Shown here piece by piece: positions 1 through 40,244 of a stretch of 40,244 bases of DNA. Numbering within the stretch: position 1 is the stretch's first letter; every line of letters starts with the position of its first letter. The stretch is from NCBI GenBank assembly GCA_910574865.1, contig CAJTDN010000025.1, forward strand, positions 1 through 40,244, given 5' to 3'. Position numbers and translations under genes: made by a program. The notes under the pieces were generated by a model that was not told the DNA's origin, ran no database searches, and worked only from the letters and a program-made list of their open reading frames with translations. Origin of the DNA: Lachnospiraceae bacterium (lineage in GTDB: Bacteria; Bacillota; Clostridia; Lachnospirales; Lachnospiraceae).

Positions 1-112
1 TGGCTGGGAAGCCCCGGTAGTTGCCGCCTGAGTCTTCCAGACAGGCTCAAAAACTTCTTTTAAGCTTGATAGGGGAAGTTTGCGCTTTTTTGGCTGCCCG
101 GAAGATTATGTT

Positions 113-280
113 TCACAGTAATGATTTGAGGGTCGGCACCTGGTTTTTACGATACCAGGTAGAAATTGTGGATTGCGTCAAATCGGCACGGGTGGCTAAT
201 TCATATTCCGTCCAATTCCTGGCTAATCGGAGTCGTTGAATTTCATCTAAAATATTTTTAATAAGAATCACCCTTCCCAT
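113..280 (-). pseudogene. Truncated XRE/Cro-type HTH regulator
   Basis: Read on the minus strand this gives 55 residues with a classic lambda-repressor HTH: the segments RLRLARNWTEYELATRADLT and QSTISTWYRKNQVPTL. A TGA stop follows TLKSLL, and none of the three frames continues into the usual C-terminal helices, so the gene is broken or rearranged after the HTH. The ATG used here has no ribosome site. A GGAAGGGTG-like site lies just ahead of an in-frame ATT (ATTAAAAATATT), which suggests the original ATG start has mutated to ATT. It is divergent from the next gene. Function inferred: a DNA-binding repressor remnant, probably from a mobile element. Confidence 0.6.
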
Positions 281-380
281 AGTGTGTTGTAACGTATATT
301 ATAATACGACATAAAACATGTAATAATTAGTTTAGACGTAAGAAAGATACGTCGTTCCGTATGTATTTTTTGCCAAAATC

Positions 381-409
381 TTGATTTTTAGTTGCTATTG
401 AAGTATAAT
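381..409 (+). promoter_or_regulatory. Sigma-A promoter of the 449 gene
   Basis: TTGATT (381-386), a 17-nt spacer, then TATAAT (404-409), about 40 nt before the ATG. A perfect inverted repeat GACGTA-N7-TACGTC lies upstream at 335-353 between the divergent genes and could be an operator. That role is inferred. Confidence 0.6.
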
Positions 410-448
410 TTTGGCGATAAAAATATTACGACGGGAGGAGAATGATGT

Positions 449-1102
449 ATGAATATTGAAAAGGAATTGAAAAATATAGAAGAAAGTATCGGCTCTGAAG
501 AGTTATTGGATAAAGTCCTTAGTGCATATGTGGAGGAGATGAAGAAGGAACTTTACGATGTCGAGCAGGAATACCGGGAGAGCAAACAAGCGTTGGATTC
601 TGTCCTTGACGTTGAACAAAGGGAAGCTTTGGAGGCCATGGAAAAGAGTTTCATGGATAATATGCGGTATGGCTTGAAATTTGGATTTAAGAGAGGGATT
701 TTTGCCGGATTCCAACAATTCTTTGTTTCCGAGAGTCCAAAGGACGCGTTTAACAAATTTGCCCATGACGAGCTTTTGATCATGCCCAATATGGGGAAAT
801 ACCCAGAGTATCATAATCGGCGGACGGAGATTAACCACTTGTCCAACAAAGTGATGGAAGGCTTGGACGAGGAGCAGCAAGAGCACGCGACTACTATTTA
901 TTGTACATATGACGAGAAGGGCTTTGGCGTTTTGAGACATGCATTTTACATCGGATATCGTTTTGCATTGTCAATCATAGAAGAAGTGGAATTATTAGGT
1001 GTTTCAAGTATTATTGATAAAATACTGTCCACCGAGCATGAATTGGGGTTTACGATGACTCGAATGGAAAGGGAGCGTGTACGGTATAAGTCATTGGAGT
1101 GA
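449..1102 (+). CDS. Hypothetical helical protein
   Basis: This encodes 217 aa with no signal peptide or membrane segment. The start is fixed by a GGGAGGAG ribosome site 8 nt before the ATG. The protein is charged and predicted to be mostly alpha-helical, with a heptad-like acidic N-terminal half (about residues 1-70) and an aromatic/glycine-rich stretch (GLKFGFKRGIFAGF, around residues 75-90). A second FYIGYRFALS-type segment lies around 175. I do not recognise a named family. The general style (E..L...F...G...G) recalls small accessory proteins of clostridial mobile elements. It has its own promoter and terminator, so it is a single-gene unit. Confidence 0.75.
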   Translation: MNIEKELKNIEESIGSEELLDKVLSAYVEEMKKELYDVEQEYRESKQALDSVLDVEQREALEAMEKSFMDNMRYGLKFGFKRGIFAGFQQFFVSESPKDAFNKFAHDELLIMPNMGKYPEYHNRRTEINHLSNKVMEGLDEEQQEHATTIYCTYDEKGFGVLRHAFYIGYRFALSIIEEVELLGVSSIIDKILSTEHELGFTMTRMERERVRYKSLE

Positions 1103-1103
1103 G

Positions 1104-1135
1104 GCGGTCTATGTCGGACCGCTTTTTGTTTTTTT
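1104..1135 (+). terminator. Rho-independent terminator
   Basis: GCGGTC-N7-GACCGC hairpin followed by TTTTTGTTTTTTT, directly after the stop of the 449 gene. Confidence 0.85.
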
Positions 1136-1202
1136 GTAAGATTTTCGTTTGACGCGGTCCGTGCGGTCCGTGGCGTATTCCCGATGATGGGGAGGAAAAT
1201 AT

Positions 1203-1586
1203 ATGCGTTTATGGCGAATTACGGGACTTGCCGGGACGCTGCAGCCGGAGATGGAATTTAATGATTCTGACCCGAACGGACGCAAGGAGGCGGAGGAAAG
1301 CCCGTTTGCAAAGGCGATGATGAAGCTGCCCGAAGAAGAGATGCAAGAACGGATTATGCAACTGGTTCCGACCGTGATATCGAATGAACATCACCGGCTG
1401 CACTATTTGGGCAAGGCGTGCCAGGCGTGGCTTTCAATGAATCTTCCGAAGGACGGAAATTGCCGGGTCGAGGTAATTGATACATGGGAGATGACAAGGG
1501 ACGTGGTCATGGAGCGGGCGCATGGTCGCGTGAGGGTCGAACTGCCGGGGAAAGAAGGCATGGCGGTATTGGTATCGAAGCTTTAA
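1203..1586 (+). pseudogene. C-terminal fragment of a DUF5605-type glycosidase, possibly chimeric
   Basis: The ORF encodes 127 aa with a GGGGAGGAAAATAT-ATG start context. The last 65 residues (YLGKACQAWLSMNLP, VEVIDTWEMTRDVV, RVRVELPGKEGMAVLV) resemble the C-terminal domain that ends DUF4038/DUF5605 (apiosidase-like) glycosidases, as recalled and without a search. The (beta/alpha)8 catalytic domain is missing. The N-terminal half (MRLWRITGLAG...PFAKAMMKLP) does not belong to that family in any obvious way; the PFAKAMM stretch vaguely recalls GH3 C-termini. It is therefore a remnant or deletion fusion, although the reading frame is intact and a ribosome site is present. A 9-bp direct repeat GCGGTCCGT occurs twice just upstream. 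Expression is possible but enzymatic activity is unlikely. Confidence 0.5.
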
Positions 1587-1599
1587 TTTTATAATCGTA

Positions 1600-1638
1600 A
1601 AAAAGGATTGCCGGATGAATCGGGACAATCCTTTTTTT
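1600..1638 (+). terminator. Rho-independent terminator
   Basis: AAGGATTG and CAATCCTT arms around a 15-nt loop, followed by a T7 run, 17 nt after the preceding stop. Confidence 0.8.
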
Positions 1639-1639
1639 G

Positions 1640-1827
1640 CTTTATAGGAAACTTTGTTCCCCATAAAGCAAAACCTTCGGAGGACGCGCACTTCGTGCAT
1701 AATGAAAACGGCTGCTGATACAGCCGCGCTCCGGCCCCTCCGGGAGGACGCGCACAAACGCGAAGAGGAATGTGTCGCTAAAGCGACCGCGCTTGGTGCG
1801 AGAGTTTCGCTTGCGAAACTCTTTTTT
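1640..1827. repeat. Gene-free hairpin-rich repeat block
   Basis: No gene is visible here. The block holds a chain of short palindromes (CGCGCACTTCGTGC, GGCTGCTGATACAGCC, GTCGCTAAAGCGAC) and the motif GAGGACGCGCAC twice. It ends with the perfect hairpin GAGTTTCGC-TT-GCGAAACTC plus six T at 1802-1827, which should terminate plus-strand transcription. A shorter relative occurs at 26488-26553 with the shared core CAGCCGCGCTCCGGC and the GAGAGTTTCGC motif. Confidence 0.6.
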
Positions 1828-1840
1828 CTTGAATCCTGGC

Positions 1841-1869
1841 TTGAACATTGCGGATTGATATTGTATAAT
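1841..1869 (+). promoter_or_regulatory. Sigma-A promoter of the ATPase gene
   Basis: TTGAAC (1841-1846), a 17-nt spacer, TATAAT (1864-1869), 57 nt before the ATG at 1927. It starts immediately after the preceding hairpin block. Confidence 0.75.
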
Positions 1870-1926
1870 AGATGAATAAGACAGCCTATATGGGCAAAAA
1901 TATTCAATGAAGCGGAGGAGATTTGG

Positions 1927-3216
1927 ATGGAGATAAAGCGTGATGGCTATTTGCGGCAGTTGATATCCTATCGTTTTGACGGTTTGGTGAAAGTGATAAC
2001 GGGGATTCGGCGTTGTGGAAAATCGTATCTTCTGAAGAACCTATACCGGGAGTATTTGCTTGCGAATGGTGTGAAAAGTGACCAAATCATCATGATTGAG
2101 CTTGACCTTGCAAAAGACATTCGGTTTCGCAATCCGCTGGAACTTTCTTCTTATGTGAGGGAAATCGTCGAGAACCGAAAGGAGGAATGTTACCTTTTTG
2201 TTGATGAGATACAGATGTCGGACAAGGTTGCCAATCCATATAATCCGGATGGAGAAAAGATTACTTTTTATGACGCGCTGAATGACCTTCGGAGTCTGTC
2301 GAATTTGGACGTCTATGTAACTGGAAGTAATTCAAAAATGTTATCAAGCGATATTCTGACGGAGTTTCGGGGGCGTAGTGATGAGATTCGTGTCCATCCG
2401 CTAAGTTTTGCGGAATATTATTCCGCAGTGGGAGGGGATAAAAACGAAGCGTTTGACGAGTATGCGTTTTATGGCGGCATGCCTTTGATTTTGTCACGGC
2501 CAAATGCCGCGGCGAAGATGAAGTATTTGAAATCACTTTTTACGGAAGTGTATATCAAGGATATTGTGGAGCGGAAGAAAATTGAACGGCAGGACGTGCT
2601 CGAACAGCTTTTGGACCTGCTGTGTTCCTCGGTTGGCTCATTGACAAATCCGCAAAAGATAGCGGACACGTTAAACTCCAAGCAGGTGAGAGGCGTCTCT
2701 TCCAATACGGTGCGTGCCTATATCGGACATTTGGAGGACGCGTTTTTATTTTCGGAAAGTAAACGATATGACGTGAAAGGGAAGTCTTATTTTGACTCCC
2801 CTAATAAATATTATTGTGAGGATTTGGGGCTTAGAAATGCCCGCATTGGCTTTCGGCAGCAGGAAATGACCCATATAATGGAAAATACCATTTATAATGA
2901 ATTGGTCATTCGTGAGCTTTCCGTTGACGTCGGGGTGGTGTATGCAAGAGAGGTCAATCGAAATGGAAATTCCGTCCGTGTGCCGAGGGAAATTGATTTC
3001 ATCGCAGCTTCCGGAAGTAAGAAGACCTATATTCAGTCTGCATATGCAATGCCGACGGAAGAGAAAATGGAGGCGGAACTTCGTCCGTTCGGGCTTATCG
3101 GGGACTCGTTTCCCAAAATCGTGGTAAGAAAGGACATGGGAAAGCGTTGGTATAATGACAAAGGAATTTTGAATATAGGCCTGATAGATTTTTTACTGGA
3201 TAAAGGAGTGGTATAA
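1927..3216 (+). CDS. AAA ATPase of the AAA_14/DUF4143 type
   Basis: This encodes 429 aa. The GGAGGAG ribosome site sets the start. Walker A is GIRRCGKS (residues 26-33), Walker B is YLFVDEIQ (D93, E94), and a sensor-1-like strand DVYVTGSNSKML lies near 130-141. The C-terminal half (from about residue 200) matches the DUF4143 pattern: LFTEVYIKDIVERKKI, then a winged-helix-like stretch (NPQKIADTLN...SSNTVRAYIGHLEDAFLF), then a PD-(D/E)XK-like region (ENTIYNELVIREL...PREIDFIA) that lacks a convincing full nuclease motif. These ATPases are very common in gut Clostridia and Bacteroidia; a defined substrate is not known. Monocistronic, intact and of normal length. Confidence 0.9.
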   Translation: MEIKRDGYLRQLISYRFDGLVKVITGIRRCGKSYLLKNLYREYLLANGVKSDQIIMIELDLAKDIRFRNPLELSSYVREIVENRKEECYLFVDEIQMSDKVANPYNPDGEKITFYDALNDLRSLSNLDVYVTGSNSKMLSSDILTEFRGRSDEIRVHPLSFAEYYSAVGGDKNEAFDEYAFYGGMPLILSRPNAAAKMKYLKSLFTEVYIKDIVERKKIERQDVLEQLLDLLCSSVGSLTNPQKIADTLNSKQVRGVSSNTVRAYIGHLEDAFLFSESKRYDVKGKSYFDSPNKYYCEDLGLRNARIGFRQQEMTHIMENTIYNELVIRELSVDVGVVYAREVNRNGNSVRVPREIDFIAASGSKKTYIQSAYAMPTEEKMEAELRPFGLIGDSFPKIVVRKDMGKRWYNDKGILNIGLIDFLLDKGVV

Positions 3217-3298
3217 GTGTTGGATGTTCGGTTGCATCCTTTCACGCGTTCATAAGAAACCGTTTGGCACATGGGAGGTGGATTCCCATGAAGCAACT

Positions 3299-4132
3299 TC
3301 ACGAACCATGACTAAACACCATCCCCTGAAACGTTGCCGCTTCATCTCCGTTTTTGCAGGAAAACTGCATGTGAGTGCCCCGTTCCTGAACAAAACCTGC
3401 GTGATTTAAGGCGCATTTCAGTCCGGCATAGGCGTTATCATCCTCATAGCGCTCTATGCTGATTAGATGTCCTTCAGCTTTTATCAGTTCTGAAAGTTCG
3501 GATGCATAGTTTTTATGACGTTCTGTCAGTTCCGGCAACGATAAGGCAGGGTTTTTTACTTCTTCGCAAAGCGGTCTGAATGCGGCATTTTCATGTGCGG
3601 TACGGCAGGAAAGTAGGGTGTCGCAGCTTTTGGGCGGCAGCGTCTCCGGTTCCACAAACTGCACGTTGCTTATCTTAAGGCGTTTGGCAAGTTCCTTCGC
3701 GGCGTTGACCGCATTTTGGGAAAGTTCGATGCCGGTGACCTGGGAATCGGGATGGCGCAGTGCAAGAAAGCAGGTCAGGATGCCGTTCCCGCAGCCGATG
3801 TCAAAAATATCCCCACAAAAGAAATGTTCGTGCAGAAGTAAATATTCCATGGCCCTGCGGAAGAAAACGCGGTCATAAAAAGACGATGTCAGAAGGCTCA
3901 TTTCCAGACTTTGGTTGATATAGTCCACAAGCGCTTCCTGACGGCGAAGATAAAGAGTGTCTTTTGACCCGCGCAACAGCCGTACTTCTGCCTGGTCAAA
4001 CAAGGCGGTCAGATTCTTGATATGCTTGCCGCCTTCTTCCAATCCGTAAGCTTCAATCAGCGCGGTATCCAGCTCATTGATTTTTCGGATGCCGATGTAT
4101 GCAAGATAGTCTGTAATTTCCGGATTTGTCAT
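3299..4132 (-). CDS. Class I SAM-dependent methyltransferase
   Basis: This encodes 277 aa on the minus strand, with AGGAG 6 nt before the ATG. Motif I is IFDIGCGNGILT (about 109-120), followed by VTGIELSQNAVNAAKELAKR (motif II region) and VQFVEPETLP, so the Rossmann methyltransferase fold lies in the C-terminal 170 residues. The N-terminal 90 residues are helical and may bind substrate. After motif II the chain SCDTLLSCRTAHENAAF replaces the typical NPPY/DPPF, so a DNA or N5-glutamine methylase is not indicated; a small-molecule or protein substrate is possible. A plausible promoter TTGTTG-N17-TAAACT lies about 70-100 nt upstream. The gene is convergent with the ATPase; a small hairpin CATGGGA-N7-TCCCATG (3270-3290) lies between them. 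Confidence 0.85.
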   Translation of the reverse strand: MTNPEITDYLAYIGIRKINELDTALIEAYGLEEGGKHIKNLTALFDQAEVRLLRGSKDTLYLRRQEALVDYINQSLEMSLLTSSFYDRVFFRRAMEYLLLHEHFFCGDIFDIGCGNGILTCFLALRHPDSQVTGIELSQNAVNAAKELAKRLKISNVQFVEPETLPPKSCDTLLSCRTAHENAAFRPLCEEVKNPALSLPELTERHKNYASELSELIKAEGHLISIERYEDDNAYAGLKCALNHAGFVQERGTHMQFSCKNGDEAATFQGMVFSHGS

Positions 4133-4284
4133 ATTATACTCCTTACGGTTTTTGGCTTTATATAGCGAACGACAAATTATTTTGCCGCTTACTATATCAT
4201 GCTTAGTTTATCATGTATTTTTAAACTCAACAACTAAATATTTGAAAAAATTTATCCATCTATCTTTTTTGGGGGATAAAAGAA

Positions 4285-4323
4285 GGGGGAATGGGTGACT
4301 TTGTATGAGTCATCCATTCCCCC
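4285..4323 (-). terminator. Terminator of the tape measure gene
   Basis: GGGGGAATGG / CCATTCCCCC arms with an inner TGACT/AGTCA pair; on the minus strand they are followed by TTCTTTT. It lies 40 nt after the tape measure stop. No further tail genes follow on this strand. Confidence 0.75.
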
Positions 4324-4364
4324 TTAGGAGACTATTTTTTTCCCGACGGCTCCATATGTTGAGT

Positions 4365-7300
4365 TTATATATATCTAAACTTGTTGAATGGGTTGCCGCC
4401 CAGCATCTGGTCGGCCATCGCCTGCCCCATGACCTTTTCAAAGTGGGGGTCGGATAGCAGGGCGGTTTTGAATTCGTCGTAGTTTTTCACGTTTGGCAAA
4501 CTGAGATTATCAATCTGAATCGTGACGTTTTCGTTGTTGTTTTGCGTGTTCTGCGGTGCCGTCTGGAACCACTTCATTTGCTCATCTGTCTGTTGCCTCA
4601 TTCTTTGCGCGTCCGGGAAAACGTATTTCCCCGTCTTGCGCATTCCGAGGCGGTCTTTCATTTTCAGCATGGCTTTCAGGTTCTGCGTGGCCTCGGACGT
4701 GATGACCGTCTCCCCGGTTCTGACGAGCGCGAAGCCCGTCTCGCCGCTCTGGCGCAGCAGCCCCTGGATTTCCCCGCCTTCGCTGAGGCCGTGGCTCTTC
4801 ATCCAGTTTAGCATGTTAATGTTCTGGCTGGCCGAGCCCGTGTATGTGCCGGAAAATCCCATGGCCGCGTAGTAGCGGGCCATCTGGCTGAAGCTGCTGT
4901 CGTAATCGTGGTATTTCAGCCGGTCGACGATGGAAGTCTCCACGTTCAGTTTGTTTTTCGGGTACTCGTCCTTCCTATGCACGAAGAACGAGGTGTCCGT
5001 CCGGCTGCCCGCGGGTTCCAGCGTCTGCAGTTCCTGCTTCGGGGCTTCCTGCGCCGGCGGCGTGGGCGCCTTGTTCGCGGCCGCCTCCTGCCTTGTCTCC
5101 AGCGCGGCGACGTTGTCCGCCGCTTCCTGCCGTGCGTCCCCGGCCATGGCGGAAACGAAGTTCCTGATGCCGTCCAAAGTCTGCTGTATGCTCGTAAGTC
5201 CCGCCGTCATGCCGCTGCCGTACGTGGAGACGATGGAGCCGGCCCCGCCGTCGTTTTTCCAGATGTTTTTCATTTCGTCGGACAAGGCCGTCCCCACCGC
5301 CGCCGTGGCTTGTTCAAGCGTGGCCCTGATGCCTTCCGCGTTCGCGTTGGCCGTGTCTTTCATGCTTTCGAGGACGAACTCGACGTCGTCCAGCCGCTGG
5401 TTGAAGAGCTGCTCGTATTCGGTGTAAAGGGCATCCATCAGCCGTTCCTGGTCGGACACCCACTTCTCGTACTCGGTTTCCTCAAGGTCCGTTTTGGCCT
5501 CGTCCAGCTCCAGCTTCAGCTGCTGGACTTTGGACGCCGCCTCTTCCGAGTCGTCCCCGGCGTACGCGTTCAATTGCTTTTCCAGCGAGGCGATGTTCCC
5601 CGTCTTCTCGGCAATCGACTTTTGGTAGTCGTACAAGTCGCGCTCCGCCCCCAGGGCTTCCTTGCGTTTGTCAATCAGTTGTTGCAGCTTGTCCAGGTAG
5701 GCGTCGTATCCTTCCGACATGAGGTCTTTCACCGCCTCGATTTCGTCATAGGCCGCGTCGATGTTGTCCCGCTGCGCTTCCAAAAATTCGTTCCGCTTTT
5801 CGATTAACTCTAAGTTGTACGGATCCTTGGCCAGCATTTCGTTGATTTTCAAGATTTCCTTCGCGTAGTCGTCGGCCTGCGCCATGTAGACGTTGTAGTT
5901 CAGGGCGTGCAGCCCTTCCGCCGCCGTCCCGCGCCTGGTGCGCCGCCGTGAACCGGCAAAGGCGGAGTCGCCGTCTTCCACGAAACTTCCCTGTTTTTCC
6001 AGCAGCCCGATCAGCCAGTCGGCCTCTTCGGTCAGCTTGGACGTGTACTCCTGCTGTTTCTCGAAGTAGTCCCATTTCAGTTCCCGCAGGGCGTTCTGGT
6101 GCTCGTAGAGCGAGGTCGTGGCCTCGGTGATGGCCTTGTCCACGTCGAGCACGGAATTGTACATGTCGTACCATTCCTCGCTGTATTTCTCGATGTTGCC
6201 GGCCTTCATGGCCTGGGCCAGCGCGTCCGTGAGCGCGTCGTATTCTTCCTTCAATAGCGAAATGTGGCCTTGCTCCATCTTGATGAGGCTGTCGTAGTAT
6301 GCCGTCCCCGCCAGGTGCCCGCGTGCCTCGGCCTGGTCGATGTAGGCATCTATCATGTCGAGTGAATATTCCATGACGGACAGCCGGCCCTCGAACATCT
6401 GCGTCGCGTGCTCGAAAATTGTCTTCCCCAGATCCGCCAGCGTGTCGTTCAATTCCTCGGCCTCCTCCTCGCACTTCCTGGCCTTCTCGTACCATTTCTG
6501 GAAGTCGGAAATCTGTTGTTTCAGCCCCTCGTCGGAAATGTCCTCGATGGCGATGGCCCCGTCCTTGACGAGGTTCTTGTAGTGCTCGGACAAGCCGACC
6601 GCGTCGGCCTTCTTCATGTATTCCTGGTAGGCTAAAACCTGCCCCCAGACCTGGCCGCCCACTTCCAGGATTTCCTGGTTCAGTGCGCTGTTTCGTTCCG
6701 ACCAGCCCTTGTAGGTGCGCCCGACCGTCTGGTCGAGCTTCTTGACGTGCCGCTCCAGGCTTTCCAGCTTGTTCTCCACCCAGTCGAACGTCTCCACGGT
6801 CTCCTTGGCCGCCTCGGAGGCACCGCCACCAGAACCACCGGAGCCGCCGCCCGAGCCGCCAGAACTACCTGGGACGCGGCCGCCGGAGCCGCCGGTTCTC
6901 TTGCCGTAGAATTGCGCGGGGTCTATTTTGGTGGTCTGGTATTGCGTGGCTATGGCATCTGATAGAAGGTTTTCCAGTGCTCCAATTGCCATGTTTTGCA
7001 TGCCTTTTACCAAGATTCCGCTACCAGTTGCTTGACCGGTTGTTTTGAGCGGAGAAATTTCGATGGACGTGCCATGGAGCTTGGCCAGCATGGTCGCCAA
7101 TACTTGGATATAGGAAGCGGAAGCACCCGCCGCGTTGGCGATGGCGATAATCTGGTTGATATCGTCCGTCGTGTCCAGTTTCATGTTGTTGACATCCATC
7201 TTCGCGAATGCGAGTTGCGCAAGGTAGGATGCCGTTTCGTTGGAAGCGACGCCCTCGTTTAAAATGGCTGTTATTTCTTCATAAGTGACATCGGCCAGGT

Positions 7301-10300
7301 TTTTTCCCGCCAATGCCGCGATATCCTTCGTCATGGCAAGATATTCATTGTACGCGGCCAGTTTCTGCTCCACAATCGCCGCCGCGTTCATGATTCCGTT
7401 TTGTTCCAGCATCGCGATGGTGGCCTCCTTGGTTTCTTCCGTGAGGTCATCGAAAATGCCGCTGTTGTCCAAGATGGTCGATACAAACTGGCCGAAGGCG
7501 TTCTGGCACGCGTCCACGTCATCCGAGTTTTTGATGATGGCATGGACAAAGTCGCCATACGCGCTTCCCGCATCCTTGAACGCGTTTTCGAATTCCTCGT
7601 TGTTCAGGATGGAAAACCAGTCAACCCCGTCCCCGTTTTGGATGCCTTCGTAAGCGCTCTTCAGGATTCCCAACTTGTCCGCCATGGTCTGGGCACCGTC
7701 GGCGGCAGAATTGTAAAAGGACTCATCAATTCGTGGCGTGCCTTGCGATTCTTCCTGCTGGTGCCGTAGTTCCATTAATAGGTCGATGACATTTTGTGCT
7801 TCTAGGCCGTATTGTCTGGCGCGTTCACAAAGCTGTTCGAAGGATTCGTTACTGCCTTTGCCATTATAGATGTCGCTTAAATCCGTTTCGGACAAATCTT
7901 TTAAATCGTCTGCCAGTGCTGAAACAGTATTATTATTTTGCATGAGCTGGTAAAAGGAGTATGCCTTGTCGTTTGCCCCCGCAAAGACACCGTTCATGAT
8001 GTCGGAGTATTCGCCCCAGACATCCTTGTTTTTTATGATCTGGCCTTCCATCCTCTGCATGTCGTGCCATGCGGCTTCCACGTCCTCGTCATGATAAGGG
8101 TTTTCGCTTTTTAGCACCGCCTCGTTATAGGCATTCACCGCCTCGATGGCATCGTAATAACCGTCGGATAAATCCTCGTCGGCGTAAATCTGTGCCATTT
8201 TGGCCTCGTCATATGTTTCGCCGTATGTTCCGACGATATCGTTCACGCGGTTCAAGGCATCCTGGGAGCTGGCATAAATGTTTTCAAATATGGCGTATAT
8301 TCCGTCGGCATCTTTGCCGGACGCTTTTTGTAACTCGTGTACCCCGTTTAAGAAATCGTTTATGGCATCAGAAGCCTCTTTTGCATCCCCGACAAATTCA
8401 AATCCATTGGCCGTGAACTGGATTCCGTTCATTCCGGCTAGTTGTTTGATTTCTTCCACGATGTCATTTTCGGCGTCTGTTAAGTTTAAAGCGCTCAATG
8501 CGTCCAGCGAACCAAGATAATAGGGATTTTCAGCCTCCATTTTCTTTGTCGCCTCGTTGATGCCGGTGCGGTTTTCGTTTAAAAACTGCTTTGCCTTTTC
8601 CTGGTTTAACGCCCTGATTGCCTCCGTCTGGTCGTTATACGCGTCCGTGACGAGGTCGATGATGCCACATTCATCGCCGAACTTGTTGTTCAACTCGGCT
8701 TGCAGCGTGAGCAACTGTTTCTTGATGTTATAGGTTTCTTCCTCGTTCCCCTTGGCGTCCTGCAAGGCTTGCCGCAGCTCCTGGTACTTGGAAACATAGT
8801 CGTTGATGGACGAGGCGGCTTCCTTATATTCATCAACGGCATCCTTCGTTTTTTGTAAGGCCTCTTCGGTTGCCTGGTTATGGTAGCTTATGAAGGACGA
8901 GATAATGCTGTATGCCGTCGAGAGGCCCGCGAGGATGACGCTTGCCTTTTCGAGCGTGCTCATCGCCACCCAGGCCGCTTTGACGGAAGCGGTTAGACCA
9001 GTGAAGGTTCCCTTCAGCACGTTTACGGAAGAGGCGTTGGCCGCGTTGGCGATTGTGTTGGACTTTGTGGCATCGGTTAAGCCTAGCTTTTCTAGCTTGG
9101 CTTTCGCTTCTTCTTCGGTGAGTTCGTGCTGTGTGAGTATCATGATTTGGTCATTTTCTTTAAGTTGCTTTTGCGATAACAATAATTTCAGATTTTTTTC
9201 TGTCAATGCTTGAGTTGCATCGCCCAAATCTCTTAAAGTTTCATTTCTTGAATCAACGTCTATTGGTAAATTCTTTATTTGCTGTAATGCATTTCCAAGC
9301 GTGTTCATCTGTGTGACCGTTCCAACTATCGCGTCGCCGAAGGTCGCCATGCCCTGGCCGATTTTTATGGTCGCGATGGCGATAAGGCTGTTTTTCAAGA
9401 TGTCTGCTTTGTTGACGATGTCCAACAACATCGTTCCGAATTCTGCCGCATAGGAGACCATGTCCCCGTTTACGAAGCCGGAGTAGGTCTCGACCAGCTT
9501 GCTCTGAAACTGTTGCAAATGCGCTTCCGTGCTGTCTAGGTATGTTTCGTATTCCTTCTGTGCCGAACCGCTTGCATGCAGGCTGTCTTGTAAAAGGGAT
9601 TGCGCATTCGCCATGCTTTTCAAGGTCGCGTCGATTGCCGATGCCTGGTTCTTCCCGCCAAGGATGTCCAGAAGCGTGCCTTGGTTTTTGGATGACATGT
9701 CTTGGTAGACTTCGGAAATGTCCAGGAAGATGTCGTAAATCGAGCGAACCGTCTCCTTGTCATTTTCCAGGATGTCCACACCCGTCAGCGCCTTGATGGC
9801 CTTCTGGTTGTCGATGACGGACATCACGCCGTCCACGTCCTCCCCGGCCCGCGCCAGCTCGTCGGATGCCCCGCGAATTCGCAAGGACGAGTTTCCAAGT
9901 GCCGTGGCCAGTGCTTCGGCGTTTTGGTACTGTTGGTTGCCCGCCCCGAGCAGGGCCAGGAATTCATCCACGCTCGTGTTCGTCTCGGAAAAGGCGGTTC
10001 CCACGGACTGCACGCCCCGGGCCAGTTCGGCGGTCGTGATGGAGGAGGTGCTGCCTAGTTCGGCATATTTGTCAATCAAAGCCTGCGCCTTGCCGGCCGC
10101 GTCGCCGTACCCGTCCACCGTGTCGTAGGCGTTTATCCCCGCGGCGATTGCCTGGGTGGAGTCGGAAAGGCTTATGTCCCCCACGTTGGCCAGTATCACG
10201 CTTTTTTCCGCGAGCTTGTCGCTCGTGCCCAGGTCAAAGCCCAGCCTGGAGAATTCTGTCGCCCCCTCCATCAGCGTCTTTTGAGACGTGGCCAGTTCTT

Positions 10301-10916
10301 GCGCCCTTTGATTGCATCTTGATAAGTAATCGTCATAATCGCCACGGCTTAGTTCGTCATTGGCCTTCAGCAGGCTGGTGTATGTCTTGTCGAGGTCGAT
10401 TGCCGTGTCAACCGCCTGCCGTATCTGGGAGAGAATCTCCTTTGAGATGGCGGCCGAAGAGAAGAAGTCCTTGAACCGTGCGGCCAGTTGCTTCCACTTC
10501 CCTTCAGCGGACTGGGCGGCGGATTCGCTGTTTTTTACTTCCCGATTGAAGTCTGCCAGTTGGGACTTGTCAATCTTTTGCCGCATCTCGTTTCTCATAG
10601 ATTGAAGTTCCGCTTTCATTTGGGACGTGTTCAGGCCGATTTCCAGGTCAGACACGGTCTTTTGCAATCCCTTGATGCTTTTTCGTAATTCGGCTTCCGT
10701 ACTCTTGTTCACTTTGATTTTCGTCCCGACATTGACCTTCATGTTGTCCAGTTCCTTTAATTGTCTTTTCAACTCTCTTGAAGCGAGTGTTTTTGAAAGC
10801 TTCGCCAACACCCTCACGTACATCGTGTTGTTCAACGATTTCAAGTCGTTGTTGATGGAACTTTTCGATAGCTGCTTGTTTAGTTTTGCTATCACGTCTA
10901 CTGTTAATTTGCTCAT
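4365..10916 (-). CDS. Phage tail tape measure protein, TP901 type, very long
   Basis: This encodes 2183 aa starting at MSKLTVDVIAKL; GGAGGA before this ATG excludes the longer upstream frame. The tape measure is wrapped by the tail tube and sets tail length. Order: helical N-terminus (1-170); TP901 core (about 175-450; SRLGFDLGTSDKLAEKS, ALLGAGNQQYQNAEALATAL); hydrophobic stretch near 655-675; long helical middle; Gly/Ser linker (about 1345-1370); coiled-coil C-terminal 800 residues. Using the family rule of about 1.5 angstrom per residue, the tail would be over 300 nm (inference). DNA coding for the part after the linker is clearly more GC-rich, suggesting a mosaic join. Three truncated copies of its 5' end lie upstream. 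A terminator and a terminated moron gene precede it, so it needs read-through or a late promoter. Confidence 0.9.
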   Translation of the reverse strand: MSKLTVDVIAKLNKQLSKSSINNDLKSLNNTMYVRVLAKLSKTLASRELKRQLKELDNMKVNVGTKIKVNKSTEAELRKSIKGLQKTVSDLEIGLNTSQMKAELQSMRNEMRQKIDKSQLADFNREVKNSESAAQSAEGKWKQLAARFKDFFSSAAISKEILSQIRQAVDTAIDLDKTYTSLLKANDELSRGDYDDYLSRCNQRAQELATSQKTLMEGATEFSRLGFDLGTSDKLAEKSVILANVGDISLSDSTQAIAAGINAYDTVDGYGDAAGKAQALIDKYAELGSTSSITTAELARGVQSVGTAFSETNTSVDEFLALLGAGNQQYQNAEALATALGNSSLRIRGASDELARAGEDVDGVMSVIDNQKAIKALTGVDILENDKETVRSIYDIFLDISEVYQDMSSKNQGTLLDILGGKNQASAIDATLKSMANAQSLLQDSLHASGSAQKEYETYLDSTEAHLQQFQSKLVETYSGFVNGDMVSYAAEFGTMLLDIVNKADILKNSLIAIATIKIGQGMATFGDAIVGTVTQMNTLGNALQQIKNLPIDVDSRNETLRDLGDATQALTEKNLKLLLSQKQLKENDQIMILTQHELTEEEAKAKLEKLGLTDATKSNTIANAANASSVNVLKGTFTGLTASVKAAWVAMSTLEKASVILAGLSTAYSIISSFISYHNQATEEALQKTKDAVDEYKEAASSINDYVSKYQELRQALQDAKGNEEETYNIKKQLLTLQAELNNKFGDECGIIDLVTDAYNDQTEAIRALNQEKAKQFLNENRTGINEATKKMEAENPYYLGSLDALSALNLTDAENDIVEEIKQLAGMNGIQFTANGFEFVGDAKEASDAINDFLNGVHELQKASGKDADGIYAIFENIYASSQDALNRVNDIVGTYGETYDEAKMAQIYADEDLSDGYYDAIEAVNAYNEAVLKSENPYHDEDVEAAWHDMQRMEGQIIKNKDVWGEYSDIMNGVFAGANDKAYSFYQLMQNNNTVSALADDLKDLSETDLSDIYNGKGSNESFEQLCERARQYGLEAQNVIDLLMELRHQQEESQGTPRIDESFYNSAADGAQTMADKLGILKSAYEGIQNGDGVDWFSILNNEEFENAFKDAGSAYGDFVHAIIKNSDDVDACQNAFGQFVSTILDNSGIFDDLTEETKEATIAMLEQNGIMNAAAIVEQKLAAYNEYLAMTKDIAALAGKNLADVTYEEITAILNEGVASNETASYLAQLAFAKMDVNNMKLDTTDDINQIIAIANAAGASASYIQVLATMLAKLHGTSIEISPLKTTGQATGSGILVKGMQNMAIGALENLLSDAIATQYQTTKIDPAQFYGKRTGGSGGRVPGSSGGSGGGSGGSGGGASEAAKETVETFDWVENKLESLERHVKKLDQTVGRTYKGWSERNSALNQEILEVGGQVWGQVLAYQEYMKKADAVGLSEHYKNLVKDGAIAIEDISDEGLKQQISDFQKWYEKARKCEEEAEELNDTLADLGKTIFEHATQMFEGRLSVMEYSLDMIDAYIDQAEARGHLAGTAYYDSLIKMEQGHISLLKEEYDALTDALAQAMKAGNIEKYSEEWYDMYNSVLDVDKAITEATTSLYEHQNALRELKWDYFEKQQEYTSKLTEEADWLIGLLEKQGSFVEDGDSAFAGSRRRTRRGTAAEGLHALNYNVYMAQADDYAKEILKINEMLAKDPYNLELIEKRNEFLEAQRDNIDAAYDEIEAVKDLMSEGYDAYLDKLQQLIDKRKEALGAERDLYDYQKSIAEKTGNIASLEKQLNAYAGDDSEEAASKVQQLKLELDEAKTDLEETEYEKWVSDQERLMDALYTEYEQLFNQRLDDVEFVLESMKDTANANAEGIRATLEQATAAVGTALSDEMKNIWKNDGGAGSIVSTYGSGMTAGLTSIQQTLDGIRNFVSAMAGDARQEAADNVAALETRQEAAANKAPTPPAQEAPKQELQTLEPAGSRTDTSFFVHRKDEYPKNKLNVETSIVDRLKYHDYDSSFSQMARYYAAMGFSGTYTGSASQNINMLNWMKSHGLSEGGEIQGLLRQSGETGFALVRTGETVITSEATQNLKAMLKMKDRLGMRKTGKYVFPDAQRMRQQTDEQMKWFQTAPQNTQNNNENVTIQIDNLSLPNVKNYDEFKTALLSDPHFEKVMGQAMADQMLGGNPFNKFRYI

Positions 10917-10948
10917 TTTTGTATTTCCTCCTTTAAAAATTTGCATAC

Positions 10949-10973
10949 AAAAAGACGGCTCTTTTGAACCGCC
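10949..10973 (-). terminator. Terminator of zinc-ribbon gene 1
   Basis: Minus strand GGCGGTTC-AAAA-GAGCCGTC followed by TTTTT, between the zinc-ribbon stop (11011) and the tape measure start. The stem is conserved in the two sister cassettes while the loop differs. Confidence 0.8.
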
Positions 10974-11010
10974 TTGTGCCTTAAGTTTTCTGATTCTAAA
11001 TTTTATTGTT

Positions 11011-11610
11011 TTACCACTCACTGCCACAGTTGTCGCAGTGCCATTGTTTGTGTGCCTTTCGGGAAAGAACGCCCCACACGGCGACATCCACGAGTTTTGA
11101 TGTTGCAGATAACTTGCGGATGTTGGTCGAACTACAAGTGGGACATTTGGGGGTGTTCTTTGGTTCATTAAAAGATATAATTTGTTTTTTGGGATTTACC
11201 CAATCTTCTGGGCGTTTGGAAAGAATGTGGTTTTTCAATTCGTTTCCACAATGCCTACATCTACTATGATATTTAGAACTGATAAGTACATAGTCTTCGG
11301 TTCTGGCAATTGGATATGTTGCAGACCCAACAAGCCAATTACATTTAGCACAAGTGGTGTAGGTGCTTCCTGAATCCGTTGCGCCGAATGTACCAGGTTC
11401 ATCTATTTCATACCACCAAAAGTCAATCTTATCCTCGTCAAACGAGTCATATGGCCCTAATTCAACGCCGTCACCAAAACTAAGTGGTTTCTCCTGCTTT
11501 GGTTCTTCTTCATCAAAAGCGGCTCCACAAACTGGACACTCCGTCATGTCCTTCGCCTTTTCAAATGGAAAAATCGTCCCGCATGATTCACAAACAATTT
11601 TCTTTCCCAT
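11011..11610 (-). CDS. Triple zinc-ribbon protein, phage moron copy 1
   Basis: This encodes 199 aa with no membrane segment. Three zinc-ribbon units are visible: CESC...CPVC (about 8-30), CAKC...CRHC (about 85-120) and CPTC...CDNC (about 155-197), the last with the pattern KCPTCSSTNIRKLS...QWHCDNCGSEW. An acidic segment follows the first ribbon. I do not recognise a named function; zinc ribbons usually bind nucleic acid or protein. It has its own sigma-A promoter, a GGAGG ribosome site and its own terminator, so it is an independent unit inserted in a late tail operon, as lysogenic 'moron' genes are. Copies 2 and 3 lie upstream. The first 65 and last 50 residues are almost identical between copies 1 and 2, while residues about 66-140 are only about half identical. 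Confidence 0.85.
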   Translation of the reverse strand: MGKKIVCESCGTIFPFEKAKDMTECPVCGAAFDEEEPKQEKPLSFGDGVELGPYDSFDEDKIDFWWYEIDEPGTFGATDSGSTYTTCAKCNWLVGSATYPIARTEDYVLISSKYHSRCRHCGNELKNHILSKRPEDWVNPKKQIISFNEPKNTPKCPTCSSTNIRKLSATSKLVDVAVWGVLSRKAHKQWHCDNCGSEW

Positions 11611-11646
11611 GGTAAAACCTCCCTCGCGTTTTCTTGGCTAGTCATG

Positions 11647-11675
11647 ATTGTACCATTATCTAACCGCGATTTCAA
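11647..11675 (-). promoter_or_regulatory. Sigma-A promoter of zinc-ribbon gene 1
   Basis: Minus strand TTGAAA (11675-11670), 17-nt spacer, TACAAT (11652-11647), 37 nt before the ATG. It is flanked by the inverted repeat GGTTAG / CTAGCC, an imperfect form of the operator-like repeat seen at copies 2 and 3. Confidence 0.8.
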
Positions 11676-13405
11676 TAGACACAAGGACACTTCCTGAACT
11701 TTCTTTTCATGTGTTGTTCATCCTTTGAAATGGCGGCCGAACAGAAGAGGTCCTTGAACCGTGCGGCCAGTTGCAATGCATTACCAAGTGTATTCATCTG
11801 TGTGACCGTTCCGACGATTGCATCGCCAAAAGTTGCTATTCCCTGGCCGATTTTTATGGTAGCGATGGCGATAAGGCTGTTTTTCAAGATGTCTGCTTTG
11901 TTGACAATATCTAACAACATCGTTCCGAATTCTGCCGCATGGGAAACCATGTCACCATTGACGAAGCCGGAGTAAGTTTCGACTAGCTTGCTTTGGAATT
12001 GTTGCAAATGTGCTTCCGTGCTCTCCAAGTAGGTTTCGTATTCTTTTTGTGCGGAACCGCTTGCGTTTAAGCTGTCTTGTAGAAGAGACTGCGCATCTGT
12101 CATGCTGCTTAAGGCCGCATCGATTGCCGGTGCCTGATTCTTTCCACCAAGGATTTCTAAAAGCTCACCTTGTTTTTTACTTGACATGTCCTGGTAGACT
12201 TCGGAAATGTCCAGAAAGATGTCATAAATCGAGCGAATCGTCTTTTTGTCATTTTCCAGGATGTCCACGCTCGTCAGTGCCTTGATGGCCTTCTGGTTGT
12301 CGATGGCGGACATGACGCCGTCCACGTCCTCCCCGGCCCGCGCCAGCTCGTCGGACTCCCCGCGAATTCGTAAGGAAGCGTTACCAAGTGCCGAGGCCAG
12401 TGCTTCGGCGTTTTGGTACTGCTGGTTGCCAGCACCGAGCAGTGCCAGGAATTCATCCACGCTCGTGTTTGTTTCGGAAAAGGCAGAACCAACGGATTGC
12501 ACGCCCCGTGCCAGTTCGGCGGTCGTGATGGACGAGGTGTTGCCTAGTTCGGCATATTTGTCAATCAATGCTTGTGCCTTGCCCGCCGCGTCGTCGTACC
12601 CGTCTACCGTGTCATAGGCGTTTACTCCCGCGGCGATTGCCCGGGCAGAATCGGAGAGGCTCATGTTCCCCACGTTGGCCAGCATGACGCTTTTCTCCGC
12701 AAGCTTGTCGCTCGTGTCCAGGTCAAAGCCTAGTTTGGAGAATTCTGTCGCCCCCTCCATCAGCGTCTTTTGAGACGTGGCCAGTTCCTGCGCCCTCTGG
12801 TTGCATCTTGACAAGTAATCGTCATAATCCCCGCGGCTTAGTTCGTCATTGGCTTTCATCAGGCTGGTGTAGGTCTTGTCAAGGTTGATAGCCGTGTCAA
12901 CCGCCTGCCGTATCTGGGAGAGAATCTCCTTGGAGATGACGGCCGAGGAGAAGAAGTCCTTGAACCGTTCGGCCAGTTGCTTCCACTTCCCGGAAGCGGA
13001 CTGCGCGGCGGACTCGCTGTTTCTCACCTCTTTGTTGAAGTCTGTCAGCTGGGACTTGTCAATCTTTTGCTGCATCTCGTTTTTCATAGACTGGAGCTCG
13101 GCCTTCATCTTGGATGTGTTCAGTCCGATTTCCAGGTCGGACACGGTCTTTTGCAAGTGCTTTACGCTTTTCTTTAATTCGGCCTCCGTGCTTTTGTTCA
13201 CCTTGATTTTCGTCCCGACATTGACCTTCATGTTGTCCAGTTCCTTTAACTGCTTTTTCAACTCCCTTGAAGCGAGCGTCTTGGAAAGCTTGGCCAGCAC
13301 CCTCACGTACATCGTGTTGTTCAACGATTTCAAGTCATTGTTGATGGAACTTTTCGATAGCTGCTTGTTTAGTTTTGCTATCACGTCTACTGCTAATTTG
13401 CTCAT
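11672..13405 (-). pseudogene. Truncated tape measure copy 2 (577 aa)
   Basis: It starts MSKLAVDVIAKL with a GGAGGA site and is nearly identical to the intact tape measure through the TP901 core up to MNTLGNALQ, about residue 540. There the frame jumps back to a second copy of the segment LAARFKDLFCSAAISKD, which in the intact gene lies near residue 150. It then ends with EQHMKRKFRKCPCVY. The same ending occurs in copies 3 and 4. The -35 box of the next zinc-ribbon promoter overlaps the last codons. A recombination product of a tandem array; it could still be translated but lacks most of the tape measure. Confidence 0.85.
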
Positions 13406-13437
13406 TTGTGTATATCCTCCTTTAAAATTTTGCATAC

Positions 13438-13463
13438 AAAAAGACGGCTCTCCATGAACCGCC
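13438..13463 (-). terminator. Terminator of zinc-ribbon gene 2
   Basis: Minus strand GGCGGTTC-ATGGA-GAGCCGTC then TTTTT; same stem as after gene 1, different loop. Confidence 0.8.
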
Positions 13464-13500
13464 TTATGCCTTAAGTCTTCTGGTTCTATATTTTGTTGTT

Positions 13501-14100
13501 TTACCATTCACTGCCACAGTTGTCGCAATGCCATTGCTTGTGTGCCTTTCGGGAAAGAACGCCCCACACGGCGACATCCACGAGTTTTGAGGTTGCAGAC
13601 AACTTTCGGATGTTTGTTGAACTGCAGGTGGGACATTTGGGGGTGTTTTCAGATACATTAACCGCACTAGTTTTTCTCCTTGAAGCTACCCATTCTTCCG
13701 GGCGTTTTAAAAGAATATGGTTCTTCATAATGTTTTCACAATATTTGCATGTTTTGTTTTGTTTGGAGTCAATCAATACATAATCACCTGATTTAGCGAT
13801 AGGATATCGTGTGCAACCTACAACTCGTTTGCATTGAGTACAAATTAAATTTGTATATCCGTTGTCTGTCTCGCCATAAACTCCCGGTTCATGTATGCTT
13901 TCCCACCAAAAGTCAATCTTGTCCTCATCAAATGAGTCATATGGCCCTAATTCGACACCTTCACCAAAACTAAGTGGTTTTTCCTGCTTCGGCTCTTCTT
14001 CATCGAAAGCCGCTCCGCAAACGGGACACTCCGTCATGTCTTTCGCTTTTTCAAATGGAAAAATCGTCCCGCATGATTCACAAACAATCTTCTTTCCCAT
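13501..14100 (-). CDS. Triple zinc-ribbon protein, phage moron copy 2
   Basis: This encodes 199 aa, the same length as copy 1. The ATG follows GGGAGG; the longer upstream frame is only the end of tape measure copy 3. The ribbons are CESC...CPVC, CTQC...CKYC and CPTC...CDNC. The ends match copy 1 almost residue for residue, but the core (ESIHEPGVYGETDNGYTNLI and onward to the third ribbon) differs at about half of positions while all zinc cysteines are kept. That pattern suggests selection for fold with diversification of the surface, or replacement of the core by recombination between shared ends. Own promoter and terminator. Function unknown. Confidence 0.85.
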   Translation of the reverse strand: MGKKIVCESCGTIFPFEKAKDMTECPVCGAAFDEEEPKQEKPLSFGEGVELGPYDSFDEDKIDFWWESIHEPGVYGETDNGYTNLICTQCKRVVGCTRYPIAKSGDYVLIDSKQNKTCKYCENIMKNHILLKRPEEWVASRRKTSAVNVSENTPKCPTCSSTNIRKLSATSKLVDVAVWGVLSRKAHKQWHCDNCGSEW

Positions 14101-14137
14101 GGTAAAAACCTCCCGCGCATTTTCTTGGTTAGTCATG

Positions 14138-14166
14138 ATTGTACCATTATCTAACCATGATTTCAA
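14138..14166 (-). promoter_or_regulatory. Promoter and operator-like repeat of zinc-ribbon gene 2
   Basis: TTGAAA (14166-14161), 17-nt spacer, TACAAT (14143-14138). A 7-bp inverted repeat TGGTTAG / CTAACCA with 18-nt spacing encloses the -10 box, suggesting repressor control. The repressor itself is not identified. Confidence 0.75.
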
Positions 14167-14690
14167 TAGACACAAGGACACTTTCTGAAGATTCTTTTCA
14201 TGTTTTGTACATCTTTGGAGATGGCGGTTGAAGAGAAGAAGTCCTTGAACCGTTCGGCCAGTTGCTTCCACTTCCCGGAAGCGGACTGCGCGGCGGACTC
14301 GCTGTTTTTTACCTCTTTGTTGAAGTCTGCCAGCTGGGACTTGTCAATCTTTTGCTGCATCTCGTTTTTCATGGATTGCAGTTCGGCCTTCATCTTGGAC
14401 GTGTTCAGTCCGATTTCCAGGTCGGACACGGTCTTTTGCAAGTGCTTGATGCTTTTCTTTAATTCGGCCTCCGTGCTCTTGTTCACCTTGATTTTCGTCC
14501 CGACATTGACCTTCATGTTGTCCAGTTCCTTTAACTGCTTTTTCAACTCCCTTGAAGCGAGCGTCTTGGAAAGCTTTGCCAGCACTCTCACGTACATCGT
14601 GTTGTTCAACGATTTCAAGCCATTGTTGATGGAACTTTTTGATAGCTGCTTGTTTAGTTTCGCTATCACGTCTACTGTTAATTTGCTCAT
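14163..14690 (-). pseudogene. Truncated tape measure copy 3 (175 aa)
   Basis: It starts MSKLTVDVIAKL with a GGAGGA site and runs in frame through the helical N-terminus to FKDFFSSTAISKD. It then switches to the ending VQNMKRIFRKCPCVY shared with copies 2 and 4. Only the first ~150 residues of the tape measure are present. Its 5' flank carries the terminator and stop region of zinc-ribbon gene 3 in the same spacing (95 nt) as at the other copies. This shows that the duplicated unit is zinc-ribbon cassette plus tape-measure start. Confidence 0.85.
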
Positions 14691-14722
14691 TTTTGTGTTT
14701 CCTCCTTTAAAATTTTGCATAC

Positions 14723-14747
14723 AAAAAGACGGCTCTTTCGAACCGCC
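14723..14747 (-). terminator. Terminator of zinc-ribbon gene 3
   Basis: Minus strand GGCGGTTC-GAAA-GAGCCGTC then TTTTT. Confidence 0.8.
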
Positions 14748-14784
14748 TTATGACTTGAGTCTTCTGATTCTAGATTTTGTTGTT

Positions 14785-15316
14785 TTACCATTCACTGCCA
14801 CAGTTGTCGCAGTGCCATTGCTTGTGTGCCTTTCGGGAAAGAACGCCCCACACGGCTACATCCACGAGTTTTGATGTTGCAGACAACTTGCGGATGTTTG
14901 TTGAACTGCAGGTGGGACATCTGGGGGTGTTATCGCTTTCTATGGTAAGTGGTCTTGTATCTACCCAGTCTTCAGGACGCTTGGAGTGAAGTGCTATAAT
15001 CACCTACTCGAGCAATTGGATAGGGGGCAGCACCAACAAGTTGTTTACATTTGGTACAAGTGGTAAGGACTTTCCCAGGATCGGTTGCGCCATAGGTACC
15101 TGGTTCGTTGATTTGATACCACCAAAAGTCAATCTTGTCCTCATCAAACGAGTCATATGGCCCTAATTCGACACCTTCACCAAAACTAAGTGGTTTTTCC
15201 TGCTTCGGCTCTTCTTCATCGAAGGCTGCTCCGCAAACGGGACACTCCGTCATGTCCTTCGCCTTTTCAAATGGAAAAATCGTCCCGCATGATTCACAAA
15301 CAATCTTCTTTCCCAT
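14785..15316 (-). pseudogene. Zinc-ribbon moron copy 3, internally deleted
   Basis: The N-terminus is the same as in copies 1 and 2 (MGKKIVCESCGTIFPF...), followed by a third version of the core (CTKCKQLVG, then YPIARVGDY). There 68 nt are missing relative to the 600-nt sisters and the frame is lost, ending in STSLQAS. The out-of-frame remainder (KRPEDWVDTR through WHCDNCGSEW) is intact. The second CxxC of the middle ribbon falls in the deletion. Promoter, ribosome site and terminator are still present, so this is a recent inactivation. Confidence 0.85.
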
Positions 15317-15353
15317 GGTAAAAACCTCCCTCGCGTTTTCTTGGTTAGTCATG

Positions 15354-15382
15354 ATTGTACCATTGTCTAACCATGATTTCAA
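15354..15382 (-). promoter_or_regulatory. Promoter and operator-like repeat of zinc-ribbon gene 3
   Basis: TTGAAA (15382-15377), 17-nt spacer, TACAAT (15359-15354). Perfect TGGTTAG (15342-15348) and CTAACCA (15367-15373) arms span the -10 box. Confidence 0.75.
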
Positions 15383-15533
15383 AAAACACAAGGACATTTT
15401 CTGAAAATTCTTTTCATGCTTTGCCCATCTTTTGAGATGGCGGTTGAAGAAAAGAAGTCCTTGAACCGCGTGGCCAGTTGCTTCCATTTCCTTTCGGCAG
15501 ACTGAGTGACAGATTTGCCGTCAATTTGTTCAC
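15379..15533 (-). pseudogene. Tape measure remnant, copy 4
   Basis: A GTG start context (GTGAACAAATTGACGGCAAA) corresponds to the tape measure start. Within a few codons the frame changes and reads SVTQSAERKWKQLATRFKD, FFSSTAISKD, then MKRIFRKCPCVF and stop. This is the upstream end of the tandem array: only start-like sequence, the KWKQLA segment and the common ending remain. Confidence 0.7.
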
Positions 15534-15554
15534 TTTTGTATATCCTTCTTTTTT

Positions 15555-15776
15555 GCTATGGTAAATTTATATATTCTAAGTCCGAGCCGTCGCATCGGAG
15601 TGGTTGTTTGGTTTTCCAAACATTGCGATGGCCATGGCCTGAATATCATGAATGTTAATGGATGATTTTCTATATTCATCATCATATATGAAAATCTCAA
15701 TCCGTTAACAGCAAGTCCTGAACCCCTTGTAAATGGGACGTTTCAGGACACTGCCTAAAAAGTTCAGAAAGCTAAT
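15555..15776 (-). repeat. Phage gene-end repeat, copy C
   Basis: One of three ~225-bp repeats (others at 19252-19483 and 20760-20984), each placed directly before the ribosome site of a phage gene. On the minus strand it begins TTAGCTTTCTGAAC. It later encodes, in broken frame, IHDIQAMAIA...NNHSDATA, a degenerate version of the C-terminus of the 19508-20257 protein. The rest of 15534-15921 holds AT-rich DNA and no gene. Confidence 0.75.
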
Positions 15777-15921
15777 AGAACATTTTTCTGCCAATGCTTT
15801 GTTCATTTGCGTATCATATTTTTATTACTTATTGGAAATTGGAAAAACATCTTTATTTTTCTTATATCTTATAGTATACTAAAATTCATGATTATATTAA
15901 TAGTAAAAAGGAGGTGAGAAG

Positions 15922-16329
15922 ATGGCAGGGGAAAGACCGATGAAAATCTGTCCCAAATGTGCGCTTTTTGTAATGAATCCGACATGTGCGTTTTGTAAGG
16001 TACCAATGGTTATAACGGATATTACTGCAAAAGAATCATTACACATGCCTAGTAAGCAAAGAGAAGAATTAATCAACCATTACATCGAAACCCTCATCAA
16101 AGATACTTATGACCCGAAAATAAGGGAGGAACGTGAAGAGTGGGAAAGAAACCAAGGCTCTCCATGGGCTAGCTATCAGGGGGCAAAAGCAAAATGTCCC
16201 ACTTGCGGCAGCACGAATGTCCGTTCCATTTCCGGTGCGGAACGTGGCGCGAGCATCCTGGGGCTGGGCATTTTTTCAAACAAGATTAACAAATCGTTTA
16301 AATGCAACAGTTGCGGATATACATGGTAA
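15922..16329 (+). CDS. Zinc-ribbon protein, plus-strand
   Basis: This encodes 135 aa, with a very strong AAAAGGAGGTGA ribosome site 6 nt before the ATG. N-terminal ribbon CPKC...CAFC (residues about 10-25), charged helical middle (40-85), and C-terminal ribbon KCPTCGSTNVRSIS...FKCNSCGYTW. The C-terminal module is the same type as in the three minus-strand moron proteins (CPTCSSTNIRKLS...CDNCGSEW), although only distantly similar. It is the only plus-strand gene inside the tail region and has its own terminator. Function unknown; a regulatory or nucleic-acid-binding role is only a guess. Confidence 0.8.
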   Translation: MAGERPMKICPKCALFVMNPTCAFCKVPMVITDITAKESLHMPSKQREELINHYIETLIKDTYDPKIREEREEWERNQGSPWASYQGAKAKCPTCGSTNVRSISGAERGASILGLGIFSNKINKSFKCNSCGYTW

Positions 16330-16400
16330 TCTTATTGATACCGTAAATTTCTCTTATTTTTGAGTTTGCTTACATTGCACGTCGTCTTGGGAATATTTGT

Positions 16401-16436
16401 TGAACCATCGGGTTATTCTGATGGTTCATTTTTATT
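16401..16436 (+). terminator. Rho-independent terminator
   Basis: TGAACCATC / GATGGTTCA arms around a 10-nt loop, followed by TTTTTATT; ends the 15922 transcription unit. Confidence 0.8.
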
Positions 16437-16439
16437 CCT

Positions 16440-17205
16440 GTGAGCAGTCATCAAAGTCATGTTTACATGGCCTTGGCGACTGCAGCAGGGGATTTCACTC
16501 CATCAACTCATCTGTGTTTTTATGTTTATTCAGAGATAAACTCCGTGTCATCGCCCTCTTGTTCGGCGATGATGTTTCCACAATCGTGTGATCGTAGGAG
16601 ACAAGATTCCTAACGTCAATTACTAACCGTCACACTCGGCAAAGTCTGGAGCACGCCTTACAGCACCGGGAATTTCACCCGGCACCGCCCGCCCTGGTGC
16701 TCTCTGGGATTAGCACTCATCCATTGAGGTTTCTATCCTTAAAAGGATTTCTGTACGTCACCGTACGCTGTCATCTGCTCGTTGTCATCAGGCCCCGCGT
16801 TGTCACTGTGCCGTCCGTGTCACCACGGAAGGGGAGTAGCGTTGCCTGTATACTGACTTTCAAGACCCTTAATTGCGAAAGGGTGCATCCATACTGTAGA
16901 GGGATGCCATATCTGCCATGCCCTCAGCGGGCATGCGGTGGTTGATTCCACACGGGGTTCAATCGTGTATTTCACGAAGGACGCATGTAAAAACCCACCC
17001 TCTGGATGGGAAAAGCATGCATAGTGGGCATATTCGGTTACAAGTTTGTAAGGTCTGCGCATTTACTGCGCTGACCTTACGAAAAAGTGATGGTGTAAGG
17101 CATATGGCCTATCGCGGAGCGATTTTAATGGACATATGCAGTTGCGGTTCAGCCTTGGCTGAACTGTAACCATATTCGGTTATGAGGGGTCACATTTCAC
17201 CCTAC
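16440..17205 (-). ncRNA. Candidate large structured RNA or RNA-bearing mobile remnant
   Basis: About 760 nt without a credible protein gene but dense in hairpins. Read on the minus strand: GTTCAGCCAAGGCTGAAC (17147-17164); GTAAGGTC...GACCTTAC with inner GCGC pairs (17048-17080); GCATATG...CATATGC enclosing ATCGC-TCC-GCGAT; CATGCCC-GCTGA-GGGCATG; CCGTG-GTGA-CACGG; GTACG-GTGA-CGTAC; TCATCGCC...GGCGATGA; and GCAGTC...GACTGC. Two stems close on GTGA, a GNRA tetraloop only on this strand, which argues for an RNA transcribed with the phage genes. The motif AACCGAATATG occurs twice. I cannot assign a class. Candidates are an omega-RNA-bearing IS200/IS605-type remnant, a group II intron fragment, or a large ornate phage RNA such as ROOL or GOLLD. 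It abuts the cut 3' end of the 17180-18391 tape measure. Confidence 0.45.
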
Positions 17206-18391
17206 CCACGTTTTTTAGTCCGGCGAACAGTCCCGCCCCGACACCGATGGTTCCGAGCGACCCGAGGCTTTCCGTGACCTTGTTGACGACGGAGAGGATG
17301 CCGTCCAGGCCGTTTGTCACCGCGATGACGGCGTCGGAGTTGACGATGTTCGATATGGTACTGGTCAGCGTGTTGTACAGCCGGTTCGACGCGCCTTCCC
17401 ACGAGTCGGCCAGTTTTTCGGCATCCCTCGCCATCGAGCCCGCCCCGGACTTGTATTGCCCGAGCATGGATTCGTAAGTGGACCACTGGCCAAGAAGCGC
17501 GTCCATCTGTGCCGCGGTCTGGCCGCCGCCGAGGGAGTCCAGCAGATTTGCCTTGCGCGTGTCCGAGTCACGGAGTTTGTTGTACGCGCTGGATAATTCG
17601 CCCAACACCTCCATCGGGTCGCGAAGTCCAACCACGCCGTCCCTCGTTTCCCGCAGTCTGACATTTAACGCGTTGCAGGCGCGTTCATAGGCCGAGAGTC
17701 CTTCCGCGCTGACGCCTTTTCCCGCGTCGGACACCTGACGGGTGTAAAGCAGGATGGTTTCGAGGGCGTTTGCCGCCTGTGCGCTTCCCGCCTGCGTCGT
17801 CTCCATCATGGTTCCGAGCGCGGCGGTCGCCTCGCCTGCGTCCACCCCGAGGGATGCGGCGGTCTGGCTTATGGACGACAGTCCCTCGGACAGGTCTGCC
17901 ATATTTACGTTGTTCTTGTTCGCTATCTGGTTCATGCCGTCGAGCACCTTGGTCAGGCTGGCGACGGAGCCGTTCATCTTGTAGGTCTTGTCGGTCGTGA
18001 GTATCATCCGCTCGGCCAGGCCGGCGGTCATGTTGCCCGCGTTCTGGGCGGCCAGGGAAAGCTCGGCCAGTTCCGACACGTTTTGGTGTCCCGCCCGCAC
18101 CATTTTTTGCACGCCGGCCAGGTAGTCCGTGGCGGCCTTCCCATACTTGCCCGCGATGTCGAAGGACTCCTTGCCGAGCTGGGCGAGCACCTTCTTCGAG
18201 AGCTTGTCGTTTTCCACACGGATTTCCGTCAGCATGGAGTTGACCGCTTTCAAGTCGGATATCGCGCTCTGGATTTGGGAAACCAGCCGCTTGACGCCGG
18301 AGTTTAAGTTGAAGCTCTTGCCGATGGTCTGCGAGGCCTCGGAGATTTCTTTCGTCAGGGCTTTTAGTAATTCATCGATGGAATGTTTCAT
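17180..18391 (-). pseudogene. Second tape measure gene, 3'-truncated
   Basis: 403 aa of a TP901-type tape measure, different in sequence from the 2183-aa one. Helical start (MKHSIDELLKALTKEIS), then core motifs AGKYGKAATDYLAGVQKMV, MADLSEGLSSISQTAASLGV and ANLLDSLGGGQTAAQMDALL. After GLFAGLKNVGR the frame runs into the structured element and stops within five codons (VKCDPS), so most of the protein (usually over 700 residues in this family) is missing. It lies directly downstream of the tail tube gene, the normal place for the tape measure of that phage. The 4365-10916 gene may therefore come from a different phage. Confidence 0.8.
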
Positions 18392-18438
18392 GATTTCATC
18401 TTCCTTTCCTTTTTGATTTTTTTGTTTCTTTCTTTATT

Positions 18439-18494
18439 CCCAAGGGCAACGGGCCAAGGCCATGCGTGCATGGCCCTGGCGGTTGCCGTTGGGG
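18439..18494 (-). terminator. Long hairpin between tail tube and tape measure
   Basis: Minus strand CCCCAACGGCAAC...GTTGCCCTTGGG with inner CCATGC/GCATGG pairs, followed by AATAAAGAAAG rather than a pure T run. It probably acts as an attenuator or partial terminator that limits expression of the tape measure relative to the abundant tube protein. Confidence 0.55.
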
Positions 18495-18500
18495 ATGGCA

Positions 18501-19232
18501 TTATTCCTCAATCAGGACCAGGTCGAGGATGTTGTCGTCACCGTCGGCCAGGAGGTCGCAGGTGATCGTGATGCTGCCCGGGTCTCCCGTGTTGGAGAAG
18601 GAGAGCGACATGTTGCCCTGCGGGGCCACCTTGTAGGCCGTCAGCTTGTACGGCAGGATCTCGTCGTCCTCGGTCTTCATGACCGTGTCGCCATACACGA
18701 TGAAGTTCTTCGGGAAGCTCGTGGACTTGATGTTGATGCGTTCCACCTTGTCGGTCATTTCCTTCATGTAATAGACGATGACCTTTGCACCATCGGAGAG
18801 GGCAGTGCTGAGTGTGATAACCTTGTCAGTGACAGTGCAGGCGAGCTCCTCGCCGCAGTCATCACTGTCCGCGTATACAACAACGCTTCCCGCCACGGGC
18901 GTGTCCACCAATGTGATGGAGGTTCCGTTTTCATCCACGGCTGTCTCGACCCTGGTCACGAACTTGGCAGACCTGCTCGTTTCGCCGCCGGTAATCAGCT
19001 GCCACAGCCTGGCCGTCTGGATCTGCGTCTCGATGGTCATCGTGCCGCCGCGTTCCCCGGCGAACTGCACCCGCTTCGGGTGTCCCTTGCCGCCGTAGGC
19101 GAACACGGACTCGCCGGTCAGCTCCGTCGTGGTCACGTTCGCGAAGTCCAGGTTGAGAAAGGGCTTCCTTGTGGAATAATCCACAAAAATGAGGTCACAG
19201 ACCTCTCTGTTTACCATGTTTTTGTTGTTCAT
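18501..19232 (-). CDS. Phage major tail (tube) protein
   Basis: This encodes 243 aa, with AAAGGAGGAAC 7 nt before the ATG. The sequence is beta-rich and typical of clostridial tail tube proteins. NREVCDLIFVDYSTRKPFLN at the start is followed by TTTELTGESVFAYGGKGHPK and TMTIETQIQTARLWQLITGG. An Ig-like/hairpin insert (TLVDTPVAGSVVVYADSDD) comes next, and the C-terminus is PQGNMSLSFSNTGDPGSITI then LDLVLIEE. The position immediately before a TP901 tape measure supports the call. No tail-assembly chaperone pair (gpG/gpGT type) is seen between them, which is unusual, although one may have been lost. Assigned by style and gene order rather than by a specific motif. Confidence 0.7.
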   Translation of the reverse strand: MNNKNMVNREVCDLIFVDYSTRKPFLNLDFANVTTTELTGESVFAYGGKGHPKRVQFAGERGGTMTIETQIQTARLWQLITGGETSRSAKFVTRVETAVDENGTSITLVDTPVAGSVVVYADSDDCGEELACTVTDKVITLSTALSDGAKVIVYYMKEMTDKVERINIKSTSFPKNFIVYGDTVMKTEDDEILPYKLTAYKVAPQGNMSLSFSNTGDPGSITITCDLLADGDDNILDLVLIEE

Positions 19233-19251
19233 TTTTTTGTTCCTCCTTTTT

Positions 19252-19483
19252 TGTTATGGTAAATTTATATTCGAAGCCAGGCGGTCGCGTCGGAGTGGTT
19301 GCTTGGTTTTCCAAGTGTCGCGATGGCCATGGCTTGAATATCGTAAATGGTATCGGTTGGTATAGGATTGATTTTTTATATTCCATACCATAAAGAAAAA
19401 TCTCAGTTTGCTGACTGCAAGTCCTGAACCCCTTGTAAATAGGGCGTTCCAGGGCATTGTTAAAAAAGTTCAGAAAGCTAACA
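19252..19483 (-). repeat. Phage gene-end repeat, copy B
   Basis: It lies between the stop of the 19508-20257 gene and the ribosome site of the tail tube gene. On the minus strand it reads TTAGCTTTCTGAAC..., ALERPIYKGFRTC in one frame, then IYDIQAMAIATLGKPSNHSD in another, ending ATAWLRI-stop. The latter closely repeats the C-terminus of the gene just upstream (IYDIQARAVAAWG...DATAWY). There is no start codon for this frame, so it is a duplicated and decayed gene end, not a gene. Confidence 0.8.
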
Positions 19484-19507
19484 GATCTTTTTTTGTCAAC
19501 GTTTAGG

Positions 19508-20257
19508 TTACTTGTGTGTCGCATACCAGGCGGTCGCGTCGAAGTGGTTGTCTTTGTCCCCCCATGCCGCGACGGCCCTGGCCTGGATGTCATAGATGTT
19601 GTTGTTGGAAATCCGTGAAAAGCAGTCCCAGAGCTGGTACACTGTCAGATCCCAGATGTTTAAAATGTTAAGCGACGGGCTTCGATTCGCGACGGCGGAT
19701 ATGATGTTTCCCAGATCCATGTTCTTGTCCGCCTTTTCCTGCTTCTTTTTTTGCGACCGTCCTTTTTGGAGTTTTTTCGCGATTTCCAGGGCCTTTTTGT
19801 TCCTGGCTTTTGAAAGATCCTCTTCCTGGTCGGGCCGGATGCAGACGCGCTGGCAGATGACGTCGCGCACCTGCGGGTAGGAATCCCTCGTGATGGCACC
19901 GACATCCCCGTTTTCATTTTGGATTAGGAAGCATCTGTTCTGCTCGGAGTAGACGACCTCTTCCTCTATGAAAAAATTTAAAACCTTTTCCAGCAAGCTG
20001 GCGGACTGCCCGTTTGCGGTCCAGAAATCGAACATGTCCAGATTCGATTTTTCCTCGTCTGACAAGCGGCCATAGTCTTTCGCGTGCCCGGTCATGGAAA
20101 AGTATTTTTCTAAATCCATCAGCAATAATTCCAGGTAAAAGTGGTAGGCGTCATATCCGATGGAAGCGACGTCCCGCAGTTTCGGCGAGAGGATGCCGCC
20201 CACGTTTTCTATGCGCACCGGTTCCGGTGACAATAAATCAAGATAATCCAGTTTCAA
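19508..20257 (-). CDS. Phage structural/assembly protein
   Basis: This encodes 249 aa. A TTG start (MKLDYLDLLSPEPVRI) is chosen because GGAGGTGATATC lies right before it; the longer frame overlaps the upstream gene. The N-terminal 110 residues have PVRIENVGGILSPKLRDVAS and FYLELLLMDLEKYF. The middle is a lysine-rich stretch (KALEIAKKLQKGRSQKKKQE). The C-terminus LNILNIWDLTVYQLWDCFSR and IYDIQARAVAAWG recalls a conserved C-terminal pattern in proteins encoded before the tail tube in Lachnospiraceae and other clostridial siphophages. Exact role unknown; head-tail joining or tail assembly is likely. Five nt after the preceding gene, so translationally linked. Its 3' end is the source of three nearby repeats. 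Confidence 0.7.
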   Translation of the reverse strand: MKLDYLDLLSPEPVRIENVGGILSPKLRDVASIGYDAYHFYLELLLMDLEKYFSMTGHAKDYGRLSDEEKSNLDMFDFWTANGQSASLLEKVLNFFIEEEVVYSEQNRCFLIQNENGDVGAITRDSYPQVRDVICQRVCIRPDQEEDLSKARNKKALEIAKKLQKGRSQKKKQEKADKNMDLGNIISAVANRSPSLNILNIWDLTVYQLWDCFSRISNNNIYDIQARAVAAWGDKDNHFDATAWYATHK

Positions 20258-20262
20258 AGATA

Positions 20263-20745
20263 TCACCTCCTTGTTTTGAACGCCGGCACCGTGTACGTCA
20301 TCCGTTTCCCGTAGCATTTGTCATTGGGGAAGAAATGCTCCACGGACACCAATTGCGGTTTTCCGATGCCGAACTTGTCGGATTCCCTCAGCCGGCGTTC
20401 TATCATGTCCGCCAGGATGTCCGCCCTTGTTCCGGCGTATCCGCTTTTTGAGTATCTCATGTGTTGCTTCTGGCAGCATGCCCAGATACAGATTTTCATC
20501 TCCTTGATGGTGCTGGTGGGTATTTTGGGCATGTCCACTTCGACGCAAATGTATGATGTCGCGTCTGTTTGTGCCTCATCGGCATGAAGATATGGGAATA
20601 TTCGTGAATATGGCAGGTTTTGCACGTCGTCCCTGGTATATGGCTGCTTGTCAAACAGCAGCTCGCAGATATCCCCGGAATCCTGGAATGCCGCTATCAG
20701 GTTGTCTTTATAAATTCCCATGTCTTTTAAAATGCTGGTTTCCAA
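20263..20745 (-). CDS. Phage tail/neck-type protein
   Basis: This encodes 160 aa from a TTG start (LETSILKDMGIYKDNLIA) 8 nt after AAGGAGG. The frame extends further upstream only through repeat copy A. Features: VDMPKIPTSTIKEMKICIW, then CCQKQHMRYSKSGYAGTRADI, and YTVPAFKTRR at the end. I do not recognise a named family. Size, position two genes before the tube, and tight coupling to the next gene fit a head-tail connector or tail completion protein. It is the first phage gene left; everything further upstream is replaced by repeat A and an ISL3 element. Confidence 0.65.
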   Translation of the reverse strand: METSILKDMGIYKDNLIAAFQDSGDICELLFDKQPYTRDDVQNLPYSRIFPYLHADEAQTDATSYICVEVDMPKIPTSTIKEMKICIWACCQKQHMRYSKSGYAGTRADILADMIERRLRESDKFGIGKPQLVSVEHFFPNDKCYGKRMTYTVPAFKTRR

Positions 20746-20759
20746 ATGAATCGCCTCCT

Positions 20760-20984
20760 TTTTTGTTATGGCAAATTTATATTCTAAGCAAGGCCGCCAC
20801 GTCGGAGTGGTTGCTTGGTTTTTCAAGTGTCGCGATGGCCATGGCCTGAATATCATGGATGATGTTGGTTGATTTTCTATATTCATCATCATATATGAAA
20901 ATCTCAGTTTTCCTGCCACAAGTCCCAAACCCCTTGTAAATAGGGCGTTCCAAGGGCATACTTAAAAAGTTCAGAAAGCTAACA
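20760..20984 (-). repeat. Phage gene-end repeat, copy A
   Basis: Same repeat as B and C, placed before the ribosome site of the 20263-20745 gene. In this copy one frame stays open for 70 codons and joins SFLNFLSMPLERPIYKGF to IHDIQAMAIATLEKPSNHSD. All three copies start on the minus strand with TTAGCTTTCTGAACTTTTT, which resembles the terminal repeat of the adjacent ISL3 element (GGTTCTTTCTGAACTTTGGG). Confidence 0.8.
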
Positions 20985-21132
20985 AACATTTTTTCTTCAA
21001 CATTTTCAGTGTTTGCATATCATATTCTATACACAAACAAGGAACGGAATTTTCGTTTTCAGTTTCTTGTGCCTATATAAAAAGGGGTTGTATATGGCTG
21101 CATTAGGGTTCTTTCTGAACTTTGGGTATTGC

Positions 21133-21411
21133 TAGCGTCGGTGTACAGAAGGCAACACGGTCGATGAAGGGCATATTTCCCCCCTTTCGTCGTTACTTTC
21201 ACTCCGCGTACGTCCTTGTACGCGTCGCTCAAGTGCCTTGAAAGGGGGGGAATATGCCTCTTCACGACTCTGCGACCTCACCCATAGGGATTTTAAGGGT
21301 TTTCAAGGAAGATGAATGAGGCGTACAAGGACGTACGCCGATTGAAGATGACGCTGAAAACCCTTGAAATCACATGGGCTGAGGCGTGTTGCCCTCCGTA
21401 CACCGACGCTA
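21133..21411. mobile_element. 279-bp foldback element, copy 1
   Basis: It starts TAGCGTCGGTGTAC and ends GTACACCGACGCTA, extended inward by GGCAACACG / CGTGTTGCC. A TA target duplication is possible. Inside are two long arms: one with AGGGCATATT/AATATGCC and CCCCTTTC/GAAAGGGG, the other with AAGGGTTTTCA/TGAAAACCCTT. Each arm is capped by a hairpin, CGCGTACGTCCTTGTACGCG (21205-21224) and GGCGTACAAGGACGTACGCC (21320-21339). The two caps are reverse complements with complementary loops (GTCCTT, AAGGAC). No coding capacity. Copy 2 at 30671-30949 has the same length and only a handful of differences. Confidence 0.85.
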
Positions 21412-21506
21412 GAAAAGGCAGATATAAAAATATCTGCTTTTTCTTTATCCTTCTTATTCTCCTTTTTGGGTATTTATGGTAAAGTTAAGATAAAAAAAGA
21501 AAGAAG

Positions 21507-22708
21507 ATGATCGGATTGAAATATTTCCCAACACAAGATTACTCATTTCTATTAGATGAAAATCATTATGTTTATGACCATATCGAAACAGAGGACAGCT
21601 TACATATCTACATTAAATCAAAAGAACATAGCTGTGCCTGCCCTGGCTGTGTCCAGGTGGCAGACCGTTTCCATTTGCTTCAAAATCTTCTTGGATATAT
21701 GAAGGATATTTTCAAGGAAGAGATGCCGCCCAAAATATATATTCAAGATGGGAATATATCGGAAAAGGCTCCAGAAAAAATATTAAAGGAAAAAACGCCG
21801 GAAGACTCTTTTCTGGAAAGCCTGCATTATGACAACACCCCGCCAGTGGATTCCGGTGGAAATGTAATTGCTTATGATAACAAAAAGCATGATTTAAATT
21901 CGGCACAATATCGGCATCAGGAAAAGACACGGGAAAAAAACAGCAATTGATCAGAGACATACAGGATTATTGGAACGGGCAGGAAAGACCCCGGATAAAA
22001 AAGGCGGCAGAGGCTTTCGGGATAGCGCCGCCGACGGCAAAGAAATATATTTCCATGACAAAAGAGGATATCGACAGCCTGGGGCATCCTGCCAATTACA
22101 AAAAACGGGAATCATCCATGAACGCCTGGCTGAATATCATTTACAAAATGATGCGGGACGGATGCAGCAATGAAACAATTTATTTTTATATCAAGCGGCA
22201 GCATGATTATAAAGAACCTGATAAAAAACTTGCAAAACATATTTACCTTATCGGAAAAAACAACTTTTCGGACAGACCCCCGTTTAATGCCAAAACAACA
22301 ATGGAATGGGTGCTGCCACCCGGAGTGGCCGTGATCAGCAGAATGGATCGGCTCAAATATATATTAACCTGCAATCCCAAAACAAAACGTGATTCCGTAA
22401 TCGGGGAATATATCGGCCAGATAAAAAGCCTTTATCCTGCCGTCGAGAAAGTTGAAACCATGTTCAAAGAATTCCATTCATTGTTGATGGGAAATGACGA
22501 AGAAAAACTGGATGAATATCTGGAAAAGTATGGGACAAGCGAAATAGAACCATTTTGCAATGGAATAAAAAAGGATATCACTCCGGTCAAGAATGCGATA
22601 TCCTTATCAGTAAGCTCTGGATTTGTTGAAGGAAATAACAACAAATTCAAAGTCCTCAAACGTATTGTATACGGCAGGAGCGGATTAGTCAATCTTGAAA
22701 AAATGTAA
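21507..22708 (+). pseudogene. ISL3-family transposase, deleted and frameshifted
   Basis: The N-terminal zinc-finger region (SKEHSCACPGC, near residue 45) jumps directly to VQVADRFHLLQNLLGYMKDI. About 200 residues that normally carry the first DDE aspartates are missing. A frameshift near 21945 then separates the C-terminal part (LIRDIQDYWNGQERPRIKKA, an HTH-like AFGIAPPTAKKYIS, and GFVEGNNNKFKVLKRIVYGR with the last catalytic Glu). Both defects destroy activity. The parts match the normal order of ISL3 transposases. Confidence 0.85.
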
Positions 22709-22840
22709 GTTAGCATTTTTATCCAAAGGTCAAGATTTCTCTCTCACTGCATTATTATAAAACAAGCTGATGCCATACTGGCACCAGCTAATATCTTATA
22801 GCTTATACCCAAAGTTCAGAAAGAACCTAATTAGTGTGCA

Positions 22841-23026
22841 CTAGTCCTCTTTATTTTTCTCGTTTTTAATCAATATGTGATAAAGCAATACGGCGAGCAT
22901 TGCCGACACGATAGAGGTCACTGTTTGATCAAGATTAATACCCTTCATATTGCAGAATACATGGATTACCAGTGAAATAACCAGTACGATAGCCACCGCG
23001 GCAGCTCCTTTTAAAAAATGTTTCAT
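22841..23026 (-). CDS. Small two-segment membrane protein
   Basis: This encodes 61 aa from ATGAAACAT, with GAAAGGAG 9 nt upstream. An in-frame upstream TTG would give 68 aa but has no ribosome site. Two hydrophobic segments (about 8-25: GAAAVAIVLVISLVIHVF; about 35-50: VTSIVSAMLAVLLYHILI) are joined by MKGINLDQT, and the tail is charged (KNEKNKED). It is too hydrophobic and lacks the Cys-containing core expected for an AgrD-type peptide precursor. Convergent with the ISL3 element and divergent from the kinase gene. Function unknown. Confidence 0.7.
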   Translation of the reverse strand: MKHFLKGAAAVAIVLVISLVIHVFCNMKGINLDQTVTSIVSAMLAVLLYHILIKNEKNKED

Positions 23027-23214
23027 AAATTTCCTAGCTCCTTTCAAAATAGATATGCATTTGCGGTGTTTTTAAACCCAACACCGGCATCGGACATCAT
23101 ACCATAAAAAACGGTGGTTCATTCAAAATTGTCATAAAATATCCTTGTTCGCGAATAAGTGTGCTATTTCTCCATAAAGGAACACGTTTATTCATCATTT
23201 TCGCTGAGCGATGC

Positions 23215-23243
23215 TTGATACAAAGAAGTAAATGCAGTATAAT
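23215..23243 (+). promoter_or_regulatory. Sigma-A promoter of the agr-like pair
   Basis: TTGATA (23215-23220), exact 17-nt spacer, TATAAT (23238-23243): near consensus. An imperfect inverted repeat (GAATAAGTGTG...CACGTTTATTC) lies just upstream at about 23152-23194 and could bind a regulator, possibly the LytTR protein itself (inference). The ~100-nt leader before the kinase holds no convincing peptide gene. Confidence 0.75.
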
Positions 23244-23351
23244 CAGAATAATGTTGGGGGCAAAACATGTCGCTTGTTGCCTCGTGTCGCCGTTTGAGAC
23301 GAAGTGGGTTGATTATGGCGCAGGAAAGTAACTCTCGAGGAGGATTTTGAA

Positions 23352-24680
23352 ATGCTGCTGTCTTTTTTTGAACTTTCCCTTGCCATCCGTAACGTGTGGC
23401 CCAGGCAGATGGACTTGAAAATGTTCATGGCGCTTTATCTGATGCTGCTGCTTGCCGGAATGCCCGTAACGTTTTTGTCCTGCGTGCCGTACGGATTGTT
23501 CGGTATTCTGGTGGCGGTTTGTATTTATGGATTGGTTTTTTACCGGGACAGCGCGCCCCAGAACATTTGCATGGGCGTAATCGGATGCGTGCTTGCTTTA
23601 GTGACGGATAATTTGCTGCCAAGTTCTCAGGAGATGCTGAGTTTTTTGTCCTTATCAGACCGATGGTATGTTATTTTGGGTGTCAGGCTGGTCCTCATGT
23701 TGTTGTTTTACCTGGTTACGTTGTTTTGCGGCAGGCTGCTGAAAAAAATGTTATTGTCGGGAAAAGGAGCCTTGCGCCTTGGGCAGACGTGGTATTTGGT
23801 TGATGCCGTATTATTGCTCCTTATAACGATGTATCTGTTCGATAATTTGATTCCGGGGCAAAATGGTTCTGTCGGCAAAATGATATATAACAATGTCTTA
23901 CATATTTCGGGGTATCTGCTTGTCATGCTTTTTTTGTTCCTGGCCATGCGTCATTTTTATCAAGAGCAAATACAAGCAGAGGCAAGGCGGAAAGCCCTGC
24001 GGGATTTACAAGATTACACGCATAATTTGGAAGTCATGTATAACGGTTTGCGTTCTTTTAAGCATGATTATGTTAATATATTGCTCTCCATGTCCGGTTA
24101 TATTGAAAACGGCGATATGGCCGAATTGAAGACTTTTTTTGATAATAAAATTTTCCCGACGAAAAATTCCATTGACCAGGGGGATTACAAGTTAAATCAG
24201 CTTGCGAATGTCGGCGTGCTGGAAATCAAAAGCCTGCTCTCGGCAAAAATGATTTACGCCCATGAATCGGGGATTGATGTCACGATTGATATTCCCGAAA
24301 GGGTGGATGATTTTATGATAGATACCGTGGATCTTGCCAGGATACTGGGAATCTTTTTAGATAATGCGACGGAAGCCGCCCTTGAGACCAAACAGCCGCA
24401 AATGGGCCTGAATATTATTCAAAATGAGGATGGCGTGTCGATTACCATAAGCAATTGTTTTCAGGAAAACGGCCTGGCATTACATGATTTAAAGAAAAAA
24501 GGCTTTAGTACAAAGAACGGTCATCAGGGAATCGGGCTTTCTAACGCCCGGAAAATCATCAGTTCTTATGATAACGTGCTGTTGGAAACGACAATGCGGT
24601 GCGGCTGTTTCACACAGCACATGGAAATTATAGAAAACAAGGATGTCGTGCTGCCGCTAAACTCGAAAGCACCTCGTTAA
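23352..24680 (+). CDS. AgrC-like GHKL sensor histidine kinase
   Basis: This encodes 442 aa, with GAGGAGGA 8 nt before the ATG. Residues 1-200 form about six membrane helices (for example FMALYLMLLLAGMPVTFL and YVILGVRLVLMLLFYLV), followed by a helical linker and the H-box FKHDYVNIL with H238. The GHKL ATPase domain has the N-box LGIFLDNATEAAL (N338) and G-box GHQGIGLSNAR (about 390-400). This is the AgrC/ComD class, which normally senses a secreted peptide and phosphorylates an AgrA-type LytTR regulator. That partner follows at 24831. No agrB protease or agrD precursor is seen in the window, so the ligand source is unknown. The last ~15 residues (VVLPLNSKAPR) run into a repeat block and may not be original. 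Confidence 0.88.
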   Translation: MLLSFFELSLAIRNVWPRQMDLKMFMALYLMLLLAGMPVTFLSCVPYGLFGILVAVCIYGLVFYRDSAPQNICMGVIGCVLALVTDNLLPSSQEMLSFLSLSDRWYVILGVRLVLMLLFYLVTLFCGRLLKKMLLSGKGALRLGQTWYLVDAVLLLLITMYLFDNLIPGQNGSVGKMIYNNVLHISGYLLVMLFLFLAMRHFYQEQIQAEARRKALRDLQDYTHNLEVMYNGLRSFKHDYVNILLSMSGYIENGDMAELKTFFDNKIFPTKNSIDQGDYKLNQLANVGVLEIKSLLSAKMIYAHESGIDVTIDIPERVDDFMIDTVDLARILGIFLDNATEAALETKQPQMGLNIIQNEDGVSITISNCFQENGLALHDLKKKGFSTKNGHQGIGLSNARKIISSYDNVLLETTMRCGCFTQHMEIIENKDVVLPLNSKAPR

Positions 24681-24815
24681 GTGGTTCATAACGACATTCG
24701 TATGTAAGCGAACTAAGCGGAAACTCCGCACGACTAGGTTCGAAAGAACCTCGCCAGGGAGTGCGGAGTACATTCACACTAAGCTCGTGTGAAACCTCGC
24801 TAAGTGTTCATAGTA
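24681..24815. repeat. Palindromic repeat block between kinase and regulator
   Basis: 150 bp without a gene. The motif ACCTCG(C/T)TAAGTG occurs at both edges, starting with the last codons of the kinase and ending near 24805. Within it are GGAAACTCCGCAC / GTGCGGAGT arms enclosing AGGTTC-GAAA-GAACCT, and CACACTAAGCTCGTGTG. It could attenuate or process the two-gene transcript. Confidence 0.6.
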
Positions 24816-24830
24816 ATGGAGTGATATGAT

Positions 24831-25550
24831 ATGTTGGATATTTTTGTGTGCGAGGATTATGCCGTGCAACGGCAGAATATCGTGCGAATCATTGAAAATA
24901 CCGTGTTGATGGAAGAACTGGACACGCGTCTGGTTTTAGAAACGGGGGATCCGTACGTGTTGCTTGACAAAGTCAGGGACGGTCAGAACACGGGGATTTA
25001 TTTTCTTGACATTGACTTGAACAATGATATGAACGGGATGAAACTGGCACAGCAAATCAGGCTGTTTGACCCTCGTGGCTTTATCATATTTATAACCGCC
25101 CATTCCGAATTGAGCTACATGACGTTTTCGTACCGGGTGGAGGCGATGGATTTTGTGTTAAAGGACAATCCCGCAGAAATGAAGGTGAAGATTAAGGAAT
25201 GTCTGATAAATGCGGTGCAACGCCACTCGCTCCAGATGAATAAGACGCACAAGGTCTATAACGTCTGGGCCGGCGGACGGAAAATCAGCGTGGATTATGA
25301 TGATATTTTCTTTTTTGAAACGTCCGGCAATATCCATAAAGTCATCCTTCACGCGCGGGACCGTCAAATTGAATTTACCAGCACCATGAAAGAACTGGCC
25401 GGCGCGTTGGCCGGTGATTTCGTGCGCTGCCATCGGTCATTTCTGATAAATAAAAATAATGTGAAAGAAGTGGACGTCAAAAATCGCATGATTTATTTTA
25501 CCAACGGGGAAAGCTGCCTGATGTCCACGCGCATGATGAAGGGACTTTGA
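24831..25550 (+). CDS. AgrA-like response regulator with LytTR domain
   Basis: This encodes 239 aa, with GGAGTGA before the ATG. Receiver domain 1-125: acidic pair E8/D9, phosphoacceptor D60 in IYFLDIDLNNDMNG, T/A near FIIFITAHSELS, and K in FVLKDNP. LytTR DNA-binding domain about 140-239: ISVDYDDIFFFETSGNIHKV, LAGDFVRCHRSFLINKNNVK and MSTRMMKGL. It should be phosphorylated by the upstream kinase and bind LytTR repeats. Target genes are not evident; the AraC-type gene follows 45 nt downstream on the same strand. Confidence 0.9.
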   Translation: MLDIFVCEDYAVQRQNIVRIIENTVLMEELDTRLVLETGDPYVLLDKVRDGQNTGIYFLDIDLNNDMNGMKLAQQIRLFDPRGFIIFITAHSELSYMTFSYRVEAMDFVLKDNPAEMKVKIKECLINAVQRHSLQMNKTHKVYNVWAGGRKISVDYDDIFFFETSGNIHKVILHARDRQIEFTSTMKELAGALAGDFVRCHRSFLINKNNVKEVDVKNRMIYFTNGESCLMSTRMMKGL

Positions 25551-25595
25551 AAGCGGGACGGGTGAACGTTAAAAAACAGACGGACGGGTGATGGG

Positions 25596-26597
25596 ATGGA
25601 CGATTTTAAGTTCTTGGAGAAGTTTTCAAAGGCATCGGATTTGCCGGTCAGTGTATTTGAAGGCGGAAGTCTGGTTTTTAAAGGACATAAGGATAGGCAG
25701 GATTATGGCGTGCCAATGTTTTTGGTGGAATGTCTCCCGCCTGATTTGCCGGACATATGGGTAAGCCGCACCCCGGAAAATTTGTTTTTCGGTGGATTGT
25801 TGTTCGGACGGTATAAGCGGTTATTGATGATAGGCCCCGTATCCGCCGGTGAATGTTCCGTGCTCCAGTGCGAACGGACGCTCAGGCGTCTGGGAGGCAG
25901 GCCCCGGGAGGCGGGGACGTTCCAGAAGGTGATAAACGGGTTCGCGCCTTGTGATGTTTCTCATTTGCGCAATTGTCTGAAGCTTCTGAACTATGTGTTG
26001 AACGGGACGGAGGACGCGGAAGTTTCGGGGATTGATTTCAAATGGAAGGATTTATTTTTCGATGCGGAAGAATATCTTATCGAGATGCCGCCCGAGACAG
26101 AAGACGACGCGGAAGAACTCATGATGGCGTTTATCAGGAACGGAAAGGTAAAAGAGTTGGAAGTTTTTTTGAATGAAAAATTGTTTCGGATGGGCAGTTC
26201 GACGGACAAGATTTCACGCAATATTAACGAGCGGCGAAATTATATAATCGGGGCCAACACGCTTATATCCAGGATGGCGATTCAAGAAGGGGTAGACGCC
26301 CGGATGGCGAAAACACTGGCGGGATATTATCTGGATTTGCTGATGAGAACCGAGAATCTGAAAGATTTGGATGAGATATTTTATAAGCTGGCCGTGGATT
26401 ACACGAAACGGATAGAGAGCACGAAAAACTTCGTGTCCTATGAAACAAAAAACCTCTGGGCGATGCGCACTTTGCGCCTAAGGAAAATGGCTTCTGACGC
26501 AGCCGCGCTCCGGCGCGAGAGTTTCGCGAGCGGAACGCTTTGTTTTTTTTTTACAAAACAATATTTACAAAACAAAACCGAAAAAATTAACATATGA
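25596..26597 (+). pseudogene. AraC-type regulator lacking its DNA-binding domain
   Basis: 333 codons. The sensor part (DFKFLEKFSKASDLPVSVFE, GGLLFGRYKRLLMIGPVSAG) and the helical linker typical of Lachnospiraceae AraC regulators (NYIIGANTLISRMAIQEGVD, YYLDLLMRTENLKDLDEIFY, AVDYTKRIEST) are present up to about residue 285. There the two C-terminal HTH motifs should begin. Instead the frame enters a hairpin-rich repeat (coding for ALRRESFASG) and low-complexity T/A sequence (CFFFTKQYLQ). The DNA-binding domain has therefore been replaced or deleted. A residual protein could act as a dominant-negative partner, but loss of function is simpler. The ribosome site is weak (GGGTGATGGG). Confidence 0.75.
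26488..26553 (+). repeat. Short hairpin repeat related to 1640-1827
   Basis: It contains TGGCTTCTGACGCAGCC, the shared core CAGCCGCGCTCCGGC and GAGAGTTTCGCGAGCGGAAC followed by a nine-T run. It probably ends transcription of the regulator locus. Confidence 0.55.
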
Positions 26598-26683
26598 CAA
26601 AAAATATTGATAGAACAAATGCGGCTCCAATTGTAAAATGAATGCACAAGAATAATAAATGATAATTTTCTGAGGAGGCAGTC

Positions 26684-28118
26684 ATGGAAAAATATTTAAA
26701 TCCGACATGTTCACCAGAAGAACGGGCGGAGGATCTTCTGGCAAAAATGAGTTTGAAAGAAAAAATGGGGCAGGTCGTGGGATTCTGGCCGAAAGGACTT
26801 GGGGAAACGGACGAATTACGCGCGGCATATCCGGATGGGGTGGGAAATATAAGTTGCGTGGAAATGCGCTCCCTGACGAGCTTTGAAGAAGTCGTGCGAT
26901 TTCAGCGTGAAATCCAGGAAACGGTCATGGAACTGAGCGAGCACCATATTCCGGCCATATTTCACATGGAAGGGTTGTGCGGCGCGTTTTTGCACGGTTC
27001 GACCAGCTTCCCGTCGGGAATCGGGAGAGCTTCCTCGTTTGACCCGGAATTGGAAGAGCTGGTCGGTCGCGTGGTGGCAAGGCAGGAGCAGGCGGCGGGG
27101 GTCACGCAGGCGCTGGCACCAGTGCTGGACATTTCACGCGATCCCCGGATGGGGCGGCAGGGGGAGACTTACGGGGAAGATTCCGCATTGGCGGCGGCCA
27201 TGGGGGCGGCTTATACGAAGGGCGTACAAGGCGTGTCCGTGGGAGGCCGCCACACCGACGCGGTGGCAAAACATTTTCTTGGTTTTCATGATTCCAAGGG
27301 CGGAATCCACGGCGCACATTGTGAAATATCCGAGAGGGCTTTGCGTGAAACCTACGCGAAACCGTTCCAAGCGGCGATTACGGAGGGTGGGCTGAAAGGG
27401 GTCATGCCATGCTATTGTTCCCTGAACGGGGCGCCGGTTTCTTCCACGTCGGAATATCTGACGGGGCTTTTGCGGGAGGAAATGGGATTTGACGGGGTGG
27501 CCGTGGCGGATTATTGCGCGATTTCCCATGTGCACGAAGTGCAAAGGGCAAGCGAGACTCTTGCGGATGCCGGGTATCAATGCATGGAGGCCGGCCTGGA
27601 CGTGGAGCTTCCGGACAAAAATGCTTATGGCGGGGAGCTGGAAGCGCGTTTTGCCGACGGGAGCGCGGTATGTGTTCGGGCATGGGCTGTCCTATACCAC
27701 GTTCGAATATGAGAATTTGAAAATCGAGGAGACATCCGCGAAAGAAAAGGAACTGCATGTTTCCTTTGATTTGGAGAATACGGGAAATGTCGCCGGGACG
27801 GAAGTGGCACAGCTTTATGTGAAGGACTATTATGGCAGCATGACCCGTCCGCTGAAAGAACTTGCGGGATTTAAGCGCGTGAGCCTAAAGCCGGGCGAGA
27901 GGAAACGGGTGACGTTTTGCGTGCGGGAAAGCCAGCTGGCGTTTCTTGACCGCAAGATGAGATGGAAAGTGGAAAAGGGGGATTTTAAGGCGGAGGTAGG
28001 AAGTTCTTCCGAGGACATCCGTCTAAGCGGCGATTTTCGAATTTCGGAGGACACCTACGTGGAAGGGTGCACCCGGGGATTCTATGCAAATGCGACGGTA
28101 GAGGAGGTAACATTATGA
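26684..28118 (+). pseudogene. GH3 beta-glucosidase-type gene with internal deletion and frameshift
   Basis: The start has a GAGGAGGC ribosome site. Residues 1-325 are a good GH3 N-terminal barrel: LLAKMSLKEKMGQVVGFWP, IPAIFHMEGLCGAF, TSFPSGIGRASSFDPELEEL, RDPRMGRQGETYGED, KHFLGFHDSKGG and FDGVAVADYCAIS, with D276 at the nucleophile position. After GGELEARFADGS, around 27670, the (alpha/beta)6 second domain (some 250-300 residues) is missing. The gene resumes in another frame at RYVFGHGLSYTTFEY with the fibronectin-like C-terminal domain (DLENTGNVAGTEVAQLYVKD, RPLKELAGFKRVSLKPGERK). The last codon overlaps the next start as ATGA, so it was part of an operon. Not functional as a full enzyme. 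Confidence 0.85.
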
Positions 28119-28509
28119 GTAAGGAAATTAAGAATCTATCCGGTTGATGAAGGAGGCGGGCTTTACTACGGTAAGGCTCGGCCATCTGTGTTGGGACAGC
28201 TATGAACCAGAAGAAGGGGTGTATACCTTTGAGTGGTTTGACAAAGTGATGGATTTTTTTGCGGAGGCCGGCCTTGGAGTGGTGTTGGATGCTTCCATGC
28301 GTCCCGCGCCGCGGTGGGTACATGTTCTGTGCCCGGGATGTGACATTTATGACAAGTCGGGGAACCGTCAAGACAGTCTGAGAAGATATATGGAAGATGT
28401 GACAGATCCGGCATATCAGTATTATGCACTACGTTTTGCCAGAAAATGGATGGAAAATGAGGCAATATGTGATAAAGAAAAAGAGGTTGAAAAAGTAGTG
28501 CGAATGTAA
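28115..28509 (+). pseudogene. GH42 beta-galactosidase-type fragment
   Basis: GAGGAGG precedes ATGAGTAAGGAAATTAAG, but this frame stops after ten codons. From 28147 another frame gives MKEAGFTTVRLGHLCWDSYE, PEEGVYTFEWFDKVMDFFAE, VVLDASMRPAPRW and VTDPAYQYYALRFARKWME, which is the beginning of a GH42 barrel. About 25 codons near the N-terminus are missing. The gene breaks off after ~120 residues into unrelated codons (AICDKEKEVEKVVRM), before the catalytic glutamates. The promoter of the antitoxin gene overlaps its end. Confidence 0.8.
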
Positions 28510-28523
28510 TACAATCGTATTAT
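28487..28523 (+). promoter_or_regulatory. Promoter and operator of the antitoxin gene
   Basis: TTGAAA (28487-28492), 17-nt spacer, TACAAT (28510-28515). The palindrome GTAATAC-AATC-GTATTAT (28506-28523) overlaps the -10 box, as expected for an autoregulating ribbon-helix-helix antitoxin. Confidence 0.7.
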
Positions 28524-28540
28524 ACGAGGAGGTGTTTATA

Positions 28541-28810
28541 ATGGCAAAAGAGGCTACTTTACAAGTGAGAATGGATTCGGAGTTAAAGGAACAAGCGGAA
28601 TTGTTGTATAAACAACTGGGCACGTCATTGGCAGAAGCGGTGAGAATATTTGCAAGACAAAGTGTCGAGGAAGGGGCGATGCCTTTTGTCATGCATTTAT
28701 CGTCCAACAATTCTAAAAGAAGACTGGGAATAGCGAATGGAAAATATAAAATTCCAGATGACATAGATGAAAGTAACGATGAAATAGTAGAATTGTTTGG
28801 AGTGAAATAG
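28541..28810 (+). CDS. RelB/DinJ-family antitoxin
   Basis: This encodes 89 aa from ATGGCAAAAG with GAGGAGGTG upstream. Ribbon-helix-helix domain in the N-terminal half: EATLQVRMDSELKEQAELLY, then GTSLAEAVRIFARQSVEEGA. The acidic C-terminal tail (DDIDESNDEIVELFGVK) would wrap a toxin. The next frame starts two nt after the stop and begins as a PIN-domain protein, but is cut short, so the antitoxin appears orphaned. Pairing of this antitoxin type with PIN toxins, rather than RelE/YafQ, is known in Clostridia but less common. Regulation: probably self-repression through the palindrome over its promoter. Confidence 0.85.
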   Translation: MAKEATLQVRMDSELKEQAELLYKQLGTSLAEAVRIFARQSVEEGAMPFVMHLSSNNSKRRLGIANGKYKIPDDIDESNDEIVELFGVK

Positions 28811-28812
28811 CA

Positions 28813-28914
28813 ATGAAAATACTATTGGATACTCATGTTGCCTTATGGGCTGTTGCCGATAAGTATCGGAAAGGCTCTGTCAGGTCTGAAAATTCACGTT
28901 TTTTAAAAAGATAA
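28813..28914 (+). pseudogene. Truncated PIN-domain (VapC-like) toxin
   Basis: Starts two nt after the antitoxin stop with MKILLDTHVALWAVAD, the classic PIN N-terminus carrying the first catalytic Asp (D6). It ends after 33 codons with GSVRSENSRFLKR. A full toxin has about 125-135 residues, so the other acidic residues are lost. The break point coincides with a 19-bp sequence that recurs on the far side of the immunity gene. Confidence 0.75.
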
Positions 28915-28929
28915 ACAGAGCGAAAAATC
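28911..28929 (+). repeat. 19-bp direct repeat, left of the immunity gene
   Basis: ATAAACAGAGCGAAAAATC; 17 of 19 positions match 29888-29906. The pair brackets the immunity gene as a 977-bp unit. Confidence 0.55.
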
Positions 28930-28952
28930 AGAATATGGGAGGAGGTTTGATT

Positions 28953-29855
28953 GTGGGAAAAAAGGCGGCGGTTCATCCGGGTGATATTTTTATGATTCCT
29001 CTTTTTTTGCCATCTAAGGATGATGATTATACGCTTGATTACAGCAAATATAAATTCCCTTTAAATGATATTTATGCTTTTGGAAGATTGATTGAAATAC
29101 AGGCGGGAAATGTAGATTTGATAGAGGTGTTTTCTTACACCGGGCAGATACCCGAAAATCCTGATATTATAATACAATCGGGAAGAATGTTTTCGCCTGC
29201 ACATATAGGACATCCGTTTTCTAAAAATGGGCGCTGGCGAGCTATATTCAGCAATCCATATTATGATATGTGGAGAGATTCAGATTATGAAAATATTTCG
29301 TTTTTGTCTCCTGTAGGACATATGTGGAAAGGAAAAGAAACAATCAAGATTACCGAAAAACAATGTGTTGAATTGGAAGAAGCCGGAATACCTTATTGGG
29401 TTATGTATTCTCGTACAGATTATGAAGTCAAGATTCGTTCAGTGCTTGAAGAACGAGGAGCAGATTTAAATTATGAGCAGATAGTTGAGGAGCGGAAATC
29501 AGAATTTCCAAAACCAAGGGACGTGGATAAGAAGTTAAAGGAAATGATTGTTCCGTTTCGCTGGTTTTCAGAACCGGGAAAATATACATTAAGCTTGGAT
29601 GCCGGTTTGCTAAATGGCGAGTGTTTTGCAAAGAATAACATGTTAGGAAATGGATATGATTGGGAAAAAGTTGCATCCGAATTTATTCAAAAGCAGGGAA
29701 TATATTCTGAGAAAAAATTCAGTTTTGATTGTGAAGCGGATACATTTTCCATGACTTCTTCTTCTAAAAAAGTATTGAAGGAATTTTCGATTTCTTTTCA
29801 TAAATTTGCTATGGATGCAAATGCCTTTGAAGAATTTTTGAGTCAGCTTTCATAG
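28953..29855 (+). CDS. Imm26-Imm51 two-domain immunity protein
   Basis: This encodes 300 aa. The GTG start is preferred because GGGAGGAGG ends 7 nt before it; the upstream ATG lies inside that ribosome site. N-terminal domain (about 5-175): HPGDIFMIPL, DIYAFGRLIEIQAGNVDLIE, VFSYTG and AHIGHPF, the pattern of Imm26 ('immunity 26/phosphotriesterase HocA') proteins. C-terminal domain (about 200-300): FRWFSEPGKYTLSLDAG, NGYDWEKVASEFIQ and FDCEADTFSMTSSSKKVLKE, the Imm51 pattern. Such proteins neutralise polymorphic or contact-dependent toxins. No toxin gene is nearby, so it is probably an orphan immunity gene protecting against neighbours. Base composition is more AT-rich than the glycosidase genes, in line with transfer. 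Families named from memory, without a search. Confidence 0.75.
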   Translation: MGKKAAVHPGDIFMIPLFLPSKDDDYTLDYSKYKFPLNDIYAFGRLIEIQAGNVDLIEVFSYTGQIPENPDIIIQSGRMFSPAHIGHPFSKNGRWRAIFSNPYYDMWRDSDYENISFLSPVGHMWKGKETIKITEKQCVELEEAGIPYWVMYSRTDYEVKIRSVLEERGADLNYEQIVEERKSEFPKPRDVDKKLKEMIVPFRWFSEPGKYTLSLDAGLLNGECFAKNNMLGNGYDWEKVASEFIQKQGIYSEKKFSFDCEADTFSMTSSSKKVLKEFSISFHKFAMDANAFEEFLSQLS

Positions 29856-29887
29856 ATTGTGTATGGGATTTCCAGTTCGACGGGCGG

Positions 29888-29906
29888 ATAAGCAGAACGA
29901 AAAATC
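29888..29906 (+). repeat. 19-bp direct repeat, right of the immunity gene
   Basis: ATAAGCAGAACGAAAAATC, partner of 28911-28929, lying just before the ribosome site of the protease gene. Confidence 0.55.
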
Positions 29907-29930
29907 GTCATTTAAGGAGATGTGAGAAAT

Positions 29931-30779
29931 ATGAGTAAGTTAAACAAAAATTATTTGGGGCTTACCTTTCTGATCATGTTGATTGGTTGGGGAATATGCT
30001 TATTATGCAGTTTCATCGGGATTTCGCTAAATGATAACAAATGGCTATATGTGCCATACCTGTTAGGCGGGTGGTCGCCTACCATCGCATCCTATTTATC
30101 ATTAAGGACAAACAACAAAGTTGCAGATATTAAAGAATGGTTAAAAAATATCTTCGATTTAAAGCATAATCTTTTTTCCTACCTTATGGTAATGATTATG
30201 GCAATCATATTTATTTTACCCCGATGCTTTATTTCCGGATACGAAAATGGAGCCCCTGTTTTTGCAATTATTTTTATGATTCCCATGATGCTTGCCATGG
30301 GGGGATTGGAAGAAGCAGGCTGGCGTTATATTCTTCAAACGGAATTAGAAAAAAAGTATTCATTCACCATATCAACTATTATAGTCAGTATTATTTGGTG
30401 GTTGTGGCATTTACCATTATTTTACATACAAGGAGTAGGTCAATATGGGCACAATTATTTCGCGTTTGGAATAAACATATTAGGGTTAAGTTTTGTTTTG
30501 GCGAGCATACGAAAAAATACGGGCAGTGTATGGCTTTGCGTATTATTTCACTGTATTATAAATTCTTTATCGGGGATTTATGTCATCAATGACAATGATA
30601 ATATATGGGGAAATATAACGGCTGCCATTATTGTGATTTTATGTTCCTACGCTTTAGTAAAAATCAATGGTAGCGTCGGTGTACAGAAGGCAACACGGTC
30701 GATGAAGGGCATATTTCCCCTCTTTCATCGTTACTTTCACTCCGCGTACGTCCTTGTACGCGTCGCTCAAGTGCCTTGA
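29931..30779 (+). CDS. CPBP-family intramembrane metalloprotease, 3' end replaced
   Basis: This encodes 282 aa from the ATG after AAGGAGATGTGAGAAAT. About eight membrane helices. CPBP (Abi/Rce1-like) motifs are present: EExxxR in GGLEEAGWRYILQTELEKKY (E127, E128, R132), the second motif WWLWHLPLFY, and FHCIIN. These proteases act within membranes; in Firmicutes many are linked to bacteriocin self-immunity, which would match the neighbouring immunity gene. The natural C-terminus ends near YALVKING. The last ~35 residues (SVGVQKATRSMKGIFPLFHR...) are encoded by the inserted 279-bp foldback element. The catalytic region is intact, so activity is possible. Confidence 0.85.
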   Translation: MSKLNKNYLGLTFLIMLIGWGICLLCSFIGISLNDNKWLYVPYLLGGWSPTIASYLSLRTNNKVADIKEWLKNIFDLKHNLFSYLMVMIMAIIFILPRCFISGYENGAPVFAIIFMIPMMLAMGGLEEAGWRYILQTELEKKYSFTISTIIVSIIWWLWHLPLFYIQGVGQYGHNYFAFGINILGLSFVLASIRKNTGSVWLCVLFHCIINSLSGIYVINDNDNIWGNITAAIIVILCSYALVKINGSVGVQKATRSMKGIFPLFHRYFHSAYVLVRVAQVP

Positions 30780-30949
30780 AAGGGGGGAAATATGCCTCTT
30801 CACGACTCTGCGACCTCACCCATAGGGATTTCAAGGGTTTTCAAGGAAGATGAATGAGGCGTACAAGGACGTACGCCGATTGAAGATGACGCTGAAAACC
30901 CTTGAAATCACATGGGTTGAGGCGTGTTGCCCTCCGTACACCGACGCTA
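30671..30949. mobile_element. 279-bp foldback element, copy 2
   Basis: Same ends (TAGCGTCGGTGTAC / GTACACCGACGCTA), same length and same nested hairpins as copy 1. The loop pair GTCCTT / AAGGAC is unchanged. It supplies the stop codon of the CPBP gene and sits 7 nt before the start of a broken GH3 gene, where it has removed the ribosome site. A TA duplication at the ends is possible. Confidence 0.85.
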
Positions 30950-30956
30950 AGAAAAG

Positions 30957-31648
30957 ATGATGGAAAGAGAAGAGATTAGAACCCGTGTCAAAAAGTTGAT
31001 ATCGGAAATGACCGCGGAGGAAAAAGTGCTCCAGTGACCTGCGTCATGCCGGCGGACATGACGAAGCCGGAGGAGATGGGGATAGAAAACGGCATCGGCG
31101 CCATGCCTATCCTGGGGGGCGAACCGGGCCAGGTTGCGAAGGATATCAGCAGAATCCAGACCTATGTCATGGAACATTCGAGGCATAAAATCCCGGTACT
31201 GTTCCACTGTGAGGCACTGGCGGGGACTTTGGTGGCGGGAGGCAACCAGTTCCCGTTGTCGATTGGCCTCGGGGCGGCCTTCGACCCGGAACTCGTGGAG
31301 GAAATGGCAGAAATCAACGGCCGGCAGATGAGGGCGGCAGGAATCCGGCCGATGATTGCCAGTCCGGGATACAAGGAGTTTTTGATAGAACCGATTATCG
31401 GCGGAAGCCTTAAGTTCGCGAAAGCCGTGTACGAAAGCCCATACGGGACGATTCGTTCCGAGTGGAAAAAAACGGATGGCAAGACGGAATATCTGTTTGA
31501 AATTCCGGCCAACACGAAGGCGACAATCCGTCTGAAAACGGAGGAAGACAAGACGGAAAGCGTCGTGGGGGACTATCCGGGCGCGACGTATGAGGACGGA
31601 TTTGTAAAATGGGAGGTAGGAAGTGGCATTTGGAAGATTACGGTGTGA
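30957..31648 (+). pseudogene. GH3 N-terminus fused to GH78 C-terminus
   Basis: ATGATGGAAAGAGAAG begins a GH3 gene (VKKLISEMTAEEKVLQ). Loss of one base at about 31035 shifts the frame, which continues as TCVMPADMTKPEEMGIENGI, IPVLFHCEALAGTL and QFPLSIGLGAAFDPELVEEM to QMRAAGIR. In frame, the protein then becomes the end of an alpha-L-rhamnosidase: GYKEFLIEP, GGSLKFAKAVYESPYGTIRS, EYLFEIPANTKATIRL and WEVGSGIWKITV. The same C-terminal motifs occur in the intact GH78 gene at 33184-35862, but they are clearly diverged, so the donor was another rhamnosidase. Around 600 GH3 residues and 700 GH78 residues are missing between the two halves. Confidence 0.8.
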
Positions 31649-31670
31649 AGTACCACAATTTTCTGCGGAC

Positions 31671-31705
31671 ATTACGGGGGTCAAAATTTATTTTGCCCCC
31701 GTAAT
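31671..31705. terminator. Bidirectional hairpin between convergent genes
   Basis: ATTACGGGGG / CCCCCGTAAT arms with an inner CAAAAT-TTA-TTTTG pair. It separates the plus-strand GH3/GH78 remnant from the minus-strand AraC gene. No long T tail, so efficiency is uncertain. Confidence 0.55.
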
Positions 31706-31747
31706 CGTCAATAGATATCAAAATCATCTGGCATCATCCGGCAAAGA

Positions 31748-32746
31748 TTATTTCCGTGAATTTTTCAAGGCGTATTTTTTCGGGGAAATACCGGTCTGTT
31801 TTTTGAACAACCGGTAGAAATAATTTTCATCGACGATTCCCACGCAATATCCCACCTGGGCGGCTGTCATGCCCGTGCTTTCCAGCAGCTTTTTCGCTTG
31901 GTCTATGCGCAGGCGGGAGATGTATTCACCGACGGAGAAGCCGGTATATTTCCGAAAGACGCGGCACATGTGGTATTTGCTGAGGCCGCAGTATTCGGAG
32001 AGCGTGTCCAATGTCAAGGGATGGGCGTAGTTTTCCTCTATATAGCTGATTAAGGGGTTCAACTGGTTCGGGACATGGTTCATGGTTTCCTGGTAGGAGG
32101 CCGTGTGTGAAATCAAGTGGATTAGCAGGTCGTTGATTAGGGCGGAAACTTTAAATTCCCGATACGGGTCGATGGCCGAATCGGTACGGATTAGTTCATC
32201 TAATAATTTTAAAAAATGCCTTTCGTCCGTCACATGAAAAAGGACGGTGCCGTCCGCGTGAAATAATTCAAACAGGCGGTCGATGACGGAGCCGTTCAGG
32301 TGAAATTCGACATGTCCCCAGTCCTGCCCCTGCGTACGGTAATAATGTTCTTTTTTACAGTCAATGAAAAAGCCGCTTTTGGGCGGAACTTCGTATGCTT
32401 TTCCTTCATACTCCAGATATCCACTGCCCGATATGGTGTATTTCAGCAAATAGGAATCCAGATTATCCCTTCTGGTATAATAACTTTCTTTGCTTTCCAT
32501 TAGCGCCGTGCTTTCAATATAGAATAATGACTGCTTTGCAAGACTGGAGACGGGACGGACGTAGGAGTGTATGAGACCGTGCAGGCAAAAAGTGCATTCC
32601 CGGAAAGGGGACATGTTTTCAACGTGCAGGTCTTCGAGCCGGATCGTGTTATAACTGGACAGCACGACAGAATTTTGCGAGTCGCCGCGTTCGAACTGGT
32701 TTGTGGAAAGAGGCAGGCGTTCAAATAAATCCGGGTATCCAAACAT
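31748..32746 (-). CDS. AraC-family transcriptional regulator
   Basis: This encodes 332 aa, with GGAGG 8 nt before the ATG. The N-terminal cupin-like sensor domain (about 80-180) includes YTISGSGYLEYEGKAYEVPP, KSGFFIDCKKEHYYRTQGQD and WGHVEFHLNG. The C-terminal DNA-binding domain (about 230-330) has two HTH motifs: LTLDTLSEYCGLSKYHMCRV (first) and TAAQVGYCVGIVDENYFYRL (second), ending TGISPKKYA. The second motif has VGIVDENYF instead of the usual VGFxDxNYF. Divergent from the rhamnosidase/symporter pair, so it is the likely sugar-responsive activator of that locus. Confidence 0.93.
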   Translation of the reverse strand: MFGYPDLFERLPLSTNQFERGDSQNSVVLSSYNTIRLEDLHVENMSPFRECTFCLHGLIHSYVRPVSSLAKQSLFYIESTALMESKESYYTRRDNLDSYLLKYTISGSGYLEYEGKAYEVPPKSGFFIDCKKEHYYRTQGQDWGHVEFHLNGSVIDRLFELFHADGTVLFHVTDERHFLKLLDELIRTDSAIDPYREFKVSALINDLLIHLISHTASYQETMNHVPNQLNPLISYIEENYAHPLTLDTLSEYCGLSKYHMCRVFRKYTGFSVGEYISRLRIDQAKKLLESTGMTAAQVGYCVGIVDENYFYRLFKKQTGISPKKYALKNSRK

Positions 32747-32903
32747 GATGTTTCCTCCGCGTGTATATATTTTACGTTTACGTGGTTAAAGTTTCCAAGA
32801 TTAAATTTCCAAATAAAAGTGAGCACGATTGTGCTTATATTAGCAAGTTTATCACTTTTTCGGACATTTGAAAAGGATTATAATCAAAATATGCTAAAAA
32901 TCT

Positions 32904-33099
32904 GTTACTTTTCACGGGGTGGGGAAACAAGGAATTAAGCGTTGCAAGCTTGCTTGCATAACGCCAAATTCCTTGTTTCCCCTAACCCGAAAAGGGTGGC
33001 TGCCCTCACAGCGAGAAACATAAGCCCTTGAAAAGGGCGACGTGCGCAGATGGCGCACGGTTTCGCAGCTGTTTGGGCACCCACCCCGTGAAAAGTAAC
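32904..33099. mobile_element. 196-bp terminal-inverted-repeat element with 8-bp target duplication
   Basis: Perfect 20-bp inverted repeats: GTTACTTTTCACGGGGTGGG at 32904-32923 and its complement at 33080-33099. They are flanked by the direct repeat AAAAATCT (32896-32903 and 33100-33107), a clean target duplication. Inside are further palindromes: AAACAAGGAATT...AATTCCTTGTTT, GCCCTTGAAAAGGGC and GTGCGC/GCGCAC. No coding capacity: a MITE. It sits in the shared regulatory region of the araC-type gene and the rhamnosidase and must have changed promoter spacing. Confidence 0.85.
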
Positions 33100-33183
33100 A
33101 AAAATCTGGTTACGTTTCATAGGTATCTATCCAGTGAAAAGAAAATCAGAGATGAGTAATCACATATTTACAAGGAGGGCATC

Positions 33184-35862
33184 ATGGAAGTAACAAAATT
33201 ACGGGTTCTACATATGGAGGAACCTCTGGGAATCGACCGGAATCCATATTTCTCATGGAAATTGGAAAGTCAACAGAACGATACCGTGCAGAGTACATAC
33301 CACATCACGGTGCGGGAGCAGGATTCTGACAAAATTGTCTGGGACACGGGCATGCAACATGGCCGCGCGAATGCATTTATCCCTTATGGGGGAGCGCCTC
33401 TTCGCTCCAAGACCCGCTATTGTTGGGAGGTGCGGGTGGAGGACAATCATGGCGGCGTGTCCGATGCCACGTCTTATTTTGAGACCGCTTTTTTGAACGC
33501 GGGTGACTGGAAGGCGGACTGGGTGGAGTCCGCGCTGCCAATAAAAAAACGTGGGAAAGGGCTGGGCAAGCAGTGTCCCGCGACGATGTTCCGTAAAAGC
33601 TTTTTTGTGGACGGAAACGTGCAAAAGGCCAGGCTTTACGCGACCTGCCACGGGGTCTACCGCCTGACGGTAAATGGAAAAAAGGTCGATGACCGGGAAA
33701 TGGCCCCGGAATATTCGTCATATGAAAAAGTGCTGTGCTACCAGGTTTATGACTTGACGGATATGCTGGAGAAAGGGGAAAACGTAATCGGTCTGTATGT
33801 CGGAGAAGGCTGGTATTTTTGCGGGGAAACCGCCATGAGCCCCAAAGCTTTAAAAGAGAGCCATGCCGTGCTGTTCCAATTGGAAATGGAGCTGGCGGAC
33901 GGGGAGAAAAAAATGGTTTTGTCCGACGGCGGCGTGAAGACGAGCTACGGACCGGTGCAAAGTTCGGACTTGTTCGCGGGCGAAGTGTATGACGCGCGGG
34001 AGGAAAAAATCGGCTGGGACGCCCCGGGGTATGACGACGCGCGGTGGACGCCGGCAAGGCCGTGCAAAAAACAGTCATATGAGAATCTCGTGGCGCAATT
34101 GGGAGAGCCGGTATCTTGTGTCAGGGAGCTTCCGGCGATAAAGCATTATGTGTCGCCCAAGGGGGAACTGATTTATGATTTCGGCCAAAATTTTGCGGGA
34201 AAAGTGCGGATTCATGTGGATGCCCCGGCCGGAACGGAGATTCGGCTGGATTTGTTCGAGGTGACGGACGCGCAAGGCAATTATTTTAACAGTATTTTAT
34301 CTACGCAGGGAGTCGGCGCGGGAGCGGACCAGGCAATCCGGTTCGTGTCAAACGGGACGGGACAGACGTATGAGCCGTACTTTGTTTTCCTGGGATTTCG
34401 CTATGCGCGGCTGACGGGCGCGGAGCAGGCGCGAAGCATAGAACTGACGGGGCTTTCGCTTTCCAGCAGGATGGAGGAGACCGGCACGTTTTCCTGTTCG
34501 GACGCACGTTTGAACCAGTTGTATTCCAATATCCGTTGGTCGCAGCGTTCCAACATGCTTTCGATTCCGACGGATTGCCCGCAGCGGGAGAAGGCGGGCT
34601 GGACGGGTGACATTTCCATTTATGCGGAGACGTCCCTCCTTAACGAGGACGCCACCGCGTTTTTGACCCGGTGGCTGTCAAGCCTTCGGGCGGATCAGCA
34701 TGAAAATGGCGCGGTTCCGATGGTGGTGCCATTTAACCACACGTATCAAAAAATGATGAAGCTTTTGAAGCTTTCGGGAGGAAATCACGGCTCCGTCGGC
34801 GTCGCGGGCTGGGGGGACGCTTCCGTGACCGTTCCGTATACGATGTACAAGGTGACGGGAAACAAGGAGGTTCTGGCGGAAAATTATGACACCATGAAGC
34901 GGTGGTGCGATTACATTCTCCAGAGTGCCAAACGAAAAGGCGACAAGGCCGTTCCCAAGGAAGAGGAACAGTGGCTTTGGAACACGGGATTCCACTATGG
35001 GGAGTGGCTGATTCCAAGCATAAGCAAAGCAGGAATGACAGATGGAAAGAGTATGATGAAAATGATGGGAACCGCTCAGTATACGGCCCCTATCTGTGGA
35101 TACCGCTCCATCCGGGAAATGTCCGAGATTGCAGGGATACTGGATCGGGAGGAGGACGCGGCATATTATGCGGACGTGGCTTCACATATGAAGCGCGCGA
35201 TTGGGACATACCTGATTCGGCAGGACGGCAAACTGCGCTGGGAATATATGGGTGCCTACGTGATGCTGCTGGCGTTTGACCTGGTGCCGGAGCCGGAGAA
35301 GGAGGCGGTGGTAAGCCATTTGGTACAAATGATTCATGACAACGGCGATTGTCTGGACACCGGTTTTCTTGCCACGCCGTTTTTGCTGGACGTTTTGTCG
35401 AAAAACGGCCACGAAGACCTGGCATACCGGCTTCTGTTACAGACCAAGGCCCCGTCGTGGCTGTACGAGGTGGAACATGGCGCCACCACCATCTGGGAAA
35501 ACTGGTTTGGATATAAGGAAGACGGCAATCCGCAAATCGTGAGCATGAACCATTATTCCTTCGGCGTGGTCGCGGACTGGATGTTTCGCAATATTTGCGG
35601 AATCCGCAGGGAAGAGGCGGGGTTTTTGCGGTTTCGGATTCAGCCGAGGCCGGTATCGTCGCTGACATTTGCGTCGCGTACGTTTGAGACGGAAAACGGG
35701 ATGATAAAAACGGAGTGGAAACGGGAAAACGGCACATTTACGCTGCAGGCGGAAGTGCCATGTAACACCACGGCGGTAATCGTATTGCCGGATGGCGCCT
35801 CGCACGAGGTGGGCAGCGGCGTTTATACGTTTTCCTGCGCGGATGAACTGAACATAGAATAA
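33184..35862 (+). CDS. GH78 alpha-L-rhamnosidase
   Basis: This encodes 892 aa, with AAGGAGG before the ATG. No signal peptide, so cytoplasmic. It removes terminal L-rhamnose from plant glycosides or polysaccharide fragments. Order: N-terminal beta domain (FSWKLES...YHITVREQD); Bac_rhamnosid_N (about 130-310; MFRKSFFV, ARLYATCHGVYRLTVNGKKV); a beta domain with LIYDFGQNFAGKVRIHV (about 320-350); the (alpha/alpha)6 catalytic domain (about 430-800) with SIPTDCPQREKAGWTGDISI (D463 region) and ATTIWENWFGYKEDG (E772, likely catalytic base); C-terminal beta domain (LRFRIQPRP, VLPDGASHEVGSGVYTF). Full length and intact. 29 nt before the symporter, in one operon. Confidence 0.95.
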   Translation: MEVTKLRVLHMEEPLGIDRNPYFSWKLESQQNDTVQSTYHITVREQDSDKIVWDTGMQHGRANAFIPYGGAPLRSKTRYCWEVRVEDNHGGVSDATSYFETAFLNAGDWKADWVESALPIKKRGKGLGKQCPATMFRKSFFVDGNVQKARLYATCHGVYRLTVNGKKVDDREMAPEYSSYEKVLCYQVYDLTDMLEKGENVIGLYVGEGWYFCGETAMSPKALKESHAVLFQLEMELADGEKKMVLSDGGVKTSYGPVQSSDLFAGEVYDAREEKIGWDAPGYDDARWTPARPCKKQSYENLVAQLGEPVSCVRELPAIKHYVSPKGELIYDFGQNFAGKVRIHVDAPAGTEIRLDLFEVTDAQGNYFNSILSTQGVGAGADQAIRFVSNGTGQTYEPYFVFLGFRYARLTGAEQARSIELTGLSLSSRMEETGTFSCSDARLNQLYSNIRWSQRSNMLSIPTDCPQREKAGWTGDISIYAETSLLNEDATAFLTRWLSSLRADQHENGAVPMVVPFNHTYQKMMKLLKLSGGNHGSVGVAGWGDASVTVPYTMYKVTGNKEVLAENYDTMKRWCDYILQSAKRKGDKAVPKEEEQWLWNTGFHYGEWLIPSISKAGMTDGKSMMKMMGTAQYTAPICGYRSIREMSEIAGILDREEDAAYYADVASHMKRAIGTYLIRQDGKLRWEYMGAYVMLLAFDLVPEPEKEAVVSHLVQMIHDNGDCLDTGFLATPFLLDVLSKNGHEDLAYRLLLQTKAPSWLYEVEHGATTIWENWFGYKEDGNPQIVSMNHYSFGVVADWMFRNICGIRREEAGFLRFRIQPRPVSSLTFASRTFETENGMIKTEWKRENGTFTLQAEVPCNTTAVIVLPDGASHEVGSGVYTFSCADELNIE

Positions 35863-35891
35863 AAATATATAGTGAAGAAAAGGAGTTTGAG

Positions 35892-37280
35892 ATGAACCAT
35901 ACGAAAGTGAAAGTAAATTGGGCGAATCCTGCCACTACGGCGGAAAACGAGAAATTGCCGGGATGGCTGAAATGGGTGTGGACGGGGAGGGGGCTCGCTT
36001 TTTCCTTGAATGTCGTATTAATGATGCAGGTCACTTACTACTGTACGGATTTGCTGGGCATGCCGGCCACGTTGGTCGGTTCCCTCTTGATGGCTTCCAA
36101 GGTCGTCGATGCATGTACGGATTTGATTGCCGGCTACATTATCGACCATACCCATACAAAATGGGGAAAGGCCAGGCCATATGAGATATTTATTGTATTG
36201 ACATGGGTGGGAACGGTATTTCTGTTTTCTGTCCCGAATTTTGGCACGGTCGGAAAAGCTGTTTATGTGTTTATCCTATATGCGCTGGTTAATTCCATTT
36301 GCGCGACATTTATCATGGCGTCGGATCCGGTTTATATGAGCCGCTCGATTCGAAGTGAGAAAAACAAGATGTCACTTACGTCGTTTCAAGGAGCGTTTAT
36401 CATGATTGGCTCCATCCTGGTTGGCATTATCATGCCACAGCTTATCAAGACGCTGGGGGCGGAAAAATCCGGCTGGACCATGATTGCGTTGGTTTTCGCC
36501 GTGCCATTGTCCGTCATTGGATCTGTCCGCATGTTTACGGTAAAGGAAGTGGCGGCGCAAAGCCAGGTCAGAGCCTCCTCGAAAACGGAGTTTTCCATCC
36601 GTGAGGGAATCCGCGCGCTGTTAAAAAATAAAATGGTTCTTTTGCTTTGCGGGATGGCGGTGTTAAGTAATGCCATCAGCGCGGTGGGCGCGGCGACCTC
36701 CACGTACTACTTTAAATGGGTGTTCGGGGACATCGGAATGGTTTCGCTCATCAACCTGCCGACGATGTTGACACCGTTGCTTTTGGCCTTTACGCCGGTC
36801 TTGTCACGGAAAATCGGCACGGGAAAGTTGATGCGGTTTGGTTTGGCGGCCGCCGTTTTGGGATATGTCGTCCGCCTGATAGGCGACGTCAATCTTGCCA
36901 CGATTATGCTGGGTACGGTACTGACGGCCGTCGGCTCAATCCCGCTTGGAACGCTTTTGTCCATTTATGAAATGGAATGCATGGATTATGGCGAATGGAA
37001 AACAGGAGTGCGCGTGGAAGGAATGATTACTTCCACGGCCGGATTTTTCGTGAAGGTCGGCTCGGCGGTCGGCTCGGGACTGCTTGGATTGTTGATGGGA
37101 TTGTCTGGTTACGTCAGCAGCGAGACGGCGGTGTCCCAATCGGATAACGCAATCAACATGATTAAGTTCCTCTTTAACGGACTGCCGCTGATGCTTGCCG
37201 TAGGGACGCTGGTTTTGTCCGTGTTCTATACGATTGACAAGGTGCGCGGTCAAATGTATAAAGATTTGAATAAAAATTGA
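35892..37280 (+). CDS. GPH-family glycoside:cation symporter
   Basis: This encodes 462 aa, with AAGGAG before the ATG. About 12 membrane helices of the major facilitator fold. The GPH (MelB-like) signature is seen in MASKVVDACTDLIAGYIIDH followed by THTKWGKARPYE, with the conserved Asp residues of the first helices. Second-half hallmarks are LLSIYEMECMDYGEWKTGVR and EGMITSTAGFFVKVGSAVGS. It imports a glycoside, probably a rhamnose-containing disaccharide given its operon partner, with a cation (Na+ or H+). An N-terminal extension of ~30 residues precedes the first helix. No kinase or isomerase for rhamnose is in the window. Confidence 0.93.
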   Translation: MNHTKVKVNWANPATTAENEKLPGWLKWVWTGRGLAFSLNVVLMMQVTYYCTDLLGMPATLVGSLLMASKVVDACTDLIAGYIIDHTHTKWGKARPYEIFIVLTWVGTVFLFSVPNFGTVGKAVYVFILYALVNSICATFIMASDPVYMSRSIRSEKNKMSLTSFQGAFIMIGSILVGIIMPQLIKTLGAEKSGWTMIALVFAVPLSVIGSVRMFTVKEVAAQSQVRASSKTEFSIREGIRALLKNKMVLLLCGMAVLSNAISAVGAATSTYYFKWVFGDIGMVSLINLPTMLTPLLLAFTPVLSRKIGTGKLMRFGLAAAVLGYVVRLIGDVNLATIMLGTVLTAVGSIPLGTLLSIYEMECMDYGEWKTGVRVEGMITSTAGFFVKVGSAVGSGLLGLLMGLSGYVSSETAVSQSDNAINMIKFLFNGLPLMLAVGTLVLSVFYTIDKVRGQMYKDLNKN

Positions 37281-37320
37281 TGTAAAGTGTCCGTGGCCGC
37301 GGGGCTTGCTGGTTAAAGAA

Positions 37321-37421
37321 AGGGGGGCGGGAAATACTGTCGCCCCGCAATATATGTCTGTGAATCCGAATGCGTCACGGCATATATTGTAGGCGTACAG
37401 TAATTTCCCGACAGCCCCCTC
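37321..37421. repeat. 101-bp foldback between symporter and chimeric pseudogene
   Basis: Near-complete inverted repeat: GGGGG, CGGGAAATACTGT, CGCC and CAATATATG on the left pair with CATATATTG, GGCG, ACAGTAATTTCCCG and CCCCC on the right. It may serve as a bidirectional terminator or be a small foldback element. Nothing else is seen in 37281-37453. Confidence 0.7.
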
Positions 37422-37453
37422 ATTTCCGTCGTGCCAGCATAGTCCACAAGATT

Positions 37454-37800
37454 TTACGCGATGGTAATCTCCGTCTTGACCAAATCCTCGTTCGCAGCAC
37501 TGTTCCCCACGTAAACCGAATAGGCCATCTTTTCCAGCTCCCATCTGCGGTAAACCGGGTTGTACCATTTCAGTTTTTCAAGCGGCGTTGTGATGGTCAC
37601 GTTTGTTTCCTCGCCGGCCTTCAGGCTCACGCCGTTCTTTTCCAGATGGGTGTAGCCGTGGTAATACTCATAGTATTGGTCGGTCGTCTCCCAGTCCACA
37701 TGTGGCAAATCGGACTCCTTGTAAGGAACCACGTACGGGGGACGCACCCAGCTTGAGCCGTGGTCGCCGATGATTTCCGTGTTGGCCAACTTGCTGCATT
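37454..37800 (-). pseudogene. GH3 C-terminal remnant fused to a transposase fragment
   Basis: The frame reads IIGDHGSSWVRPPYVVPYKE (start of the GH3 second domain), then jumps to SDLPHVDWETTDQYYEYYHG and YTHLEKNGV. It ends with a fibronectin-like GH3 tail: LKAGEETNVTITTPLEKLKW, ELEKMAYSVYVGNSAANEDL. At least two stretches are missing: most of the (alpha/beta)6 domain and the FGxGLSYTTF region. The same open frame continues upstream into an IS4-type transposase piece, giving a 135-codon chimera. Confidence 0.75.
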
Positions 37801-38210
37801 CGTAAGACGAGTCGGACAATAGGAAGCGGATGATGCGGAAAGACATCTCGTAAGTGTCCATGGTGCCGCGCTCGATGAAGTCAAAGCGAGCGTTGCGGTC
37901 GATGGTGCGTTTGTACCTTTCCGCCGGCTGTGTTTTTTTCGAGTGGCTTCATGTGAGGGTGACTTTGACGCGGATGTCAAAGGGTTCCTCGTCGGGGAAG
38001 TCGAAATTCCAGGCCAGCCCCTTGGAAAGGATGTCTTTCGTGCGGAATAGGAAGAACTGGCCTTTTTCCAAGACATGCGCCATGGTGTTGTAAGAGCAGT
38101 AGCCCCGGTCGCCTATGAACACGCACTTTTTCCCCGGAGAAGGCTCGTAGCGGTCCACCATCTGGCAGAACGCGCCGCACATTTTCGGCCTTGTGTCAAG
38201 TGTTTTTCGG
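37800..38210 (-). pseudogene. IS4-family transposase fragment
   Basis: Minus strand. One frame gives CVFIGDRGYCSYNTMAHVLE and GQFFLFRTKDILSKGLAWNF (the second catalytic Asp region of DDE transposases of the IS4 group) to VKVTLT and a stop. After a frameshift the text continues RYKRTIDRNARFDFIERGTM and DTYEMSFRIIRFLLSDSSYE. Both ends are missing. The downstream end is joined to GH3 sequence. Confidence 0.75.
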
Positions 38211-38239
38211 AGTTTTTTTTGAAATAAAACTAACTAAAT

Positions 38240-38440
38240 GTTACAATTCACGGCCTAACTGGCCGTGATTGTAACGTCATCCAGCCATTCATAATTGCCT
38301 GCGGCAATGGGCTGGATGCCCTATCGACTCCATCACTTTAATCTGGCCGATGCATCACCCGCTTTGCCGCAGGCAAACTAAAAATGCGGGTGATGCCCGT
38401 TACAATTCGAACCCGCGCTGGCGCGGGGCTGAATTGTAAC
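38240..38440. repeat. Array of four strong hairpins
   Basis: No gene. Hairpin 1, 38240-38275: GTTACAATTCACGGCC / GGCCGTGATTGTAAC. Hairpin 2, 38278-38318: CATCCAGCC / GGCTGGATG with inner ATTGCC/GGCAAT. Hairpin 3, 38352-38396: GCATCACCCGC / GCGGGTGATGC with inner TTTGCC/GGCAAA. Hairpin 4, 38399-38440: GTTACAATTC / GAATTGTAAC with inner CCCGCGC/GCGCGGG. The block as a whole also begins GTTACAATTC and ends GAATTGTAAC, 201 bp, resembling the 196-bp GTTAC...GTAAC element at 32904, but has no target duplication. Confidence 0.8.
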
Positions 38441-38532
38441 ACGGAGGATGCACGTAAATATGGTCGATGCCCTTTGGGGCTTGTAATTTCCGGCATTTTC
38501 GCTTATAATGAAAAATGAAAGAGGGGAATGGG

Positions 38533-38771
38533 ATGAATCAAAGGACATATAATGATGTAATAAGCGGAAAATCAGACAATAATATAAATTTTAATGATTT
38601 TTGCAAATTGATTACTGATTTGGGATTTAACCTTAAGGGGAAAAAAGGTCGCACAAGTCGTATTATCATAATGGGATAAATGAACGCATGACAGTGCAAA
38701 ATGCAAATTCAAAGGCAAAAGGGTATCAGGTTAAGCGATTGAGGAATATTATTGTTAAGCTTGTTTTATAA
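38533..38771 (+). pseudogene. hicA: HicA-type toxin, frameshifted
   Basis: MNQRTYNDVISGKSDNNINF and FNDFCKLITDLGFNLKGKK match the start of HicA mRNA interferases. Within an A6 run at about 38641-38646 the frame is lost, ending RTSRIIIIMG. The next frame continues as SHKSYYHNGINERMTV and NANSKAKGYQVKRLRNIIVK to a stop at 38771, with the HicA His position (SHK) and the C-terminal QVK motif. A single slip in the A run would restore a toxin of ~79 residues. No hicB follows; an IS110 element begins directly behind the stop. Confidence 0.75.
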
Positions 38772-38788
38772 GGAGCTTCCTGTATAAT
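38761..38788 (+). promoter_or_regulatory. Promoter at the left end of the IS110 element
   Basis: TTGTTT (38761-38766), 16-nt spacer, TATAAT (38783-38788). The -35 box lies in the last codons of the hicA remnant, so it may be a hybrid of host and element sequence. Confidence 0.55.
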
Positions 38789-38828
38789 ACAAATATAGGG
38801 AATTCCGAGAAAGGTGGTTGAGAAAAAA

Positions 38829-38899
38829 ATACCTCAGTGTAAAATAAGATTACTGACTTTGCAAGGTTGGTAAAAAATCTTATTAATACAGAGAGGTAT
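38829..38899 (+). ncRNA. Hairpin leader, candidate bridge-RNA segment
   Basis: ATACCTC / GAGGTAT outer arms and ATAAGATT / AATCTTAT inner arms enclose an internal loop ACTGACTTTGCAAGGTTGGT. It lies between a promoter and the transposase start, where IS110-group elements encode their bridge RNA. The short length (about 130 nt from the promoter to the ATG) means only part of such an RNA, or only a regulatory hairpin, may be present. Confidence 0.4.
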
Positions 38900-38904
38900 C
38901 TGAA

Positions 38905-40191
38905 ATGAATTATAACACACAAAACGCAAAAATTGCATCCATTACTGAAAAAACTTTGATTGTTGGTATTGACGTTGGCAGCGAGACTCATTTTGCCAGA
39001 GCTTTTGACTGGCGCAACTTTGAGTATACCAGGAAACCGCTGAAGTTTAGCAATACAGAAGCCGGCTTCCTGGCTTTCAAGGAATGGATGGAGGATATCG
39101 CCAAAAAGCATGGTAAGGCCGCTGTGATCCCCGGCATGGAGCCGACCGGACATTACTGGTTTGCGCTGGGGAAATTCCTGCAGGACAACGGAATGAAGCC
39201 GGTGCATGTGAATCCGCATCACGTAAAGAAGTCGAAAGAGCTGGACGATAACAATCCCAACAAGAATGACCGCAAGGATCCAAAGACGATTGCCGCATTG
39301 GTCAACGAAGGGCGCTTTTCTTATCCATATATACCGACTGGCGTGTATGCGGAAATCAGGAGTCTGTCAAATCTGCGGTTTCAGACGCAGGAAGAGATCA
39401 CGCGAATCAAGAACCGTATCGCCAGGTGGTTTGCCATCTATTTCCCTGAATATAAAGACGTTTACGGGGATTTGAAGGCGGTAAGCGGGAGGATGGTACT
39501 GAAGGTGGCTTCGTTGCCGGAGGACATTCGGAAACTGGGAGTGGAAGGCGTGAACCAGATTTGGAGGGATGCGAAGCTGAGAGGCGTCGGAATGAAGAGG
39601 GCAAGGAAGCTGGTATCAGCCGCAGAGCATAGCGTTGGAAGCAAGGAGGCACCGGAAGCGGCGAGGATGGAGCTGAAAAATCTGCTGAACGACATGGATG
39701 TATACGCGTCAAGACTGGAGGAACTGCTCCAGAGCCTGGAGGAAAAAATGAAAGAGATTCCCCATGTTGACAAATTAATGGAAATTAAGGGAATCGGACT
39801 GGTAACAGTCAGCGGATTTATGGCAGAGGTGGGAGACATTGGACGTTTTGATAATCCCAAGCAGCTGCAGAAATTAGCGGGATATGCGATTGTGGCAAAC
39901 GATTCAGGCAAGCATACTGGAGAAAGCCGGATTAGCTACCGCGGTCGGAAGCGATTAAGATACGTACTGTATGAAGCGGCGATATCGGCGGTGGGGAAGA
40001 ATGCAGAATTCCGGGAAATCCATGAGTACTATCAGACCCGGAAGAAAAATCCGCTGAAGAAGATGCAGTCCGTGGTGGCAGTGGCTTGTAAGCTGATAAG
40101 GATATTTTATGTCATCCTTACAAAGGGTGTTGATTATGATGGGTCAAAACTGTTGGGAGACATTAGGAGGCCGCAGGTGCAGGCGGCATAA
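38905..40191 (+). CDS. IS110-family transposase (DEDD/serine recombinase)
   Basis: This encodes 428 aa and appears intact. The N-terminal RuvC-like DEDD domain shows VGIDVGSETHFARA (D23), IPGMEPTGHYWFAL (E79) and NPNKNDRKDPKTIA (D122, D125). A coiled-coil middle (about 255-290) precedes the C-terminal Tnp domain, with IKGIGLVTVSGFMAEVGDIG, LQKLAGYAIVANDSGKHTGE (S334, likely catalytic Ser) and RISYRGRKRLRYVLYEAAIS. IS110 recombinases move by RNA-guided recombination using a bridge RNA from the element's non-coding end. AGAGAGGTATCTGAA precedes the ATG, a weak ribosome site partly inside the leader hairpin, which may limit translation. Confidence 0.93.
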   Translation: MNYNTQNAKIASITEKTLIVGIDVGSETHFARAFDWRNFEYTRKPLKFSNTEAGFLAFKEWMEDIAKKHGKAAVIPGMEPTGHYWFALGKFLQDNGMKPVHVNPHHVKKSKELDDNNPNKNDRKDPKTIAALVNEGRFSYPYIPTGVYAEIRSLSNLRFQTQEEITRIKNRIARWFAIYFPEYKDVYGDLKAVSGRMVLKVASLPEDIRKLGVEGVNQIWRDAKLRGVGMKRARKLVSAAEHSVGSKEAPEAARMELKNLLNDMDVYASRLEELLQSLEEKMKEIPHVDKLMEIKGIGLVTVSGFMAEVGDIGRFDNPKQLQKLAGYAIVANDSGKHTGESRISYRGRKRLRYVLYEAAISAVGKNAEFREIHEYYQTRKKNPLKKMQSVVAVACKLIRIFYVILTKGVDYDGSKLLGDIRRPQVQAA

Positions 40192-40244
40192 CAGCCATTG
40201 ACAAAAAAGTAGTACCTTGTCACAGTTGAATTGAGTTTTCAGCA

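Follow-up and report, generated by a model that had tools for sequence, protein, structure and literature searches.

What is the hairpin-dense stretch that adjoins a fragment of a tape-measure protein (TMP) gene in a Lachnospiraceae prophage? A first-pass annotation of the window (the whole stretch of DNA analysed, 40,244 nt) had described it as probably a large structured RNA on the minus strand at 16440..17205, lacking a plausible protein gene. On sequence grounds, we consider with about 90% probability that the stretch belongs to a divergent group I intron in the prophage TMP gene, of which it forms the 5' catalytic part. The assignment draws on a U.G pair in P1, a match for P10, a P7 helix, in-frame TMP exons and, in relatives, a G preceding exon 2, which together point to group I. 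Both the U.G guide pairing of an exon 1 with a terminal U and the G preceding exon 2 are traits of group I introns.

Structure and covariation of the RNA

The stretch folded better than shuffled sequence on the minus strand (z −7.8) and also on the plus strand (z −5.6; 20 shuffles per strand), in agreement with its description as hairpin-dense and structured. The one open reading frame tested within it (16820-17062, minus strand) matched no Pfam or PHROG family and was rejected as protein coding. A search of the window's own genome resolved the stretch into three components: a repeat at about 17036-17171 (about ten copies elsewhere in the genome), a core found twice more on contig C33 at 93-98% identity, and a repeat at 16451-16505 that returned 19 further rows. 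The stretch is composite, and the boundaries first assigned need correction: the RNA starts at 17203, and its recognisable core stops near 16545 rather than 16440. Read by eye, the ends of the larger repeat are inverted repeats. Because the L058 and L009 copies lack this insertion, AACCGAATATG, previously suggested as a repeated motif marking a tertiary contact, is instead a direct repeat flanking the inserted element. Features are listed in Table 1.

Table 1. Features in and around the putative intron, with positions in the window
Feature	Position	Strand	Basis or remark
Predicted exon 1, N-terminal TMP part, ends ...GLFAGLKNVG	17204..18391	minus	PHROG 4211 positions 602-941, E 1.1e-35
P1 exon strand GUGGGU; predicted 5' splice site after 17204	17204..17209	minus	Pairs with 17024-17029 (helix 1)
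Putative group I intron, 5' catalytic part including 136-bp inserted repeat	16545..17203	minus	Alignment of 12 relatives, pair counts; 3' limit approximate
Direct repeat AACCGAATATG flanking the MITE-like insertion	17171-17181 and 17029-17039		
MITE-like inserted repeat	17036..17171		Ends GGTTACA/TGTAACC; flanked by AACCGAATATG; missing in L058 and L009 copies
P10 strand GAAUAU	17030..17035	minus	Complement of relatives' exon 2 AUAUUC (GUAUUC: one wobble); by eye
P1 guide strand GCCCAC, U.G at splice site	17024..17029	minus	
GNRA hairpin, loop GUGA at 16820-16823	16815..16828	minus	GNRA in 12/12 relatives (by eye)
P7 5' strand GAGCA (GACUA in some relatives)	16698..16702	minus	Helix 11; two pairs change on both sides
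Putative P3 3' strand CAGGGC, partner GUCUUG at 16861-16866	16691..16696	minus	Best of the P3 candidates
P8 hairpin (16686-16678 with 16670-16662)	16662..16686	minus	Helix 12
P7 3' strand UGCUC (UAGUC in some relatives)	16649..16653	minus	Helix 11
Long-range contact 3' strand, with 16871-16876 (GCAAUU/AAUUGC in relatives)	16616..16621	minus	Helix 9; 5/6 pairs in window
UUGUGGA, complement of UCCACAA loop before exon 2 in relatives	16577..16583	minus	Putative contact
Second interspersed repeat, outside intron core	16451..16505		19 further genomic rows
Antisense zinc-ribbon-like gene, 135 aa, likely cargo	15922..16329	plus	Pfam Zn_ribbon_IS1595 E 5e-4, below curated cut-off

Covariation among homologues, the check proposed with the original description, supports a structured minus-strand RNA. 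Across 12 introns of the window's subfamily, the hairpins were kept, with 97.2% of cells paired, and 46 of 81 pairs changed on both sides compared to 20.3 in shuffled alignments (0/500 shuffles reached 46), figures that are flattered by the structure having been chosen on the same 12 sequences, whereas the exon-guide test described below is independent of that choice. Pairing fell to 32-45% in slid versions of the alignment. The covarying structure includes P1, P7 and a long-range GCAAUU/AAUUGC contact; the helix scan also lists short helices that look like chance. P7 (helix 11, 96.7% paired) encloses P8 (helix 12, 89.8% paired), and the best P3 candidate, GUCUUG/CAGGGC, is nearly invariant, with a mismatch in 2 of 12 introns and a 2-nt overlap with another hairpin; no helices could be assigned to P4-P6. 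The order of P7, P8 and the P3 candidate is that of group I introns. Of two stems noted earlier as closing on GNRA tetraloops, CCGTG-GTGA-CACGG proved to be one in all 12 aligned relatives (GUGA, GCGA or GCAA); for GTACG-GTGA-CGTAC the stem stands, and the loop is GNRA in only two of the 12 (both read by eye).

The Rfam group I model RF00028 did not match the window or L104 at E values up to 10, and the group I model found nothing in 14 loci (E up to 1) or in seven loci at the gathering threshold. As a control, RF00028 found the T4 td and nrdB introns at E of about 1e-6, with scores of 36.9 and 35.7 bits, both below its gathering threshold of 50 bits. One subfamily carries a possible Tetrahymena-like motif, which is not counted as evidence. 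The classes initially considered, namely omega-RNA/HEARO, group II introns, ROOL, GOLLD and OLE, were likewise not borne out (no Rfam match, E up to 10).

Exon pairing and candidate splice junctions

The open reading frame listed at 17180-18391 (minus strand, 403 aa) reads seven codons beyond exon 1 into the intron and then stops. In the guide layout found among the introns, GAAUAU is followed by GCCNNN, which pairs with the end of exon 1. All 12 aligned relatives have U.G at the 5' splice site; L094 (= L048) and L110 have C.A instead, and their exons end in C. Exon and guide vary together across 25 introns (16 distinct exon/guide pairs): at exon positions −4 to −6, 39 of 48 possible pairs form. 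Shuffling, which ignores relatedness, gave 26.6 on average and did not reach 39 in any of 100,000 trials. When five weakly pairing introns were set aside, 34 of 36 pairs formed compared to 23.2 in shuffles (p 3e-5). Good pairing in these five (L097, L100, L101, L102 and L104) is confined to GGU/GCC, which argues against a uniform rule.

A pattern that did not require a terminal G gave 23 hits in the loci, 12 of them TMP-linked or resembling repeats of such sites. A G precedes exon 2 in all 12, each reading AGUNNG before the junction and RUAUU after it. A second scan of the 25 introns did require G, so the G observation rests on the first pattern; it returned 20 candidate sites, of which 16 were kept, in 13 of the 25 introns. 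The four dropped (L057 +411, L088 +4403 and two in L134) lead to only 9-17 codons and have no hairpin. Kept sites lie 0.8-10 kb downstream, the shortest complete intron being that of L056/L064 at about 0.8 kb, and each of the 13 introns has one site before a long frame (660-2006 aa). No acceptable 3' site was found in the other 12 introns, which include the window's; four of the 12 had less than 1 kb to search, and the window had 17 kb. In L093, exon 2 directly follows the RNA and exon 1 lies off the contig. The exact acceptor pattern matched 2 of 397 genomes and was too strict to serve as a survey.

The predicted exons of most relatives fit together as one protein. Five of six exon-2 proteins begin at positions 924-964 of PHROG 4211, while exon 1 stops at 941; the L087 exon-2 protein did not match this family. 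A search of the phage collection with the joined-exon peptide found nothing, and uninterrupted TMPs for comparison (L111, L112, L122) were therefore taken from a search of family genomes with the end of the TMP N-part. Ten of 13 joined proteins align with these across the junction, the best at E 5e-158 (a C33 copy in the window's own genome) and the weakest at 3e-10; L009b passes the junction by 12 residues only, and those of L087, L088 and L091 do not align across it.

A hairpin with a CCACA loop lies within 70 bases upstream of 13 of the 16 kept sites, with stems that vary and loops that hardly do (the L132 hairpin was picked by eye, the script's own pick being poor). Its UCCACAA loop is complementary to UUGUGGA in the 3' domain of the RNA. 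Since UUGUGGA hardly varies, we can only infer that this pairing may tether the distant 3' splice site.

The TMP transcript is accordingly read here as one that would be spliced. The guide GCCCAC would pair with the end of exon 1, with U.G at the splice site, and GAAUAU with exon 2 AUAUUC. Joining of the exons would continue KN-X-G into (I/V)F. Everything from the end of the catalytic part to the distant 3' splice site would be removed along with the intron, and passenger genes could therefore sit there without harm to the tail gene.

Two other readings would dispense with splicing. A new ornate phage non-coding RNA, of the ROOL or GOLLD kind, could lie in the TMP gene and act as a free molecule: the RNA is large, structured, prophage-borne and without an Rfam match, and its GNRA loop and long-range contact are conserved. 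However, it pairs with the exon and tracks exon changes, the TMP is broken at the same codon and an in-frame exon 2 exists in 13 relatives, and we consider a free RNA very unlikely. Alternatively, ribosomes might bypass the structured RNA in a programmed manner, from KN-X-G to exon 2, since the last codon is immediately followed by a stem and the reading frame is regained beyond the gap. A gap of 0.8-10 kb, often with opposite-strand genes, speaks against this, and bypass would leave the exon-guide pairing unexplained; we reject it as extremely unlikely, given gap length, cargo and pairing.

Relatives, insertion site and cargo genes

A DNA search recovered the RNA in another genus (L030, 72% identical), and a pattern search recovered it in two viral records, to which two viral pattern scans added nothing. 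With a covariance model of the 3' domain, matches came from 4 of 299 family genomes (one being the window's own) and, among 391 genomes of the class, from the window's own genome alone. A scan of genome contigs with an 18-base core gave 14 stretches. Twelve of these were run under their own names, of which eight match the covariance model and four do not (the RNA was not found in L063, L065, L072 and L073); L066 and L070 coincide with L059 and L058, both of which match. Against annotated phages and plasmids, a relative's RNA had no blastn match and the window query gave short matches only. By record titles, hosts are mostly Lachnospiraceae and other Clostridia, with one labelled Tenericutes.

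The insertion point of the intron group in the prophage TMP gene appears to lie directly behind the glycine codon of KN-X-G. The TMP is broken at this codon in 15 donors (AAR AAY NNN GGY), and the proteins diverge despite the common break (L030 and the window share 37% identity). A query taken from the end of the TMP N-part matched 20 of 397 family genomes and brought in further loci in which unlike RNAs occupy the same codon.

Antisense open reading frames with paired-cysteine (zinc-ribbon-like) motifs occur in 9 of 13 complete introns (starts read by eye), in a position like that of the window's gene. The L087 protein matches a zinc-ribbon model below cut-off, as the window's does, and those of L057 and L089 had no profile match. 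Other genes differ among relatives. In L091, a GmrSD_N protein is followed by a 3' site (29 codons), genes that match no family, another 3' site (15 codons), an Mrr_N-GmrSD_N protein and then the site before a 1003-aa TMP part. L088 has two 3' sites, leading to 20 and 1694 codons, making L091 and L088 the two introns with repeated 3' splice sites. L132 holds a RelA_SpoT protein within the intron. Beside the RNA lie a PtuA gene in L090 (E 2.6e-129) and GmrSD_N genes in L092 and L094; no 3' site was found in these three loci, and the genes are therefore not placeable inside an intron. Judging from such matches, the cargo of some relatives resembles anti-phage defences (GmrSD-like and RelA/SpoT-like).

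No homing endonuclease was found among 20 cargo proteins of relatives (Pfam; 10 also with PADLOC) and four downstream open reading frames of the window, a set that covers 24 of the 90 listed frames, and there was no transposase among the 20 cargo proteins scanned. This bears on whether the locus is instead a remnant of a group II intron or of an IS/IStron, an idea suggested by a cargo-bearing intervening element inside a gene. No transposase turned up in that set, neither group II nor HEARO models matched at E values up to 10, and the U-ending exon 1, the U.G guide pairing and the G before exon 2 are group I traits, which leaves such a remnant very unlikely.

Several arrangements were observed nearby in related loci. 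The L009 locus (C33, minus strand, own genome) has two tandem copies of a unit in which a 243-aa gene pair, the TMP N-part and the intron are followed by the TMP C-part; C-parts and antisense frames differ between the copies. In L047, the same TMP gene is interrupted a second time ahead of the fixed codon, by an intervening element (5957-9253) with an 865-aa open frame that has repeated cysteine motifs. A skipping-rope RNA (RF02924, E 1.1e-13) lies at L046 7673-7754, about 0.8 kb upstream of the intron, and L116 has an intron remnant at about 1610-1660, where family sequence is lost soon after the guide.

In the putative intron of the window itself, exon 1 and the catalytic part are present, and the guide is intact behind the 136-bp repeat, which sits in the P1 loop. 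Because of this inserted repeat and the lack of a detectable exon 2, the copy is probably an orphan no longer able to make the full TMP. A separate complete TMP of 2267 aa (4365-11168) gives a single continuous match to PHROG 4211, and the prophage may therefore manage without the broken gene. Ahead of this complete copy, broken 5' ends of a second type of tape-measure gene recur in a tandem array on the minus strand (11168-15487). Each fragment breaks off near AISKD..MKR.FRKCPC and has a zinc-ribbon-like gene (MGKKIVCESCG...) behind it.

Comparison with known introns and significance

Phage group I introns (T4 td and nrdB, our control, and others) share with those described here the U.G pair in P1, P10, the terminal intron G, P7/P8 and insertion in an important phage gene. 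Unlike td and nrdB, which RF00028 finds (E ~1e-6), the introns here go unmatched, and they have a long 3' part with other cargo and no homing endonuclease in the 20 proteins scanned. Several downstream 3' ends also occur in a Clostridium tetani intron, in which one intron in a surface-layer gene is joined to alternative 3' exons; that intron, however, is a group II ribozyme.

The TMP gene of phage ICP1 is split by an intronic homing gene, and splicing of its transcript was seen by RNA-seq and RT-PCR (PMC10448857). The TMP gene is split in both cases, with splicing observed in ICP1 and inferred here, and ICP1 carries HNH homing genes where the present loci have antisense zinc-ribbon-like and other genes. 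In cluster J mycobacteriophages, introns that are most likely group I interrupt capsid and minor tail genes and are spliced by RT-PCR, and one holds an antisense LAGLIDADG gene (PMC3706429). Introns in virion genes are thus common to both, although gene and site differ, and the accessible part of that paper mentions neither repeated 3' splice sites nor defence-like cargo. Exon skipping in the SIOphi polymerase and Twort orf142 yields more than one splice product per phage gene (PMC11878797); the candidate alternatives here are instead repeated 3' splice sites behind successive cargo genes.

A possible though doubtful extension is that passenger genes dock in the intron under the protection of splicing. 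Each cassette, made up of a cargo gene and a 3' splice site of its own behind it (UCCACAA hairpin and AGUAUG at the junction with AUAUUC), would be stacked with others between the ribozyme and the real exon 2. Phages might in this way gain defence or accessory genes in a tail gene without breaking it, and the choice of 3' site may switch between full and truncated tape measures; the cargo may be of benefit. The accessible parts of PMC11318856, PMC8987985 and PMC4299906 contain nothing of such intron cargo docks, and no title among the literature matches listed concerned them, preprints and most subscription papers being outside the scope of that search.

An intron would explain the truncated look of these TMP genes. 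Our results suggest that the standard RNA library misses a set of phage group I introns. They also suggest that, in prophages of Lachnospiraceae and other Clostridia, introns of unlike kinds have repeatedly used a single TMP codon as their site, and that genes other than homing genes, some resembling anti-phage defences, can be carried in such introns. Should cassettes really be stacked behind successive copies of the 3' splice site, splicing would allow additional genes to be carried inside one that the phage needs.
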